Assembly: GCA_017530365.1 (NCBI GenBank)
Contig: JAFXMK010000007.1
Span: forward strand, 1-64,000
Direction: 5' to 3'
Source: Bacteroidales bacterium
GTDB lineage: Bacteria; Bacteroidota; Bacteroidia; Bacteroidales; F082
Length of the DNA stretch: 64,000 nt
Shown: positions 1 to 64,000 of the stretch, in pieces
How positions within the stretch are numbered: the first letter of the stretch is position 1
How the letters are laid out: each line of letters starts with the position of its first letter
Position numbers and translations under genes: made by a program
Notes under the pieces: generated by a model
What the model was told of the DNA's origin: nothing
What the model saw: the letters and a program-made list of their open reading frames with translations, nothing else
Databases searched by the model: none

Positions 1-89
<89 letters not shown>

Positions 90-96
90 ATACGGA

Positions 97-128
97 AAAG
101 CCCTCCGCGAAAGCGCGAGGGCTTTTTT
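97..128 (+). terminator. Intrinsic terminator of the rRNA operon
   Basis: An AGCCCTC/GAGGGCT stem is extended by a CGC-GAAA-GCG tetraloop hairpin with one bulged C, and is followed by a run of six T. It lies just after the 5S gene. The convergent helicase gene ends at 160, so the hairpin may also serve that transcript, but the T-tract on the minus strand is shorter. Confidence 0.85.
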
Positions 129-132
129 AGTT

Positions 133-162
133 TTCAGTTGGAAGTTGTTCAGTTGGCAGTTA
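133..162. repeat. Imperfect 15-bp tandem duplication
   Basis: Two adjacent 15-base units, TTCAGTTGGAAGTTG and TTCAGTTGGCAGTTA, differ at two positions. The second unit contains the stop codon (TAA on the minus strand) of the helicase gene. It is probably a small slippage product with no evident function. Confidence 0.6.
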
Positions 163-1572
163 TTTAAAAAACTCTTCCTTGAAGTTGACAAAGTAAAGCT
201 TTTCTTGCGCTCTTGTCACCGCTGTGTATAGCCATCGCACATCTTCCTTCTCCAATTCTTCTTTCAAATTCAACGACGAGTCAATAAATACGTTCTTCCA
301 TTGACCCCCCTGCGTCTTGTGGCATGTTAAAGCGTATGCGAACTTCACCTGTAAGGCATTAAACCAAGGATTCTTCTTCATCTCCTTGTATCTTTCCTTT
401 CGGTTTGGGATGTCCATGTAATCTGCCTCAATGGATTGCCTCAAACGAGTGTTTTCGTCCTCTGAGAGGGAGGCGCTGTTGCTGTTCAAGGTGTCAAGCA
501 GTATTTTTACATCCAAATTCGGTGCGTCTGGATAGTCGGGAAAGCTTAACTCCACATCGGCAAATCGAAACCCATACAATTCCTCATATCTTGAGATCTT
601 TTGGATCTCCGCCATGTCGCCGTTGGCAATGAAGCTGATATCCTTGTTGCCATCTGCCCAATAATAATTGTTCTTCACAATCATCAGCTTGTCGCCTGTG
701 GCAATCTCCCCCTCAATGTTCAGAATCCTGTTTCGTACCGCCTGATTGAATAGATTGGCTCTTTTGTTCGACTTGCAGATGATGACCGAATCATGACTAT
801 TGTCGGCGTCAAAAGCCCGATACAACATCTCTTCGAAAGTCTCTGGGTCAATGCGTCCAACGTCATTAAAGGACAAATCGAAGATGGGTAACGAATAGAG
901 TGTTTTCTCTTCATTTAGTTCTTCCCTGAGATGGGTGGCATTGCTTAAAATGCCTGAAAGCAATGCTTGTCGTTTTACCTCGGTTAGCTCATACGTGGCA
1001 ATCGTCAGTGGAAATTGGCTTTGTAAGTAGTCGATGTCAAGCGCTGGACTTTCATCGTTGCCGACAGGAGGTAACTGTGCCGTATCGCCGATCAACAACA
1101 AGCGGCAATTCTCTCCGCTGAAGACATATTCCAACAGATCGTCAAGCAGACTCTTTGTGCCAAACTCTCGTTCTTCACCGATCATAGAGGCTTCGTCAAC
1201 AATAAACAGCGTGTTCGTGTGTTTGTTCTGGGCTCTAACGATTCTGATGCTTCCGTCAGGCAAGCTTGCTGCTTGATAGATTTTTTTGTGAATGGTGGAA
1301 GCATATCGTTGGGTGTAGTTGCCCAGTACTTTTGCGGCACGTCCAGTCGGTGCCATCAGCACATAATCCATCCCGATTTCAGGAAGCGTCCTCACCAAGG
1401 TAGTCACCAAAGTGGTCTTTCCCGTGCCGGCATAACCGCGTAGAATATAGGTGGGATGTTGTTTCTTGGATAATAGGAAGGCAGCAAGATGTCTTAAAAC
1501 AACGGCTTGCCCAGCCGTGGGTGTCAGGCCGAAGGAATTCAGCAACCACGAATTGAGTTCCTCTCTGTTCAT
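160..1572 (-). CDS. RecD-like SF1 DNA helicase (ATP-dependent)
   Basis: 470 residues. A Walker A motif, GYAGTGKTT, is at residues 46-54, followed by APTGRAA (motif Ia region) at 74-80. The Walker B motif IVDEASM is at about 124-130, with GDTAQLPPVG (motif III) further on. A C-terminal UvrD_C_2-type block (CHKTQGGQW, then YTAVTRAQEKLYF) closes the protein. This motif set defines the small RecD2/Dda-like superfamily 1B helicases common in Bacteroidota. It probably acts alone in DNA repair or replication restart, because no RecB or RecC partner is present. The gene is last in the exbB operon, 3 bases after tamL. Family assignment is firm; the physiological role is not known. Confidence 0.9.
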   Translation of the reverse strand: MNREELNSWLLNSFGLTPTAGQAVVLRHLAAFLLSKKQHPTYILRGYAGTGKTTLVTTLVRTLPEIGMDYVLMAPTGRAAKVLGNYTQRYASTIHKKIYQAASLPDGSIRIVRAQNKHTNTLFIVDEASMIGEEREFGTKSLLDDLLEYVFSGENCRLLLIGDTAQLPPVGNDESPALDIDYLQSQFPLTIATYELTEVKRQALLSGILSNATHLREELNEEKTLYSLPIFDLSFNDVGRIDPETFEEMLYRAFDADNSHDSVIICKSNKRANLFNQAVRNRILNIEGEIATGDKLMIVKNNYYWADGNKDISFIANGDMAEIQKISRYEELYGFRFADVELSFPDYPDAPNLDVKILLDTLNSNSASLSEDENTRLRQSIEADYMDIPNRKERYKEMKKNPWFNALQVKFAYALTCHKTQGGQWKNVFIDSSLNLKEELEKEDVRWLYTAVTRAQEKLYFVNFKEEFFK

Positions 1573-1575
1573 GGC

Positions 1576-3909
1576 TTAGAAAGGATATCCAATGTTCAAA
1601 ACGAAATTGAGGTCGTCTAGGCTCATGTCATTGAAATGCCAATGGCTACCAAAATCATCCAGATAAGGATAACGCATCGGAACGGCCATGTCAAGTCGTA
1701 TGATGACCATCTTGAGATCCATACGGACGCCTATACCGGCATCCATAGCTAGCTGGTTGTAAAAACTGTTGAAATGGAACTCGCCATTTGGCAACAATTC
1801 ATTGGCGTGGTAATTCCAGATGTTACCGGCGTCCACGAAAATTGCTCCGTTGAATGAACCGCGGATGGGGAATCTGAGTTCAGCGTTGAGTTCCAGTTGG
1901 ATGTCACCAATACGCTCGATGTTGCTGTATTCAGAAGTGGGTACGTAGGCTCCAGGACCTAGTTTTCGGTAATCCCAGCCGCGCATCCCCATGGAGCCGC
2001 CTGAGTAGAAGCTGCGTTCGAAAGGCATGTCGTAAGAGTTGCCGTATGGCAGCCCGAAGCCTAACAACTGTCGGCAAACGAACCATGTCTTTTCACCGAG
2101 ATTGTAGTATTGCCTAAAGTCAATATCAGCGCGAAGGAACTGCGCATAGCGAATGCCAAATAGTTCATGATGGTCGTCCTGCTCGTTGATCAGCCGAGTT
2201 CCATTGAAGAGAGAAACTAGGCCTCCGCTTGACTCAAGATTGCCCCTGATATAGATGTAATTGCTGTTCTTGTTATAACTCTGTGTGTTGTATATGACAG
2301 AATATCGGCCACCTAACACAAAATGGCTGGTGTATTGGTCTTTGATGCGCTGGTTTTGCTCCTGATCCAAAATTGCTTGGAACTCGGGGATGGGGTTGAC
2401 CTTAACGTAGTTGAGATAGAAAGGCGTAACAATGAATTGTAATCGGGGATTGGATTTCCAATCATAGCCGAACGATCCCATGGTCATGTAACGGGAATAG
2501 GCATATCGCACTTGGGCACTGCTTCCAAATGAAACCGTTGTCTTGGGCTGATAGTCAAGTGCAAAGGTTTTAAATGGAATAGGACTAAGGAACTTAGGAA
2601 TACTGAGACTGGAGTTGAAGATCAGTTCGCCTGTGTTGAAGACACTGGATTCATCATCGACACCACCAAGGTCGATGATCTCTTGAGCTTCCAATCCTCC
2701 TTTGACACTGACCGTAAGCACCTCTGCTCCTTTAAAAGTGTTTTTGTTTGTATAGGTGACACTGCCACTGATGCCTAAATCACCCCCTGAGTTGGTCGCT
2801 TCTGTCTGTAATTTAATGGAATGGGAATCGGAACGACGAAGAAGGATGTTGCAGTTGAGTAGGTTCAACGAGTCGTGTGATACATTTTCGAACTCAATGC
2901 TGGAGTTGGAGAACATCTTAAGGCTTGATAACGCACTGTAAGTCATCTCCACTTGTCGCTGTCGATAGGGCCTTCCTTCAAAAATTTGTATGACTTCAGT
3001 GAAAGTGCTTGGCCTGACACAAGGCTTCTCATGATAATACAAGTGAAGGGTGTTAGGAATATTCCTGGTTCCAGTCGAATAGGTGATAGTCGCCGAATCG
3101 GAAGGAGGAATGTTCGCCAACACGGGCATGTAGTTCGGATAAATGTTAATTTTGTTGATGGTAAAGCGTTTGTGTGGCTGATAAGTGTTGGTCTCACGAT
3201 CCATGACGTTGGCAATTTTCATGGTGATCTCCAGCGTATGGTTGTTATAGCTGCTGTCAACTTCGAAAGTGACATACTCCCGAGAGAAATAGTAATAACC
3301 CATATTGCGAAGGAAATCCGTAATCATGATGCGCTGTTCATCAAGGGTATAAGCGTTGTAGATGTCGTTGACCTTGGCGGGGAATCGATCCTCCAAACGC
3401 ATAACGGAACGTATCAGCGCTGTGTCTTCTATCTGATAGTTGATTTTGCTGATGCGATATGGTGTTGAAGGTTCAATGGTATAAGTTGCGTATGCCTTGT
3501 GGTTTTTGTATTTTACCGTATTGGTGACCTTTGAGTGGAAATAGCCTCTGTTGTCGAGATATTGTTCGATCTGCTTGGCTGAATGGTAGGCAGCATCCCG
3601 ATCGTAGTATTCTGGATGTCTTGAAAGATACTTGTTTACCCAATTCCAGAATTTGCTATTTGTCTTGTTTTCGGTAACATAATAAAGCCAAGTGGGGAAT
3701 CTGGTCGGGAAACTGACCTTGTGCGTTTTTTGTGTGATGTATGGAGTGATGTCTGATTTTTTAAACTCGACCTTCTTCCCTTTGATGACTACCTTGTTTT
3801 CATGAAGGAAGTGCTTGCCTTCTGGCACATGCCGTTGAATGCGGCATGATGACAGCAGCAAAACCGTGAAGCATAAAAGGATAATATGAAGGACTCGTTT
3901 TGTCATCAT
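1576..3909 (-). CDS. tamL: Omp85-family outer-membrane lipoprotein TamL
   Basis: 777 residues. An N-terminal signal sequence ends in an LLSSC lipobox (Cys22), followed by the VPEGKHFLHENKV segment typical of TamL. POTRA-like repeats occupy roughly residues 40-340. A long beta-barrel follows to the C-terminal residues LNIGYPF, ending in Phe as Omp85 barrels do. TamL is the lipidated Bacteroidota counterpart of TamA and takes part in outer-membrane assembly. The barrel signature GSMGMRGWDYRKLG (VRGF/Y-like motif) is present. The ATG overlaps the folC stop (ATGA), so translation is coupled; a second in-frame ATG lies 3 bases on. No tamB gene is next to it. Confidence 0.88.
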   Translation of the reverse strand: MMTKRVLHIILLCFTVLLLSSCRIQRHVPEGKHFLHENKVVIKGKKVEFKKSDITPYITQKTHKVSFPTRFPTWLYYVTENKTNSKFWNWVNKYLSRHPEYYDRDAAYHSAKQIEQYLDNRGYFHSKVTNTVKYKNHKAYATYTIEPSTPYRISKINYQIEDTALIRSVMRLEDRFPAKVNDIYNAYTLDEQRIMITDFLRNMGYYYFSREYVTFEVDSSYNNHTLEITMKIANVMDRETNTYQPHKRFTINKINIYPNYMPVLANIPPSDSATITYSTGTRNIPNTLHLYYHEKPCVRPSTFTEVIQIFEGRPYRQRQVEMTYSALSSLKMFSNSSIEFENVSHDSLNLLNCNILLRRSDSHSIKLQTEATNSGGDLGISGSVTYTNKNTFKGAEVLTVSVKGGLEAQEIIDLGGVDDESSVFNTGELIFNSSLSIPKFLSPIPFKTFALDYQPKTTVSFGSSAQVRYAYSRYMTMGSFGYDWKSNPRLQFIVTPFYLNYVKVNPIPEFQAILDQEQNQRIKDQYTSHFVLGGRYSVIYNTQSYNKNSNYIYIRGNLESSGGLVSLFNGTRLINEQDDHHELFGIRYAQFLRADIDFRQYYNLGEKTWFVCRQLLGFGLPYGNSYDMPFERSFYSGGSMGMRGWDYRKLGPGAYVPTSEYSNIERIGDIQLELNAELRFPIRGSFNGAIFVDAGNIWNYHANELLPNGEFHFNSFYNQLAMDAGIGVRMDLKMVIIRLDMAVPMRYPYLDDFGSHWHFNDMSLDDLNFVLNIGYPF

Positions 3910-5192
3910 ACAACTTCTGCAACAATGAAATTCGAACCGCCAACAAAAACGACATCGTCAATATCGGCAGCATTGATGGCCGACTGATAGGCATCTCGCA
4001 CTGAATCATATACCTTGCCTCTTAAACCGAGCTCGAAAGCCTTTCCTGCCAGTATGGAGGCATCAAGGCCACGAGGGATGTCAGCCTTGCAAAAATAGTA
4101 TTCGCAATGATGTGGCAACAGTTGCAAGACATGGTCTATGTCTTTGTCGTTGACCATGCCAAGGATGAAATGCAATTTATTGTAAGACATCTCTGCCAAT
4201 TGGCTGATCACCTCGCGGATGCCGTCAACGTTGTGTCCAGTATCGGCGATGGTCAATGGATCGTGATTCAGTATTTGCCAGCGTCCCATCAGGTGGGTGT
4301 TCCTGATGACGTTGGCAATGCCATCGCGCAAGTGGTCATCGGAAAGCTGGAATTTGTCGCGTAGCAGATCGGCGGCACACATCACGGTCGCCAGGTTTTT
4401 CTTCTGGTAATTGCCCATCAAAGGTATCTCGCAGGCTTCTAAATATAGGTCGTTGTTTTTCCAGATGTCGTATTCTTGCTTGTCCATTGACTCGATGTGA
4501 ATCTTGTCACAATCGAAGATCTGGTCGGCAAAGTAGATGGGACTATGGCATTCGGCGGCCTTGTCCTCAAACACCTTGTGAGTTTCTGCTTGGGTTTCGC
4601 CGATCACAACCGGTATGTTATTCTTGATGATGCCCGCCTTTTCGCCAGCGATCTTTTCCAAAGTATCGCCCAAAAACTGCACATGGTCAAGCCCGATGTT
4701 GGTGATGATGCTGAGCTCTGGGGTGATGAGATTAGTGGAATCCAATCTTCCTCCCATGCCCACCTCCACAATGGCGATATCGACTTGTTCTTGTGAGAAG
4801 TAGTCGAAAGCCATGCCTACGGTCATCTCGAAGAAGGAGAGTCCCATGCTCTCGAATTCATTTTGATGCTTCTCAATGAATTTCACCACTTTGTCTTGAG
4901 GAATCATTTCTCCGTTGATACGGATGCGCTCCCTGAAATCGCGGAGATGGGGTGAAGTATAGAGACCTGTCTTATATCCCGCTTCTTGGAAGATAGAAGC
5001 GAGCATGTGTGAAGTGGATCCTTTGCCGTTGGTGCCGGCCACATGCACGGATTTGAAATTGTGCTGCGGATTGCCCAACAGGTTAAGCAATGCTATGGTG
5101 TTGTTAAGGTCAGCTTTATATGCGGCGCTTCCGATGCGTTGGTACATCGGAAGTTGTTTATACATCCATTCGAGAGTATCAGTATAATTCAT
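3906..5192 (-). CDS. folC: Bifunctional dihydrofolate/folylpolyglutamate synthase
   Basis: 428 residues, the normal length for FolC. The Mur-ligase-type P-loop GTNGKGSTS is at about residues 53-61. TSPHLRDFRERIRING follows (substrate and Omega loop region), then EVGMGGRLDSTN, GLDHVQFLG and the C-terminal TGHNVDGI motif. The enzyme adds glutamate to dihydropteroate and to folates in the cytosol. The gene lies 6 bases after tonB and overlaps tamL by 4 bases, so a metabolic enzyme is embedded in an envelope operon. Assignment is secure from the motif order. Confidence 0.95.
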   Translation of the reverse strand: MNYTDTLEWMYKQLPMYQRIGSAAYKADLNNTIALLNLLGNPQHNFKSVHVAGTNGKGSTSHMLASIFQEAGYKTGLYTSPHLRDFRERIRINGEMIPQDKVVKFIEKHQNEFESMGLSFFEMTVGMAFDYFSQEQVDIAIVEVGMGGRLDSTNLITPELSIITNIGLDHVQFLGDTLEKIAGEKAGIIKNNIPVVIGETQAETHKVFEDKAAECHSPIYFADQIFDCDKIHIESMDKQEYDIWKNNDLYLEACEIPLMGNYQKKNLATVMCAADLLRDKFQLSDDHLRDGIANVIRNTHLMGRWQILNHDPLTIADTGHNVDGIREVISQLAEMSYNKLHFILGMVNDKDIDHVLQLLPHHCEYYFCKADIPRGLDASILAGKAFELGLRGKVYDSVRDAYQSAINAADIDDVVFVGGSNFIVAEVV

Positions 5193-5198
5193 AGGCGG

Positions 5199-5993
5199 TT
5201 ATTGGTTTTGAACGAAGGTATAGGTGATGGTGCCTTTTTGCTCTTCAGGTGCGGTAGGGTCGGGAGTGAACTTGGAGCGTCGAGCTGCTTCCATGGCAGT
5301 TCTGCGCATCTCGCTATTTGTGATGTCGGTGCCTTTGGCGATGCCGGTCCTGACAACATTGCCGTCGCGATCCACCCAGATCTCTACCACGATATGGCCT
5401 TCTTCAGGAAAATCTTTAGGTGGTCTCTGAAGCGTCTTGGCGCCACGGCCTCCCAGATCGTAACCTGGACCGTTGCCCTTGCCACCTTGTCCGTCGTATT
5501 TCTTCACGCCAGCCAACCCATTGGGATTGCCTTGGTCGCCTGGCTGGCCTGTGATGCCTTCAGAACCTCCTTCTTGTGCTTTGTCTTTGCCTTTGAACAA
5601 AGCCTTCGGGTTGACAGTTTGTTGCGGCGTTGGATCAGGCTCCTCGGGTTTTTCCTTTGGCTTTATCTGGGGTTCTTCCTTGGTCTCTTTCTCCTTTTGG
5701 GTCTTGATGGCAGGAACTTCTTCCGAATCCTGCGTCACGATCTCTTCCTTGCTTTTCGAGGTCTCTTCTTCGTGTGGTTTGGGTGGAGTAGATTGTTCGG
5801 GAATGGCAGGCTGTTCGGGCTGTATCAGTCCCATGCCTTGGTTGTACATGCCAAGATCGACCTCCACGCCTTCTTCACCTGGTAGCGGCAGTGGCGTGCG
5901 GAAAGCCATCAGGAAGAGCACCAGCAGGATCAAGGCATGAACCAGCAGGGTTCCGACAACGGCGATGGTTTTATCTTTCTTGGGGTTGCTCAT
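5199..5993 (-). CDS. tonB: TonB-family energy transducer
   Basis: 264 residues. One N-terminal membrane helix is at about residues 10-28. A Pro/Glu/Lys-rich periplasmic spacer (roughly 55-125) and a Gly-rich stretch follow. The C-terminal TonB domain runs from about 190 to the end (FPEEGHIVVEIWVDRDG, with a conserved-type AMEAARRSKFTP segment). It carries inner-membrane energy to TonB-dependent outer-membrane receptors. It overlaps exbD by 4 bases and follows exbB-exbD, the expected partners. Compared with short TonB proteins, the spacer is unusually rich in Gly just before the folded domain. Confidence 0.9.
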   Translation of the reverse strand: MSNPKKDKTIAVVGTLLVHALILLVLFLMAFRTPLPLPGEEGVEVDLGMYNQGMGLIQPEQPAIPEQSTPPKPHEEETSKSKEEIVTQDSEEVPAIKTQKEKETKEEPQIKPKEKPEEPDPTPQQTVNPKALFKGKDKAQEGGSEGITGQPGDQGNPNGLAGVKKYDGQGGKGNGPGYDLGGRGAKTLQRPPKDFPEEGHIVVEIWVDRDGNVVRTGIAKGTDITNSEMRRTAMEAARRSKFTPDPTAPEEQKGTITYTFVQNQ

Positions 5994-6403
5994 TTCTTTG
6001 GCGAGGTGGCTAAAATGACCTTGTGGTTTTGTTGGGTGGCATTATTGATGTCATTGACGGCATCAATTACATTGACGACGTATTGAACGGGAACCGACTT
6101 ATCGGAGCGGAGCACTACCGTGGCATCACTCTGTCCATCGATCTTAGCACTGAGGATTCCAGGAAGCTCTTCATCTGCGACGGGTGTTTCGTCCACATAG
6201 TATTGGAACAGGTCGTTGATATAAACGGTGACGGTTTGCTTTGCCATGGTTTTGCTGCTGCTTGAAGGCAACAGCAATTTGATGGCATTCGGGGCCACCA
6301 GTGTCGAAGTCAGCATAAAGAAGATCAACAGCAGGAACACCAAGTCTGACATGGACGAGGAGTTGAAGCTGACACCGATCTTGTTTCTTGTCTTGATTGC
6401 CAT
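5990..6403 (-). CDS. exbD: ExbD/TolR-type proton-channel subunit
   Basis: 137 residues. A single N-terminal membrane helix carries the family's proton-carrying Asp (SSMSDLVFLLLIFFML, Asp20). A small periplasmic domain with an LRSDKSVPVQYVV segment follows. ExbD works with ExbB to energise TonB. It starts 21 bases after exbB and overlaps tonB by 4 bases. The assignment could equally be written TolR; the adjacent TonB favours ExbD. Confidence 0.92.
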   Translation of the reverse strand: MAIKTRNKIGVSFNSSSMSDLVFLLLIFFMLTSTLVAPNAIKLLLPSSSSKTMAKQTVTVYINDLFQYYVDETPVADEELPGILSAKIDGQSDATVVLRSDKSVPVQYVVNVIDAVNDINNATQQNHKVILATSPKK

Positions 6404-6424
6404 AGCTATCAGTTTTAGGGGAGA

Positions 6425-7060
6425 TTATGCGGGCTCGTTGAGGACATCCATGAACTCGGTTGCCTTGGCTTCAAGCAGGTTGACGACGTCTTGGATTCGT
6501 GCAACGATGATGGTGTAGAATACGTAGGCAATGATACCGACAATCAAACCTCCCACTGTGGTGACCATAGCTTCGTAAATACCTGATGAAAGCAGCTCAA
6601 TGTCAATGTTATTGCCAGCCATTGACATGTTGTAGAATGCGCGGATCATGCCTGTCACTGTACCCAAAAAACCAATCATCGGGGAAGCACTGGCGATCAT
6701 GGAAAGCAGAGTGACACCTTTTTCTAGCTTGCCAACTTCTACGTTGCCCACATTCTCGATGGTGGTGTTAATGTCGCTGAGGGGACGGCCAATGCGGGTC
6801 AGACCTTTCTCAATCATGCGAGCAATGGGGGAGTCGCTGCCATGGCAAAGTGCAGTGGCACTCTCTATCTTGCCTTCTTTCATGTACTCGCGGATGCGTT
6901 CCATGAAACTCTTATCGATTTTAGTGGCACGTTTCACCACGATGAAACGCTCAATGAAAATGTAAACTGCAATGATGGAAAGGACGGCCAGTACGACCAT
7001 GATCCAACCTCCTTTCATGGCGAGGTCGAGGATGGAAAGTTTGATTTCTGTTGCTTCCAT
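6425..7060 (-). CDS. exbB: MotA/TolQ/ExbB proton-channel protein
   Basis: 211 residues with three predicted membrane helices: about 18-36, a pair near 120-140 and another near 165-190. The signature segment ASASPMIGFLGTVTGMI precedes the second helix and a TTVGGLIVGIIAY block forms the third. It is the proton-conducting subunit for ExbD and TonB. It is the first gene of the operon and has a clear TATCTTTG promoter element 43 bases upstream of its ATG. Confidence 0.93.
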   Translation of the reverse strand: MEATEIKLSILDLAMKGGWIMVVLAVLSIIAVYIFIERFIVVKRATKIDKSFMERIREYMKEGKIESATALCHGSDSPIARMIEKGLTRIGRPLSDINTTIENVGNVEVGKLEKGVTLLSMIASASPMIGFLGTVTGMIRAFYNMSMAGNNIDIELLSSGIYEAMVTTVGGLIVGIIAYVFYTIIVARIQDVVNLLEAKATEFMDVLNEPA

Positions 7061-7102
7061 ATAAAATTCAATATTTCTAGATTCAATGATTCAAAGATTC
7101 TA

Positions 7103-7110
7103 CAAAGATA
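7103..7110 (-). promoter_or_regulatory. Promoter -7 element for the exbB operon
   Basis: On the minus strand this reads TATCTTTG, matching the Bacteroidota -7 consensus TAnnTTTG. A TTG that could serve as the -33 element lies at 7133-7135, 22 bases upstream. That TTG lies inside the 3' end of anmK, so transcription of anmK runs over the promoter. Confidence 0.7.
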
Positions 7111-7126
7111 GTGAAAATAACATAAA

Positions 7127-8197
7127 TTATACCAACTTTATTGCTTTTGGATACCAAATGTGGCCGCTGCAGCTGTTGGAAGGAGCACCGGTTACAGAAC
7201 ATAGCACGTTAGTCTGACCTTCCAGTTTCAGCAGTCCGAGGAAGGCAAAGATAAGCGCTTCCTTGTAGTCAACAGTTTGGTTATCAGGAACAACAACAAG
7301 ATGTTTCGTATAATGCTGTATCCGCTCGATGAGGTAGGCGTTGTGTGCACCTCCGCCTGTGACAAGCATTTTGCCTTGTGGGAGTGATACCGTGGCTCGT
7401 CCAATTTGCATGGCAATGTGTTCTGCAAAAGTAGCCATGGCGTCATTGGTTGCATGTAAACCAAGTCGTTGTTTCTGATAACTCTCAAAAAATTCTCTTC
7501 CTAGGGACTTCGGTGGTTTTTGGCAATAGAACTCGTGGTTATTCAACGAGCTCAGTAATTCTTCTTTGATCTTGCCGCTCCTTGCCAGCATACCGTCTTT
7601 GTCATAGTCGAAGCCTTCGCGTTGAGCAAGCCAGTTGAGGGCTTGGTTGGCGATGCAGATATCGTAGGCAATACGGCGTCCATCCAGATCATAGGATAAG
7701 TTGGCAATGCCGCCTATGTTGAGACAAATGTCATAGTCTCCAAAAAGCAATTTGTCTCCTATGGGCACCAAAGGTGCTCCTTGTCCGCCCTTAATGACAT
7801 CTTCGGTACGGAAATCGTTAATGGTTAGGAATCCACAGTTGTCAGCAATGGCCTGTCCGTTGCCAATCTGCAAAGTGTATCTTTTTTCAGGCTGATGGAA
7901 GATGGTGTGTCCGTGAGAGGCTATAAAGTCTGGCTTTGCGTTATGCTTCTTTGCGAAATCGGCGACACATTTCCCGAGAAAAGAGCCGTATTCAAAGTCA
8001 AGTGGTCTCAGATCCTCAGGGTTCGAAAGAAATGCCTTGGCAAGTCTTTCGCTCCATGTCGTTGGATAGGGCATGGTTTTCGCTTCAAGGATGGCATAGC
8101 TGTAACGGCCTTCGTCACTGTTAAAACGAACCAGTGCGAGGTCAAGGCCGTCAAGTGAACTGCCTGACATGAGTCCTATGGCCAACTGCTCTTTCAT
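7127..8197 (-). CDS. anmK: Anhydro-N-acetylmuramic acid kinase
   Basis: 356 residues from the ATG at 8197. The N-terminal motif GLMSGSSLDGLDLAL is the family signature (GxMSGTSxDG type). ASHGHTIFHQPE, LNIGGIANLSY and LVTGGGAHNAYL follow, all characteristic of AnmK. The enzyme cleaves the 1,6-anhydro ring and phosphorylates anhydroMurNAc during cell-wall recycling. The frame extends 41 codons further upstream, but that part lies inside murF and has no family resemblance. The chosen start overlaps the murF stop as ATGA. So a wall-synthesis gene and a wall-recycling gene are translationally coupled. Confidence 0.93.
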   Translation of the reverse strand: MKEQLAIGLMSGSSLDGLDLALVRFNSDEGRYSYAILEAKTMPYPTTWSERLAKAFLSNPEDLRPLDFEYGSFLGKCVADFAKKHNAKPDFIASHGHTIFHQPEKRYTLQIGNGQAIADNCGFLTINDFRTEDVIKGGQGAPLVPIGDKLLFGDYDICLNIGGIANLSYDLDGRRIAYDICIANQALNWLAQREGFDYDKDGMLARSGKIKEELLSSLNNHEFYCQKPPKSLGREFFESYQKQRLGLHATNDAMATFAEHIAMQIGRATVSLPQGKMLVTGGGAHNAYLIERIQHYTKHLVVVPDNQTVDYKEALIFAFLGLLKLEGQTNVLCSVTGAPSNSCSGHIWYPKAIKLV

Positions 8198-9471
8198 TGA
8201 ATCAGAGGAAGAACCTTTTCGAGATGGATGCTGTGTGAGCCTTTTACGAGGATAGTGTGGTGTTCGATGGGAGATTTTTCGAGATAAGCAATGAGGTCTT
8301 CGACTTTTGGAAAACAGCAATATTCCGGATTGCTGTTGTATTTGCAGAAGCAGTTGCCGACAAGAAAAGCCTTGTGAAATCCCGATGCGGCAAGCAAGTT
8401 GAGGATAGCTTTGTGCTCTTGTTCCGAAGCATCTCCTAATTCGCGCATATCGCCCAGGATAAGCAGGGGGTTGTCTCCACAGATGTTCTTAAAATTGCCG
8501 ACGGAGGCGTTCATGCTGGTCGGATTGGCATTGTAGGCATCCATGATAATGCGGTTTTTGCCTTCGATAACTTGTGACCGGCTATTGGTGGGTTGATATT
8601 GCTCCAATGCATGTCGGATGTCTTCTCCGTCAACGCTGAAGAAATTGCCAACAGCTATGGCGGCAGATACATTTTCAAGGTTATAGGCGCCCACTAACCT
8701 TGTTTGGATATCGCCCAACCGTTCTGCCGTGACAGATAGATAGGGGTCGCTTGCTTTGAGTTTAACGTTGCAGGCTGCTTCGACGCCACTCCCGTAACTG
8801 TAAAACTGCAGGTCGCCAATCAGGCTCATGAGCAATTCGTTGTCACTGTTGACAAAAGCTGTTTTATGATGGCTTCTCAGATAGTCGTAAAGTTCCTTTT
8901 TGGTATTGATGACACCTTCGAAGCTGCCGAAGCCTTCCAGATGGGCTCTGCCGATGTTTGTGATTATACCATAATCGGGACATGCGATGTTAACTAGGGT
9001 CTTGATTTCACCTGGGTGGTTGGCGCCCATTTCTACTACGGCGATTTCTGTTTCAGGGGTGATGCTGAGCAGGGTGAGGGGCACACCAATATGGTTGTTA
9101 AAGTTGCCTTGGGTGTAGGTAACGCGGTATTTTTGACTGAGGACAGTGGAGACCAGTTCTTTCGTGGTGGTTTTGCCATTGGTTCCAGTGATGCCGATTA
9201 CGGTAAGGTCTTTGAGCTTCTGACGATGTTGAAGAGCAAGGTCTTGGAGGGCCTTGAGACTGTCCTCCACTTTTAGGAGACGCGGATGATCTGGAAGGCT
9301 TTGCCGGTCAGCAACTACAAGACTGGCGATGCCTTTCTCTGCCACTTCGAGAGCATAGTCGTTGCCGTCGAAACGTTCGCCTTTTAACGCAAAGAACACT
9401 GCGTCGGGTTCGATGTTCCTGCTGTCGGTGCTTACTTTAAAGGCTTTGCGAAAATAGTCGTAAATGGACAT
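8194..9471 (-). CDS. murF: UDP-N-acetylmuramoyl-tripeptide--D-alanyl-D-alanine ligase
   Basis: 425 residues from the ATG at 9471. Motifs in order: STDSRNIEPDAVFFALKG (N-terminal MurF fold), the P-loop GITGTNGKTTTKELV, VVEMGANHPGEIK, TNIGRAHLEGFGS, and the C-terminal AYNANPTSMNAS and LGDMRELG. It adds D-Ala-D-Ala to the UDP-MurNAc tripeptide. An upstream ATG at 9513 is in frame but lies within a terminator hairpin (9485-9524), so 9471 is the better start. The neighbouring gldJ matches the gldJ-murF gene order I recall from Flavobacterium. Confidence 0.94.
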   Translation of the reverse strand: MSIYDYFRKAFKVSTDSRNIEPDAVFFALKGERFDGNDYALEVAEKGIASLVVADRQSLPDHPRLLKVEDSLKALQDLALQHRQKLKDLTVIGITGTNGKTTTKELVSTVLSQKYRVTYTQGNFNNHIGVPLTLLSITPETEIAVVEMGANHPGEIKTLVNIACPDYGIITNIGRAHLEGFGSFEGVINTKKELYDYLRSHHKTAFVNSDNELLMSLIGDLQFYSYGSGVEAACNVKLKASDPYLSVTAERLGDIQTRLVGAYNLENVSAAIAVGNFFSVDGEDIRHALEQYQPTNSRSQVIEGKNRIIMDAYNANPTSMNASVGNFKNICGDNPLLILGDMRELGDASEQEHKAILNLLAASGFHKAFLVGNCFCKYNSNPEYCCFPKVEDLIAYLEKSPIEHHTILVKGSHSIHLEKVLPLIQ

Positions 9472-9484
9472 TGTTTTTGTATTT

Positions 9485-9524
9485 AAAAAAAGCCGTTTGA
9501 CTTCTTCTTTCAAACGGCTTTTTG
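9485..9524 (-). terminator. Intrinsic terminator between gldJ and murF
   Basis: A 14-base stem, AAAAAGCCGTTTGA paired with TCAAACGGCTTTTT, encloses a short T/C-rich loop. On the minus strand the stem is followed by a run of T. It begins 18 bases after the gldJ stop and ends only 13 bases before the murF ATG. I found no separate murF promoter in the remaining space. Confidence 0.85.
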
Positions 9525-9542
9525 TTATGCTTGGTAAATGGT

Positions 9543-11042
9543 TTACTGGGCAAAGGAGCTGCCCACCTTGTTCATTGCACAGCGGAAACCGATGGCAGCA
9601 GACGCTTGGTTTTGATTGAGGTAGCGGCGGTTGCCGGGGCTCAAGTAGTACGGTCCGTCAGCCCAAGATCCACCTTTATAAACGCGTGATTCGTCGTTAA
9701 TAAGAGTGGTACCTGGAGAATCGTTGGTGGCATAGTCGTACATATCCTTCGTGAAGGCTCTTTGGTCTTCCTGTGTGTCTGTCCAACTGCTTCTGATGGA
9801 TGACATGTAATCACCGTCAGCGTAATTGGAGTTGAACCAAGTACGGTAATTCTGTCGTTTGGCAGCTTCTTCTTGGGAGATAGGCTCTCTTCTGATGCGG
9901 CCCAAGGAATCTTTTTGGGCAATGAAACCATCTTCATCAAGCACTTTTTGGGTGAACACATTGCCGCGGAAAGGACTGTAGTCGGCGACATCTTCGAAGG
10001 TCAGGGGACGATAGACATCGGCTACCCATTCCGAAACGTTACCTGCCATGTTGTACAATCCATAGTCATTTGGCCAGTAGGAACCTACAGGTGCAGGAAG
10101 GGCAGCACCATCGTTGAGATTGCCAGCGACACCCATATAGTTGCCAGGCCCGATCTTGAAGTTGGCCATGAAACTACCACGGTATCTCTTGTCATCAGTG
10201 CGGAGTCCGTCGCCATTCCACGGATACACCTTGCGTTGGGCGATGATGTCGTTGTTGGTATTGCCAATTAAGCCAACTGCAGCATATTCCCATTCGGCTT
10301 CAGTAGGAAGACGATAGGACGGGAGCAGGATGCCGTCAGACATGTTGACATTACGGAGGCCTTCGCCGTTCTTCTTGCTGAGGTCTTTCTTGCCATTCTT
10401 TACGTTACCAACATATTGTCCTGCAAGGTAAGCGTCCGTATTGAAGTTTTCCTCGTCTTGTTGGCTGGGATCCCAATCGAGCACTCCTGCTTTAATGAGC
10501 ATCAACTCATTCACACGGTCGGTACGCCAGGTGCAGTAATCGTTAGCTTGGACCCAGGTAACACCGACAACGGGATAGTCGTTATAAGAAGGGTGTCTGA
10601 AATAGACCTCAATCATGGGCTCGTTATAGGTCAACCTGCCACGCCAAACCAAAGTGTCGGGCATGGCGTTACGAACGACCATAGGATAGTTTTGTCCATA
10701 TACTCGGTTCAGCCAATAGATGTATTCGCGATAATCCACGTTGCTGACTTCGGTGCGGTCCATAAGGAAAGAAGGTACCGTCACTTTGCGAGGCATATTG
10801 TCCCAATTGTAAGTCAGGTTGTCGGTGGTCCCACCCATAACAAAAGAACCACCTTCAATGGCGATGAGGCCGGGCCCAATCTGCTGGTCGTTGATTTGAG
10901 TTACCTCAAAACCCCCATTGTTAGGGTCGTTGTAAGCCCATCCAGTGGTTTGGGAAGTGTTTTTTTTGCCTTTGCATGAGGACAAAAGAACACATGCCAA
11001 AAGACAGATGAATAATGCTTTAAATCCTGATTTGATAATCAT
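9543..11042 (-). CDS. gldJ: Gliding-motility/T9SS lipoprotein GldJ (FGE-sulfatase fold)
   Basis: 499 residues. The signal peptide ends in LLSSC with lipidated Cys23. From about residue 60 the protein has the formylglycine-generating-enzyme-like fold: IEGGSFVMGG, DRTEVSNVDYREYIYWL, PVVGVTWVQANDYC, YRLPTEAEWEYAAVG and GNVSEWVADVY. GldJ and GldK share this fold and are both lipoproteins. Here the context (murF downstream, porU and porV divergent) fits GldJ rather than GldK, whose usual gldLMN partners are absent. In Flavobacterium GldJ stabilises the T9SS/gliding apparatus; its enzymatic residues are not thought to matter. Transcription probably starts at the TACTTTTG element at 11095. Confidence 0.85.
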   Translation of the reverse strand: MIIKSGFKALFICLLACVLLSSCKGKKNTSQTTGWAYNDPNNGGFEVTQINDQQIGPGLIAIEGGSFVMGGTTDNLTYNWDNMPRKVTVPSFLMDRTEVSNVDYREYIYWLNRVYGQNYPMVVRNAMPDTLVWRGRLTYNEPMIEVYFRHPSYNDYPVVGVTWVQANDYCTWRTDRVNELMLIKAGVLDWDPSQQDEENFNTDAYLAGQYVGNVKNGKKDLSKKNGEGLRNVNMSDGILLPSYRLPTEAEWEYAAVGLIGNTNNDIIAQRKVYPWNGDGLRTDDKRYRGSFMANFKIGPGNYMGVAGNLNDGAALPAPVGSYWPNDYGLYNMAGNVSEWVADVYRPLTFEDVADYSPFRGNVFTQKVLDEDGFIAQKDSLGRIRREPISQEEAAKRQNYRTWFNSNYADGDYMSSIRSSWTDTQEDQRAFTKDMYDYATNDSPGTTLINDESRVYKGGSWADGPYYLSPGNRRYLNQNQASAAIGFRCAMNKVGSSFAQ

Positions 11043-11094
11043 TGCAAATAAATTTGGTGCTTTAAAAACTATCTTATCGCGCGTTTATTGTGTG

Positions 11095-11102
11095 CAAAAG
11101 TA
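11095..11102 (-). promoter_or_regulatory. Promoter -7 element for gldJ
   Basis: The minus strand reads TACTTTTG, matching TAnnTTTG, 53 bases upstream of the gldJ ATG. No convincing -33 TTTG is visible. The divergent porU gene starts 85 bases away. On the plus strand only a weaker TAATTTCG (11155-11162) resembles a -7 element for porU. Confidence 0.6.
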
Positions 11103-11186
11103 CATTTTTTTTCTTTTTGCCATGAAATACACCTAAAAAATAATAAAAAAGCTGTAATTTCGTTTCCTCAAATATAAGGCTACTCT

Positions 11187-14100
11187 ATGCACAAAATATC
11201 AATTTCGTTGTTTTTTGTACTCCTATTAGGAGGATTGCTGACGTCTCGAACAGCCTCAGCCCAAAACTATGCTGAGCATTCTGTTTTGTCAACAGGTAAA
11301 TGGTATAAAGTTGGAATCGCGAAAACAGGTATGCAGAAACTGTCATACGCTGATTTGTCATCGTTGGGTATGGATGTGAGTCGTATCAACCCCCGTAATA
11401 TACGGATCTATCATAACGGGGGAGGGACGCTCAACGAACTAAACGCTCATCCCCGTATTGACGACTTGATGGAGATTCCTTGTTTTGTTTATGGCGAGTC
11501 GGATGGTAGATTCGACAAAGATGACTACATCCTGTTTTATGCTCGCGGACCGGTTGTATGGAAATATGACCAAAGAACGTTGTCGTTTGTACATCAACAG
11601 AACGCTTACGATGATTATTCCTATGCCTTTGTTACTGTAGATCAAGGGCCGGGCCAACGAGTGGAAACGGCAGGAGTACCAAATGGAGTTGGTGATGAGG
11701 TTAATGAATTCCTTGATTATCAGGTTTATGAGAAGGATAGTTACAACATTATCAATGGTGGAAGGACTTATTATTCTGACATCATAGATGGGAACGGCTC
11801 CCTCCCCTTGAACTTTGATTTTATGAATGCCAAGACGAATCGGGATTGCAGAGTCACTGTTAACCTTGCGGGACGTAATTTCAATCCTGCCAGTTTTCGA
11901 CTATTGGTGAATAACGAACAGGTAAAGGTTTTTAATATTTCCCAAACAGCTCCCGGTTCTGATCATTACTTTGCTTACGAAGCATCTGGTTCTGTGGTTA
12001 CAGCCATGGCTGGCGACAATGTCAAAGTGACCTTGAATCATGTCGGAGTCCCAGGGACTACTTCAATCGGTTATGTCGATTATGTAGCGGTGAACGCTTG
12101 GCGTGAACTGAAATTCTCAGGGTCTCAGATGTTGTTCCGGAATCCAGAAGCTGCTGATGAAAGCAAGGTTTTCAATTACCAAATCAATGGTGCTGGTTCG
12201 GCTATGCAAGTCTGGGATGTCACAGACTCAATTCGGCCTGTGAAAATAAACGGGCAGCTCTCAGGCTCAAAGTATAGTTTCAAAGTGACTGGCAATATTA
12301 AGAATGAATTTGTCGCCTTTGACGGGTCTTCCTTCCATACCCCAAAACTTTACGGTCTTGTTGACAATCAGGACCTTCATGGTGACCGGAGCTATGATTA
12401 TTTGATGGTTGTCTATCCTGATTTCATTGAACAGGCTGAGCGGCTGAAAGCCATACATGCCGTGTATGATCCTGATCTGGCCATAAAAATTGTTACTCCC
12501 GAACAAATCTATAATGAGTTCTCATGTGGTGCTCAGGACGTGACGGCTATCCGTGACTATTGCAGGATGCTTTATCATGGTGCCCGGCCTCTGCGTTATC
12601 TTCTGCTGTTTGGCGATGCTTCCTTCGATTATAAGAATCGCAACGGTATGGCGACATTTGTCCCTACATACGAAACCAAACCTGCCTCCAGTATTCAGAC
12701 GAGCGTAGTGACGGACGATTATTTCTGCTTTATGGATGAAGATGAGGGAAGCCTGTCAAGGTCCAAACCGGATATTGGAGCTGGTCGTTTCCCGGTGTCC
12801 ACTGTGGAACAAGCAGTACAGATGGTTGACAAAGTGGAGAACTATCTTTCCATGAATGAAAGCACGATGCAGCCTTGGAGAAATGTGATTACCTTCCTGT
12901 GTGATGACGCAGAAAGCAATCAGTTTTTTGATCACTCGGAAAGCTTTGCGCGTCAGATAAAAAACACTGGAGGGCACAATATGCTTGTGGACAAGATATA
13001 TCTTGACGCCTATAATCAAGAAAGTACGCCCAATGGTCAACTTGCCCCTGAAGTTAATATGGCAGTGAACAACAGGATGGATAAAGGAACATTGGTGCTT
13101 AACTATGTTGGCCATGGGGGTGAAGTTCAACTTGCGGAGGAACGCATCCTGAAACGCTCAGATGTAAATACTTGGCGTAATGGTCCCAAATACCCTCTGA
13201 TGATCACAGGAACCTGTGAGTTTAGCCGATATGACGACCATGACCGCACTTCGTTGGGCGAATATGCATTTTTGAGCCAATATGGTGGTATGGTGGCTAT
13301 GTTCACTACCTCAAGAGTGACGAATGCAGGAGCTAATCAGAAGTTTATTTCTGGAGTTTATAACCATTTGTTTGAGATTGAAGGAGGCGAACGGCGCCGT
13401 CTGGGTGATGTGTTTCGTATGGCAAAACCCGATGGCAATGAAAATGAGCGGCGATATGTTTTTTTTGGCGACCCTGCCTTGCGTTTGCCATTGCCGAAAT
13501 GGAATGTCGAAACAACAAAAATCGACGATACGCTTAAAGCTTTACAACCCGCAAAAATTGAAGGCGTTGTCAAGGATCAGGAAGGCGAAATCGCTTCTTC
13601 TTTCAATGGCGTCATTTATGTCAGCGTTTACGACAAGGAAACTGTTTATTCCACCAAAGGTGATGAAAACACGCCTTCTAAGGAGTTTTCAATTCGTCAA
13701 AGCGTTCTTTTCAATGGCAAGACAGAGGTGGTTAATGGACGGTTCTCCATTGATTTCGTTGTCCCTCGTGATATTTCCTACCGCTACGGTGTGGGAGCTG
13801 TCAGCTATTATGCCACAGATTATTCCAATGATGCCTCTGGGTTATATGAGGATTTCATCATCGGTGGCTATTACGAGGATGCGGTAATGGATGAAGAGCC
13901 GCCGCAAGTAACGCTTTATATCGATGACGAGCATTTCGTCAGTGGGGGTGTCACCGGCGACAGTCCAACATTGATTGCTCATGTCTCCGATCAAAGTGGA
14001 ATCAATACTACGGGAGCGGGCATCGGCCATGATATTGTCGCTACGCTTTCAGGACCAATGGATGCTTCGTTTGTTTTGAATGACTTTTTCGAGGCTGACT

Positions 14101-14552
14101 TGGGTAGCCAGGGCAATGGTGTCGTCACGTATAGAATGCAGAATCTTCCTGATGGCGATTATATCTTGACATTAAAAGTATGGGATGTGTACAACAATTC
14201 AGGTACTTCGACCATTGCATTTAAAGTTGTAAGCAGCGAGCGTATGGTCTTGGAAGATCCCATTTGTGCCCCCAATCCAGTTGCAGGTGAGACCTTCTTC
14301 AGTTTTGGCCATAATCAAATTGGTAATAATATGGATGTCCTGATTCAAATCTTCGATATGATGGGCCGTAGGGTTACTGTATTGCATGAGCAGGTCACGG
14401 GTACATCCGCAAGAACACATCCCATCCGATGGAAAGGCTGTGCCAATAATGGGGCCCCCTTGCCATCGGGAGTTTATGTGTATAGTGTCACAGCTACTAA
14501 TGATCAGGGGGAAGTGGCTGCTGTTACCTCCAAGTTGGTAATCTTAAGATAG
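11187..14552 (+). CDS. porU: T9SS C25-family sortase PorU, first copy
   Basis: 1121 residues with a signal peptide ending near ASAQ (about residue 26). The N-terminal PorU-type block (STGKWYKVGIAKTGMQKLSY) is followed by beta-rich domains. The C25 peptidase domain spans roughly residues 400-760. The presumed catalytic pair is intact: His643 in YVGHGGE and Cys677 in TGTCEFSRYDD, 34 residues apart, as expected for gingipain-fold enzymes. A FlgD/CTD-like C-terminal domain ends in PSGVYVYSV...KLVILR. PorU removes cargo sorting domains and joins cargo to anionic LPS at the cell surface. It is immediately followed by a second copy and by porV, its known partner. Confidence 0.88.
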   Translation: MHKISISLFFVLLLGGLLTSRTASAQNYAEHSVLSTGKWYKVGIAKTGMQKLSYADLSSLGMDVSRINPRNIRIYHNGGGTLNELNAHPRIDDLMEIPCFVYGESDGRFDKDDYILFYARGPVVWKYDQRTLSFVHQQNAYDDYSYAFVTVDQGPGQRVETAGVPNGVGDEVNEFLDYQVYEKDSYNIINGGRTYYSDIIDGNGSLPLNFDFMNAKTNRDCRVTVNLAGRNFNPASFRLLVNNEQVKVFNISQTAPGSDHYFAYEASGSVVTAMAGDNVKVTLNHVGVPGTTSIGYVDYVAVNAWRELKFSGSQMLFRNPEAADESKVFNYQINGAGSAMQVWDVTDSIRPVKINGQLSGSKYSFKVTGNIKNEFVAFDGSSFHTPKLYGLVDNQDLHGDRSYDYLMVVYPDFIEQAERLKAIHAVYDPDLAIKIVTPEQIYNEFSCGAQDVTAIRDYCRMLYHGARPLRYLLLFGDASFDYKNRNGMATFVPTYETKPASSIQTSVVTDDYFCFMDEDEGSLSRSKPDIGAGRFPVSTVEQAVQMVDKVENYLSMNESTMQPWRNVITFLCDDAESNQFFDHSESFARQIKNTGGHNMLVDKIYLDAYNQESTPNGQLAPEVNMAVNNRMDKGTLVLNYVGHGGEVQLAEERILKRSDVNTWRNGPKYPLMITGTCEFSRYDDHDRTSLGEYAFLSQYGGMVAMFTTSRVTNAGANQKFISGVYNHLFEIEGGERRRLGDVFRMAKPDGNENERRYVFFGDPALRLPLPKWNVETTKIDDTLKALQPAKIEGVVKDQEGEIASSFNGVIYVSVYDKETVYSTKGDENTPSKEFSIRQSVLFNGKTEVVNGRFSIDFVVPRDISYRYGVGAVSYYATDYSNDASGLYEDFIIGGYYEDAVMDEEPPQVTLYIDDEHFVSGGVTGDSPTLIAHVSDQSGINTTGAGIGHDIVATLSGPMDASFVLNDFFEADLGSQGNGVVTYRMQNLPDGDYILTLKVWDVYNNSGTSTIAFKVVSSERMVLEDPICAPNPVAGETFFSFGHNQIGNNMDVLIQIFDMMGRRVTVLHEQVTGTSARTHPIRWKGCANNGAPLPSGVYVYSVTATNDQGEVAAVTSKLVILR

Positions 14553-14561
14553 GTTGTTGTT

Positions 14562-17500
14562 ATGAAAAATACGATGAAGTTTGTGCTTTTCCTGACGGCT
14601 TTGGCATGGTGTGTCCCGTTGCATGCCCAATGGCAGGTGCAGGAATCTGTCTTGAATGATCATACGTGGTACAAGATCGGTGTTACGGAAGACGGAGTCT
14701 ATAGTGTCGATTATGCCACTTTGCAGTCTCTTGGAGTGGAGATGCAAGTCCTGGACCCAGCCGGAATTCGTCTTTATGGTAATGTTCCAGGAATTCTTCC
14801 GGAAGAGAATGATGATGAACGTTATGACGACTTGACTGAAATTGCTATTCAGGTGCTGGGATCAGAAGATGGAGCTTTTGACCCTGAGGACAAAATACTG
14901 TTCTATGCCAATGGCCCCGTGAAGATGGAATTGAATGTCATGGACTTTTTCAATTATGAGCGCAATCCCTATTCTGATACGGTGTTCTACTTTCTATGCG
15001 TTGATTCGGACGTGTTGGGGTTAAGGATGCAGACACAATCCTCGGTCCCGACAGCGCCAGAGGATGTGACTGTTTCTTCTTATTTGGATTATATCTGTCA
15101 TGAAAGCGAAGAAGTGTCGCCTTATGCTTCGGGAAGGACCTGGTTTGGAGATCTGATAACTGGGCAAGAAGGTTATAAGGAATTTGTTTTTGAGGTTCCG
15201 GATATTGTTCTATCTAAGCCTGTGTGGATTGATTCAAAAGAGCTTGGGCGTAGTGAGACGGCATTCCCCTTTGTTCTTAAACTCAACGACATGACTGTCG
15301 TCAATGGCTATGTCTTTGAGCCTTATAAGAATCGTGAGTTTGGCAAGGAACATTATATGAAAGGATCGAAGTATCTGGAATCTGGTCCGATTAAGGTGCG
15401 TTATGAGATATCGCCGTCATCATCCAACCCCATGCTTTACATTGATTATTTCACTCTCTCGTTTTGGAGACGGTTGAAATTCCGCAACCATGGGACAGCA
15501 TTCAGGATCATTCCTTCCCAAATTGACGGTGTCGTCAAGGTTCAGGTGGAAGATGTGCATGATGGTGTGAACTGTTGGGAGGTCACTGATCCATTGCATC
15601 CTATTGTTCAGCAGGTTGAGCGACAGTCAGAAGTCATGTCTTTCGGAGTCGCCGATTCATTGGAACATCGTTATTATATGTTTGACATGGCCGGTGTAAA
15701 ACCTCTTGCTTCCATACATCCGATCAGTCATCAGAACCTTCATGGGATATCAGATGCAGAACTCTTGATTGTCACTCCACGTGTTTTCTGGGATCAGTCG
15801 GAAGCGTTGGCTGCCTTCCATCGGGAGAGAGATGCTATGGAATGCGTGGTCGTTGATGTTCAGGAGATCTATAATGAATTTGCCACTGGCGTGCCCGATC
15901 CGACAGCCATTCGTGACTTTATCCGTATGGTGTATCTTCGTAGTAACGGCAACTTGAAGTATGTCCTGTTGATGGGAAAAGGAACGCATGATTTCAGGCG
16001 TATCAAAGGAGTGGATAACAACTTCGTTCCGACTTATCAGATGGCAGCAACTCCGCATTTGGAAGTCTATTCTATGTGTTCTGACGATTATTATGCCCTC
16101 ATGGATGCTGATGAAGGATTGAATTGTGAAGGTAAAGTGGATCTTGGTGTGGGACGCATTCCTATCACTACACCGGAGCAGGGAGATGCGATGGTAGAGA
16201 AAATCATACACTACGCAGATCTCTCACATTGCCATGGATCTTGGAAAAACAATCATCTGTTGATAGCCGATAATGATACCAAAACTTATGCTGAATATTC
16301 AGAAGAACTGGATCAGATAGTTGATCTAAGCTGGCCTTCTGTCAACACAAAAAAAGTGTATCTCGATTCCTATCCTTTAGAGAACACTCCTTCAGGTCCA
16401 CGTGTGCCTCAGGCCAATGAGGCGATAATGGATTACTTGGAAAAAGGCGTTGGCGTGATGAGTTACACTGGGCATGGTGGTGTGAAAGCTTTGGCGACGG
16501 AACAAGTGTTTTCGTCATCGGATATCCAGTCGATGGATAATTACGACATGATGCCTTTTGTTCATACCGCTACCTGTGAGTTCAGCAAGTTTGACAATCC
16601 GACGGTGGTCTCGGCGGGAGAGCTCATGGTGTTGAATCCTCGTGGTGGCGCTATAGCCATGTTTACTACTGTGAGGCCGACTATTGCTCATAGCAATCAG
16701 TTGCTGTCGAAATCGGTTCATTCAGTGTTATATGGACATCAAGGCCAGAATAACTTGCGTTTTGGCGATATCTATCGTATGGCTAAAAACGAAGCTTATT
16801 TGAAGGCTAATATAGTGTACGTCCTTTATGGCGACCCAGCTTTGAGCTTCTATTACCCGACTGAAGACATACAAACGGAGAGTTTAGAGGGCGAAGATGT
16901 CCGCACTGTCAAAGGATTCGTTGCGACGCCTGATGGAGTAACTGATCTTTCGTTTAATGGTGTCTTGGAGTTTCGAGTCTATGACCAAAAAACAAATTAT
17001 TCCACTTTTGGTCAGATGGGAGCAACCGTGCTTAACTACTCGTTTTTCAATGATGTTCTTTTTGAGGGTGAGGTAAGTATCACTAATGGTCGGTTTGAGT
17101 TCCAGTTCCCCGTGCCATCTGACATCAGCCTAGGAAACGATGCGGCTCGTTTGAGTTATTATGCATACGACTCGATACGTCAGATTGAAGCGAATGGCAG
17201 TTATGACAATCTGTTTTTGGAGAAACCGTCAGAGGTTGACAATAAAGGCCCTGAGATCCATCTCTATTGGAACACTCCTGAGTTCGAAAACGGATCGAGT
17301 GTTGCGCGTAGGGGAGTGTTGTATGCCGACCTGTTTGATGAACATGGTATTTATCATTATAACGTCAGCATTGGTCGTGATATAGTGCTGAAAAGCAATG
17401 TCCCCGCCTATAACAACATTGTTCTTAATGAACGCTATGAGCCGGCACTTGACGACTATAGGCGTGGTCGTATCGCTTTGGATGTTGGAGAACTTGAGGA

Positions 17501-17876
17501 TGGTTCATACAGTTTCGTGTTGAAAGCTTGGGACACACAGAACAATTCTTCAGAGACAGAGATTTTCTTTGAGGTGCGGCAAGGGGCCTTGCTTTCACAA
17601 GTACACAACGCTCCCAATCCTTTTACGGATGAGACTTGGTTCTCTTTTGCACATGGTGACATGACCGACCATCTTACCGTTGTCATTGAGATCTATGATG
17701 TGTTGGGTCGTCGAGTGGCGATGTTCCAAAAAGATATGGATGCTTTCGAGGGAGAGGTGCCTCCAATCCAATGGAACGGCAAGTCACTTCGCTCTGGCTT
17801 ATATCTATATAGGTTAACTGTCACTAATTCAAAGAGTAAAACACAGACTATCTGTCGTCGGATGATCAAAAAATAA
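14562..17876 (+). CDS. T9SS C25-family sortase PorU, second copy
   Basis: 1104 residues with a signal peptide ending near LHAQ (about residue 23). It has the same domain order as the preceding gene: HTWYKIGVTEDGVYSVDY at the N-terminus, then a C25 domain with His638 in YTGHGGV and Cys672 in TATCEFSKFDN (spacing 34). A terminal CTD-like domain contains IQWNGKSLRSGLYLYRLTV. It starts 9 bases after the first copy, so the two are co-transcribed. The copies are clearly diverged, which argues against a recent duplication. Both look catalytically intact. I cannot tell which copy is the orthologue of the single PorU of Porphyromonas. Confidence 0.86.
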   Translation: MKNTMKFVLFLTALAWCVPLHAQWQVQESVLNDHTWYKIGVTEDGVYSVDYATLQSLGVEMQVLDPAGIRLYGNVPGILPEENDDERYDDLTEIAIQVLGSEDGAFDPEDKILFYANGPVKMELNVMDFFNYERNPYSDTVFYFLCVDSDVLGLRMQTQSSVPTAPEDVTVSSYLDYICHESEEVSPYASGRTWFGDLITGQEGYKEFVFEVPDIVLSKPVWIDSKELGRSETAFPFVLKLNDMTVVNGYVFEPYKNREFGKEHYMKGSKYLESGPIKVRYEISPSSSNPMLYIDYFTLSFWRRLKFRNHGTAFRIIPSQIDGVVKVQVEDVHDGVNCWEVTDPLHPIVQQVERQSEVMSFGVADSLEHRYYMFDMAGVKPLASIHPISHQNLHGISDAELLIVTPRVFWDQSEALAAFHRERDAMECVVVDVQEIYNEFATGVPDPTAIRDFIRMVYLRSNGNLKYVLLMGKGTHDFRRIKGVDNNFVPTYQMAATPHLEVYSMCSDDYYALMDADEGLNCEGKVDLGVGRIPITTPEQGDAMVEKIIHYADLSHCHGSWKNNHLLIADNDTKTYAEYSEELDQIVDLSWPSVNTKKVYLDSYPLENTPSGPRVPQANEAIMDYLEKGVGVMSYTGHGGVKALATEQVFSSSDIQSMDNYDMMPFVHTATCEFSKFDNPTVVSAGELMVLNPRGGAIAMFTTVRPTIAHSNQLLSKSVHSVLYGHQGQNNLRFGDIYRMAKNEAYLKANIVYVLYGDPALSFYYPTEDIQTESLEGEDVRTVKGFVATPDGVTDLSFNGVLEFRVYDQKTNYSTFGQMGATVLNYSFFNDVLFEGEVSITNGRFEFQFPVPSDISLGNDAARLSYYAYDSIRQIEANGSYDNLFLEKPSEVDNKGPEIHLYWNTPEFENGSSVARRGVLYADLFDEHGIYHYNVSIGRDIVLKSNVPAYNNIVLNERYEPALDDYRRGRIALDVGELEDGSYSFVLKAWDTQNNSSETEIFFEVRQGALLSQVHNAPNPFTDETWFSFAHGDMTDHLTVVIEIYDVLGRRVAMFQKDMDAFEGEVPPIQWNGKSLRSGLYLYRLTVTNSKSKTQTICRRMIKK

Positions 17877-17916
17877 AAAATTCTTTAGAGAAATACTAAT
17901 TCAAAGAGTTTATCGT

Positions 17917-17924
17917 TATTTTTG
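17917..17924 (+). promoter_or_regulatory. Promoter -7 element for porV
   Basis: TATTTTTG matches TAnnTTTG and lies 31 bases upstream of the porV ATG (17955). It would let porV be expressed separately from the two porU genes. No clear -33 element is visible. Confidence 0.6.
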
Positions 17925-17954
17925 CATGTTATTATTAGAAATATTTTAGTACGT

Positions 17955-19181
17955 ATGAAAATCAAAGCATTTCTTATTGGAACCGTATTGGTTCTGTTGG
18001 GAATCCAGTCCTATGGTCAAAGCCAATTGTTAGGCCAAACTTACAATCCAAATGTCATTACTACTGCTGTGCCTTTTGTTTCCATTGCACCTGATGCTCG
18101 CGGTGGTTCTTTAGGCGATTGTGGTGTTTCTTCCGAACCAGATGTGTACAGCATGCATTACAATCCTGCAAAATACTCGTTTTTGGACAGAAAAATGAGT
18201 GTGGGTTTAGGCTATAGCCCATGGCTGCACAACTTGGTCCCCGACATGCATCTTGCTTATTTGGCCTTTGGCATGAAGCTTAATTCAGAATCGGCCTTGG
18301 CTGCCACCCTTCGTTATTTCAAGTGTGGAGATATTGAGTTCAGAAGAACTGCAGAGGAGATCCCTCAAGTTTATAGTCCTAACGAGTGGGCATTTGATGT
18401 TGCCTATTCCAGAATGCTGACGGAATACCTTTCTGGTGCCGTTGCAGGTCGTTTCATCTATTCCAATTTGACTCAAGGTTATGATGAATCATCCGCTGGC
18501 TGGTCTGTCGCCGCTGATGTCGCTGTTTACTACAAGCGCCCAGTGGAATGGTTCCGTGATATGGATGCCGACTTTGCTTGGGGCGTAAGCATCAACAACA
18601 TTGGTTCCAAGGTGAGTTATAGAAATACTAGCATTGAGAAGGACTTTATTCCCACCACTCTTCGTTTTGGTCCTAGCTTGAAAATGGAACTTGACGAATA
18701 CAACTCTTTGGCATTTATGTTTGATGTCACCAAGTTGTTGGTGCCAACTCCACCCCTTTATAAGAGAGATGACAGCGGTCAACCAGTTATTGTGGATGGT
18801 GAATATGAAATCGAAGCAGGCATGTCAGACGACGTTTCTGTGCTGGTTGGTATGATCCAGTCATTCTACGATGCTCCTGGTTGTTCCTACAATGACCAGA
18901 TGGAACTGGTTCGTTTTGGTAAAGGTTACGAAGAGCTTTGTGAATACAACATTGGCGTCGGTGCTGAGTATTGGTATAACAATACTTTTGCAGTACGCGC
19001 TGGTTATTTCAATGAAGCTGCCATGAAAGGCAACCGTAAATATGTTACTTTGGGCGCTGCATTGAAATACAATGTTTTCGGCTTGGACGTCTCTTATCTT
19101 GTTCCAGTGAATGGCAAGATTGGAACTAACCCGTTGGAGAGAACCTTAAGGTTCAATCTTACATACGATATTGCTAAGTAA
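17955..19181 (+). CDS. porV: T9SS outer-membrane shuttle protein PorV
   Basis: 408 residues from the ATG at 17955. The signal peptide ends near IQSYGQ. The PorV signature follows: VPFVSIAPDARGGSLGDCG (the conserved SxAPDARxGxMG type motif), then YSMHYNPAKYSF. A FadL-like 14-strand barrel fills the rest, with NPLERTLRFNLTYDI at the C-terminus. PorV binds cargo emerging from the Sov translocon and delivers it to PorU. The frame is open 11 codons upstream, but only from a TTG inside the promoter element, so I use the ATG at 17955. It is followed by a strong terminator. Confidence 0.92.
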   Translation: MKIKAFLIGTVLVLLGIQSYGQSQLLGQTYNPNVITTAVPFVSIAPDARGGSLGDCGVSSEPDVYSMHYNPAKYSFLDRKMSVGLGYSPWLHNLVPDMHLAYLAFGMKLNSESALAATLRYFKCGDIEFRRTAEEIPQVYSPNEWAFDVAYSRMLTEYLSGAVAGRFIYSNLTQGYDESSAGWSVAADVAVYYKRPVEWFRDMDADFAWGVSINNIGSKVSYRNTSIEKDFIPTTLRFGPSLKMELDEYNSLAFMFDVTKLLVPTPPLYKRDDSGQPVIVDGEYEIEAGMSDDVSVLVGMIQSFYDAPGCSYNDQMELVRFGKGYEELCEYNIGVGAEYWYNNTFAVRAGYFNEAAMKGNRKYVTLGAALKYNVFGLDVSYLVPVNGKIGTNPLERTLRFNLTYDIAK

Positions 19182-19196
19182 GACAATAGAGGTAAT

Positions 19197-19229
19197 AAAA
19201 AAGGCGACCCGTGAGGGCCGCCTTTTTTT
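19197..19229. terminator. Bidirectional terminator between porV and the C25 protease gene
   Basis: A stem of AAAAAAGGCG...CGCCTTTTTTT with CCC/GGG pairing inside the arms. T runs occur on both strands, so it can end both the rightward porV transcript and the leftward operon ending at 19244. A second small palindrome (AACGTCATC/TGATGACGTT, 19240-19258) overlaps the end of the convergent gene. Confidence 0.88.
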
Positions 19230-19243
19230 GTCTAAAGCTAACG

Positions 19244-22200
19244 TCATCTGATGACGTTGAGATGCCTGATGCAAGCACCATCGCTTGTGCTGATTCTTAC
19301 TATATATGAACCAGCGGGTAATGATGTCATATCAATGTCGAGCTTGTCGGTGGTGACATCGGTGCCATACACAAGCTGTCCAATAGTGTTGAAAATGGCG
19401 ATTTGAGTCATGCCTTCCGCTTCAACATATACTTTTCCTGAAGTTGGATTCGGGTAAATCTTGGCATCAGCCTCCCATTCGCCAACTTCGGTGGAGTTTC
19501 TTACCAGGATGTTGAAGCTTCCTTCAATGTTGTTGCATTCAGTTAATGGCATGGCCAATAACGTGGCTTCTCCTTTGTAGTTCTGGTTCCAGGTTACTTC
19601 TACCGTTAGACCGTTGTCAGAAGGAACTACGGTGCCAGCCTCTTCTGGAATGATGCTGTAGGTGGCTCTGATATGGTTAGTGACAGTGAATTCTGAAGTC
19701 GGGCTGATACGAGCGTCAATATTTGTGTCGCCACTGATGGCTGGGGCTTCGTTGTTGGGAACCACATCCACGCCGATTGTAATGTCCAAGTCGGTTGAGC
19801 AATCACCACCGCAATTGGGGTTTTCCATGGTAATATTAGTCAGATGGATTTCCGTGCTTTCAGATGGTGTCAGTGTCAAAGTGTAGCTGTTTCCTGTGAT
19901 TTCAAAAGGCTCGATGCCTTCGCCGCTGACGATGTATTTATAGGCTTCAAGGTTGTTGGGATTGCCACCTGAAATGCTGAGTTCAACGCTGACACTCTCG
20001 CCCTGGCATACTTCGTAATAAGATTTGTCAACGAAGAGATTCGGGGCTTCCACGATAGTGAAGCTGAAAGAGTTTTCGAGCTCAATTTCGCACAAGCCAT
20101 TGCTCAGGCTCTCAAAGTTGAATGAATAGTTGCCAGGCTCGAGTGAGACGGTGGGTAGCAGGAAGGGTTCGCCTTCCAACACGGGATATGATTCGCCGTT
20201 GATAACAATCGTCATCTGACCATCGACGAACCCAGAGAACTCGGTGGTAACAGGCATCTCAATGTCTTGTCCTTGACAATATTCGAAGACACATGGCGGC
20301 AAGATGTCCATGGTAAAGCCTGGCGCTGGATTCATCTCAAAGGGATATTCGAGAGAGACCGGGCCGCAACCTTTTGAAGTAGCGGTGGCGGTAAGGGTAA
20401 CCCCGTTGACGATATCTGCTGCGCTCGGAGTGTAGGTGGTGATTGTCTCATTGACGTTTTCAAACACACCGCTTCCTGAAGTGGTCCATCTGAATGAGCT
20501 GTATTCTCCAATAACGTCCACGGCAATAGCTTGTGGTTCGCTAATGGCGCAGTAGTTTTGCTCTGGTAAAGCATACTCGACACTGATAGGGCTAAAGAAA
20601 GATGCGGTCATTTCATCTGTCAAGGTCTCGTCGATTTTATGGGCGGTCAGGGTAAGAATTACACTGCCGTTGGCATGGTCTTGTGACCCAGGAGTATAGA
20701 TGGGATTCATAATGGTTGCATCGTCGAAAGTGCCATCCCCTGCAGTTGTCCATTCCAGCGAGGTGTAGTTGGCGGCAAATCCATTGATTTGTACGGGTTC
20801 ATCCTCACAAACATCCACGTCTAAACCAGCAGAAACACTAAGTCTTTGGTCTCTTGGCAGTGTAACAAAGTCAATCCAGCAACAGTCGCCGCCGCTTGCG
20901 ACACTCGAGTCTTTTGTGTATTTCCATTTGAAGATATGTGTGCCTGCGTTAACAGGATAACGTGCTTTGGTCCAATTGACTTCACCTGACCAATTGCCCA
21001 TTTCTGTATTGTCAATGTAGAAGTGCATCTTGTCCCAACTACCTTCAGATGACACCTTATAAAAGAACGAGATGGAGTCCCGTTCTGCTACTTCGTATGC
21101 AAGCGTCAATACGGTTTCTTGGTTGTTCCCGATGGCTCCGGATTTCAGACAATACTGCCCTTCGTATGGATCGATGTTACATATTGTCCATGGATAAGGC
21201 AAGTCGTTAGTCCAAATAGCGGGATCAATCACTCCTTGCTCAAAGTCTTCGGCGTTTAAGCCAATGATTGAAGTGAAATCCTTTGTGTCCATATAAGCAC
21301 CTGATACAGTATTTAAGGCGTATTCAGCAGCATAACTCATTGGAGCATTTCCAACATACACGTCATATTCTGCATTGATGGTTTCGCCGGCAGTAATGCT
21401 ATTGATGGTTAAGGTGGGATCAGACGTTATTTGCATAAAGACATTATTCAACACGAGGGAAATCTCTGTGACCCTTGAGTTGGCATTGCCTTTGTTTTCA
21501 ACAGGAAAACGGAGTTTGACAAGTTCACCTTGGTCAAGACGACCGTTTCCATTACCTTGCAGTTCGGTAATCGAAACGCCGCCAATCTTGAAGTCTGGTG
21601 CGTAGGCTTTTAAAGTTATTTGGGTCTCGTAGGTGGCGTCACCGCTGGTAATGTTTACAACAAACTCGATGTTGGTCTTGTTTGGCACTTCATCGGAAAT
21701 GGTAAAGCCGAAAGCTGCTTCGAGGTCAATGATTTCATTGGATGCAATGGCGTTGAAATCGATGGTTCCGTTAGTGATGTTGACATATTCTGAAGTCGAG
21801 GTCAAGGTCATGGTGCCGGCAGGGGCCTGGGCGTTTCCGACGTTTTTGAGGTGTATATTCAAGTTGGCTTCGTCACCATAGTTAAGCTGAACAGCGTCAT
21901 TGCCAAGTTCATAGTCGTTGATAATGATGTATGGACCATCGGCGGGAATCACCTCGATATCGGTTTCGTAACGGAGATAGTTTTGTCCTGTAATAGTAAG
22001 TTTGAGTATGGTGGGCGGTTGTTGTGAAGGGATGGTGATGTTTTGAACATTGCCGGTAGCTTGAGCCACGGCAACGATCTGCATGTCTTCGCCCTCGCCC
22101 TTGGTCAAAGCGATCATAGTGCCTTCAGGAGCCGTGATCTGGAAAGTCTGCAGGCCTGCAAGTTGAACGCTCTGATGATTGGCATTCACAGTTTGAGGTA

Positions 22201-24145
22201 CCTGGGTATTAATGCGCAGGAAGGCGTCGCAGTGGGCGGTAAACATGGTGTAGGTGATATCTTTGTTTTGGTTGTTATATGGCCAAGAGCTTTGGGCTAG
22301 GAAGTATTTTCCAGCTACGTTACCGAAAGCAGGCATCCAATTTCCAGTCTGAGGTGCCGCAGGTTGGAAAGGCCCGTATGTAGGCATGAAGTCGCCATCA
22401 AAGAGATCGTAAACTCCCCAAACGTAAGCGTCGTTCACAAAGGAGTAGGAGACATCGGTGGGGCAGAGCAGACCCACGGCACCGGCATTTTGTCCGTTGT
22501 AGGTGCGGCGCATCCACTTCTCAGCAAAGCAGTTGCCGTTGGATCCAGTGTAGTCAAACATGCCTGTCTCACAGTTGATGGACATCACGAAAGGCAACTT
22601 GCTCACGTTGTTCATTTGGTCAATGTGGCTGTTTCGTACTGCTGGTTCCCCCCAGCCTTCTTCCAAACCATGGTCGCGGTGCTGAATCCAGAAAGTACCA
22701 TTGTTTACGGCTTGCACCACCTGTTCGGGTGTGCCTCCTGTCCAGCCGCCCATGTCTGCAGGGGATCCAGGGATGTAATTTTGGCCGTTAGGGCCAAAAT
22801 AGCTCACAGCCATTTGGGTGTTCTGGGCAGTTGACCATACGCTGCCTGGTGTGCCTTGGTAGATGCAGTTGATGCGGTTAGTGTTGTAACCCTTGTTGCG
22901 CATATAACCGCCAAAGACTTCTGAACAGAGTTGGAACCAGCGCTCGGTCTGCCAACCTAAAGCTGTAACGGGGTGGGTATAGAAACTTGGTTCCATGTTC
23001 GGATTGGTGTCGTATTCAATCTGCTTGCCAACGAAAATGGGAAGTTCCGAAGCATTTTGCGCCACTAAACGTGAGAACACCATATCGGGCAAATTGTCAT
23101 TGCCTTGAGCATCAGCATAACGGTTGTCGGTTATGCAATTGCCATACTCTGAGGAGTGAAAGGCTTGCTCTGCGGGTATATATTGATTCATGTTGGTGCC
23201 ATGGTCGCCGAGTAAGCAAACGGCTACAGGTGGGATTTCCCAGGTGTGATAGGCATTGTGGAACCATTGTTTCATGGCATCGGTGGTGGCAGCGGGCATC
23301 TCGTCGAGACGATAGACTTCAGTGAGAATGCCTTGCTTCATTCGCAATTCCTTCAACTGATTGGCGTATGGGGCCCAAGCGTCGTTGTTGGGGGTAATGA
23401 TGAGATACTCTGCACCATCGGCACCGTCGCGGAGCCATTCTTGCATGCGAGCCTCGTAGTCGATGACAGGTAGCTGGTCGTAGTTCATCAGCTCCGCTGC
23501 AAGGATGGGATCCCAATAGGGCGAACGCAAACGGTCTTCGCCGAAGTGACCGTTGCCTCCTTCATAGCTGAGTGAGAGTTCGATGTCGGTATAGACGATC
23601 AAATCCTTGGTGACAGGGTTGTACTGGAAAGGTGAGATGGATACGGTCACAGCGTCCACACCACGGATGTATGTCTTGCTTACTTCAAACGGATTCTCAG
23701 GATAGAAGGCGTTTTTTGAATATACTTTCATGTCTTTCTTATACTCCATGTCGGGTTCTTCGGTTTCCGCTTGTATGCGAAGTGCAGGAGCAATGTTGAC
23801 GTTGTGAAGGATTTCCTTCTCTGCCCTAACGACACTTAAAGAAGCATTGGCACCTTGAGGGATGGCCATCATGCGGCTTTCAACGGGCAAGTTAGGACTG
23901 CCAGCGGTATTGGGGAGGACGATGCCTTTGATGGAAATCTCCGACATTTCTTCGCCACGGTAGTTGAGTTGGCTGAGTGAAAAAGAGCCCAACTCATAAT
24001 TGACGTGCATCCCGTCCCTGGTTTTCTGGGTAAGCGAGAAGCCTTGCTGTCCCTTGACCGGGTAGGTGTAGGTCTGAGCCATGATGGTGCTGGAGGTTAA
24101 AGCCAGGCAGGCTATGGCAAACAGTTGAAGTAATGCTTTTTTCAT
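19244..24145 (-). CDS. Gingipain-like C25 cysteine protease with T9SS sorting domain
   Basis: 1633 residues. The signal peptide ends near TIMAQ. A C25 propeptide-like region spans about 28-225. The catalytic domain (about 245-610) opens with AEYLIITPNNDAWAPY. The catalytic pair is His492 (HRDHGLEEGW) and Cys525 (SINCETGMFDY), 33 residues apart, followed by CFAEKWMRR. This closely matches gingipain geometry. Several Ig-like and sandwich domains follow, including an MAM/cleaved-adhesin-like part near 990-1130. The C-terminal T9SS sorting domain starts at AKIYPNPTSGKVYVEAEG and ends IRHLNVIR. It is probably a secreted, surface-anchored protease. Substrate preference (Arg or Lys) cannot be read from sequence alone. 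It is last in a four-gene operon, 48 bases after the PorT-like gene. Confidence 0.9.
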   Translation of the reverse strand: MKKALLQLFAIACLALTSSTIMAQTYTYPVKGQQGFSLTQKTRDGMHVNYELGSFSLSQLNYRGEEMSEISIKGIVLPNTAGSPNLPVESRMMAIPQGANASLSVVRAEKEILHNVNIAPALRIQAETEEPDMEYKKDMKVYSKNAFYPENPFEVSKTYIRGVDAVTVSISPFQYNPVTKDLIVYTDIELSLSYEGGNGHFGEDRLRSPYWDPILAAELMNYDQLPVIDYEARMQEWLRDGADGAEYLIITPNNDAWAPYANQLKELRMKQGILTEVYRLDEMPAATTDAMKQWFHNAYHTWEIPPVAVCLLGDHGTNMNQYIPAEQAFHSSEYGNCITDNRYADAQGNDNLPDMVFSRLVAQNASELPIFVGKQIEYDTNPNMEPSFYTHPVTALGWQTERWFQLCSEVFGGYMRNKGYNTNRINCIYQGTPGSVWSTAQNTQMAVSYFGPNGQNYIPGSPADMGGWTGGTPEQVVQAVNNGTFWIQHRDHGLEEGWGEPAVRNSHIDQMNNVSKLPFVMSINCETGMFDYTGSNGNCFAEKWMRRTYNGQNAGAVGLLCPTDVSYSFVNDAYVWGVYDLFDGDFMPTYGPFQPAAPQTGNWMPAFGNVAGKYFLAQSSWPYNNQNKDITYTMFTAHCDAFLRINTQVPQTVNANHQSVQLAGLQTFQITAPEGTMIALTKGEGEDMQIVAVAQATGNVQNITIPSQQPPTILKLTITGQNYLRYETDIEVIPADGPYIIINDYELGNDAVQLNYGDEANLNIHLKNVGNAQAPAGTMTLTSTSEYVNITNGTIDFNAIASNEIIDLEAAFGFTISDEVPNKTNIEFVVNITSGDATYETQITLKAYAPDFKIGGVSITELQGNGNGRLDQGELVKLRFPVENKGNANSRVTEISLVLNNVFMQITSDPTLTINSITAGETINAEYDVYVGNAPMSYAAEYALNTVSGAYMDTKDFTSIIGLNAEDFEQGVIDPAIWTNDLPYPWTICNIDPYEGQYCLKSGAIGNNQETVLTLAYEVAERDSISFFYKVSSEGSWDKMHFYIDNTEMGNWSGEVNWTKARYPVNAGTHIFKWKYTKDSSVASGGDCCWIDFVTLPRDQRLSVSAGLDVDVCEDEPVQINGFAANYTSLEWTTAGDGTFDDATIMNPIYTPGSQDHANGSVILTLTAHKIDETLTDEMTASFFSPISVEYALPEQNYCAISEPQAIAVDVIGEYSSFRWTTSGSGVFENVNETITTYTPSAADIVNGVTLTATATSKGCGPVSLEYPFEMNPAPGFTMDILPPCVFEYCQGQDIEMPVTTEFSGFVDGQMTIVINGESYPVLEGEPFLLPTVSLEPGNYSFNFESLSNGLCEIELENSFSFTIVEAPNLFVDKSYYEVCQGESVSVELSISGGNPNNLEAYKYIVSGEGIEPFEITGNSYTLTLTPSESTEIHLTNITMENPNCGGDCSTDLDITIGVDVVPNNEAPAISGDTNIDARISPTSEFTVTNHIRATYSIIPEEAGTVVPSDNGLTVEVTWNQNYKGEATLLAMPLTECNNIEGSFNILVRNSTEVGEWEADAKIYPNPTSGKVYVEAEGMTQIAIFNTIGQLVYGTDVTTDKLDIDMTSLPAGSYIVRISTSDGACIRHLNVIR

Positions 24146-24193
24146 GTTGTTCTGTAACTTGTGTTTATAATATTGTTAATTGTTTCCAGTCGT

Positions 24194-25039
24194 TTATCGC
24201 ACAATGTAGCATGCGTCTTTTAGTATTTTCTTCAGTGGGAAGATAAATGTAATCGTTGTAGCGACATCAGCGTCAAAGCGTTTGTTGTAAAACTCATTTT
24301 CGAGTTGTTGTTCCGTGAAAGAGTTCCGGAAATACCAAGTGGCCAACGCCTCTAACTTGATGAGGAAATAATAGTAATCAGTGTTGATCCTAAATTGTGT
24401 TCCAATTCCCATAGTGGCTCCCACATTGAAGCTTATGTGGTTGGTCGGCACAAAAGGTACGGTGTCGGTTGCGGTAATGACAGGCTTCTTGCGCGGGATG
24501 GAGTCAATAACGGTGTGGATGTTGTTTCCGCCAACGCAATATGAAAACCGTGGGGCTACAAAGATGTATGGCCTGACGATGTCTTTGGGGTTGAAGAAAT
24601 AAAAAGTGACAGGCAAAGCGGCTTCGATGGTGTGATAGTCCGCTTTGAGTTCATAGCGCCGTTGCTTGTATAATAATTGGCCGTTGTTCCAGTCGTATGG
24701 GAATTTTTCGTTGGTGTATTGCATGCTGATACGATGCCTTGCATAGAGGGCATTGATACCAGCCGAGAGGTGCTTGCTGAAGATGGCTTCGAAACTAATA
24801 CCGCCAGTATAACCCCATTGGAACACAGGAGCGTAGTTTTTCAAGAACCAGTCATCGGCCTGCGCTACATCGAAATGATGCCAATGAGTGTAGTTTGGCC
24901 CAGCAGTGACACCAAGGTTGAACATCGCATTGTCCAACTGCTTTCTAGGCGATGACAAAGGCTTCTTGTATTGAGCATTCCCTTCAACGGTTAGCTGAAG
25001 CAGAACGAGAATCAATATGTAACGAAAAACCTTGGGCAT
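24194..25039 (-). CDS. PorT-family outer-membrane beta-barrel protein
   Basis: 281 residues. The signal peptide ends near EGNAQ (about residue 22). FNLGVTAGPNYTHW starts an eight-strand barrel of the OMP_b-brl/PorT type, with alternating aromatic strands throughout (for example GYTGGISFEAIF and HISFNVGATMGIGTQF). PorT itself is required for T9SS function, but the family is broad and this copy lies away from the core por genes. It sits 3 bases after an unknown lipoprotein and just before a secreted C25 protease. A role in export or surface assembly of its neighbours is plausible inference. The barrel assignment is reasonably sure; PorT itself is less so. Confidence 0.65.
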   Translation of the reverse strand: MPKVFRYILILVLLQLTVEGNAQYKKPLSSPRKQLDNAMFNLGVTAGPNYTHWHHFDVAQADDWFLKNYAPVFQWGYTGGISFEAIFSKHLSAGINALYARHRISMQYTNEKFPYDWNNGQLLYKQRRYELKADYHTIEAALPVTFYFFNPKDIVRPYIFVAPRFSYCVGGNNIHTVIDSIPRKKPVITATDTVPFVPTNHISFNVGATMGIGTQFRINTDYYYFLIKLEALATWYFRNSFTEQQLENEFYNKRFDADVATTITFIFPLKKILKDACYIVR

Positions 25040-25042
25040 CTT

Positions 25043-25795
25043 TTAATTGGTGTATTTTGGTGTTGGATCCCAATAGGTAAATGGCATGAAATCTCTATAA
25101 TATATTATAATGTCTCCAATGTTGAGTCCTCCTATACCGGCACTTGTCGGGATGTCATATCCATAGACTTTGAATCCGATGTATAAGTCTTTGATGCCGT
25201 TGGTTGTGACTTCTCCCGAAATGATGAAGGCTTCCTTGGCGCCAACGTCTTGTGGGTGATAACCGGGAACTACTAGGTCTTTCTTTAACTTTTGGAAGAA
25301 ATAAATAGTGAAAAATGGCTTTTCTCCCATGATAAAGACGGAGTCTTGACGGGAAGCTGATTCGATGTAATGGTCATCCGGTCCATTATCATAATTGATG
25401 CTTCTGAAGTTCAATGAGGCAACACCACGGTGTTGTTTGTCAAATAAGAATTGGTAGGTTCCGCGAATCAGTTCGGGCGGTCTATAAGTCGCTGTTGTGT
25501 CAATTTGGTGGTATTTTTTCAATACCAAAGAGTCGTTGCAGAAGCCTAACAATGTGTCAAGGTGTTTATCTGAGGTATCTACAATAAGTTTCGTGAGTTG
25601 TGGAGGGTTGTCTCCAAAATGCAGCAGGGTATCCATGGCATTGATCAGATCGACATGGTCTTCGAATAACGCATGGATGTCTGGGATGGCCTGAACCATA
25701 TAGTCTATGGGCTCCTTGGGTGGCTTGTCGTCCTTTTTGCAGGCAGACGCAGCCAACAGGATGAATGAAAACAATATGAGTGCCTTTCTTGTCAT
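25043..25795 (-). CDS. Unrecognised lipoprotein in T9SS cargo operon
   Basis: 250 residues. The signal peptide ends in AASAC with lipid-accepting Cys19, followed by a KKDDKPPKEP linker. The remainder looks like one globular domain with alternating beta-type segments (for example GTYQFLFDKQHRGVASLNF and FFTIYFFQKLKKDLVVPGY) and no motif I recognise. It starts 5 bases after the big adhesin gene and ends 3 bases before the PorT-like gene, so all are probably translated from one message. No function is proposed beyond a membrane-anchored accessory to its operon partners. Confidence 0.7.
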   Translation of the reverse strand: MTRKALILFSFILLAASACKKDDKPPKEPIDYMVQAIPDIHALFEDHVDLINAMDTLLHFGDNPPQLTKLIVDTSDKHLDTLLGFCNDSLVLKKYHQIDTTATYRPPELIRGTYQFLFDKQHRGVASLNFRSINYDNGPDDHYIESASRQDSVFIMGEKPFFTIYFFQKLKKDLVVPGYHPQDVGAKEAFIISGEVTTNGIKDLYIGFKVYGYDIPTSAGIGGLNIGDIIIYYRDFMPFTYWDPTPKYTN

Positions 25796-25800
25796 GGAAA

Positions 25801-28800
25801 TCAGTTGATGATGACGACTTTTTTGGTGACGCTTCGTTTGCCGTCGGTAATGACGAAGAAATACACTCCATTGACTAATCGCTTCATGGAGTAGTCGTAG
25901 GTCTCGCCAGTCTGTGAAGTGGTGATTTCAAAGCTGTCTTGTAACAATCCTGTGATGCTATACACCTTGATGCTCAATTTGCCTTCCAAGTTCTCGAAAC
26001 GCAACTGCATTTGCCCGCTGTTGGGGTTGGGAGCGATGCTAACCGCGGCAGGGTAAGATTCCTGTTCTTGAACCCCATAGAATGAAGGCTTGAGATAATA
26101 ACGGGTTGAATCCACTCCATCAGGGCTACAGGGGTTGACGGCAATGAAGGTCAGCCAAATGGTGTCCTGAACCCAATCCATGGCATACACATCGCAGGAG
26201 AGGTTGTCATCCGAAGGTTTGATGGGCCATCCCTCTTTAGATATCTTCCATTGGCATTGGCTGTTGATCCAAGAGTTGGTGCCGTGAGGATCCACAACGG
26301 AGTAGGTGTATTTGTTCACATTGAACTCGGTTGCGGTGATGGGATGGTGTGGCCATTCAATACCATTATCGGCACAAACAATCTCGGGCTTTGGAGTGTA
26401 AATCATGTTTTGAATGGTGAGGGTGACAATGCTGTCGCAATGCATCAAAGAATTCTTGCTTTTGATTGATTTGGTATGAGGGCCATTTTCATAATAAGTT
26501 TCGTGTTCTCCGTTATGACCAAAATACCATGTAAAGGAGTTACAAGCGTTTTCAACGATGGTGTCAGCTTCGTGGTCGCTTGTCTTGTACATCTGCAAAT
26601 ACAAGCGATGTTCTTGTTTGCAAGGTCTGCCGTCCTCGTAATGATAGGGCGCCAGATCGTCAAAATGTGATTTGACAAAAGAATGACTTATTGAGCCTTG
26701 AGGTAACTCGAACTCGTAAGGTGTTCCTGAAATCCACCAAGTGTGGCTATCGCAAACAGTGTCATAATAGATCTGTGGTTCAGGAGCTTCCAAGAAATGA
26801 AGATGTAGCGTATAGATACATTCGCAATACTGAGAGGGTAGAGTATCGATATAGGTGCCTTCTTCAGTAAGGGTTTGCCCATTGACGGGCCATGTGTAAG
26901 ATGGGCTGTTGTCAAAAGCGATGTATTGTGTTTCCGAATGCGTGGCATAGTCGTTAATGCGCAACACCAACTTGACGAGGCTGTCACAGCCGTGAATGTC
27001 ATGATCTGTATGGGTGACTTCCACTTCGTGGTCGTAAGGAACGCCGTAGAAATAATAAGGCAGTTGTTCTGGGCAGACAGTCACAGAGTCAAAAGTAACA
27101 CCATTGTCTGGATAAAAGCTGAGGTTAAGCCAAACGGTGCTGTCGCATCCGTGAATGGTCTGTAGATGATGTGGATGTTGTCCGTAGGTGTTGTATGGTG
27201 TGCCATGGAAGGTGTAGCTCTCGCCGGGACAAATTTGTGCATAAGTGGTGTGGGCGTTGCTGTAAGAGGGGTAGTGTCTCAGATGTAATGTAATAGTCTT
27301 GTCGCAGCCTTGGGCTGTTGTAGTCTGATAAGGATAATCACCGATTTCGCTATAATCGGTGCCGTGGAAATTGTAAACGTCACCTGGGCAGATATATTGG
27401 GTTACTTCCTCGAACTCGGGGTGGTTGACAGTGACAGTGGCGGTGCCGCTTAATGTTGTCATGCCATCGCTGGCTGTACATGTATAGGTGGTGGTGCTAG
27501 TTGGTGAGGCGATGGGGTTGGCAATGCGGGGGTTGCTTAAACCTGTTGTCGGTGTCCATGAGTAGGTGAAGTTTCCAGTGCCACCTCCAGCATGGGCATC
27601 AAGTTGGGAGCTGCTGCCTTCGCAGATGGCGATGGGGCTGGCGGATGGTGCCATGGTCATGTTGCTGCCTTCAATATGCACAATCATCTGATCGCTGTCA
27701 GTGCAGTTACCCTGAGGGGATGTGACAGTCAATGTGAATGTCTGTTGTGCAGTGAGGGGCTTGGTTTGGGTGTTTTGGGCGTTGGGGTTGACTACCTTAT
27801 CGGCGGGTTCCCAATGGTAGTTGAAAGAACCTGTGCCACCTGATCCACTTAGGGGTGCGGTGGCACCATAAATGATGGTTTGATCCGTTCCTGCATTGGC
27901 AACTGGTTGAGCTGCCACAGTGACGCTTTGGGTCTTAGTGCTGGTGCAAGCGCCATGGCCCATGCCCACGGTGAGTGTGACGTTTTTGCTTCCAGCAGTA
28001 CTGTAGGTGTGGGATGGGTTTTGTTGCGTCGAAGTCTGGCCATCGCCGAAATCCCAGAGATAGCTTGTAATGGTCTGGCCCGATGGATTGGTGGTGGAGG
28101 TGCTGGTGAACTGTGTGGGTTGGCCTTTACATACCGTGGTGGCGGTAAAGTTGGCCGTGGGTCTGGCATAAACCTGAACTTGAGTCGTGGCGCTACTGGA
28201 TTGGTTACCTACATGGATAGTGCAAGTGTATTCGCCACTCATGGACAAATTGCAATTAGGACGAGTCACAGTCTGTCCGTTGGCAGTCCAGCCGCCTGGC
28301 CCGGACCAACTATAGGAGGCTCCTTGTTGGGCGTTGCCAGTGAGAGTGATTGTTTCACCTATGCAATACGGGCCGTTGTTGTCAACCAAAGGTGGCATGA
28401 TACTGCAGTCGGTTTCGCCATCACCTGAGTATTTTTGGAAAGTGATGTTGCCACTACCTCCAGCCCAGTTAGTAATAAGAAGGATGAAATACTGTCCAAC
28501 TTGTCCGTTTTTAATGTGTGCAAATTCATATGACAGACCGCTATAACTACAGTCATGAAGGTTGCCGGAAGGATAAAAATTTGGACTTGTGGTATTATTA
28601 GGACAATCAGAACAATTTGCAGTTAACTGTCCTGCTTGCCCTGCTGTTGTCGGACATGGTTCAATCTCGTTGCCAAAAGGTCCCCAAAGGGCGAAATCAA
28701 CATCGAATGAAGCCTCAATTTTGATAGTAATGTTGCCTGCAACACCAATTCTCATATAGTACCAGAAAGATTGTTTGGTTGTGGGAGAGCTTCCTAAGCA

Positions 28801-29316
28801 TCCGTAGTTTGGTCCCGCCCATGAAACCCCGCTGTTGAGAGCGGGGAAATTATAAACATTGGTGGTGCAGAATGGTTCCGCGTCCATGCATTGATTGGCG
28901 CGGTCTCCAGTAAGGTCGGAAATAAGGAATCTATAGTAGTCTTTGCTAATATTGCATGCCCATGAGTTAAAGATTTCAGTAAACTCTTCTTTGGGTAACA
29001 AAGAGGCTTCTTTATATTCTGCTTTTAGAGTCGTTCTGAGATAATCAAACTCGGCATAAATCGGGATGTCCTCGTGTTGATTGTTGGGTCTTATGAACAA
29101 TTCGCCGGGATTATCAGTCGGATTACAAAGCCAGATGTCGCTCGTGGCAAGTGCTGATGCTAACTGAACACGTTCTTCCACATTCTCAATCGTAAAAACG
29201 TCGAAAAGGAATCCGTTTTCATAATCCCTGATTTGAACTTCTTGGGCCCAAATCCGTGTAGGAATCACTAGTAAAAACAGGCCAATTACCAAGGTTTTCA
29301 AGAAAAGGTTTTTCAT
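25801..29316 (-). CDS. Large secreted adhesin-like protein with PKD domain and T9SS sorting domain
   Basis: 1171 residues. The signal peptide ends near RIWAQ. An N-terminal beta-rich domain is rich in Cys (residues 110-310). Ig-like domains and a PKD domain follow, the latter with WDFGDG at 421-426. Three roughly 50-residue repeats lie at about 640-790, with the pattern CPG...YxFxGxxY...GCDxxxxLxL. The C-terminal sorting domain begins at SIAPNPNSGQMQLRFENL and ends TKKVVIIN. Such proteins are exported by T9SS and mediate adhesion or gliding (SprB-like repeats). It is the first gene of its operon, with a TATATTTG promoter element 30 bases upstream. The binding target is unknown. Confidence 0.8.
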   Translation of the reverse strand: MKNLFLKTLVIGLFLLVIPTRIWAQEVQIRDYENGFLFDVFTIENVEERVQLASALATSDIWLCNPTDNPGELFIRPNNQHEDIPIYAEFDYLRTTLKAEYKEASLLPKEEFTEIFNSWACNISKDYYRFLISDLTGDRANQCMDAEPFCTTNVYNFPALNSGVSWAGPNYGCLGSSPTTKQSFWYYMRIGVAGNITIKIEASFDVDFALWGPFGNEIEPCPTTAGQAGQLTANCSDCPNNTTSPNFYPSGNLHDCSYSGLSYEFAHIKNGQVGQYFILLITNWAGGSGNITFQKYSGDGETDCSIMPPLVDNNGPYCIGETITLTGNAQQGASYSWSGPGGWTANGQTVTRPNCNLSMSGEYTCTIHVGNQSSSATTQVQVYARPTANFTATTVCKGQPTQFTSTSTTNPSGQTITSYLWDFGDGQTSTQQNPSHTYSTAGSKNVTLTVGMGHGACTSTKTQSVTVAAQPVANAGTDQTIIYGATAPLSGSGGTGSFNYHWEPADKVVNPNAQNTQTKPLTAQQTFTLTVTSPQGNCTDSDQMIVHIEGSNMTMAPSASPIAICEGSSSQLDAHAGGGTGNFTYSWTPTTGLSNPRIANPIASPTSTTTYTCTASDGMTTLSGTATVTVNHPEFEEVTQYICPGDVYNFHGTDYSEIGDYPYQTTTAQGCDKTITLHLRHYPSYSNAHTTYAQICPGESYTFHGTPYNTYGQHPHHLQTIHGCDSTVWLNLSFYPDNGVTFDSVTVCPEQLPYYFYGVPYDHEVEVTHTDHDIHGCDSLVKLVLRINDYATHSETQYIAFDNSPSYTWPVNGQTLTEEGTYIDTLPSQYCECIYTLHLHFLEAPEPQIYYDTVCDSHTWWISGTPYEFELPQGSISHSFVKSHFDDLAPYHYEDGRPCKQEHRLYLQMYKTSDHEADTIVENACNSFTWYFGHNGEHETYYENGPHTKSIKSKNSLMHCDSIVTLTIQNMIYTPKPEIVCADNGIEWPHHPITATEFNVNKYTYSVVDPHGTNSWINSQCQWKISKEGWPIKPSDDNLSCDVYAMDWVQDTIWLTFIAVNPCSPDGVDSTRYYLKPSFYGVQEQESYPAAVSIAPNPNSGQMQLRFENLEGKLSIKVYSITGLLQDSFEITTSQTGETYDYSMKRLVNGVYFFVITDGKRSVTKKVVIIN

Positions 29317-29345
29317 CTTTTTCTTATTTTTGATAGTATAAACTG

Positions 29346-29353
29346 CAAATATA
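29346..29353 (-). promoter_or_regulatory. Promoter -7 element for the T9SS cargo operon
   Basis: The minus strand reads TATATTTG, a TAnnTTTG match, 30 bases upstream of the ATG at 29316. The region is very AT-rich and no clear -33 element is seen. It probably drives all four genes down to 19244. Confidence 0.6.
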
Positions 29354-29395
29354 AGAAATAAAATGAATATTGGCCTGATTTTTTGAATGTTAAAT

Positions 29396-29430
29396 AAAAA
29401 AAACAGGGCGGAAGCACTTACCTCCGCCCT
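29396..29430 (-). terminator. Intrinsic terminator after the rnf operon
   Basis: On the minus strand AGGGCGGA and TCCGCCCT form an 8-base stem with a 10-base loop, followed by G and eight T. It lies 27 bases beyond the rnfA stop codon and ends the rnfBCDGEA message. Confidence 0.88.
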
Positions 29431-29433
29431 AAA

Positions 29434-29454
29434 CTTTTATCTTTTATCTTTTAT
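29434..29454. repeat. Three tandem CTTTTAT heptamers
   Basis: CTTTTAT occurs three times head to tail, followed by a partial CTTTAC that contains the rnfA stop codon. A similar TTTTATC-rich stretch fills the rnfC-rnfD gap (32250-32275). Likely slippage repeats with no assigned function. Confidence 0.6.
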
Positions 29455-29456
29455 CT

Positions 29457-30059
29457 TTACACGATTCCCGTAAATCCCATGAACGCCAAGGCCAGAATGC
29501 CAGCAGTGATCAGGGCAATCGGGGTGCCTTTCATGCCCTTCGGGGGTTCCATCAAGTCGATGTGTTCGCGCACACCAGCAAAGATGATCAAAGCCAAAGC
29601 GAAACCGATGGCAATACCGACAGCATAGACGATGGATTCACCCAAGCTGAGCATGTGGGCTACGCCACCATAGTTGAATTCTTTGGTAACCACGGTCAAC
29701 GAGACACCGAGCACGGCGCAGTTGGTGGTGATCAGAGGCAAGAACACACCCAAGGCGGTGTAAAGCGACGGACTGATCTTCTTCAAGATGATCTCCACCA
29801 TCTGTACCAAGGCGGCAATGATCAGGATGAAGGCGATAGTCTGCATGAACTTGTCCAAGCCCAGGGGGATCAGGATGTATTGGTTCACAAGCCATGTGAC
29901 AAGGGTGGCGAGCGTCAACACAAAGATGACAGCAGCACCCATGCCCAATGCAGTGGAGGTCTTCTTTGAAGTGCCCAAGAAGGGGCAGATGCCCAGGAAC
30001 TGGGAGAAGATCACGTTGTTGACCAAGATGGTCGATAAGATGATAATGAGGTATTTCAT
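29457..30059 (-). CDS. rnfA: Electron transport complex subunit RnfA
   Basis: 200 residues with six predicted membrane helices. The RnfA/NqrE-type motifs are NNVIFSQFLGICPFLGTSK near the N-terminus and TTNCAVLGVSL in the middle. RnfA and RnfE form an inner-membrane pair around a shared iron-sulfur site. The Cys residues in GICPF and TNCAVLG are the expected ligands. The complex moves electrons between ferredoxin and NAD+ and couples this to ion transport. Last gene of the operon, 3 bases after rnfE. Confidence 0.95.
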   Translation of the reverse strand: MKYLIIILSTILVNNVIFSQFLGICPFLGTSKKTSTALGMGAAVIFVLTLATLVTWLVNQYILIPLGLDKFMQTIAFILIIAALVQMVEIILKKISPSLYTALGVFLPLITTNCAVLGVSLTVVTKEFNYGGVAHMLSLGESIVYAVGIAIGFALALIIFAGVREHIDLMEPPKGMKGTPIALITAGILALAFMGFTGIV

Positions 30060-30062
30060 GGC

Positions 30063-30656
30063 TTAGTGACTTTCTTTTTTGAATTGGTTGACAATAGCAA
30101 TAACGAAGCCGAGGCAGATGAAAGCACCTGGAGGCAGGATGAACACCAGGATGTTGGCGGTCTCAGGCAGGATGGTAAGGCCAAAGATGGAGCCGCTGCC
30201 GAGGAACTCACGGAGGCAGCCCAACAATGTCAGGGCGAGGGTGAAGCCCAGACCCATTCCAAGACCATCGAGCAGCGAAGGCCAGACGGGGTTCTTTGAG
30301 GCGAAGGCCTCAGCGCGACCTAGCACGATGCAGTTCACCACGATCAAGGGGATGAACAGACCGAGGGTCTCATAGATGTCGGGCACGTAGGCCTGCATCA
30401 AGAGTTGGACCAGGGTCACGAACGAAGCGATAACCACGATGAAGCAGGGGATACGAACCTTGTCGGGGATGAAGCCCTTCAGCAAGGAGATGAAGATGTT
30501 CGACAGCACCAACACAAAGGTGGTGGCCAGGCCCATTGACATGCCATTGATGGCGCTGGTGGTCGTTGCCAAAGTGGGGCAGCAACCCAACAAAAGCACC
30601 AGAATCGGGTTCTCTTTAATGAGGCCTTTGGTAAAGGTTTTTAGGTTATTACTCAT
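30063..30656 (-). CDS. rnfE: Electron transport complex subunit RnfE
   Basis: 197 residues, six predicted helices, homologous in architecture to RnfA. Motifs include ENPILVLLLGCCPTLATT, VVNCIVLGRAEAFASKN and DGLGMGLGFTLAL. It overlaps the rnfG stop by 8 bases. Position and motif set make the assignment secure. Confidence 0.95.
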   Translation of the reverse strand: MSNNLKTFTKGLIKENPILVLLLGCCPTLATTTSAINGMSMGLATTFVLVLSNIFISLLKGFIPDKVRIPCFIVVIASFVTLVQLLMQAYVPDIYETLGLFIPLIVVNCIVLGRAEAFASKNPVWPSLLDGLGMGLGFTLALTLLGCLREFLGSGSIFGLTILPETANILVFILPPGAFICLGFVIAIVNQFKKESH

Positions 30657-31254
30657 GGCTTCCTCCTTTCATGAATTGGGATTTGTTGGCTTCAAACGCC
30701 TGATAAGCCTTATCGACGGCCTTCGAGAAGGCTCTTGAGGTGATGGTGGCTGCAGTGATGGCATCCACGTCGCCTCCGTCTTTCTTGACTTTCAAGGTGA
30801 ACGAAGCGGGATTCTTGTCAACGAACTGGTCTTTAAACTTGCCGGTCATGTTGGCACCGAGGCCGGGTGTCTCTGAATGGGAGAGAACCGAAGTGCCTTT
30901 GATGGTGCCGTCGGCGAGGATGCCGACCATCATGTCGATCTTGCCGCCGAAACCGCCTTCAGAGGTCTTGATGGCGGCGCCTTTGAAGTCGCCGTTGGCA
31001 TCGTAGGCCAAGTTGCAGGGGAATTGTGACGCGACACCCTCGTAAGTGAAACTCATGGTGTCGGCTTTATAGGTGATGTCACCCTCCAAGGGTAATACGG
31101 CTTGGATGGCAGCCTCGTTTTTCTTTTGGTCCACTTCGGCGATGGCATCCTTGGTAAAGCCGTAAACCAATCCAAGTACGCCGCCTGACACTGCTGTGAT
31201 GACGAACAGCGCCAACAGCATATTAATCAATGTTGATTCTTTCTTCTTTGCCAT
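30649..31254 (-). CDS. rnfG: Electron transport complex subunit RnfG (covalent FMN)
   Basis: 201 residues. One N-terminal membrane helix (about 8-30) is followed by a periplasmic FMN_bind domain. The flavin attachment motif is DAITAATITSRAF near residue 165; its Thr is the expected phosphoester-FMN site, though the usual SGAT reads TAAT here. HSETPGLGANM is the other conserved segment. RnfG passes electrons across the membrane with RnfD. 5 bases after rnfD. Confidence 0.93.
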   Translation of the reverse strand: MAKKKESTLINMLLALFVITAVSGGVLGLVYGFTKDAIAEVDQKKNEAAIQAVLPLEGDITYKADTMSFTYEGVASQFPCNLAYDANGDFKGAAIKTSEGGFGGKIDMMVGILADGTIKGTSVLSHSETPGLGANMTGKFKDQFVDKNPASFTLKVKKDGGDVDAITAATITSRAFSKAVDKAYQAFEANKSQFMKGGSHE

Positions 31255-31259
31255 GGCGA

Positions 31260-32246
31260 TTACTTTTTAGAAGGTTTGACGACACCGAAAACTTGAGGCT
31301 TGAAGGCCTTGTTGATGAGTGGCGTGAAGGCGTTCATGATCAGGATGGCGAACGACACGCCTTCAGGGTAGGCGCCCCAGAGACGTATCACTACGGTGAT
31401 CAAGCCGATGCCTACGCCAAACAGGATCTTGCCTCGTACGGTCATGGGAGAGGTCACCATGTCGGTAGCCATGAAGAAGGCACCGAGGATGAGACCGCCA
31501 TACACCAGATGGTACCACGGGGCAATGTACTGGGTGGGATCCACAAGGTAGAAGATGCCCGTGAACACAAACACGGTAAGCAGGATGCTCAACGGGGTAG
31601 CGATGTCGATCACCTTGCGGGCGATGAGGTAGATGGCACCAATGATCAGGGCTATGGCACAGACTTCACCGAAGGCGCCGCCGCGGTTGCCAAGCACCAT
31701 GTCAACGAATTGCATGTGGTCGAGTGATGAGGCCCCCGACTCTTTCAAGAGACCGAGAGGGGTGGGACCCGTGACGGCATCCGTGAAGAAGCCTGCCTTG
31801 AAGATGGGCGCTGCTTGTGGCCAAGTGGTCATGGCTGTCGGGAATGACACGAGCATGAACACACGTCCAACCAATGCAGGGTTGAATGGGTTCTTGCCCA
31901 AACCGCCGAAGGCCATCTTGCCAACGCCGATGGCAAAGACGCTACCCACGATGGCCATCCAGATGGGAAGGTTGGCCGGCACGTTGAAAGCCAGCAGCAG
32001 ACCTGTCAGGATGGCGGATCCATCATTGATGGTCAATGGACCCTTGATGAGGAACTTCTGGATGAGCCATTCGGTCAGCACGCAGGTGGCTACCGTAACA
32101 AGGGTCAGCCGCAACGCATACCAGCCGAAATAATAAATTGCCACAAGCAGGGCGGGAAGCAGGGCGAGGATGACCCTGTACATGATCTTCCTCGTGTTCT
32201 CCGTCGAGTGTACGTGTGGCGAGCCTGATATTGTGTAATTATTCAT
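31260..32246 (-). CDS. rnfD: Electron transport complex subunit RnfD
   Basis: 328 residues with about nine predicted helices. Family motifs: SPHVHSTENTRKIMYRV at the N-terminus, NPALVGRVFML, and the FMN-linkage segment DAVTGPTPLGLL (Thr within VTGPTPL). MATDMVTSPMTVRGKI and an FxxLMNAFTPLI-like C-terminus also fit. It starts 29 bases after rnfC in an AT-rich spacer. Confidence 0.95.
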   Translation of the reverse strand: MNNYTISGSPHVHSTENTRKIMYRVILALLPALLVAIYYFGWYALRLTLVTVATCVLTEWLIQKFLIKGPLTINDGSAILTGLLLAFNVPANLPIWMAIVGSVFAIGVGKMAFGGLGKNPFNPALVGRVFMLVSFPTAMTTWPQAAPIFKAGFFTDAVTGPTPLGLLKESGASSLDHMQFVDMVLGNRGGAFGEVCAIALIIGAIYLIARKVIDIATPLSILLTVFVFTGIFYLVDPTQYIAPWYHLVYGGLILGAFFMATDMVTSPMTVRGKILFGVGIGLITVVIRLWGAYPEGVSFAILIMNAFTPLINKAFKPQVFGVVKPSKK

Positions 32247-32275
32247 AAACTTTTATCTTTTTATCTATCTTTAAT

Positions 32276-33631
32276 CTATTTCTGACTTCTTGCTTTGATA
32301 ATAGCGCCTGTTTTGGCTTTGCCATAACGGATGTAATCAAGAAGAGGAATATTGGCGGGGCAGGTAAACTCACAGGAGCCGCATTCGATGCAGTCCATGA
32401 TGTGGTTCTTCTCGGTCTCGTCGAAGTTGTTCTGCTTGGCCACCTTGTGGAGCAGGAAGGGCTGCAGGCCCATCGGGCAGGCGTGGGCGCAACGGCCACA
32501 ACGGATGCAGTTGGTCTGACGGCGGTCTTGTGCTTCCTTAAGGGTCATCAGCAGGATGCCAGAGGTGCCTTTCATGCAGGGGAAGTTGGTGACTGAAACG
32601 GACTTACCCATCATGGGGCCACCGTTGATGACGTCGGTAATGTCTTCTGGAAGACCTCCAGCAGCCTCGATGAGAAGGTCGGCAGGCGTGCCGAAGCGTA
32701 CGCGGAAGTTGGAGGGGTTCTTGACCGACTTGCCGGTGACGGTGACGATACGTTCAATCAAAGGCTTGTTCTTCTGCACGGCTTCATAGATAGCGTAGGT
32801 CGAAGCCACATTGACCACGACGCAACCTGTCTCGATAGGCAGTTTGCCAGAAGGAACCTCACGGCCTGTGATAGCCTTGATGATCTGCTTTTCACCGCCT
32901 TGAGGATACTTGGTCTTTAAGGGTTGTACCTCAATACCTGCATACAGGTCTTTGTGTTCGTTGATAGTCTTGTCGAGCAACTCGATGGCTTTCATCTTGT
33001 TGGTCTCGATACCGATGATGCCTTTATCGGATCCGACGCCTTTCATCAGGATCTTCACGCCGATGAGGAACTCCTGTGTCTTTTCCAGCAACAGACGGTA
33101 GTCGCAAGTGAGATAAGGCTCGCATTCGGCAGCGTTGATAATGACGTATTCAGCTTTTTTGCCTTCGGGAATCATCAGTTTGACGTGGGTGGGGAAGGTG
33201 GCGCCGCCCATGCCGACGATGCCGCATTCTTTCACTTTGTCGATGATGGCTTTGCCGTCCAATTTGATATCGGTAATCAGCTCATCGGTGTTGATAACGC
33301 CTTCAACCCATTCGTCGTTCTCTTCGCGGTCGATGAAGACTGCCGGTTTATAGTAGCCGGTGTGGTCCATGACCACATCCACCTTGGCGACGGTGCCGGT
33401 GGCAGGTGAGTGGACGTTGGCCGAGATGAAGCCTTTGGCAGTACCGATGAGTTGTCCGGTCAGCACGCGGTCGCCTTTATTGACGATGCACTCGGCCGGT
33501 GCGCCAAGGCATTGTCCCAACGGGACGATGATCTGCTTGGGCATCGGGAAGTCTTGTATGGGCTTGTCCGCAGAGAATTTGTTCTCTTCTGGATGGACGC
33601 CGCCCTTTTTGAAAGTCTTTATTGGATTCAT
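32276..33631 (-). CDS. rnfC: Electron transport complex subunit RnfC (NADH/ferredoxin module)
   Basis: 451 residues. N-terminal GGVHPEENK and VPLGQCLGAPAECIV blocks are followed by the NADH/FMN-binding Rossmann-like segment GIVGMGGATFPTHVK and NAAECEPYLTCDYRL. Two [4Fe-4S] motifs close the protein: CIRCGRCAHACPMGLQP and CIECGSCEFTCPANIPL. It is the cytoplasmic subunit that exchanges electrons with NAD(H). The ATG overlaps the rnfB stop by 4 bases. Confidence 0.95.
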   Translation of the reverse strand: MNPIKTFKKGGVHPEENKFSADKPIQDFPMPKQIIVPLGQCLGAPAECIVNKGDRVLTGQLIGTAKGFISANVHSPATGTVAKVDVVMDHTGYYKPAVFIDREENDEWVEGVINTDELITDIKLDGKAIIDKVKECGIVGMGGATFPTHVKLMIPEGKKAEYVIINAAECEPYLTCDYRLLLEKTQEFLIGVKILMKGVGSDKGIIGIETNKMKAIELLDKTINEHKDLYAGIEVQPLKTKYPQGGEKQIIKAITGREVPSGKLPIETGCVVVNVASTYAIYEAVQKNKPLIERIVTVTGKSVKNPSNFRVRFGTPADLLIEAAGGLPEDITDVINGGPMMGKSVSVTNFPCMKGTSGILLMTLKEAQDRRQTNCIRCGRCAHACPMGLQPFLLHKVAKQNNFDETEKNHIMDCIECGSCEFTCPANIPLLDYIRYGKAKTGAIIKARSQK

Positions 33632-34527
33632 ACGGTAACAGGAATTTCTTGTTCAACTTTTTCAGCTTGAGGAGCTTCGACAGGTTGTTCCTCCTTCGGC
33701 TTACGTGGAGGGAAGTTGACCGCGTGGATGGATCCGCGCGGGCAGGCTTCGACGCACTTGCCACAGGCTTTGCACTTGGCTGGGTCGATGTAGGCCAAGT
33801 TGCCCCGCATCTCAATAGCCTCAAACGGACAAGTCTTCAGGCACTTCTGGCAGCCGATGCAGCCAACAGAGCAGTTCTTGACGACCAAAGCACCCTTGTC
33901 GGTGTTGGAACAGCAGACATAGACGCGACGGTCTTTCTTGCCACGGGGACGGATCTCGATGATGCCTCTCGGACAAGTCTTGGCGCATACGCCGCAGCCA
34001 ACGCACTTGTCAGGATCCACGACGGGAAGTCCTGTCTCTTTGTCGATGTGGAGGGCGCCGAAGTTACACTTCTTCACGCAGTCACCCAGTCCCAAACAGC
34101 CTTTGGAGCATCCGCCCTTGCCGGCGTATAGTGTGCTGGCAAAAGCACAGATGTCGGCACCTTCGTAATGTACCTTGGCAGGGGAGTTTTGGCAACTGCC
34201 GTTGCAGCGCACCACAGCAATCTTGGGTTCGAAAGCAGCAGCGGTGAGGCCTAAAACAGCAGCGACCTTACCCATGTCGGTTCCTGGACAGGCAAGGCCA
34301 TCGATGTTGCCTTTCTCGGCAGCCTGCTTCACGCAAGCTTCAGCCAAAGCGCGACAGCCGGCAAAGCCGCAACCACCGCAGTTGGCACCAGGCAGACAGG
34401 CCTCCGCCTCGTCAATCAGGGGGTTCTCTTCGACTTTAAACCGCTGGGCCACAATGTAGAGCACTACGGCCAAAACGGCTCCGAGTATTCCGAGAACCAA
34501 TAATGAAATAAGTAATGTGTTACTCAT
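33628..34527 (-). CDS. rnfB: Electron transport complex subunit RnfB (ferredoxin-type)
   Basis: 299 residues. One N-terminal helix is followed by the RnfB four-Cys motif LPGANCGGCGFAGCRALAE. Several ferredoxin motifs then follow: CLGLGDCVKKC, CVGCGVCAKTCPRGI, CIGCQKCLKTCP and CKACGKCVEACPRGS. A charged Pro/Glu-rich tail ends the protein. This is a long, multi-cluster RnfB like those of Bacteroides and clostridia. First gene of the rnf operon, with a TATTTTTG promoter element 43 bases upstream. Confidence 0.95.
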   Translation of the reverse strand: MSNTLLISLLVLGILGAVLAVVLYIVAQRFKVEENPLIDEAEACLPGANCGGCGFAGCRALAEACVKQAAEKGNIDGLACPGTDMGKVAAVLGLTAAAFEPKIAVVRCNGSCQNSPAKVHYEGADICAFASTLYAGKGGCSKGCLGLGDCVKKCNFGALHIDKETGLPVVDPDKCVGCGVCAKTCPRGIIEIRPRGKKDRRVYVCCSNTDKGALVVKNCSVGCIGCQKCLKTCPFEAIEMRGNLAYIDPAKCKACGKCVEACPRGSIHAVNFPPRKPKEEQPVEAPQAEKVEQEIPVTV

Positions 34528-34569
34528 TATGTAGAAAAATTTTAGTTAGTTTCCAATTTTTATAAATTG

Positions 34570-34577
34570 CAAAAATA
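34570..34577 (-). promoter_or_regulatory. Promoter -7 element for rnfBCDGEA
   Basis: The minus strand reads TATTTTTG (TAnnTTTG). It lies in the 55-base gap between the rseC-like stop codon and the rnfB ATG, so the rnf genes can be transcribed apart from the upstream gene. Confidence 0.68.
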
Positions 34578-34582
34578 AGATT

Positions 34583-34999
34583 TTATTCAATACGATACTC
34601 AAAACGCCTCCTCAATTTATCGCGTTGGAGGTATAGTATTGTATAATAAGGAATCAACACGGCAATGCTAATGAGGGCCGACAGCCCTTCATTCAATCCG
34701 ACGCCAAGGCAGATGAATAGCACAGCCAATAGCAGGACAATGGGAATGAGGTATGCCAATACAGCCGCTTTGTTGCCTTGGCCGATGGCCATGGTCACAT
34801 TGACTTTCTGCATCAAAGAGAAGTCTTGACCTTTTGGACGAGGCACTGTAAGGATCTTTTCTGCCTGCTCTCCCATGCCACAAGCGCTTTTGGCATGACA
34901 GGCGGCACATGCACTTTGTGACACTATCTTGATTTCCAATTCGTCGTTGGTGATCTTCGTGACGATACCCTCGTGGGAGATAGTTTCCTGGTTGTTCAT
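34583..34999 (-). CDS. rseC: SoxR-reducing-system protein RseC family
   Basis: 138 residues. The N-terminal half has a Cys-rich block, SACAACHAKSACGMGEQ, typical of RseC/MucC proteins. Two membrane helices follow at about 80-97 and 103-121, then a basic tail (RDKLRRRFEYRIE). RseC family genes often accompany rnf/rsx operons, where they help reduce redox-sensing iron-sulfur proteins. Here it lies directly upstream of rnfB with its own promoter. The precise role in Bacteroidota is unknown. Confidence 0.8.
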   Translation of the reverse strand: MNNQETISHEGIVTKITNDELEIKIVSQSACAACHAKSACGMGEQAEKILTVPRPKGQDFSLMQKVNVTMAIGQGNKAAVLAYLIPIVLLLAVLFICLGVGLNEGLSALISIAVLIPYYTILYLQRDKLRRRFEYRIE

Positions 35000-35011
35000 C
35001 TTTTTTTATTG

Positions 35012-35019
35012 CAAAGTTA
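35012..35019 (-). promoter_or_regulatory. Promoter -7 element for the rseC-like gene
   Basis: The minus strand reads TAACTTTG (TAnnTTTG), 13 bases upstream of the ATG at 34999, so the leader would be very short. It is interleaved with the divergent promoter at 35029-35036. Confidence 0.55.
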
Positions 35020-35028
35020 CATTTTTTT

Positions 35029-35036
35029 TATTTTTG
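35029..35036 (+). promoter_or_regulatory. Promoter -7 element for the yihY-family gene
   Basis: TATTTTTG lies 9 bases before the ATG at 35045, which implies a leaderless or nearly leaderless message. A TTG at 35009-35011 is a possible -33 element with a 17-base spacer. It also argues against any start upstream of 35045. Confidence 0.6.
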
Positions 35037-35044
35037 CAAATGAT

Positions 35045-36277
35045 ATGACATGGATTAGAAGAAAATATGATGCGTTTCGAGCCTGGTATGCCAGGGAGGA
35101 CAACTTTTTGAAAATTGTTCATTTTCCAGGAACGAAGCTGCCCCTTTTGGATGTGCTTCGCGACTTCATCAAGTCGTTTACCAAAGGCCGTACTATCGAC
35201 CGTGCCGCTGGTGTGGCTTTCAACTTTTTTGTGGCACTCTTTCCCCTGCTGCTTTTTTTCTTTACCCTGATACCTTATATCCCTATACCTCACCTTTATG
35301 AAAGGGTGATGATGCTGATCAAGGACTTCCTTATTCCATCGGGCACCCTTGACTATGTCACGGAAACCATCGACGGCATCATGAACCAGCCGCACGATGG
35401 ATTGCTCTCCATCAGTATCGTTCTGTGCTTGGTATTCGGTTCGGGGGGCATTGTAGCCTTCTTCAATGGATTCCGTAATGTTTACAACAATTATATCTAC
35501 GACAAGACGCTCACTTTTAAGGACTGGATTCTGCAGCGTATCTTTGCCATTTTCATGCTCATCATCATTGGCGTGTTGATTGTGTTGTCAATACTGCTGA
35601 TATCTTTGGGCGGCACTGGATTACACTTTCTGGTTACCCATGACATCATTGCACCGGGAAAATTCTTGTTTGTCCTTTTCAATGTGTTGCGTTGGCTCAT
35701 TGCCATTTTTGCCTTGTGCTTTGGTCTTGCATTACTCTACTATTTCGGCAATGTCAGATTCAAGGAACATTATCGGAAAGAGTTGAGACGTCCAACCAGA
35801 AAAGGTAAAAGATACCGTGAGTTTGTCATTTTCAGTCCTGGAACGATTTTGGCCACCACGTTGTTTGTGCTGGGAACGGTGGGCTTTAACACCTATATTT
35901 CCAACTTTTCGCGCTACAATGCGCTTTATGGATCTATCGGTACGCTCATTATCCTTTTGCTTTGGATATGGATTGTGGCCATCTTGATTTTGGCGGGCAA
36001 CGATCTGAATTCCGGTATTCGTCGGGAAGCAGAAAGACTGAGCGTCGAAGAGGACAAAACGCGCAGAAGGGAAATTGTGGTCGATGCGCTGCGCAAGCAG
36101 ATCCAGACTTTTGAAAGGACAAAGTCGAGACGCGGCGATACCATTGAAAAACTGAAAAAGGAGATGGAGGAAAGACAGACGCTGGTGGAGAAACTTGAGG
36201 AGGACAACAAGGACAGTGAGCTGCTGATCAATGCTTATATCGACTTTGTGAAACGGGAATTGGGCGAAGAAAGCTGA
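35045..36277 (+). CDS. YihY/BrkB-family inner-membrane protein
   Basis: 410 residues from the ATG at 35045; the frame is open upstream, but that part contains the promoter. Six predicted helices span about residues 60-330. The family block RAAGVAFNFFVALFPLLLFFF opens the domain, and YISNFSRYNALYGSIGTLIILLLWIWIVA closes it. A charged, coiled-coil-like tail of about 80 residues (KEEMEERQTLVEKLEED-type heptads) follows and is longer than in many relatives. YihY proteins were once called ribonuclease BN but are membrane proteins of unknown function. The flippase gene starts 9 bases later. Confidence 0.85.
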   Translation: MTWIRRKYDAFRAWYAREDNFLKIVHFPGTKLPLLDVLRDFIKSFTKGRTIDRAAGVAFNFFVALFPLLLFFFTLIPYIPIPHLYERVMMLIKDFLIPSGTLDYVTETIDGIMNQPHDGLLSISIVLCLVFGSGGIVAFFNGFRNVYNNYIYDKTLTFKDWILQRIFAIFMLIIIGVLIVLSILLISLGGTGLHFLVTHDIIAPGKFLFVLFNVLRWLIAIFALCFGLALLYYFGNVRFKEHYRKELRRPTRKGKRYREFVIFSPGTILATTLFVLGTVGFNTYISNFSRYNALYGSIGTLIILLLWIWIVAILILAGNDLNSGIRREAERLSVEEDKTRRREIVVDALRKQIQTFERTKSRRGDTIEKLKKEMEERQTLVEKLEEDNKDSELLINAYIDFVKRELGEES

Positions 36278-36286
36278 TCGACGACC

Positions 36287-37807
36287 ATGGGTATTGTAGC
36301 GCGACAGAGCATCAAAGGTACGATAGCCACCTATATCGGGGTGGCGGTGGGCATCGTTACAACCTTTTTTATCCAGACGAAAGCCCTTCAGCCTGAGCAG
36401 ATAGGTTTGATTGACATCTTGCTTCAATGCTCCATCCTATTTGGAGGATTGGCGCAGCTTGGGACAAATTCTTCAGCCATGCGCTATTACCCGTTCTTCA
36501 AGGATGAAGAACACCGCGACCATGGCTTTTTTGGCTGGACACTAGTGGTACCTCTTATAGGCTTCGCTGTTTTTCTGCTTGCCTTTTTCATTTTGAAGTC
36601 ATCCATTGTGTCTTTTTTCACCAAGGACTCGGGGGTTGGAACTGAGCTGTTTTCAAAATACGTCAACTTTGTCATTCCGTTGGCGTTCTTTATGCTTTAT
36701 ATCTCGGTTTTTGAGACAAACAGCAATCTTCTGTTACGCATTGTGCTGCCCAAATTCGTGCGAGAGGTGGGGCTGCGGGTGGCTACTTTGGCGGTGTATT
36801 TGCTTTATTATTACAAAGTCATTGATTTTGATGGTGTTATCGTTGGTTTCTGTGTGTTTTATGGGTTGGCTACCATCATAAACGTCATCTATCTGTTGTC
36901 GTTAAAACGTGTCTCGTTCAAGATTGACAAGGCGTTTGTAAGTCATCAGATCAGACGCGACTTTTTGTTTTATACCTTATTTATGATTACAGCCGCATTG
37001 GCGGGTAACGTGATACCGATGTTGAGTAAGTTTTTTGTGGCTGGCTTGACGGGTTTCCGTTTGGCGGGCGTATTTACCATTGCCACCAACATCGCAGCGC
37101 TTGTCGAGATGCCCTATCGTTCTTTGGGAGCCATCTCAAGGCCACACATCTCTGATGCCATGGCCAAACAGAACATAGCGGAAGCCGATAGCCTGTGCAA
37201 GAATGTTGCTCTGCATCAGTTCATTGCTGGTTCTTTTGTTTTCCTGCTGATTTGGATAAACATTGATTTCATTTTCGACTTATTGCCTAATGGTGATATT
37301 TATCGATTGGGTAAATGGGTGGTATTGATGCTATCCATGGGACGCCTCATTTATTCCACTTTAGGGGTGGCTACTACAGTGCTTAGCTATTCCAAATACT
37401 ATTATTATTCGCTGATATTCACCATTTTACTCACAGGAATGTCAATAGGACTGAATGTCTGGCTTGTTCCCCGATGGGATATTAACGGAGGGGCTATGGC
37501 CAATGTGGTGTCTTATATGGTGTATTTTGTTCTGCTGATCCTCTTCATTAAATGGAAAATCGGGGTGCAGCCGTTTTCTGGCAAGATGTTCCCTGTTTTG
37601 TCAGTGATTTTGGCGTTGTTGATGCTTAACTGGGGTTGGAGTTCGTGGCTGACGCCTTGGTTCTCGCAATTGTTTGCAAAACCAATCTATGGCCTCCTTA
37701 TTGATGCTGCACTGAAGTCGCTGTTGTTCGTCGTCATTGGCTTGACGGCTCTATATAAGTTGAAAGTGTCAAAATCGGTCAATGATCTGATTGACAGAGT
37801 ATTCTAA
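36287..37807 (+). CDS. Polysaccharide flippase (Wzx/MviN-like, MOP superfamily)
   Basis: 506 residues with about fourteen hydrophobic helices. It begins with RQSIKGTIATYIGVAVGIVTTFF, a pattern typical of oligosaccharide flippases, and has a conserved-type LVEMPYRSLGAISRPHISDAM segment at mid-protein. It probably translocates a lipid-linked glycan across the inner membrane. Neighbouring epimerase and glycosyltransferase genes support a role in surface-glycan assembly. Its last 29 bases overlap the convergent epimerase gene. Substrate unknown. Confidence 0.82.
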   Translation: MGIVARQSIKGTIATYIGVAVGIVTTFFIQTKALQPEQIGLIDILLQCSILFGGLAQLGTNSSAMRYYPFFKDEEHRDHGFFGWTLVVPLIGFAVFLLAFFILKSSIVSFFTKDSGVGTELFSKYVNFVIPLAFFMLYISVFETNSNLLLRIVLPKFVREVGLRVATLAVYLLYYYKVIDFDGVIVGFCVFYGLATIINVIYLLSLKRVSFKIDKAFVSHQIRRDFLFYTLFMITAALAGNVIPMLSKFFVAGLTGFRLAGVFTIATNIAALVEMPYRSLGAISRPHISDAMAKQNIAEADSLCKNVALHQFIAGSFVFLLIWINIDFIFDLLPNGDIYRLGKWVVLMLSMGRLIYSTLGVATTVLSYSKYYYYSLIFTILLTGMSIGLNVWLVPRWDINGGAMANVVSYMVYFVLLILFIKWKIGVQPFSGKMFPVLSVILALLMLNWGWSSWLTPWFSQLFAKPIYGLLIDAALKSLLFVVIGLTALYKLKVSKSVNDLIDRVF

Positions 37808-38870
37808 CAATTCTTTCCGCAGTATGTCCGTCCCAAAGTTCCGGGATGCCTCCTGTTTTCCATTGACCGGAGAATAGTTTGTCGAGCGTGGGTTTGATGG
37901 CTTTTGGGTTGGTGCCAATCAGCTCGTTGGTGCCAATGGAGCAGGTTTCGGGACGTTCGGTGTTGTCGCGCAGGGTAATACAGGGAATGCCCATGACAGT
38001 CGTCTCTTCGGTGATGCCACCAGAATCAGTGATGACAGCCTTGCAGTGCTTTACCAGATAATTGAACTCAAGATAACCCAAGGGTTCCACGATGTGCAGA
38101 TTTGGCGCTGAGATGCCCAATTCAGTAAAGACGGCCGCTGTGCGTGGATGGATTGGAAAGATGACGGGTAACCCATGAGTGTTGTTGACGATTTCGTACA
38201 TAGTGGACTTTAATTTCTCTGCTTCATCCACATTGTTGGGGCGGTGTAAAGTGAGAACGATATATTCTTTTTCTTTCAACCCCATAGCGTCGAAAAACTC
38301 GGGTTTGTGAAACCGGCTAAGGTTAGTATTCAAAGTGTCAATCATCACATTGCCGACAAAATGTATCTGTCTTTCTGTTGCACCCAGGTTTCGCAAATTG
38401 GTGTTGGCAGTCTCAGAGGTGGTGAAATACAGGTCGGCGAGAGCGTCAGTCACCATTCGGTTGATCTCTTCTGGCATGGTAAGATCCCAACTGCGGATGC
38501 CAGCTTCCACATGCGCTACCTTGGTGCATTGCTTCTTGGCCACGATGGAGCACGCCATGGTGCTGGTGACATCGCCAACAACCAAGACTAAGTCGGCAGG
38601 ATTGGCCATGAGCTCTTTCTCAAACGCTACCATGATGTGGGCGGTTTGCTCGGCTTGGGAGCCTCCGCCACAGCCGAGGTTGATGTCGGGTTGTGGGATG
38701 TTGAGCTCCTCAAAAAAAGTCGCACTCATTTTCTGGTCATAATGTTGACCGGTATGCACTAAACGATAGCTTATTTCATTTCCCTCTTTTTGGGCTTTTT
38801 GAATGGCGTGGATGATGGGTGCGATTTTCATGAAGTTGGGTCGCGCACCAGCTATGATGGTGATTTTCAT
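37779..38870 (-). CDS. wecB: UDP-N-acetylglucosamine 2-epimerase family enzyme (non-hydrolysing)
   Basis: 363 residues from the ATG at 38870. Family motifs: GARPNFMKIAPI, VGDVTSTMACSIVA, HVEAGIRSWDLTMPEEINR, LTLHRPNNVD, and DSGGITEETTVMGIPCITLRDNTERPET. WecB makes UDP-ManNAc for surface polysaccharides. Close relatives such as WbpI act on a UDP-diacetamido-uronic acid instead and cannot be excluded. The frame is open 11 codons upstream, but the promoter element at 38891 lies there, so 38870 is preferred. It is convergent with the flippase and divergent from a glycosyltransferase. Confidence 0.88.
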   Translation of the reverse strand: MKITIIAGARPNFMKIAPIIHAIQKAQKEGNEISYRLVHTGQHYDQKMSATFFEELNIPQPDINLGCGGGSQAEQTAHIMVAFEKELMANPADLVLVVGDVTSTMACSIVAKKQCTKVAHVEAGIRSWDLTMPEEINRMVTDALADLYFTTSETANTNLRNLGATERQIHFVGNVMIDTLNTNLSRFHKPEFFDAMGLKEKEYIVLTLHRPNNVDEAEKLKSTMYEIVNNTHGLPVIFPIHPRTAAVFTELGISAPNLHIVEPLGYLEFNYLVKHCKAVITDSGGITEETTVMGIPCITLRDNTERPETCSIGTNELIGTNPKAIKPTLDKLFSGQWKTGGIPELWDGHTAERIVRILCQSDH

Positions 38871-38890
38871 GTTGAATTTGGTTGTTGCTG

Positions 38891-38898
38891 CAAAAATA
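38891..38898 (-). promoter_or_regulatory. Promoter -7 element for the 2-epimerase gene
   Basis: The minus strand reads TATTTTTG, 20 bases upstream of the ATG at 38870. It lies 14 bases from the opposing -7 element at 38913, so the two promoters share sequence. Confidence 0.6.
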
Positions 38899-38912
38899 CA
38901 CAATTATTTCCT

Positions 38913-38920
38913 TATTTTTG
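38913..38920 (+). promoter_or_regulatory. Promoter -7 element for the glycosyltransferase at 38945
   Basis: TATTTTTG, 24 bases upstream of the ATG at 38945. It also excludes the longer upstream reading of that gene, which would start inside the promoter. Confidence 0.6.
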
Positions 38921-38944
38921 CAAACGGATCAATACAGGTTTGAA

Positions 38945-40117
38945 ATGAAAATACTGATGTTGTTGGACCATCCCTTTCCCCCTGACACAAGGGTGGAAAA
39001 CGAGATGAAGTCGCTGACAAAAGCCGGACACGAGGTGCACATTGCCTGTTTCCTGAAGGGTAATGAACCGATGTATGAGGAATCGGTTTACGGTATTATA
39101 CATAGGAGAAAGGTGTCGAAGTTTATGTATAAGGCAAGTGTTGGAGTTCTGAAGTTTCCTTTTTATTTCAATTATTGGAGATCCTATGTGAAGGAGCTTT
39201 TTTCGCAATACCATTTCGACGTTATACATGTGCATGACTTGCCTTTGGCAAAGGTAGGCTTCGAGGCCAAATGCAAATATGGTGTTCGGTTTATTCTTGA
39301 CTTGCATGAGAACTGGCCTGTGCTGCTACAGCTTTCAGCACATACCAACACGTTTTTGGGCAAGCTTTTGTCGTCGAATCGCCAATGGGTTCAGTACGAA
39401 AAGAAAATGTGTGGCTTGGCCGATAATATCATTGTCGTGGTAGATGAAGCAAAAGCTCGGGTCTGTGGTTTGGGCGTTGGCCCGGAGAAGGTGACTGTGG
39501 TTTCAAACACACTGAATATTGACCAATTCGATCCCATCGAAAGAAAAGAATTCAAAACGGATAAGTTCAGAATGCTTTATGTGGGCGGAATAAACTATCA
39601 TAGAGGCATCCAATATGTGATACGGGCTATCTCTTTGTTGAAGGAAAAAGGAATCGATGTGCAATTCGATTTGGTTGGGGATGGTAGATATCTTGACGAG
39701 ATAAAAAGACTAATCGAGGAATTGCATGTTCAAAATAATGTTGTGGTCCATGGCTACAAACATTATACTCAGATATGCGACCTATATGAGTCCGCCAATG
39801 TGGCTCTGATACCTCATGTGAAGTCGGGCCATACGGATAATACGATACCTCATAAGATTTTCCAGTACCTGTATGCGGGTATTCCCATGTTGGTCTCAAA
39901 TTGTGATCCTTTGGTGCGTATTGTCAATGAAACTCATAGTGGCGTTAGCTATTGTTATGATCATCCTGATGAGCTGGCTTCTCTGATTGCTGGTTTCTAT
40001 GCGCATCCTGAATCACTGGGCGACTATATCCATCAGGGTCGTCAGGCGGTGGTTGATAAATACAATTGGGAAGTTGACGGAGCAAAGTTGGTGAAACTAT
40101 ACGGTAGCTTGGCCTAG
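38945..40117 (+). CDS. Glycosyltransferase family 4 protein
   Basis: 390 residues from the ATG at 38945. The N-terminal GT-B half opens with KILMLLDHPFPPDTRVENEM, and HVHDLPLAKVGFEAK follows. The C-terminal half has FRMLYVGGINYHRGIQYVIRA, GDGRYLDEIKRLI and VKSGHTDNTIPHKIFQYLYAGIPMLVS, the usual GT4 donor-binding region with its acidic residue replaced. It transfers a sugar from a nucleotide donor in surface-glycan synthesis. Its last 21 bases overlap the convergent glycosyltransferase at 40097. Confidence 0.88.
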   Translation: MKILMLLDHPFPPDTRVENEMKSLTKAGHEVHIACFLKGNEPMYEESVYGIIHRRKVSKFMYKASVGVLKFPFYFNYWRSYVKELFSQYHFDVIHVHDLPLAKVGFEAKCKYGVRFILDLHENWPVLLQLSAHTNTFLGKLLSSNRQWVQYEKKMCGLADNIIVVVDEAKARVCGLGVGPEKVTVVSNTLNIDQFDPIERKEFKTDKFRMLYVGGINYHRGIQYVIRAISLLKEKGIDVQFDLVGDGRYLDEIKRLIEELHVQNNVVVHGYKHYTQICDLYESANVALIPHVKSGHTDNTIPHKIFQYLYAGIPMLVSNCDPLVRIVNETHSGVSYCYDHPDELASLIAGFYAHPESLGDYIHQGRQAVVDKYNWEVDGAKLVKLYGSLA

Positions 40118-41404
40118 TATTTTAACGACATCCCCGGTCAAGGCTTTTCGCGAAAATTGCTCAATCTCACTGCTTTCGTTGAAAGGTAGATTGTTCGACA
40201 AGAATTTTTGATAGAGATCATTGATGACTGATTTCATTTTTTCCTTGTCCGTAAAACCGACTGTAATTCCACCATGCGTACTAGTAATAATACGTGCCGC
40301 ATCGCCGTTTACTGGCCCAATACATAGAATGGGGCGGCCTGAGGCCAGATATTCAAAGAGTTTTCCTGTCAGAATGCCTTTGGCGTTGGGTGTGTTGTTG
40401 ATAAGCAGCAGTAGCACTTGTGATGATTGCTGAGCTTGGAATACTTGATTGTGAGGCAGATAAGGGATGACTTCAACATTTTCTTGCAAATCACTTTCGT
40501 TGATGGAACGAAGGACTGTCTGATCGACTTGGCCAATAAGCTTTACTTTAAGATTACAACGGAATTTCTCGTTTTCATGGGCCAGCTCGCTTAACGCCTG
40601 CCATAGCTGGTGTTCGTTGCGGTTGGCACCGATGATGCCGATGTGGGTTAGTGTGAAGCAATCCGAAAGGGATGGGTTTTGTGTCGTCTGTTCCTGGTCC
40701 CAGTCATAGCCGTTAGGAACAACAGCTGGATCATTGGCGCCTAAACGTTTTAGGCCTTCTGCCATGTCCCAACCGACAGCCACTACTTTATCAGCTTTGG
40801 TAAGGACTTTGTGTTCCAACTTGTGGTGCTTGCGGTCTGAGCGTCGGGTAAGGTGTAGATCCTGGTAATAGTCGATGTCGGTCCAAGGATCGCGGAAATC
40901 TGCAATCCATGGAATTCCCAGGTCCTCTTTCAAATGCATTGCGATGAGGTGCATGGAATGGGGCGGACCTGTACTGATAATGGCATCCACAGGATGCTCC
41001 TTCAAGTACCGTTTTAGATAACGAACAGATGGCTTTATCCACCAGCGCCGGGCATCTGGAATAAAAAGGTTTCCCCTAATCCATAAAGAAAACCTACTTT
41101 TCCAGTTTTCTTTTTTTTCGTCTTCTTGGATGAATCCGGCCTTTATGGTCTCTTCTTTCTTTATGCCAAGGAACTTTTTGTAAAAAGTATAAGGCTCAAA
41201 AATGGGTCGTCGGAGGATTTCTGCTATGGGAGATACTTCATTTTCCAGTGTGGTGTCAACGATAGGGTATTCTGCATTTTCGGTAGTGTATATCACGGGT
41301 TGCCAGCCATAATCGGGCAGATATTTCGACATCTTCAGCCAACGCTGGACGCCACTGCCGCCTGATGGGGGCCAATAGTACGTGATAATCAATACCCGCT
41401 TCAT
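40097..41404 (-). CDS. Glycosyltransferase, GT-B fold (family 4-like)
   Basis: 435 residues. The N-terminal block KRVLIITYYWPPSGGSGVQRW is typical of GT4 proteins of surface-polysaccharide clusters. IISTGPPHSMHLIAM and WIADFRDPWTD follow, then LTHIGIIGANRN opens the second domain. TGKLFEYLASGRPILCIG is the donor-binding motif. The ATG overlaps the YfhO stop (ATGA), so it is coupled to the membrane protein upstream. Sugar specificity is unknown. Confidence 0.87.
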   Translation of the reverse strand: MKRVLIITYYWPPSGGSGVQRWLKMSKYLPDYGWQPVIYTTENAEYPIVDTTLENEVSPIAEILRRPIFEPYTFYKKFLGIKKEETIKAGFIQEDEKKENWKSRFSLWIRGNLFIPDARRWWIKPSVRYLKRYLKEHPVDAIISTGPPHSMHLIAMHLKEDLGIPWIADFRDPWTDIDYYQDLHLTRRSDRKHHKLEHKVLTKADKVVAVGWDMAEGLKRLGANDPAVVPNGYDWDQEQTTQNPSLSDCFTLTHIGIIGANRNEHQLWQALSELAHENEKFRCNLKVKLIGQVDQTVLRSINESDLQENVEVIPYLPHNQVFQAQQSSQVLLLLINNTPNAKGILTGKLFEYLASGRPILCIGPVNGDAARIITSTHGGITVGFTDKEKMKSVINDLYQKFLSNNLPFNESSEIEQFSRKALTGDVVKILGQATV

Positions 41405-43893
41405 GCCTTGGCTTCTTTCTTGGGTTTGAAGGTGAATACAATGGCAGCAATCAGTCCCAGAATCATGATCAGCGAACTGATTAGCTGAACGGTTGTGCCC
41501 AACTTGTAGGCTTTTGGCGCATAGGTCATCATGATTTCATGACTGCCACTTGGAATGAGCGCGGCACGCAGGATGTAGTTGGCACGGAGCAATGGCTTTT
41601 CCTGCCCATCGATGGTTAACGTCCAGCCTTTGGAAGTCCAGATTTCCGAAAAGACGACCAATTGGTCTTTGTCGGCTTTGAACGAATAGGTCAGTTTGTT
41701 CGGCTGATAATCTTTCAACGTGATTTCTCCTGTAATGCTATCAAGCAAACGGTAGTTACCTGCTTGTTGTTCGAATTCTTTGTTGAGGATGGCGGTGTGC
41801 TCGACATCGGTGCTGGCGATGGCGTCGATTTCTTCGTTAGGAGTGTCGACCCAAAGGATGTCGTTGGCAATCCAAGCGTTACCGAAGGCAAATGGGTTTT
41901 GGAAAGGTTGCGCATTTGGGTTGTAGATGATATACTTGGTGTTGAGCATGTTGAGCACTTTCTGCTGGCTAAGGGCTTGCATCATCGACTCACCTGTCGT
42001 GGCGCTCCTGAGCGATTTGAGCTCGTTATTTAGATACAAGGTGATGATATCTTGATAACGACGGAGTTTGGCTCCTGAATAGCCGCCCAACGACTTGTGA
42101 AAATAGCAGGTGCTGGCGTCGTTGAACATGTCTTTGGTGAGGTCGGCCACTCTGAAATCGAGATTATTGTCATTTAAGATGAATTGGTCGGCTGGTGATG
42201 AAGTGAAAGGTTTCTCGTATTTCTGTTTGCTGACGAATTTGTCATTGTTGAGGTAGCGCTTGTCGATCGGGAACATGTCGATGAGCACGAGGGCAGCGAG
42301 AATGGGGAAAGCGAAGCCGCCTTTTAGTTTTCCTTTGCCATATAAGAAAATGGGCAAAGCGGCCAAAATGATAAAGATCAGACTGCGCAAGGCATCCTTG
42401 CGGAAAATAGCCACACGCACATTTTCAAGCTGGGAGGCAAAAGAAGCGTAAATAGCTCCATCTTTACTTTTGCTCATTGCGGCAAATTGCTCGGCCTCAC
42501 CTTGACTGAGGAAGCTGAAAAAGGCTTTCGGAGCTATATAGAACAGAAGGCAAATGCCAGCGGTAATGCCCAGGGCAATCCAGAATTTCTTCAAGTTTTG
42601 TCTGAAACTATCTGGACTTTTTGCAATTTGGGCAAGTCCCAGGAATCCCAGAAGTGGCATAGTGACTTCAGCGATGACCAAGGTCATGGAAACTGCCCTG
42701 AACTTATTGTAGCCGGGGATGTAGTCCAGGAAGAAGTCGGTGAATCCCATGAAATTTTTGCCCCAGCTGAGCAGGATGGAAAGCAATGTGGCAATCAGCA
42801 ATGCCCATTTCAGTTTGCCTTTCACCGTTAGGGCACCCAACACAAAGAGGAAGACAACAATGGCGCCTACATAGACAGGTCCACTGGTGCCAGGCTGGTC
42901 ACCCCAGTAGGCGTTGCTTTGAGCAATGCTGTCCCTGAACTGACGGTCGGCTTTGTCGAGAGCTGGATTCTGCTTGCCGATGTAAGCCGAAGCGCCTCCT
43001 TTGATATTGGGGATCAACAGACTCCAAGTCTCACCTTTGCCATAACTCCACTGGGTGATGTAATCACGGTCGAGACCTTTGGTTTGATTTCCTTCATTGC
43101 TGGTCAACACTGGTTTGCCGCGAGTGGTCTCTTTGCCAAATTCATAGTTTCCATAAAGGGTCGTGGAACAGGTCAAGGCTCCGATGATGGCGGCTATCAT
43201 CAAACCTGCCGAAGCCTTGAAGAAATGTCCTATCTGTTTTTTTCTAATATCGCTGATGAACTCTGCAATCACTATAATGACAATGATGATGGCAAGGTAA
43301 TAGGTAATCTGAAGGTGCCCGGTTCGGATTTCAAAAGCCAAGGCGAAAGCGGTAAGCAGCCAGCCCCAGAGATACTTGCCCTTGTATGTCAGTAAAACAC
43401 CAGCAATGACGGGGGCCATATAGGCCATGGCCATCGCTTTGGCGTTGTGTCCTGCACCGATGACGATAAACAAATAGGATGTAAAACCGTATGCGATGGC
43501 CCCGATAAAGCTGATCCAAAAACCGCAGTCAAGCACCAATAAAAGAATGAAAAAGCCAAGCATGCTGATGAACACGGCGCCAATGGGGTGGGGAAGACCT
43601 AACGACAGGCCTTTATAGAGCGGGTTGGTCAGGTTGCCTTTCGGGGTGATGCCGATATTCCAAGCAGGCATCCCTCCAAAGGCGGAGTTGGTCCACAGGG
43701 TCTGTTCTCCGGTGGCTTCACGATACTGGTTGATTTCTTGTGACATGCCGAGGTGCATCTCGATGTCGTGCTGTTTGATGCGCTTTCCTTGCAGCACGGG
43801 GCTGAAATAGATCAGTGTGATTACGGCAAAACAGACGATGGCAGCAGCAATGCCGATGAGTTTCTTGTTTTTCTGAAAAAAGGTGTTTTTCAT
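41401..43893 (-). CDS. YfhO-family membrane protein
   Basis: 830 residues from the ATG at 43893, two bases after the upstream glycosyltransferase stop. Twelve or more membrane helices fill the first 550 residues. Conserved elements include QGKRIKQHDIEMHLGMSQE and TLWTNSAFGGMPAWN after helix 1, then GAGHNAKAMAMAYMAP. A soluble extracytoplasmic domain ends with VFSEIWTSKGW and GSHEIMMTY, followed by a final helix. YfhO proteins resemble GT-C glycosyltransferases; in Firmicutes relatives modify lipoteichoic acid. In Bacteroidota the acceptor is unknown, but the glycan context suits a role in glycan decoration. Confidence 0.85.
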   Translation of the reverse strand: MKNTFFQKNKKLIGIAAAIVCFAVITLIYFSPVLQGKRIKQHDIEMHLGMSQEINQYREATGEQTLWTNSAFGGMPAWNIGITPKGNLTNPLYKGLSLGLPHPIGAVFISMLGFFILLLVLDCGFWISFIGAIAYGFTSYLFIVIGAGHNAKAMAMAYMAPVIAGVLLTYKGKYLWGWLLTAFALAFEIRTGHLQITYYLAIIIVIIVIAEFISDIRKKQIGHFFKASAGLMIAAIIGALTCSTTLYGNYEFGKETTRGKPVLTSNEGNQTKGLDRDYITQWSYGKGETWSLLIPNIKGGASAYIGKQNPALDKADRQFRDSIAQSNAYWGDQPGTSGPVYVGAIVVFLFVLGALTVKGKLKWALLIATLLSILLSWGKNFMGFTDFFLDYIPGYNKFRAVSMTLVIAEVTMPLLGFLGLAQIAKSPDSFRQNLKKFWIALGITAGICLLFYIAPKAFFSFLSQGEAEQFAAMSKSKDGAIYASFASQLENVRVAIFRKDALRSLIFIILAALPIFLYGKGKLKGGFAFPILAALVLIDMFPIDKRYLNNDKFVSKQKYEKPFTSSPADQFILNDNNLDFRVADLTKDMFNDASTCYFHKSLGGYSGAKLRRYQDIITLYLNNELKSLRSATTGESMMQALSQQKVLNMLNTKYIIYNPNAQPFQNPFAFGNAWIANDILWVDTPNEEIDAIASTDVEHTAILNKEFEQQAGNYRLLDSITGEITLKDYQPNKLTYSFKADKDQLVVFSEIWTSKGWTLTIDGQEKPLLRANYILRAALIPSGSHEIMMTYAPKAYKLGTTVQLISSLIMILGLIAAIVFTFKPKKEAKA

Positions 43894-43894
43894 G

Positions 43895-44842
43895 TCAGTG
43901 TTTGAAAAGGTTTTGTATGAAGCCCAAGCCATATCCGAAAAGCTGGCAATATGATGCGGGGATGGAAAGTAGGGCGACTTTTAGACTTTTGTTTTTTATG
44001 AGGGAATCGACAAAGACCATCAGGCAATAGGCTGGGATGGGAAGAATCCACCACCAGCGGTGGAAGACGGCTAGAAGTATTAGTACGACATGGCCCACAA
44101 TAAAAGCGGCCGGTAGCAGATGTACCAATTTGAAGGTGTCGGGATAACGCCTTTTGAGCATCACGCGTGCCTCTCCGGAATGCTTCACCTGTTTGAAAAA
44201 TGCGCTGAACTTCACGCGGCGTTTGTGGTAAACGTAGGCCTCGGGGAAGAGACGGCAAACGTAGCCGGCCTCAAAAAGCCTTGTGCTCAAATCGATGTCC
44301 TCTCCGTAGCGTATGTTGTCAAAGCCTCCGACTCTTTGGAACACATCCTTGCGAATGCCCATGTTAAAGCTTCGCGGATAGAATTTGTCTATCTTTTGTT
44401 TGCCCCCGCGTATCCCTCCTGTGGTGAAGAACGAAGTCATGGAATAGTTGATAGCTTTCTGAATGGGAGAGAAGGAAGGATGGGCACGATCGGGACCGCC
44501 AAAAGCGTCGCAAGGATCCTTGTCGAGTTCTTGTTGGATGATCTCCAAATAGTTGCTTGGAACGATGACGTCGGAGTCCAAAATGATCAGGTATTCACCT
44601 ATGCTCCGCTCGGCGCCAAAATTCCGTGAGGGTCCAGGACCAGAGTTGGATTTGAAGTGGTATTTCAGGTCAAGCCGGTCTTTGTATTTGCCGCAAATCA
44701 CGTCGCTTTTGTCACTGGAACCGTCTTCCACTACAATCACCTCAAAATCGGTGAAAGTCTGCACACACAAACTGTCGAGAAGCTCATCGACTTCAGACGG
44801 GCGGTTATAGACAGGGACGATGACAGAATACCTCATCTTCAT
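43895..44842 (-). CDS. Family 2 glycosyltransferase with C-terminal membrane segments
   Basis: 315 residues from the ATG at 44842. GT-A motifs: YSVIVPVYNRPSEVDELLDSL, VVEDGSSDKSD, SGPGPSRNFGAERS, and the metal-binding DSD in LIILDSDVIVP. RYGEDIDLSTRLFEAGY carries the catalytic ED. Two or three hydrophobic helices lie near the C-terminus (about 245-300). First gene of a three-gene operon with YfhO and a GT4. A TATCTTTG promoter element lies 8 bases upstream, so a longer reading from 44923 is rejected. Confidence 0.88.
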   Translation of the reverse strand: MKMRYSVIVPVYNRPSEVDELLDSLCVQTFTDFEVIVVEDGSSDKSDVICGKYKDRLDLKYHFKSNSGPGPSRNFGAERSIGEYLIILDSDVIVPSNYLEIIQQELDKDPCDAFGGPDRAHPSFSPIQKAINYSMTSFFTTGGIRGGKQKIDKFYPRSFNMGIRKDVFQRVGGFDNIRYGEDIDLSTRLFEAGYVCRLFPEAYVYHKRRVKFSAFFKQVKHSGEARVMLKRRYPDTFKLVHLLPAAFIVGHVVLILLAVFHRWWWILPIPAYCLMVFVDSLIKNKSLKVALLSIPASYCQLFGYGLGFIQNLFKH

Positions 44843-44850
44843 ATTTTTTG

Positions 44851-44858
44851 CAAAGATA
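44851..44858 (-). promoter_or_regulatory. Promoter -7 element for the GT2-YfhO-GT4 operon
   Basis: The minus strand reads TATCTTTG, 8 bases upstream of the ATG at 44842, which implies a leaderless or nearly leaderless message. The opposing promoter for the methyltransferase gene begins 13 bases away. Confidence 0.58.
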
Positions 44859-44871
44859 GGGAATGTTTGTG

Positions 44872-44879
44872 TATTTTTG
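44872..44879 (+). promoter_or_regulatory. Promoter -7 element for the methyltransferase gene
   Basis: TATTTTTG, 15 bases upstream of the ATG at 44895. Very short leader, as for several other genes in this window. Confidence 0.58.
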
Positions 44880-44894
44880 CACTCAAATAAAAGA

Positions 44895-45668
44895 ATGATG
44901 AAAAAACTTATCTCCTTCATCACGAGAATATTTCCGCGTCAGTTTTTGATTCGTTGCAGCTATCTCTTCAGTTTTCTGGTCAGACCGTTTTATTGGGGAA
45001 ACAAGGTGGAATGTCCTGTTTGTGGCAAGCATTTCCGCAAGTTTTTGCCATACGGTTATGGTGAAGCAGTGGATAATAGGATGTGCCCAAAGTGCCTCTC
45101 TCTGGAGCGCCATCGCTTGCTGTGGCTTTATTTGAAGGAGAAGACGGATTTCTTTTATGCCCCGCTTAAGGTCTTACATTTTGCGCCCGAGCAGCCTTTC
45201 CTGAAACGCTTCCGTTCGTTGAAAAACCTGGACTATACCACCGCCGATCTCGATTCGCCCATCGCGGACCTTCATCTTGATGTGACTGCCATCGACCAGC
45301 CCTCCGACACATACGATGTGGTGATCTGCAACCACGTGCTGGAGCATGTCAGTGATGCCAACAAGGCTTTCAAGGAGATTCAACGTATTTTGAAACCTGG
45401 AGGCTGGGCAATCCTTTTGGTTCCTATCAACCCAGACGTTGATACTTTTGAGGATCCTTCAGTGACCGACCCCAAGGAACGTCAACGTCTCTATGGCCAA
45501 TATGACCATGTGCGCCAGTTTGGTCGCGATTATGCCGAAGTATTGCGCAAGGCAGGCTTCGAAGTGGTGGAGGATAGACTTTATTATGAGCTTTCCGAGG
45601 GACAACGCCAACGGATGCGTTTGGCGAGAAGAGGGGAGGAGATCGTTTATAGATGTGAAGTAAATTAA
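44895..45668 (+). CDS. SAM-dependent methyltransferase with N-terminal zinc ribbon
   Basis: 257 residues from the ATG at 44895 (a second ATG follows at once). CPVCGKHFRKFLPYG and CPKCLSLERHRLL form a four-Cys zinc-ribbon-like unit at about 40-75. The Rossmann methyltransferase part has VLHFAPEQPF in place of the usual glycine-rich motif I, then DYTTADLDSP, DVVICNHVLEHV and RILKPGGWAILLVPI. Its position at the end of a glycan cluster suggests methylation of a sugar or lipid, but the substrate cannot be told. It is followed by a bidirectional hairpin. Confidence 0.82.
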   Translation: MMKKLISFITRIFPRQFLIRCSYLFSFLVRPFYWGNKVECPVCGKHFRKFLPYGYGEAVDNRMCPKCLSLERHRLLWLYLKEKTDFFYAPLKVLHFAPEQPFLKRFRSLKNLDYTTADLDSPIADLHLDVTAIDQPSDTYDVVICNHVLEHVSDANKAFKEIQRILKPGGWAILLVPINPDVDTFEDPSVTDPKERQRLYGQYDHVRQFGRDYAEVLRKAGFEVVEDRLYYELSEGQRQRMRLARRGEEIVYRCEVN

Positions 45669-45698
45669 AGAAGGCCACCTATCGGCGGCCTTCTTTTT
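45668..45698. terminator. Terminator between the methyltransferase gene and rpmH
   Basis: AAGAAGGCC pairs with GGCCTTCTT around a short loop, followed by TTTTT on the plus strand. The convergent rpmH ends at 45739, so the hairpin may serve both transcripts. Confidence 0.85.
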
Positions 45699-45738
45699 AT
45701 ACCTTAAATAAGAAATAGAAACGGCTTCTATCTTTATT

Positions 45739-45885
45739 TTAGTATTCGTCAGAAACAGTCAGTTTCTTTCTGCCTTTGGCTCTTCTGCGGGCTAACACCT
45801 TACGGCCGTTGGCAGTTGACATTCTTTCTCTGAAACCATGCTTGTTTCTACGTTTTCTGTTCGATGGTTGAAAAGTGCGTTTCAT
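45739..45885 (-). CDS. rpmH: Ribosomal protein bL34
   Basis: 48 residues read directly from the minus strand. It begins [20 protein letters not shown], contains the universal [18 protein letters not shown] block and ends LTVSDEY. It is a large-subunit ribosomal protein. A good promoter (TTG, 19 bases, TAATTTTG) lies 57 bases upstream. The usual neighbours dnaA and rnpA are absent. Confidence 0.97.
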
Positions 45886-45941
45886 TTTCGTATATGTTTT
45901 TGTTTATTTCTAAAAAAGAGATACCCCTTGATTTGGGACTG

Positions 45942-45971
45942 CAAAATTACATATTTTTTTGTTTCGCGCAA
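45942..45971 (-). promoter_or_regulatory. Promoter of rpmH
   Basis: The minus strand has TTG at 45971-45969, a 19-base spacer, and TAATTTTG at 45949-45942. This is one of the best full matches in the window to the Bacteroidota -33/-7 promoter. Confidence 0.75.
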
Positions 45972-45994
45972 CTTTTTTCTTGAAAAAATATTTT

Positions 45995-47461
45995 TTAAGC
46001 CATCGTTTCTTTCATTGGAATGTTCTTCAAGGTCTCAACAAGGAACTCCCAGAAAGGTGCTACGCTCTCAATGAGCAGGGCCTCATCGGGTGAGTGTGGG
46101 TGGACTAAAGTCGGGCCGAAGCTGACCATATCCCAATGTGGGTACTTGGATCCGAGGATGCCGCATTCGAGGCCGGCGTGGATGACCATGACCTTGGGCT
46201 CTTTGCCGAACTTCTCCTGATACACAGCCTTCATGGTGTTGAGGATCGGGGAATTGGGATTAGGCTTCCAACCAGGGTAATCGCCGGTGGAGTAGGCCTC
46301 AGCGCCATTGTCGGTGAGGTTTTTGCGGATCTGGGCGGCCAGCTTGTCCTTGTCAGCATCGACCAGACTGCGGGTCAATGAGGCACACACGATCTTGCCG
46401 TCTTCCATCTTGATGGTGGCGAGGTTCGAAGAAGTCTCAGTGGTGCCTTCAAAGTCATTCGACATGGCGATGACGCCGTTAGGATAGCGGGCAATGGCAC
46501 AGAACAGGTTGTCTTGTGTGGCGAGGTCTATCACCTGTTTGGGCATCTCGGCAGGTTCGCAGAGGATGGCCATTTCGGGTTCGATGCCTTCTAATTCTTC
46601 CTTCACAATGGTTTCGTATTCCTTGGCATATTCCTCAAATTCGTTTTTTTTGTCTTCGGGGATGCCTACTATGGCCATGGCTTCTCTTGGGATGGCGTTG
46701 CGGAGGCTGCCGCCGTCGATGCATGCCATGCGGAGACCATATTTTTCAGCAGCCATCAGCATCATGGTGTTGAGCACCTTGTTGGCATTGGCACGACCGA
46801 GGTTGATATCCATGCCGGAGTGTCCGCCTTTGAGGCCTTTCACAAAGAGCTTGTAGGCGATCATGCCAGCTGGCACATCCTCGTATTTCGGTGCCCAGGT
46901 GCCGATGTTGTCCACGCCGCCGGCGCAGCCCACATAGAGTTCACCTTCGGTCTCGGAGTCCATGTTGAGAAGGATGTCACCTTGCAGCACACCAGGTTGC
47001 AGTTTGTTGGCACCAGTCATGCCAGTCTCTTCGTCGATGGTGAAGAGAGCCTCGACGGGACCGTGTTCGATGTCAGTGGCTTCGAGCACTGCCATGGCTG
47101 CGGCAGCGCCCAGACCGTCGTCAGCGCCGAGGGTGGTGCCGTTGGCTTTCACCCAACCGTCTTCGATGTGAGTTTCGATGGGGTCGTTTTCAAAGTCATG
47201 TGGGTTATCGTCGTTTTTCTGAGGCACCATATCGAGGTGGGCCTGCAGGATGACGCCCTTGCGGTTTTCCATGCCTGGAGTGGCGGGCTTGCGAATGATG
47301 ACGTTGCCGCATTCATCCACCATTGTCTCTAGACCGTGGTCTTCGCCCCATTGCTTCATGAAAGCGATTACTTTGGCTTCTTTCTTCGATGGACGAGGGA
47401 TCTGCGTCAAGCTGTGGAAGTTCTTCCAAATGCCACTGGGCTGTAATTCTTGAATTGTCAT
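45995..47461 (-). CDS. pepD: Aminoacyl-histidine dipeptidase (M20 family, PepD)
   Basis: 488 residues, the usual PepD length. Metal-site motifs are in order: LQAHLDMVPQKN, LGADDGLGAAAAMAVLE, and TIDEETGMTGANKL (catalytic Glu plus ligand), then MDSETEGELYVGCAGG and a C-terminal VIHAGLECGILGSKYPHWDM. It is a cytosolic zinc dipeptidase of broad specificity. It starts 11 bases after the ABC transporter gene and probably belongs to the same message. An AT-only palindrome surrounds its stop codon. Confidence 0.94.
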   Translation of the reverse strand: MTIQELQPSGIWKNFHSLTQIPRPSKKEAKVIAFMKQWGEDHGLETMVDECGNVIIRKPATPGMENRKGVILQAHLDMVPQKNDDNPHDFENDPIETHIEDGWVKANGTTLGADDGLGAAAAMAVLEATDIEHGPVEALFTIDEETGMTGANKLQPGVLQGDILLNMDSETEGELYVGCAGGVDNIGTWAPKYEDVPAGMIAYKLFVKGLKGGHSGMDINLGRANANKVLNTMMLMAAEKYGLRMACIDGGSLRNAIPREAMAIVGIPEDKKNEFEEYAKEYETIVKEELEGIEPEMAILCEPAEMPKQVIDLATQDNLFCAIARYPNGVIAMSNDFEGTTETSSNLATIKMEDGKIVCASLTRSLVDADKDKLAAQIRKNLTDNGAEAYSTGDYPGWKPNPNSPILNTMKAVYQEKFGKEPKVMVIHAGLECGILGSKYPHWDMVSFGPTLVHPHSPDEALLIESVAPFWEFLVETLKNIPMKETMA

Positions 47462-47472
47462 AGTTTTATATT

Positions 47473-49305
47473 TTAGTTAAACGATTGTAAATCTGTAAGT
47501 TTCTTGTAAACGCCGTTCAAGGCGATTAATTCTTCATGTTGGCCTCGTTCGATGATTTGACCTTTTTGGAGCACCACGATTTCGTCGGCATGCTGGATAG
47601 TGGAGAGGCGATGTGCAATAACGATGGAAGTGCGTTGGCTCATCACATTGGACAAAGCTTCCTGAACCAAGCGCTCGCTTTCGGTGTCGAGTGAAGAGGT
47701 GGCCTCATCTAAAATTAAAATAGGTGGGTTCTTCAGTACGGCCCGTGCGATGCTCAGACGTTGCCGCTGTCCTCCAGAGAGGTTCATGCCTCGGTCGCCG
47801 ATATTGGTCTCGTAGCCATGTTCCATCTCCATGATGAACTCATGAGCGTTGGCAACCTTGGCGGCATCGATGACAGCTTCCTTGGATACATTCTCCATGC
47901 CGAAAGCGATGTTGTTGAAGACCGTGTCGTTGAAAAGGATGGTTTCTTGTGTGACAATGCCCATCAAACCGCGCAAGTCACTGATCCGATAGTCTCGGAT
48001 GTCATGTCCGTCGATCAAAATTTGCCCTTCGCACACGTCGTAGAATCGTGGTAGCAGATCGACCAAGGTGGATTTGCCACCGCCACTTTCTCCAACGAGG
48101 GCAATGACTTTGCCTTTGGGAATCTTGAGATTGATGTCTTTCAGCACATCGTCTTTCCCATAACGGAAACTGACATCTTGATATGCAATTTCGTTGTTGA
48201 AATCTTTGATCTCCAGCGCATTCACTTTCTCGGTAATCACCTCATCGGCATCCAGTATCTCGAAGATGCGTTCTGCGGAAGCCACGCCCTTTTGGATGTT
48301 GTAATAGCCTTGCGAGAAGGACTTGGCGGGGGAGATGATTTGGGAGAACACCACGATATAGGTGATGAAATCGGCTGCTCCGATGTTGCTTCCTCCACCT
48401 AGGATGAGGTTGCCTCCAAACCATAGCACGATGATGACTACAATGGCCGAAAGGAACTCGCTCATGGGAGAGCTCATCTCTCGTTTACGATGGACACCGA
48501 CCAAGGTTTTTGAGTACTTTTCGTTTTGCTCATCAAACTTCTCTTTGGAATAGCGGATAGCATTAAATCCTTTGATGATGCGCAATCCTGAAATGGACTC
48601 TTCGATAGTGGAGACCATGCCAGCCAGTCTGTTTTGGCTTTCTTTTGATTGTTTTTTAAGCGCTTTTCCAACTTTCCCGATCAGGAAACCAGCGATGGGC
48701 AGCAATACCAACACGAACAAAGTCAGTTTTGGACTCAGGCTGACCATGAAAGCAAAGTAGAAGAGGATAGTCAACGGGTCCTTTATCAGCATCTCAATCC
48801 AGTTGAGGATGGAGACTTCCACCTCTTGTACATCCGTGGTAATGCGGGCCATAATGTCGCCTTTCCGCTGGTTGCTGTAGAAAGAGAGTGGTAGCACCAG
48901 GATCTTGTGATAGATGTCGCTTCGAAGGTCTTGGATGGCACCTACTCGGGCCTTGGCCATGAAGAAGCAGGCGCAGAAACGGCCGAGATTGCGGAAGAAG
49001 AAGGTGATGAGCAGGAAGACGCAGATGAAGGCCAAGGCATAGCCGTGCCCTTGTTCGATGATAAGGTTGCTCATCAAATAGTTCAGGTATCCGATGAGGT
49101 AATCCGACGAGAAGCTGAATTCGGGTCGCGCCACTGCTTGGATGGCATCAGTCTGAAAGAGCAGGTTCAGAAAAGGAACCACTAGGGCAAAGGAGAATAA
49201 GGAGAAGAAAATCGCCACCAGGTTGAATACCAGGTTTAAGAAGATGTAAAACCAGTATGGCTTCACATACGACAATAGCCGGTTAAAGGGGCGTTTCTTC
49301 TTCAT
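47473..49305 (-). CDS. msbA: ABC exporter, MsbA-type half-transporter
   Basis: 610 residues from the ATG at 49305, two bases past the purB stop; a TTG at 49311 is an alternative start. Six membrane helices lie within the first 330 residues. The nucleotide-binding domain has Walker A GESGGGKST, Q-loop VTQETILF, signature NLSGGQRQRLSIARA, Walker B LILDEATSSLD and the H-loop IAHRLST. Such fused half-transporters flip lipid A-core or other lipids; the exact substrate here is unproven. It precedes pepD by 11 bases. Confidence 0.88.
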   Translation of the reverse strand: MKKKRPFNRLLSYVKPYWFYIFLNLVFNLVAIFFSLFSFALVVPFLNLLFQTDAIQAVARPEFSFSSDYLIGYLNYLMSNLIIEQGHGYALAFICVFLLITFFFRNLGRFCACFFMAKARVGAIQDLRSDIYHKILVLPLSFYSNQRKGDIMARITTDVQEVEVSILNWIEMLIKDPLTILFYFAFMVSLSPKLTLFVLVLLPIAGFLIGKVGKALKKQSKESQNRLAGMVSTIEESISGLRIIKGFNAIRYSKEKFDEQNEKYSKTLVGVHRKREMSSPMSEFLSAIVVIIVLWFGGNLILGGGSNIGAADFITYIVVFSQIISPAKSFSQGYYNIQKGVASAERIFEILDADEVITEKVNALEIKDFNNEIAYQDVSFRYGKDDVLKDINLKIPKGKVIALVGESGGGKSTLVDLLPRFYDVCEGQILIDGHDIRDYRISDLRGLMGIVTQETILFNDTVFNNIAFGMENVSKEAVIDAAKVANAHEFIMEMEHGYETNIGDRGMNLSGGQRQRLSIARAVLKNPPILILDEATSSLDTESERLVQEALSNVMSQRTSIVIAHRLSTIQHADEIVVLQKGQIIERGQHEELIALNGVYKKLTDLQSFN

Positions 49306-49307
49306 GT

Positions 49308-50648
49308 TCAATAGTTATATCCAGTATAGTTCTCAGGGGTGATGGCCATGAGCTCCATCTTGATCTCCTTGCTGACGGGCAAGTCCTTGATGAACTCATC
49401 GATGGCGGCCTTGTCGATGTGCTTGTTGGTGCGAGTGAGGCCTTTAAGCAGCTCGTAGGCGCCTTCGATTTCTTCGCGGCGAAGGATGGTCTGGATGGCT
49501 TCGGCCACCACGGCGTAGTTCTGCTGCAGGTCTTGACGGATCTTGTCTTCGTTGAGCAGGAGCTTGTCGAGGCCTTTCAACAGCGACTTGACGGCGATCA
49601 GCGTATGGGCGATCGGAACACCGATGTTGCGGGTGACCGTGGAGTCGGTGAGGTCGCGCTGTAACCTGCTGATGGGAAGCTTGGTGCTCAGGAAGGTGAG
49701 GATGGCGTCGGCCATGCCGAGGTTGCCTTCAGCGTTCTCGAAGTCGATGGGGTTGACCTTATGCGGCATCGCCGAAGAACCGACTTCTCCAGCCTTGATC
49801 TTCTGTTTGAAGTATTCCATGGAGACGTACATCCAGATGTCGCGCGACAGGTCGATCAAAATGGTATTGATGCGACGCAGGGCATCGAAGTAGGCGGCCA
49901 TATAGTCGTAATGCTCAATCTGGGTGGTAGTCTTCTGGCGTTTAAGCTTGAGGCTCTTCTCTACGAAACTCTTGGCAAAGGCCGGCCAGTCGATGTCGGG
50001 GTAGGCTACCTTGTGGGCGTTCATGTTGCCCGTGGCGCCGCCGAACTTGGCCGTAAATGGCACGTTGTTCAACATTTGCAGCTGGTCGTTGAGGCGTTCC
50101 ACAAACACGTAAAACTCCTTGCCGAGGTGGGTGGGGCTGGCGGGCTGACCATGGGTTTTGGCTAGCATCGGGATGTCGCGCCACTCCTTAGCCATGCCTT
50201 TCAGCTTGTCGATGACCTCTTCGATGGCGGGCTTCACCACCAGCTTGTGGGCTTCCATCATGGAGAGCGGCACGGCGGTGTTGTTGATGTCCTGCGAGGT
50301 CAAGCCAAAATGCAGGAACTCTTTCCATTTCTCGAGCCCCATCTCGTCGAACTGGCGTTTCAGGAAATATTCCACCGCTTTTACGTCGTGATTGGTGGTC
50401 TTTTCGATTTCTTTGATCTCTTCAGCATCCTCGGTCTGGAACTCCTCATAGATGGCGCGGAGGTCTTCGTAGTCGCCTTCGAAGTCTTCCAGTTGGGGCA
50501 ATGGAATCTCGCACAGGGCGATGAAATATTCCACCTCAACCATCACGCGGTAGCGGATGAGGGCGAATTCAGAGAAGAAATCATTCAGTTCGACGGTCTT
50601 GGAATGGTAGCGGCCATCGATGGGGGATATGGCTTTTAATGGGTCCAT
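49308..50648 (-). CDS. purB: Adenylosuccinate lyase
   Basis: 446 residues, close to the E. coli-type enzyme. Motifs: SPIDGRYHSKTVELNDFFSE at the N-terminus, FGLTSQDINNTAVPL, KTHGQPASPTHLGKE, GGATGNMNAHKVAYP, and the fumarase-superfamily signature GSSAMPHKVNPIDFENAEGN. It acts twice in purine synthesis (SAICAR cleavage and adenylosuccinate cleavage). It lies 20 bases after fba in one apparent transcription unit. Confidence 0.96.
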   Translation of the reverse strand: MDPLKAISPIDGRYHSKTVELNDFFSEFALIRYRVMVEVEYFIALCEIPLPQLEDFEGDYEDLRAIYEEFQTEDAEEIKEIEKTTNHDVKAVEYFLKRQFDEMGLEKWKEFLHFGLTSQDINNTAVPLSMMEAHKLVVKPAIEEVIDKLKGMAKEWRDIPMLAKTHGQPASPTHLGKEFYVFVERLNDQLQMLNNVPFTAKFGGATGNMNAHKVAYPDIDWPAFAKSFVEKSLKLKRQKTTTQIEHYDYMAAYFDALRRINTILIDLSRDIWMYVSMEYFKQKIKAGEVGSSAMPHKVNPIDFENAEGNLGMADAILTFLSTKLPISRLQRDLTDSTVTRNIGVPIAHTLIAVKSLLKGLDKLLLNEDKIRQDLQQNYAVVAEAIQTILRREEIEGAYELLKGLTRTNKHIDKAAIDEFIKDLPVSKEIKMELMAITPENYTGYNY

Positions 50649-50668
50649 TGTAAGTGGAAAGTAGAGAG

Positions 50669-51673
50669 TTAGTTTAGCAATTTGTCGTTGGAGCCTAAGA
50701 CGTTCACGATCTTATGGATATAAAGCTTCTTCATGTTGTCGCGGGCGGGGCCGAGGTACTTGCGCGGGTCAAACTCGGCGGGTTTCTCGGCGAAGGCCTT
50801 GCGGATGGCGGCGGTCATGGCCAAGCGGCTGTCGCTGTCGATGTTGATCTTGCAGACGGCGCTCTTGGCGGCCTTACGGAGCTGCTCCTCGGGGATGCCG
50901 ACAGCAGCTTTCAGGCTGCCACCAAATTTGTTGATGGTATCGACCTCTTCCTGAGGCACGGAGCTGGATCCGTGCAGCACGATGGGGAAGCCGGGAAGTT
51001 TCTTCTCGATGGCTTCAAGCACGTCGAATGCCAACGGAGGAGGAACGAGGCGGCCAGTCTGAGGATCAACGGTACACTGTTCGGGAGTGAACTTGTAGGC
51101 GCCATGCGAAGTTCCGATGGAGATGGCAAGGCTGTCCACACCGGTCTTGGTCACGAAGTCGATGACTTCCTCAGGCTTGGTGTAATGGCTCTCTTCAGCG
51201 GCTACTTCGTCTTCCACGCCGGCCAACACGCCGAGCTCGCCTTCCACAGTCACATCGTACTGATGGGCGTATTCAACAACCTTCTTGGTGACAGCCACGT
51301 TTTCGTCGTAGGGCAGGGCAGAGCCGTCGATCATCACGGACGAGAAGCCCATGTCGATGCACGACTTGCAGAGCTCGAAGCTGTCGCCGTGGTCGAGGTG
51401 CAGCACGATTTCAGGATGGGCGCAACCGAGTTCCTTGGCATATTCCACAGCACCTTGCGCCATGTAGCGCAGCAGGGTCTGGTTGGCGTAGTTGCGGGCG
51501 CCTTTCGACACCTGAAGGATGACGGGTGACTTGGTCTCCACTGCGGCCATGATGATGGCTTGCAGCTGTTCCATGTTGTTGAAGTTGAATGCGGGGATGG
51601 CATAGCCACCATCGACTGCCTTGGCGAACATCGCTCTGGTGTTCACGAGGCCCAATTCTTTATAGCTGATCAT
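50669..51673 (-). CDS. fba: Class II fructose-bisphosphate aldolase
   Basis: 334 residues. Zinc and substrate motifs: YAIPAFNFNNMEQLQAI, LHLDHGDSFELCKSCID, GFSSVMIDGSALPYDENV, EGELGVLAGVEDE, and IGTSHGAYKF followed by LHGSSSVP. It splits fructose-1,6-bisphosphate in glycolysis and uses a divalent metal. It is the first gene of a probable fba-purB-msbA-pepD transcript with a good promoter 41 bases upstream. Confidence 0.96.
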   Translation of the reverse strand: MISYKELGLVNTRAMFAKAVDGGYAIPAFNFNNMEQLQAIIMAAVETKSPVILQVSKGARNYANQTLLRYMAQGAVEYAKELGCAHPEIVLHLDHGDSFELCKSCIDMGFSSVMIDGSALPYDENVAVTKKVVEYAHQYDVTVEGELGVLAGVEDEVAAEESHYTKPEEVIDFVTKTGVDSLAISIGTSHGAYKFTPEQCTVDPQTGRLVPPPLAFDVLEAIEKKLPGFPIVLHGSSSVPQEEVDTINKFGGSLKAAVGIPEEQLRKAAKSAVCKINIDSDSRLAMTAAIRKAFAEKPAEFDPRKYLGPARDNMKKLYIHKIVNVLGSNDKLLN

Positions 51674-51713
51674 GATTGGTAAGATTTGATTTCAATTTTT
51701 AGAATCTAACCCG

Positions 51714-51743
51714 CAAAGATACGTTTTATTTTCTGATTTCAAA
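51714..51743 (-). promoter_or_regulatory. Promoter of fba
   Basis: The minus strand has TTTG at 51743-51740, an 18-base spacer, and TATCTTTG at 51721-51714. Both parts match the Bacteroidota consensus. The upstream operon's terminator (51745-51775) abuts the -33 element. Confidence 0.7.
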
Positions 51744-51744
51744 A

Positions 51745-51775
51745 ACAAAAACCGCTCTTGTGAGCGGTTTTGTTT
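51745..51775 (-). terminator. Intrinsic terminator of the carbohydrate-binding protein operon
   Basis: AAAACCGCTC pairs with GAGCGGTTTT around a four-base loop; a T-rich run follows on the minus strand. It lies 22 bases past the stop codon at 51798. Confidence 0.85.
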
Positions 51776-51797
51776 CTCTTGATGTCTTATCGGGTTT

Positions 51798-54074
51798 TTA
51801 CCATCCGTTGCCGCCGGCGTTCACGGTGGTGAGCATGGAGTTGACGTTGGCTGTGGCAGTTTGTCCGCCCGAGTAGGTGACGTTGCCGGTGTAGTAGCCG
51901 TTCCAGTTGGTGCCGCCGCTGAGGGTGCCGTTGTATTTGATAGTGTAGGTCTGTCCGGTCTGGAGTTGCGGGTCGGTGAAGAGCATCACCAGGCCGTTGC
52001 CTCCGCCGCCGGGCCATCCGCCGCCACCGCCGCTGAGGGTGGGGCACTGGTAGGTGCAGATCACGGTGCCATCCGACTTCAGGATCTGGATGGCATACCC
52101 TGACTGCGTGTTGATCTTCAAAGTGGGCTGGGTGCAGACGCTGGTGGTGGGGTTGCTGGTGCCGCCGCCTGTGCCGATGTGTGTGCCTCCCGTGATCTTG
52201 AACTGGTTGTTGTCGCAGTCGAAGCCCTCTTCGGGTTGTCTGGCGCCGTTAGAGATGCAGAAGCCGCCGTTGAGTTCCATCGGGCCGTTGCAGTCGGTGC
52301 CGTCGTTGGCGTCGCTGTGGGCGTAGTACACGCCGCCGTTGATGATCAGTCTCGAGGCGGCGTTCACGGCGTCGTCTTTCTTGGAGTAGGCCTCGATGTC
52401 GCCGCCGTTGATGGTCAGGATGGCCTTGCTCTCGATGCACTCGCCGCCTTCGTTCTGGGTCTGGGTGCAGTTGACGCGGAGGGTGCCGCTGTGGATGGTG
52501 AGGTTGCCCTCGGCTTTGATGGCCTTGGGGTTGGCGTAGTCGCCGCCGCCCCAGGGACCGCCGCCACCCGAGGTGACGGTGATGCGTTCGCCGCTGGTGG
52601 TGACGTTGAGGGTCAGGTCGCTGTTGTCGCCTCCTGTAGTGCCGATGACCAGAGTGCCTCCAGCGTTGATGCCCTTGCCGCCGGTGCCAGTGCTGGTCAG
52701 GTTGAAGGTTCCAGCCAGAATCTCCATGCTGCCGTCTGATTTGAGACAGGAAGAAGTATAAGAGTCCTTGGTGCTGCCCGAGACGGTGTAGGCGGCTCCA
52801 TTGCCGTGGGTCTCGATGGCAAAGTAACCATCGGTGATGGTGAGGTCACCATCGGCGCTGATGCCCTTACCCCCGTGGTTGCTCTCAGGTAATGTGATAT
52901 GGAAAGAACCGTTGCTGATGAGGATGTTGGCGTCGCTCTTAATGGCGGTACAGTAAGCAGGGACAGCTTGGTTGTTGACGTTCTCAAGAACGGTGCTACC
53001 TGATGATATGATCGTGATGTTTCCTCCATTGAATGTGAGATCATGGTCGGTCTTGATGCCTTTTGACATGTCCCCCGAGTTTTCAATGTGCAGGTTGCCT
53101 CCGTTGATGAACATGAGACTATCGCATTTGATGCCCTTGGTGTCTGTACCTGAGTTGTAAATGTTCATTTCGCAGCTATTAATAGTGAAGATACCAGAAA
53201 CCTTAATTCCCCTGGCTCCCACGGTGTCAATGTGAATCCATTGTTCACCATGTTGAATAGTCGCATTACCAGAAATGTCCAATCCGTCGGAACCTGATGA
53301 AACTATGTTGAGTAAACCATTGTTAAAAACGAAATCGCCGTTGCAATGAATACCATCTCCGTCAGTTGTTCTGGTGGATATACTTGCACCATTGATAATG
53401 AAATTGCCATCAATATTGATACCATGTTTTGCATAACCCGATATATTCAACGATCCATTATCGCCATTGTTAACCGTCAGATTGCCAGCCACACATAAGG
53501 CTGCTTTGGCACTACTGTTAGCATTGTCGTTTAATGTGGAGCCACCTTTAAGCGTTAGCGTGATGTTGTTATTGGTAGCGAGATTCATAGCGGCGGAGCT
53601 GTTCGATGTTAAGTTTAGAGTAAAGAGAAAAAGGTTGTAATCTGCATTGCTATAAATGGTTAACGAACCATTGGTCGAGCTGCCAGAGACACGGTAACAG
53701 ACCCCTGCTTTAGTGGAATTCACCGTCACATAAGAGCCGTTGTTGCTAATACTCACCCCATCGTTGGCGAAAGGGTTGTTAATGGTGGCGCCGTTGTCGT
53801 TGAAGATGATGGTTACTGTATCTCCTGAAGGAAAGTTGTATTCACCAAAGGTGACACTGTCGATGGAGGAGACAGGGAAGGAGTTCAAGATGCCCCCGGC
53901 ATTATTGTTGAATACCACTGAAGCAGGACTGGTGATGAAATTGATGCCTCCGATATTGCTGACGGGTGTCTCATACAAGACACTGCCGTTGCTGTGGAGG
54001 ATGATGGTCTTTTCTTGTGCTTGGAGTCCGAGGCTGAGCATCAGACATACCAAAATGAATGCTGCTCTTCTCAT
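51798..54074 (-). CDS. Secreted beta-helix carbohydrate-binding-domain protein (Cthe_2159-like)
   Basis: 758 residues. The signal peptide ends near GLQAQ. Two short motifs of the form SNIGGINF and SSIDSVTF occur near residues 40-75. A long right-handed beta-helix-like region follows, with repeated turns such as GIHCNGDFVFNNGLLNI, GIKCDSLMFINGGNLHI and GISADGDLTITDGYF. This pattern is that of the Cthe_2159 family of polysaccharide-binding proteins. The C-terminus is Gly-rich (GGGGGWPGGGG) and lacks a recognisable T9SS sorting domain. It overlaps the preceding small sorted protein by 4 bases. The part below about 52700 is visibly richer in G and C than the first half of the gene. Confidence 0.75.
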   Translation of the reverse strand: MRRAAFILVCLMLSLGLQAQEKTIILHSNGSVLYETPVSNIGGINFITSPASVVFNNNAGGILNSFPVSSIDSVTFGEYNFPSGDTVTIIFNDNGATINNPFANDGVSISNNGSYVTVNSTKAGVCYRVSGSSTNGSLTIYSNADYNLFLFTLNLTSNSSAAMNLATNNNITLTLKGGSTLNDNANSSAKAALCVAGNLTVNNGDNGSLNISGYAKHGINIDGNFIINGASISTRTTDGDGIHCNGDFVFNNGLLNIVSSGSDGLDISGNATIQHGEQWIHIDTVGARGIKVSGIFTINSCEMNIYNSGTDTKGIKCDSLMFINGGNLHIENSGDMSKGIKTDHDLTFNGGNITIISSGSTVLENVNNQAVPAYCTAIKSDANILISNGSFHITLPESNHGGKGISADGDLTITDGYFAIETHGNGAAYTVSGSTKDSYTSSCLKSDGSMEILAGTFNLTSTGTGGKGINAGGTLVIGTTGGDNSDLTLNVTTSGERITVTSGGGGPWGGGDYANPKAIKAEGNLTIHSGTLRVNCTQTQNEGGECIESKAILTINGGDIEAYSKKDDAVNAASRLIINGGVYYAHSDANDGTDCNGPMELNGGFCISNGARQPEEGFDCDNNQFKITGGTHIGTGGGTSNPTTSVCTQPTLKINTQSGYAIQILKSDGTVICTYQCPTLSGGGGGWPGGGGNGLVMLFTDPQLQTGQTYTIKYNGTLSGGTNWNGYYTGNVTYSGGQTATANVNSMLTTVNAGGNGW

Positions 54075-54550
54075 CGCTTCAACAGTTTAAGGTTCTTGTC
54101 AAGGATTCTGAGGATATACAGTCCTGAAGGTAGGTTGCCAAGGTCGATGGGCTCGTTGGCGCTGACTTGCTTTTCAAAAAGCAGACGGCCTTCAAGGGAA
54201 TAGACGCGGACGTTCTGCGGGGTCTCAAGGTTGCCGATGGCGACGTATTTCTCTACTGGATTGGGGTAGAAGAAAGGCATGCCAGCTTGGGCTTCATTCG
54301 TGCCCGTAAGATCGACAAACTCAATTTTACGGATGTCGTCAATGCTGATCCGATGGGTCAGACCTTGAGTGGTGATCACCAGGGTTTCTTGCCCTTCGAA
54401 GGCGAGCTGGTCGTTTTCGGAGAGGACATAAAGTTGTTCCTCGCCGTTGTTCAAGGTGAGGAGGGTGCGGATTTCAACGCTTTGGGCATGGGAGGGGAGA
54501 AACCACAGCAGCGACCATGCCGTCAAAAAAAACAGTCTTTTAAAAAACAT
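54071..54550 (-). CDS. Small secreted protein with T9SS type A sorting domain
   Basis: 159 residues. The signal peptide ends near PSHAQ (about residue 23). A mature region of about 55 residues ends in ISIDDIRKIEF. The T9SS sorting domain starts at FFYPNPVEKYVAIGNLE and ends with LPSGLYILRILDKNLKLLKR. It is thus little more than a sorting domain with a short head. The head shares the I..I.F motif with the next protein, whose start codon overlaps its stop. A TATCTTTG promoter element lies 28 bases upstream. Function unknown. Confidence 0.78.
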   Translation of the reverse strand: MFFKRLFFLTAWSLLWFLPSHAQSVEIRTLLTLNNGEEQLYVLSENDQLAFEGQETLVITTQGLTHRISIDDIRKIEFVDLTGTNEAQAGMPFFYPNPVEKYVAIGNLETPQNVRVYSLEGRLLFEKQVSANEPIDLGNLPSGLYILRILDKNLKLLKR

Positions 54551-54578
54551 ATCGTTTGTAACTTAAAAATCGAAGCTA

Positions 54579-54586
54579 CAAAGATA
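54579..54586 (-). promoter_or_regulatory. Promoter -7 element for the small sorted protein operon
   Basis: The minus strand reads TATCTTTG (TAnnTTTG), 28 bases upstream of the ATG at 54550. The rest of the 54551-54672 gap holds nothing else I can name. Confidence 0.6.
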
Positions 54587-54672
54587 ACAAGTTTTTTTGA
54601 AAGGGCAGGGTGGTTTGAGGGCTGGTTTTTTCCGTTTCAAAGGTTTTTTGGGCGGATTTTTCTGTTTTATAT

Positions 54673-56925
54673 CTACCGCAAATACGGCCCCGTCACGGAA
54701 TCGGGACACTCCACCATGGCGCTCGGCGGTCCCTGGAAGAGGATCCTGCCGCCTTGGTTGCCGCCACCGGGACCGAGCTCGATGGCGTAGTCGCAGGCCT
54801 TCAGCATCTCCAGGTTGTGCTCGATCAAAAAGAGGGTGTTGCCTTGCTCCACCATGCTGTCGAAGAGCTTCAAGATGCGGTCGATGTCGTTCAAATGCAA
54901 GCCATCAGAAGGCTCGTCCAAGATGAAGATCTTGCCCCGGTTGTTCAGATAAGAGGCCAGCTTGATGCGCTGCAACTCGCCCCCCGACAAAGTGGACAAC
55001 GACTGGTTCAGATGGAGGTAACCCAACCCGACCTTGCGCAACGGCTCCAACTTCTCCTCAATGACGGTGCCCATGAAACGCTGGCAGGCGAGGTTGGCGG
55101 TGAGGTCCATCACCTCGGCGATGTTCAGGCCGTCGAGCTTGTAACCCAACACCTCGTGGGAATAACGCAACCCGCCACAGGCCTCACAGACGGTCTCGAT
55201 GCTGTCCATGAACGCCATGTCGTTGATGATCACGCCCTTGCCCTGACAGACGGGACAGCCGCCCTTGCCGTTGAAGGTGAAGAGGTCCATCTTGACCTTG
55301 TTGGCCTTGGCGAACAGCTTGCGGAGGTCGTCGCTGACATCCAAGTAGGTGGCCGGGGTGGAGCGTAGGCTGATGCCGATGTTCTTCTGGCTGATATACA
55401 CGAGATCGTCAGGGGTGGGGTAGGCCTTCATGAAACAATCCATCAACGAGCTCTTGCCCGACCCGGCGACGCCGACGATGCCGCATAACACACCCATGGG
55501 GAGGTCGATGCTGACGTCGTGGAGGTTGTGCAGATGGGCATGACGCAACGCGAAGAACGAAGTGGGTTGCCGTGGCGTCTCCTTCAGCTGGCTGCTCATG
55601 CTAAGCCGGTCGCCAGTGAGGGTGTGGCTCTTTAACAGCGCGTCGTAGCTGCCTTCGAAGATGATTTGACCGCCGTTGACGCCGGCACCAGGACCCATGT
55701 CGATGACGTGGTCGGCAATCTTGATCATTTCTTTGTGGTGCTCCACCAGGATCACCGTGTTGCCATGGCTCTTGAGTTTCTGCACGGACTTCTGCATGAG
55801 GAGGATGTCGTGGTTGTGCAAGCCGACGCTGGGCTCGTCGAGGATGTACATCACATCGGAGAGGGAGGAGTTGATGTACTTGGCGATCTTGCAACGCTGG
55901 GCCTCGCCGCCGGACAAGGTGCCGATGGCACGGTCCAAGGTCAGGTATCCCAAGCCGATCTCCTCGAGGGCGGAGAGACGCTCCAACACGGCATGGCGGA
56001 TGTCGGAAGCCAACGGATGGTCGAGCGCCTCAACCCATTGTCTGCACTCGCTGATGCTCATGGCGGTCACTTCAGCGATGTTCAAACCGTTGATTTTGCA
56101 TGACAATATTTTGTTGTTGAGACGGGTGCCGTGGCAGTCGGGACAAGTGCCCATGGTGAGCATGGGGTTGAGCACTGCGGCATGGAGCAAACCTTCCTCG
56201 GAGTTGATGATGCTGCGGTACATGCGGGGGATCAGGCCTTCGTATTTGGCGGTCTTGGGCCAATTGGAAGGCGGGTTCTTCAACTTGATTTGAGGCGAGT
56301 TCAAAAACAGGTCAAGTTCCTCGGGGGTGTAGTCCTTGATCTTCTTGTCCAAGTCGAACAAACCGCTGTGGGCATAGCGGATCCACCGCCAGCCACCCTT
56401 GCCGAAGGCGATGTAGTGGATGGTGTCTTCGTCGTTGAGCGACTTGTCGAAATCGACAAGCTTGTGGATGTCGAGCTCGCGGATCTCGCCCAGCCCGCCG
56501 CAACGAGGGCAACTGCCTAGGGGATGGTTGAATGAGAACGAGTCAGAATACCCTACGAAGGGTTGCCCAACTCGCGAAAACAACAGCCTCAACAACGAAT
56601 AGATATCGGTGTATGTCCCTACCGTTGACCTTGAGTTGTTGGCGGGTTTGCGTTGCTCGATGACGATGGCGATAGGGAGGTTCTCGATGGCCTCCACATG
56701 GGGTCGGCCGTATTTTGGCAGGTATTGCTGCACAAACGAGGGAAAGGTGTCGTTGAGCTCGCGCCTCGACTTGGCAGCGATGGTGTCAAGTACCAACGAC
56801 GATTTTCCAGAACCGGAGACCCCTGTCACCACGGAGATTTGCCTTTTTGGAATCCTTAGATTGAGGTTCTTAAGATTGTTTTCCGTAGCGCCTCTGATGA
56901 CGATGGAGTCGTTGTCTTGTGACAT
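54673..56925 (-). CDS. Short UvrA-like excinuclease ATPase (UvrA paralogue)
   Basis: 750 residues, against about 940 for housekeeping UvrA. It has both ABC units: Walker A GVSGSGKSS at about 35-43 with signature GTLSGGEAQRCKIAKY, and Walker A GVAGSGKSS with STLSGGELQRIKLASY. Both Walker B motifs (ILDEPSVGLH and ILDEPSDGLH) are present. Cys pairs CPRCGG, CPDCHG, CPVCQG and CEACGG form zinc sites. The shortened first half indicates loss of the UvrB-binding region. Such paralogues are linked to drug tolerance or special repair in other bacteria. No uvrB or uvrC is nearby. The role is inference. Confidence 0.85.
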   Translation of the reverse strand: MSQDNDSIVIRGATENNLKNLNLRIPKRQISVVTGVSGSGKSSLVLDTIAAKSRRELNDTFPSFVQQYLPKYGRPHVEAIENLPIAIVIEQRKPANNSRSTVGTYTDIYSLLRLLFSRVGQPFVGYSDSFSFNHPLGSCPRCGGLGEIRELDIHKLVDFDKSLNDEDTIHYIAFGKGGWRWIRYAHSGLFDLDKKIKDYTPEELDLFLNSPQIKLKNPPSNWPKTAKYEGLIPRMYRSIINSEEGLLHAAVLNPMLTMGTCPDCHGTRLNNKILSCKINGLNIAEVTAMSISECRQWVEALDHPLASDIRHAVLERLSALEEIGLGYLTLDRAIGTLSGGEAQRCKIAKYINSSLSDVMYILDEPSVGLHNHDILLMQKSVQKLKSHGNTVILVEHHKEMIKIADHVIDMGPGAGVNGGQIIFEGSYDALLKSHTLTGDRLSMSSQLKETPRQPTSFFALRHAHLHNLHDVSIDLPMGVLCGIVGVAGSGKSSLMDCFMKAYPTPDDLVYISQKNIGISLRSTPATYLDVSDDLRKLFAKANKVKMDLFTFNGKGGCPVCQGKGVIINDMAFMDSIETVCEACGGLRYSHEVLGYKLDGLNIAEVMDLTANLACQRFMGTVIEEKLEPLRKVGLGYLHLNQSLSTLSGGELQRIKLASYLNNRGKIFILDEPSDGLHLNDIDRILKLFDSMVEQGNTLFLIEHNLEMLKACDYAIELGPGGGNQGGRILFQGPPSAMVECPDSVTGPYLR

Positions 56926-56938
56926 ATACTACATTTTT

Positions 56939-56970
56939 TTTGCAAAGTTGTGAAAAAAGACGTATTTTTG
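56939..56970 (+). promoter_or_regulatory. Promoter of the seven-gene operon
   Basis: TTTG at 56939-56942, a 20-base spacer, and TATTTTTG at 56963-56970 give a full match to the Bacteroidota promoter. The first ATG is at 56978, so the leader is very short. On the opposite strand CAACTTTG (56943-56950) is one mismatch from a -7 element for the UvrA-like gene. Confidence 0.72.
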
Positions 56971-56977
56971 CAAATTC

Positions 56978-57703
56978 ATGTCTAATGATAAAATAAAATA
57001 TTATCGTATTTTCAAATGGACACTGGTGCTGTCCATGTTGGTCTTCCTTTGGGGATGTGGCTTTTTCAACTCGTTCCACTCAACGAGAGTGAGAGGCGAT
57101 GAGTATTGTGAGGAAGAAGAACGCAAACGCATGGAGGAGGAAGAACGCCGTTATCATGCAGAGATGAATCGTTATTTCGATTCCATCAAGAAGATTGAAT
57201 ACGAACATTTCTACGATTCCTGCGAGTTGGTGCTTCAGGCGGAATGGGACTCTCTCATGAAAAGCATGATGGATACAGTTGGCGTGAACGGCTTTGTTCA
57301 GGCGCTTGCCGACAGTATCATTGACTATGCCAAGCAGTTCATGCACGTTCCATACGTTCATGGAGGCAATGGCCCAACTTGTTTCGATTGCTCCGGATTC
57401 ACCAAATATGTGTTCAAGAAGTTCGGCTATCAGCTGAAGCGGACGGTACCTGGACAGCTAAGCGATGGATGGAAGGTGATCACCAACCGTGACGAACTGC
57501 GTCGCGGAGATCTGGCGTTTTTCGGTGGTAGGGCTGTCCCGACAAGGATGGGCCATGTTGCTATCATTGTTGACAATGACACGGAAAACCATCGTTTTAC
57601 TTTCATTCATGCGACTTTAAACGAGGGAATCACCATCTCGGCATCCGACGAGAAGTATTATAAAATACGTTACATGACCGCATGTAGAATCCTTCCAGAT
57701 TAA
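56978..57703 (+). CDS. NlpC/P60-family cell-wall peptidase lipoprotein
   Basis: 241 residues. An N-terminal hydrophobic segment ends in FLWGC with lipid-accepting Cys27. A strongly charged Glu/Arg-rich helix at about 44-65 is probably a coiled coil. The NlpC/P60 domain covers about 105-241. Its catalytic residues are Cys138 (FDCSGF), His193 (MGHVAI) and His211 (FIHATL), with DLAFFGG between. It should cleave peptidoglycan stem peptides in the periplasm. First gene of an operon with spacings of 11 bases or less. What links it to the downstream reductases is not clear. Confidence 0.88.
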   Translation: MSNDKIKYYRIFKWTLVLSMLVFLWGCGFFNSFHSTRVRGDEYCEEEERKRMEEEERRYHAEMNRYFDSIKKIEYEHFYDSCELVLQAEWDSLMKSMMDTVGVNGFVQALADSIIDYAKQFMHVPYVHGGNGPTCFDCSGFTKYVFKKFGYQLKRTVPGQLSDGWKVITNRDELRRGDLAFFGGRAVPTRMGHVAIIVDNDTENHRFTFIHATLNEGITISASDEKYYKIRYMTACRILPD

Positions 57704-57707
57704 TCTT

Positions 57708-59030
57708 ATGAGATCTCTTTATCTGTTGCTGGCTTTTGTTTTGATTGTTTTCCCTGCTAGATTTCAGGCACAAGAGGCTGCAAAACCAGCTGCTTCCAAA
57801 CAACCCAAAGCAATTCATCCCCAAGTTGGAAACTCAGTCAGTTCCTACGATGGTCAGTTCTCCATCACTTTGTTGACGAAAAAGCAGTACTATTCGCGAT
57901 CAGACACCACGACCATGGATCCTGATGTGCGCTCCCCCAAATCTGTCCATATCCATCCTTCCGGGGAGAAGTACTATGTGAATTCGTTGGAAGGCATGAG
58001 GACGGTGGTGTATGAATCGGCTACCAACACAAAGAAGAAAGTCATCAGCCATTCTTTTAACAAAGCAGACTCCTTGCTTTGGAGCAAGCCTTCGGGGCTG
58101 TACCCGTTCACGCATTACAAGAAGAGTCTCAACACTTTCTCTGGAAAGCCCGTGGAGAGTGCTTTTTCGCATGATGGGCGCTATCTTTGGGTGCCATACT
58201 ATCGTCGCAGCTATGACATCAACGCTCAGGATCCTTCGGCGGTGGCGGTCATTGACACCGAGACGGATTCTATCGTCAAACTGATGGAGACAGGACCGCT
58301 GCCCAAGATGATTGCCGTTTCTCATAACAACAATTATGTTGCCATCACGCATTGGGGCGACAATACTGTTGGCATTATCGACATCTCCAGCGATTCACCT
58401 GCAGATTGGCACCATGTGGCCTGTGTGACGGTAAAGTATAAGCTGACGCTGAACTTCAGCATGACCACTCCCGTCAACCGTGATGTCAACAGCGGCATGT
58501 GTTTGCGAGGCACGGCCTTCACCCCCGACGATCGCTACTTGCTGGTAGGCGCCATGGGCGGTAGTGGCGGCATCAACGTGATTGACATGGAGGATTTTAC
58601 CTATAAAGGGACGGTCTCAGGCATGATGAGCAACTTGAGGCATTTGGTCATCCGTAACCAATACATCTATTTGAGTATCAATAAAAATGGATATATACAA
58701 CGGGCTCCGTTGGAAGCCTTCTTGGATACGGTGGCGAACATGAAAAACGGCAAAGCCCGTTTTGACAATTGGACCAACTGCAAGGTGGGATCAGGAGCCA
58801 GAACGATAGAGGTCACGTCCGACGGACGCTATGTCATCGCGGCATGCAACTCCAGCAACTGCCTGACTGTCGTAGATGCCGAAACCATGAAGCCTGTCGC
58901 TACCATTCCCGCCGATTCCTATCCAGTCGGGTTGGACATTTCCAAAGACTGTCGGTTTGTTTACCTCACGTCCCAAGCTAGAGAGGGCATGGGAGGTAAC
59001 TGTGTGGATATCTTCAAATTGAAATACTAA
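57708..59030 (+). CDS. YncE-like beta-propeller protein, exported
   Basis: 440 residues. The signal peptide ends near ARFQAQ. Repeating propeller blades include SVHIHPSGEKYYVNSLEGMR, AVAVIDTETDSIVKLMETG, MIAVSHNNNYVAITHWGDN, FTPDDRYLLVGAMGGSGG and VGLDISKDCRFVYLTSQ. Such seven-bladed propellers bind ligands or proteins in the periplasm or at the surface; they seldom show catalysis. It starts 4 bases after the peptidase gene. No catalytic motif is visible and the ligand is unknown. Confidence 0.78.
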   Translation: MRSLYLLLAFVLIVFPARFQAQEAAKPAASKQPKAIHPQVGNSVSSYDGQFSITLLTKKQYYSRSDTTTMDPDVRSPKSVHIHPSGEKYYVNSLEGMRTVVYESATNTKKKVISHSFNKADSLLWSKPSGLYPFTHYKKSLNTFSGKPVESAFSHDGRYLWVPYYRRSYDINAQDPSAVAVIDTETDSIVKLMETGPLPKMIAVSHNNNYVAITHWGDNTVGIIDISSDSPADWHHVACVTVKYKLTLNFSMTTPVNRDVNSGMCLRGTAFTPDDRYLLVGAMGGSGGINVIDMEDFTYKGTVSGMMSNLRHLVIRNQYIYLSINKNGYIQRAPLEAFLDTVANMKNGKARFDNWTNCKVGSGARTIEVTSDGRYVIAACNSSNCLTVVDAETMKPVATIPADSYPVGLDISKDCRFVYLTSQAREGMGGNCVDIFKLKY

Positions 59031-59041
59031 ACCTATAAGCC

Positions 59042-59905
59042 ATGTTGAAATACTATTCTTACTATTCCGTCGGAGGATACAAGGAGTTCTTTCTCGGAGA
59101 TCTTGAGAACAATGCTGAATACACCTATTTTTTCCCGTTGCTTTCCATCCTCGAAGAGGAAGCCAAAAGCACGGAATCCGTGACTGAGCGTGTCGAGAAA
59201 CTCAAGGCGCTTCCAAGGATTGAGCAGCTGTCTGAAAACAACACTTTCGGTCTTTCCAAACTGGCTCAAACGCTGTTCACTGAAGATGGCTACAAATTGA
59301 TCTACCGTCATCTGGAAGGTGAAATCAGTGCATTGGCGATTCGAGATCTCAGCAACAACGCTACGGATGACATGGGCAAGCCTATTCCGTTTTTGTTTGT
59401 CATCACCGGCGAAGGGAAAAAGGATGTACAGAACCTGGACCTTTTGGCAGCTTACATGGCTAACAACCTCACGCTGGCTCAATCGAAGATTGCTGGATTC
59501 ATTGGCATGAACAACGAACTCAACGGCTTGGAGTTCAGCCTCTCGCAATGCAATGCCTGGGTAAACGGGATATTGGAAGAACAGCAGACCAAGAATGTCA
59601 TCACTACAGAAGGAATGATAGCGATGCGTGGCGCGGATAATGATGTGTCATTTTTGGTCTTTCCTGACGATTGGACGGAAAAGGAAGCGGTGGCTGAACA
59701 GGAATTGGTTGGAAAGAAGGTGAATGGTGTTGCTTTGAAGAATCTCGTCAGCAAGGACGATCCCAAGAAGATGCTGGAACAAATGGAACTGATGGCAAAC
59801 AAGATTACCGCAGGCAGGACGAAGTTGGGCAGATGGAAGATATTTGTGATCGTCGCTTCCGTGATCTCGTTGGTGTTGGGTATCCTTTTGGGAAGGCTTT
59901 TCTGA
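59042..59905 (+). CDS. Unrecognised tail-anchored protein
   Basis: 287 residues. There is no signal peptide. A single hydrophobic helix lies at the very C-terminus (about 267-285, in WKIFVIVASVISLVLGILLG), preceded by basic residues, so the bulk of the protein should face the cytoplasm. The soluble part is acidic and mixed alpha/beta, with a mid-region reading PFLFVITGEGKKDVQNLDL. I recognise no domain. It begins 11 bases after the YncE-like gene and ends one base before the 5-alpha-reductase-family gene, so it is embedded in the operon. It could scaffold or regulate its neighbours at the membrane, but that is inference. Confidence 0.7.
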   Translation: MLKYYSYYSVGGYKEFFLGDLENNAEYTYFFPLLSILEEEAKSTESVTERVEKLKALPRIEQLSENNTFGLSKLAQTLFTEDGYKLIYRHLEGEISALAIRDLSNNATDDMGKPIPFLFVITGEGKKDVQNLDLLAAYMANNLTLAQSKIAGFIGMNNELNGLEFSLSQCNAWVNGILEEQQTKNVITTEGMIAMRGADNDVSFLVFPDDWTEKEAVAEQELVGKKVNGVALKNLVSKDDPKKMLEQMELMANKITAGRTKLGRWKIFVIVASVISLVLGILLGRLF

Positions 59906-59906
59906 T

Positions 59907-60674
59907 ATGACATTGCATCAATTCAACATTTTCCTGATCGTCATGGCTGCCATTGCCCTCGTGGTATATGTCAGCCTGTTCTTTGTCGATGCGGGATACG
60001 GCAAATTCTATAGCAAGAAATGGGGCCCGGCGGTGAACAACAAGCTTGGCTGGGTGCTGATGGAAGCACCGGTCTTTATTGCTATGTTGGTGCTGTGGCT
60101 CTGTTCCGACCGACGTGACGACATGGTTCGGTTGGCGTTCTTGTTTTTGTTTGAACTGCATTATTTCCAACGGTCATTTGTATTTCCCTTCCGGCTTCGC
60201 GGTAAGAGCGTGATGCCTTTCTCCATCATCCTGATGGGAGTGGCCTTCAATGTGCTGAATGCCTTGATGCAGGGCGGTTGGATATTCTATCTTTCGCCTG
60301 CCGATTATTACGGAAGGGATTGGTTGATGAGCCCTAAATTCATTGCCGGGTTCTTGATCTTCATCATTGGGATGTATATCAACATCCAATCTGACGATAT
60401 CATCCGCAACCTGCGAAAGGACGGCGACTCGCGCCATTATCTTCCTAAAGGAGGAATGTTCCGATATGTCACTTCAGCCAATTATTTCGGGGAGGTAGTG
60501 GAGTGGATTGGCTTTGCCGTGTTGACTTGGTCATGGGCTGGTGCCGTGTTCGCTTGGTGGACTTTCGCCAATCTGGCTCCCCGTGCTCACAGGATCTACG
60601 ATGCCTATAAAGCGGAATTCGGCGATGAGCTGGATACCAAAAAAACGAAACGTATCATTCCCTTCATCTGGTAA
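59907..60674 (+). CDS. Steroid 5-alpha-reductase family membrane protein
   Basis: 255 residues with six or seven predicted membrane helices. The C-terminal half carries the hallmarks of the 3-oxo-5-alpha-steroid 4-dehydrogenase family: NIQSDDIIRNLRK, then GMFRYVTSANYFGEVVEWIGFA (NADPH-binding and substrate region), NLAPRAHRIYDAY and the terminal KRIIPFIW. LHYFQRSFVFPFRLRGKS in the middle also fits. The length is that of animal SRD5A1/2 (about 255). The family reduces the delta-4 double bond of 3-oxo steroids to the 5-alpha form. It is followed within 2 bases by a flavin reductase and an SDR gene. A 3-oxo-delta4 steroid or bile acid is the favoured substrate; sterol-like or prenyl lipids are the alternative. 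Confidence 0.85.
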   Translation: MTLHQFNIFLIVMAAIALVVYVSLFFVDAGYGKFYSKKWGPAVNNKLGWVLMEAPVFIAMLVLWLCSDRRDDMVRLAFLFLFELHYFQRSFVFPFRLRGKSVMPFSIILMGVAFNVLNALMQGGWIFYLSPADYYGRDWLMSPKFIAGFLIFIIGMYINIQSDDIIRNLRKDGDSRHYLPKGGMFRYVTSANYFGEVVEWIGFAVLTWSWAGAVFAWWTFANLAPRAHRIYDAYKAEFGDELDTKKTKRIIPFIW

Positions 60675-60676
60675 TT

Positions 60677-61909
60677 ATGATGGAATCAAAGATATTCACT
60701 CCTTGTCAGATCGGTCCTGTCACCTTGCGTAACAGGGTGATCCGTTCTGCGGCTTTCGAGAACATGGCTTACGGCAATAAGCCTTCGCAAGACCTGTACA
60801 ACTACCATGTGGCGGTTGCTCATGGTGGTGTGGGCATGACGACGGTGGCCTACGCTGCGGTAAGTCAGTCGGGTCTTTCATTCAACGGACAGCTTTGGAT
60901 GCGTGAAGAGATTGTGCCTGAGCTGAAAAAACTCACTGACGCCATCCATGCCGAGGGGGCAAAAGCCTCCATCCAATTGGGACATTGCGGCAATATGACG
61001 CATCGTGCCACTTGTGGTTGCATGCCCGTTGGCGCTTCGAGAGGCTTCAACCTGTATTCACCGACTTTGGTGCGAAAGCTGAAAAAGGATGAGATCCTTG
61101 GCTTGGTGAAGGATTTTGGACATGCCGTGGAGCTGGCTCGCCAAGCGGGTTTCGACTGCGTTGAGATTCATGCTGGACACGGCTATCTGATTAGCCAGTT
61201 CCTGTCACCATACACCAACCATCGCCACGACGAGTTCGGTGGTAGCTTGGAGAACAGGATGCGTTTTATGCGGCTTGTCATGGAAGAGGTGATGCGTGTG
61301 GCAGGGGATGACATGGGCGTGGTTGTAAAGGTGAACATGCATGACGGTTTCCGTCGTGGCATGCAGCAGGAAGAGTGCCTCAAGGTTGCACAGGAACTCG
61401 AACGTCTTGGCGTCCATGCCTTGGTGCTGACGGCAGGTTTTGTTAGTAAAGCCCCCATGGAGGTGATGCGTGGCGCCATGCCACTCAAGACCTTGCGTTA
61501 TTATATGGACGTAAAAAAGTTCTGGTGGCTCAAGGCTGCCTTGGCTTTCGTGGGACGGATCATGATTCCCACTCGCCCCTATAGCGAGGGCTATTTCCTT
61601 GATGAAGCCAAGGTGTTCAGAGCTAACTTGAAGCTGCCGTTGATTTATGTTGGCGGTTTGGTATCCAAAGAAAAAATGGAGGAAGTGCTGGATGCTGGCT
61701 TCATGGGCTTGCAGATGGCGCGCGCCTTGGTGCACGACACCGATTTCGTCAACAAGTTAAAGTCGGGCGAAGTGGAACGGAGCGGCTGCAAGCATTCCAA
61801 CTACTGCATCGGCCGCATGTACACGCTGGAGATGAAGTGTCATCATTGTGTGGAAAACTTGCCTGAACGGCTTCAAAAGGAGATCGACGAAGCGGAACGC
61901 ACCTTATGA
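60677..61909 (+). CDS. NADH:flavin oxidoreductase, Old Yellow Enzyme family (candidate steroid 5-beta-reductase)
   Basis: 410 residues forming one FMN TIM barrel: FTPCQIGPVTLRNRVIRSA, ASIQLGHCGNMTHR, and the family signature HAGHGYLISQFLSPYTNHR with DEFGGSLENRMRF. LIYVGGLVSKEKMEEVLDAG and GLQMARALVHD form the FMN phosphate site. The C-terminus holds four Cys (371, 377, 388, 391; CX5CX10CX2C), a pattern unlike the usual iron-sulfur motif of 2,4-dienoyl-CoA reductases. The C-terminal flavodoxin and pyridine-nucleotide domains of BaiCD/BaiH-type enzymes are absent. Enoate reduction is expected; a bile-acid or steroid delta-4 bond fits the neighbours. Two adjacent ATGs are possible starts (60677 chosen). 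Confidence 0.85.
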   Translation: MMESKIFTPCQIGPVTLRNRVIRSAAFENMAYGNKPSQDLYNYHVAVAHGGVGMTTVAYAAVSQSGLSFNGQLWMREEIVPELKKLTDAIHAEGAKASIQLGHCGNMTHRATCGCMPVGASRGFNLYSPTLVRKLKKDEILGLVKDFGHAVELARQAGFDCVEIHAGHGYLISQFLSPYTNHRHDEFGGSLENRMRFMRLVMEEVMRVAGDDMGVVVKVNMHDGFRRGMQQEECLKVAQELERLGVHALVLTAGFVSKAPMEVMRGAMPLKTLRYYMDVKKFWWLKAALAFVGRIMIPTRPYSEGYFLDEAKVFRANLKLPLIYVGGLVSKEKMEEVLDAGFMGLQMARALVHDTDFVNKLKSGEVERSGCKHSNYCIGRMYTLEMKCHHCVENLPERLQKEIDEAERTL

Positions 61910-62727
61910 ATCTCACCAAGCACATAGAACGGCTCCATCAACGCTGTGGACATGTTCCGCTGGCGCTTGTGACGGGCGGTAGCTCGGGCATGGGATTGAT
62001 CTATGCAAAGCGGTTGGCTGAGGCGGGTTGTGACCTGCTATTGGTCAGTAATCAGAAAGAAGAGCTGGAAAAGGTGGCTGACGACATGCAGAGACGGTAT
62101 GGAGTCAATGCGATTGCACACTATCAGGATTTGTCACTGGATACCGCTGCTGATGAACTGTTGGATTTTTGCAAGGAGCAGTCGCTTGAGGTGGATATCC
62201 TGATCAATAACGCTGGAATGTTTTTTTTCGAGGAACTGCATCCTGAAAACGAGGCTAAGGCATTGAAGATGCTGCAACTGCATGTCTATACTCCGACGCG
62301 TCTTTGCGTGCTCATAGGAGAAGATATGAAACAACGGGGCTATGGCTATATTCTGAACGTCTCTTCAATGGCGGCGAAACTGCCGTGTCCAGGTATCTCT
62401 GTCTATTCTGCCACCAAGGCTTATCTGAAAAGCTTCAGCAAGTCGATGTATTTTGAGATGCGTCCCTATGGTGTGGGTCTCACGGTGGTTTGTCCCGGCG
62501 CCATCGCTACGCCATTGTACAAGCTGAAGCCTTCGCTGCTGAAGGCAGGGGTTAAAATTGGCTTGATCGGCACTCCAGAGTGGCTGGTTCGGCGTGCTTT
62601 GAGGGGGCTTTTCAGGAAACGCCGTGTCGTCAAGCCCGGTGCCATGAACTATTATCTTCCTCCTTTGATTGCCATCTTGCCGAATTGGCTGGTGGCAAGG
62701 ATCTGGAAGAGAATCAATGCTGAATGA
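61906..62727 (+). CDS. Short-chain dehydrogenase/reductase (candidate hydroxysteroid dehydrogenase)
   Basis: 273 residues. The nucleotide-binding motif TGGSSGMG is at 23-30. NNAG follows near 100, the catalytic Ser153/154 lies in NVSSMAA, and the YSATK motif gives Tyr167 and Lys171. PGAIATPLY follows. A hydrophobic C-terminal stretch (YYLPPLIAILPNWLVARIW) suggests membrane association. Overall it resembles the 17-beta-HSD12/3-ketoacyl reductase branch of the SDR family. It overlaps the flavin reductase stop by 4 bases (ATGA). Interconversion of 3-oxo and 3-hydroxy steroid is the favoured activity from context; stereochemistry cannot be read from sequence. Its last 14 bases overlap the convergent TPR gene. 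Confidence 0.87.
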   Translation: MNLTKHIERLHQRCGHVPLALVTGGSSGMGLIYAKRLAEAGCDLLLVSNQKEELEKVADDMQRRYGVNAIAHYQDLSLDTAADELLDFCKEQSLEVDILINNAGMFFFEELHPENEAKALKMLQLHVYTPTRLCVLIGEDMKQRGYGYILNVSSMAAKLPCPGISVYSATKAYLKSFSKSMYFEMRPYGVGLTVVCPGAIATPLYKLKPSLLKAGVKIGLIGTPEWLVRRALRGLFRKRRVVKPGAMNYYLPPLIAILPNWLVARIWKRINAE

Positions 62728-64000
62728 GGGATTGTATTTCCTCGATTTTAGCTTTAGTGCTCTTGGTGTCATTGTGGTCGGCTCCCAAAGTCTCCTTGCG
62801 GATTTGGAATGCTTTCCTGTAATATTCCAAAGCCTTTTCGTAGTTCTTTTGCGCGGCATACACGTGTCCCATGATATTGTAGTTGGCGGCAATGTCGGGA
62901 GTGTCCTTGTCGAAGATCTTTTTGCGAATTGCCAAGGCCTTGTTCAGGTGTTCCATGGCTTTGTCATAGGTGCCTGCGCTGAAATAGATATAGCCCATGT
63001 TGTGATAGGCGCCCGCGACATATGGATGTTCCGGCCCAAAGGCGTTTTGGGTGACGGTTAAGGCTTTCCCGAAATAATCAAGGGCTTTCTCTGGGTTGCC
63101 TCGGTAATAGTAGAGCATGCCGATGCCATTGTAGGCGGAGGCTAGTTCGGGATGGTTCTCACCCAGCAGCGCAGTGCGGATGTCGATGCTTTTCATGAAA
63201 CAGGAGTCGGCACCTGAGTAGTCGTTTTTGTTCAGCAAGGTGTTCCCCATGTTGTTATATAAGGTGGCAACTTTGGCATTTCGCTCGCCGTTGGTCTTTT
63301 TCCAGATGTCCAAGGCCTTTTGATAGTATTCCAGGGCGGTGTCGTTTTCGCCGAGTTGCGACAACACATTGCCTTTGTTGGTGTAGCAGGTGGCGACGTC
63401 GGGGTGTGCTTCTCCGTAGATTTTTTTTCTGATTTCCAGCGCTTTTCGATGATTGTCAAGGGATTTTTCGTAGTTGCCTAGTTTGGAATAAAGGTTGCCC
63501 ATCTCGCTATAGAGCGTGGCAATGTCGGGATGGTCTTCGGGATATTGCTTTTGCCAGATGGAAAGGGTGTTTTGGTAGCACTCCAGCGCCTGAGTATAGT
63601 TGCCCAGGTTATAATGGGCAATTCCGATGTTGATCAAGACTTTCCCGATTTCGATATCGTTGGGAGCAAAGATCCGTTTTCTGATTTCCAGGCTTTTGTT
63701 TTGGTATTCAAGGTTTGTCGCGGGATCGCCCAGGTTGGAGTAGATGACGCCGATGTTTGAATACAATGTGGCGGCGTAGTTTTGCAGGGATGGGTCTTTC
63801 TCGACGATGTTCAGGGCTTTTTGGAAGAATTCAATGGCCTGGTCGTATTGTCCCAGCTCGAAGTTTATGATGCCAATCAGGTCGTATGCTTTGGCGACGG
63901 TGTCGTTCTTGACATATTTCATTTTCGCTTGCCGGAGCATCCGTTCGAAATAGGGGAGTGCCTCAGTGTATGCTGCGAGATACTCTTGGATGAACTGTCC
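62714..64000 (-). CDS. Tetratricopeptide-repeat protein, 5' end outside window
   Basis: At least 428 residues are visible; the frame stays open to the window edge (residues upstream of the first visible Met read ...AAYTEALPYFERMLRQAK), so the true start lies beyond 64000. It consists of about nine or ten 42-residue repeats of the kinesin-light-chain TPR type, for example NMGYIYFSAGTYDKAMEHL and ALEYYRKAFQIRKETLGADH. The C-terminal tail KAKIEEIQSLIQH follows the last repeat. It is probably a protein-interaction scaffold. Whether a sensor or enzyme domain precedes the repeats cannot be seen. Confidence 0.85.
   Translation of the reverse strand, partial: GQFIQEYLAAYTEALPYFERMLRQAKMKYVKNDTVAKAYDLIGIINFELGQYDQAIEFFQKALNIVEKDPSLQNYAATLYSNIGVIYSNLGDPATNLEYQNKSLEIRKRIFAPNDIEIGKVLINIGIAHYNLGNYTQALECYQNTLSIWQKQYPEDHPDIATLYSEMGNLYSKLGNYEKSLDNHRKALEIRKKIYGEAHPDVATCYTNKGNVLSQLGENDTALEYYQKALDIWKKTNGERNAKVATLYNNMGNTLLNKNDYSGADSCFMKSIDIRTALLGENHPELASAYNGIGMLYYYRGNPEKALDYFGKALTVTQNAFGPEHPYVAGAYHNMGYIYFSAGTYDKAMEHLNKALAIRKKIFDKDTPDIAANYNIMGHVYAAQKNYEKALEYYRKAFQIRKETLGADHNDTKSTKAKIEEIQSLIQH

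Follow-up and report, generated by a model that had tools for sequence, protein, structure and literature searches.

A Bacteroidales locus related to the Parabacteroides steroid 5-alpha-reductase cluster carries a different short-chain dehydrogenase

In the portions of the reviews cited here (including PMC10382948), two activities are reported for isoalloLCA and similar flat (5-alpha) bile acids, promotion of regulatory T cells and inhibition of Gram-positive pathogens, and 5-alpha/5-beta-reduction of testosterone in the gut is proposed to affect hormone activity. For Parabacteroides merdae (Bacteroidota), the cited part of the same review describes a gene cluster in which a 5-alpha-reductase (5AR) is encoded together with a BaiCD-like flavin oxidoreductase and a protein predicted to be a 3-beta-HSDH, and alloLCA derivatives were no longer formed once 5AR was disrupted; Bacteroidota 5AR recognizes bile acids, and the flavin enzyme is called a "hypothesized" 5-beta-reductase (5BR) even in this species (PMC10382948). 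The cassette system as such is thus already known. In Firmicutes, the bile acid 5-alpha-reductases BaiP and BaiJ, which catalyze the same reaction as we propose for the enzyme below, are said in the cited part of another paper to differ from the membrane-associated Bacteroidetes enzymes (PMC9645264).

Here we analyzed a trio of genes in a 64,000-nucleotide stretch of DNA from a Bacteroidales bacterium (hereafter the window), all on the forward strand: AR (59907-60674, 255 aa), OYE (60677-61909, 410 aa), and SDR1 (61906-62727, 273 aa). An earlier note on this DNA had described them as a coupled set of a steroid 5-alpha-reductase, a flavin reductase, and a short-chain dehydrogenase (SDR), and both the coupling and the families were borne out, with intergenic gaps of 2 and -4 bases in the list of open reading frames and Pfam matches to Steroid_dh, Oxidored_FMN, and adh_short, respectively. 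As in the Bacteroidales 5AR-5BR-3-beta-HSDH cluster, AR and OYE orthologues adjoin on one strand, and their order is that of P. merdae. Among the 80 named loci (L039-L118, the best 80 of 585 confirmed candidates), AR was followed by OYE on the same strand in 75, with at most 50 bases between them in 64 of these 75, and OYE was not beside AR in five (L061, L097, L104, L112, and L115). In a search of the order Bacteroidales, 36 places other than the window reached 49% identity or more. Of these, 29 were supplied with their locus (1.5-kb flanks), and OYE adjoined AR in 24 of the 29; AR matches below 49% occurred in 28 further genomes of the order. Within the genus of the window, 21 of 36 genomes had both genes, two had OYE alone (G300 and G319), none had AR alone, and 13 had neither; in genome G003, AR was separate from OYE and SDR1. 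The AR-OYE linkage is far beyond chance, and a conserved cassette of the Bacteroidales has these two genes at its core. An antisense open reading frame cluster (cluster 5) among the shared neighbors was discarded as spurious.

AR has the domain and helical fold of SRD5A-type integral-membrane steroid 5-alpha-reductases. It matched Pfam Steroid_dh at 143 bits (cutoff 22.6) and the bacterial PbSRD5A (PDB 7c83) with an E value of 6.6e-52, and a profile search with AR gave 225.7 bits for 7c83, 170.1 for human SRD5A2, and 48.2 for the enoyl-CoA reductase art-1. Foldseek aligned its AF2 model (pLDDT 90.8) with 7c83 at a TM score of 0.90 and with human SRD5A2 (7bw1) at 0.83, the sequence identities being 37% and 33%. 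In the sequence alignment, E53 and Y86 coincide with E57 and Y91 of human SRD5A2, which we take, in numbering and role, to be the active-site Glu and Tyr. E53, Y86, N159, D163, R170, N192, and E196 were invariant in an alignment of 44 proteins and presumably include residues of the cofactor site. AR thus shares the fold and the Glu/Tyr pair with PbSRD5A and human SRD5A2 but, unlike them, has operon partners in Bacteroidales.

OYE is an FMN reductase of the Old Yellow Enzyme type and a candidate 3-oxo-delta4-steroid 5-beta-reductase. It matched Pfam PF00724 (Oxidored_FMN) at 199.9 bits and the NCBIfam BaiCD model at 193.9 bits, far below the cutoff of 825, so that it falls outside the BaiCD equivalog, although it may work like BaiCD. 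Foldseek matched its AF2 model (pLDDT 88.5) to naphthoyl-CoA and dienoyl-CoA reductases and to YqjM-like OYEs, and the FMN barrel contains the paired His and Tyr of an HxxH-x-Y site (H165, H168, and Y170), which were present in all 103 aligned proteins, a set that includes the window protein and some redundant entries. BaiCD/BaiH and dienoyl-CoA reductases have this barrel and site in common with the window enzyme, which differs in lacking a second nucleotide-binding part (410 aa versus the 642 positions of the BaiCD model), in an insertion relative to YqjM, and in a C-terminal motif, C371-x-H373-xx-Y-C377-x10-C388 (61787..61840, forward strand), in place of what is presumably a four-Cys motif in those enzymes. 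C371 and C377 were found in all 103 aligned proteins, C388 in 102, and H373 in 101; the motif is a putative metal or Fe-S site, located in a poorly modeled tail (AF2 confidence below 50 for residues 377-384). The insertion (61475..61591, forward strand; profile positions 267-302, window residues about 267-305) lies where the profile alignment with YqjM stops at 266 and restarts at profile position 303, with window residue Y306, while YqjM residues 263 and 264 are adjacent. DSSP of the AF2 model predicted a helix at residues 279-296, and the mean hydropathy of residues 279-299 was a modest 0.82, which would be compatible with a membrane-contact helix.

SDR1, a candidate hydroxysteroid dehydrogenase, matched Pfam adh_short at 141.2 bits. 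The Ser/Tyr/Lys residues that the earlier note had read as intact (Ser154, Tyr167, and Lys171) recurred in all 95 SDR1-side proteins, window included. The usual position of the tetrad Asn is occupied by His126, which is found in 91 of the 95 and has a counterpart in the solved SDR 3m1a, versus Asn in 67 of 67 proteins of a second type, SDR2. A midpoint-rooted tree split the cassette SDRs into two separate clades (SDR1, n = 94; SDR2, n = 67); the labels follow the best tblastn match, some loci are duplicates from one genome, and incomplete reading frames and those shorter than 220 aa are left out. Because the SDR1 side has distant members (eight loci with matches below 38% identity), a single common SDR1 function is not assured. 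Neither SDR was present in 13 of the best 80 of 585 loci, some of them at contig ends. Among 17 loci of the genus Parabacteroides fetched from 20 AR-positive genomes, 15 contained SDR2 and none contained SDR1; these 15 are complete clusters, whereas SDR1 is the dehydrogenase in the window, and a search of the genome that the window belongs to yielded no SDR2 orthologue (best matches, 27% and 30% identity). Since this assembly is 88% complete, SDR2, or the PCMD gene discussed below, could be absent from the assembly alone. The window SDR1 aligned weakly (about 26% over 89 aa) with an SDR2-type copy of P. massiliensis. The 3-beta-HSDH of P. merdae would correspond to SDR2, judging from genus-wide position rather than from a published accession. 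The link that the earlier note drew to the published Bacteroidales cluster thus held for AR and OYE, which are 61% and 62% identical to those of the Parabacteroides locus L198, and broke down at the SDR; because SDR1 lies outside the clade of the Parabacteroides-cluster SDR, the identification of the third gene as a 3-beta-HSDH by analogy was unsupported. By sequence comparison, the trio appears to be a version of the Bacteroidales steroid A-ring cassette that consists of three genes, with SDR1 in place of SDR2.

The gene families, folds, conserved residues, linkage, and two SDR clades described above are observations, whereas the substrates, directions, and stereochemistry in the following scheme are our inference. 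OYE would most likely interconvert a 3-oxo-5-beta steroid and its 3-oxo-delta4 form, the membrane-bound AR would use NADPH to reduce the delta4 form, giving a flat 3-oxo product of the 5-alpha (allo) series, and SDR1 would oxidize or reduce a hydroxyl or carbonyl group. SDR1 and SDR2 probably do different jobs, as they occur in the same locus in 33 of the best 80 of 585 loci. Since SDR1 is not the Parabacteroides-cluster SDR yet often coexists with it, its specificity is probably complementary, e.g., 3-alpha or directed at another carbon. The end product of the window host would then be a 3-oxo-5-alpha or 3-alpha-hydroxy-5-alpha compound and may differ from an isoallo-bile acid. We give this reading, a steroid A-ring cassette with SDR1 complementary to SDR2 and a non-isoallo end product, a probability of roughly 0.6. 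If the cassette dehydrogenase sets the product, calling every such trio an "isoalloLCA pathway" would misname the SDR1-only species.

SDR1 might instead be a non-orthologous 3-beta-HSDH, so that the cassette in the window makes isoallo-bile acids as P. merdae does. It occupies the position held by SDR2 in Parabacteroides, and many OYE-linked loci (26 of the best 80 of 585 loci) have SDR1 but lack SDR2, as expected if one dehydrogenase suffices. However, simple replacement does not predict the loci with both SDRs, and SDR1 mostly lacks the tetrad Asn; we consider this explanation unlikely.

Still less likely, in our judgment, is that the substrates are other steroids (progestins, androgens, corticoids, or plant/dietary sterol ketones) rather than bile acids, although feed, saliva, or host cells could supply them in the foregut. 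Among the named relatives, a compartment is stated for four of the twelve closest (L039-L050, within the best 80 of 585), in each case the ruminant abomasum. The window's own genome had no match to bile salt hydrolase (PF02275), and the matches in 24 genomes of the genus were a single strong one over the full length (G303) and five limited to the N-terminal part. We therefore rejected this enzyme as support for a bile-acid role and regard bile acids as one possible substrate only. Nevertheless, free bile acids might be used without the hydrolase, and the recognition of bile acids by Bacteroidota 5AR, noted above, speaks for them. We also dropped the idea that bacteria of the foregut have no contact with bile acids, because 44 bile acids were detected in yak stomach contents, across the four chambers, according to the part of the study cited (PMC11509861). 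Moreover, 14 of the 27 named loci that state a site (within the best 80 of 585) are hindgut or fecal. Polyprenol and enoyl-CoA reductases are among the relatives of SRD5A, and AR matched art-1 weakly (36.4 bits), but a role in the lipid metabolism of the bacterium itself, in enoyl reduction of polyprenol or fatty-acyl compounds and unrelated to host steroids, is very improbable, given the much better fit of AR to steroid 5-alpha-reductases (SRD5A2 alignment and Foldseek) and its patchy presence, in 21 of 36 own-genus genomes, which argues against a core lipid role.

Many AR/OYE operons, but not that of the window, also include a PCMD (PF13201) gene, a link that the earlier note had not seen. 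The cassette PCMD proteins matched 4het and 3hbz weakly in sequence. BT2081, a member of the same family, was assigned to carbohydrate metabolism in its structure paper, the main text of which lacks the terms "steroid", "reductase", and "dehydrogenase" (PMC2954218). Within the literature searched, the family name and accession led to no paper, and the link would give a first clue to function in a family that is known here from the BT2081 paper only. We set aside a binomial figure for PCMD co-location, which assumed a density of about three PCMD genes per 3-Mb genome. As a tentative extension, rather unlikely as a whole, the cassettes might be modular: AR and OYE would be the fixed core, SDR1 and SDR2 would be interchangeable and decide the product, and a PCMD protein, exported from the cell, would bind the steroid or deliver it. 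In that case, the SDR1-only form in the window would be a so far unrecognized source of 5-alpha steroids other than isoallo ones, possibly in the stomachs of ruminants, and the PCMD family, now filed under carbohydrates, would have steroid handling as part of its role.

Directly upstream of AR lie three more genes in the same direction, which encode an NlpC/P60 peptidase-like protein (56978-57703), a beta-propeller-like protein (57708-59030), and a 287-aa protein (59042-59905, one base upstream of AR) that matched no family in Pfam or NCBIfam. The first two were kept in L143-L146 of the own-genus loci L143-L162 and in L039 among the best 80 of 585 loci, and the third in one of the 20 other AR-positive own-genus loci (L143, a 99% relative). 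We ruled out all three as cassette members because they are unconserved past the nearest relatives; given this co-directional run, the trio may be the 3' portion of a longer transcript.

Three consecutive genes on the forward strand encode, in this order, an SRD5A-type membrane 5-alpha-reductase (AR; 59907-60674), an Old Yellow Enzyme-type flavin reductase (OYE; 60677-61909) and a dehydrogenase (SDR1; 61906-62727), which matched Pfam Steroid_dh, Oxidored_FMN and adh_short, respectively, each far above the cutoff. The window (48% GC) covers bases 1-64000 of contig 44 in a genome of 2.67 Mb with 88% completeness. Among solved structures, AR matched best the steroid 5-alpha-reductases PbSRD5A (7c83; E = 6.6e-52) and human SRD5A2 (7bw1; E = 1.8e-37), while one enoyl-CoA reductase was a far weaker match (E = 3.8e-8). 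An AF2 model of AR built with 44 sequences (pLDDT 90.8) gave TM scores of 0.90 to PbSRD5A and 0.83 to SRD5A2, the sole structures that it matched at E <= 0.001, and the Glu and Tyr aligned with the human active-site pair were invariant in the alignment. The gene at 59042-59905, ending one base upstream of AR, encodes a protein of 287 aa that has a hydrophobic segment towards its C terminus; searches of Pfam and NCBIfam assigned it to no known family, and it was found in one of 20 other loci of the genus, a 99% relative.

Strains of Parabacteroides merdae, Odoribacter laneus and Bacteroides dorei are described as converting 3-oxo-delta4-LCA to isoalloLCA, and twenty other Bacteroidota strains as producing 3-oxo-alloLCA (PMC10382948). 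In the same account, P. merdae with a disrupted 5AR formed no alloLCA derivatives, and the gene cluster around 5AR includes a 3-beta-HSDH, known by prediction, and a flavin oxidoreductase for which a 5-beta-reductase role is hypothesised (PMC10382948). Judged by identity and gene order, AR and OYE of the window appear to be orthologues of their counterparts in this cluster, whereas the window SDR is not orthologue-like.

In a tree built from the complete SDR proteins of the cassettes (161 in all), two groups separated, SDR1 (94 proteins, support 0.975) and SDR2, the Parabacteroides type (67 proteins, support 0.999), with distant members on the SDR1 side in eight loci (<38% identity to the window protein). 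Their top model matches, each below cutoff, were mycolate-reductase for SDR1 and the PRK06197 group for SDR2. The Asn position of the catalytic tetrad was occupied by His in 91 of 95 SDR1-side proteins (the window's counted) and by Asn in all 67 SDR2 proteins; the His is unusual but not unique, because the solved SDR 3m1a shares it. When the window's own genome (88% complete) was searched with two SDR2 proteins, the best matches showed only 27% and 30% identity.

AR was followed by OYE in 75 of the 80 named loci, which are the best of 585 confirmed candidates, and a panel search of these 80 detected SDR1 in 60, SDR2 in 40, both in 33 and neither in 13. Because the two often coexist, complementary specificities of SDR1 and SDR2 are the simplest reading; it is also possible that SDR1 has the same function as SDR2 in species carrying SDR1 only. 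The 20 AR-positive loci of the window's genus all contained OYE and SDR1, with SDR2 in two and a PCMD-domain protein (PF13201) in 11. The Parabacteroides sample was the genus containing named P. massiliensis, recognised by its identical AR. AR was present in 20 of its 38 genomes, and the 17 loci fetched comprised 15 with AR-OYE-SDR2, one with AR alone and one cut by a contig end; SDR1 was found in none of the 17. Named Parabacteroides loci among the best 80 of 585, L103 and L113, agreed with this pattern. In one genome of this genus (L198:6506-10660), the cassette adjoins response-regulator-like and RND-efflux-like genes, named by eye.

OYE contains the FMN barrel, and its H165, H168 and Y170 were conserved in 103 of 103 aligned proteins (the window's counted, some redundant). 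Its modelled fold resembles naphthoyl-CoA reductases, dienoyl-CoA reductases and YqjM-like OYEs, and its score was far below the BaiCD equivalog cutoff. Compared with the reference YqjM, the family carries an insertion (window residues about 267-305) of modest hydropathy that includes a long helix by prediction, and for which membrane contact would be a guess. We likewise offer a metal site only as a guess for the nearly invariant, family-wide tail C-x-H-xx-Y-C-x10-C, a region of low confidence in the model.

The PCMD gene (L150:9929-10873; equivalents in L042, L045-L047, L049, L151-L157 and L159-L161) lies 3' of SDR1 in many relatives, mostly overlapping its end. The two matches overlap by 10-13 bases in 10 of the 11 PCMD-bearing genus loci; in the remaining one, L157, SDR2 lies between them. 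Among the 80 named loci (best 80 of 585), PCMD was detected in 24 by the panel search and in 23 by another search, the extra locus (L070) having a weak 27% match. Of the genus genomes, 14 of the 21 with AR and none of the 15 lacking it contained PCMD (Fisher 5.6e-5). In an order sample of 295, PCMD was present in 30 of the 35 genomes whose AR was close (at least 49% identity) and in 107 of the 260 others (Fisher 4.4e-7; counts tallied by hand). Both tests ignore phylogeny and genome incompleteness. PCMD without AR is widespread, and a second subtype lies apart from the cassette in five genus genomes, all AR-positive (L163-L167). Since its arrangements differ (downstream overlapping, upstream co-directional or upstream divergent), PCMD seems to have joined the cassette repeatedly. 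The proteins start with signal-peptide-like stretches, as judged by eye; none was found in the window's own genome (88% complete). A second OYE-SDR1-PCMD set, cut at a contig end (L168, G324:C10), occurs in a genome that also has a full cassette (L153), and could be an artefact of assembly or binning.

In the titles and abstract starts among the literature matches listed, we found no description of this cassette in the rumen, and 5-alpha-reductase is not among the eight bile-acid gene groups named for rumen genomes in the available text of a survey (PMC11193847). The nearest named relatives by AR (among the best 80 of 585) were uncultured Bacteroidales. Titles of 27 of these 80 loci state a gut compartment (counted by eye), 14 being hindgut or faeces and 13 foregut (four abomasum, four omasum, three rumen and two reticulum). 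Among the twelve closest of the 80 (L039-L050), four state a site, and all four are abomasum.
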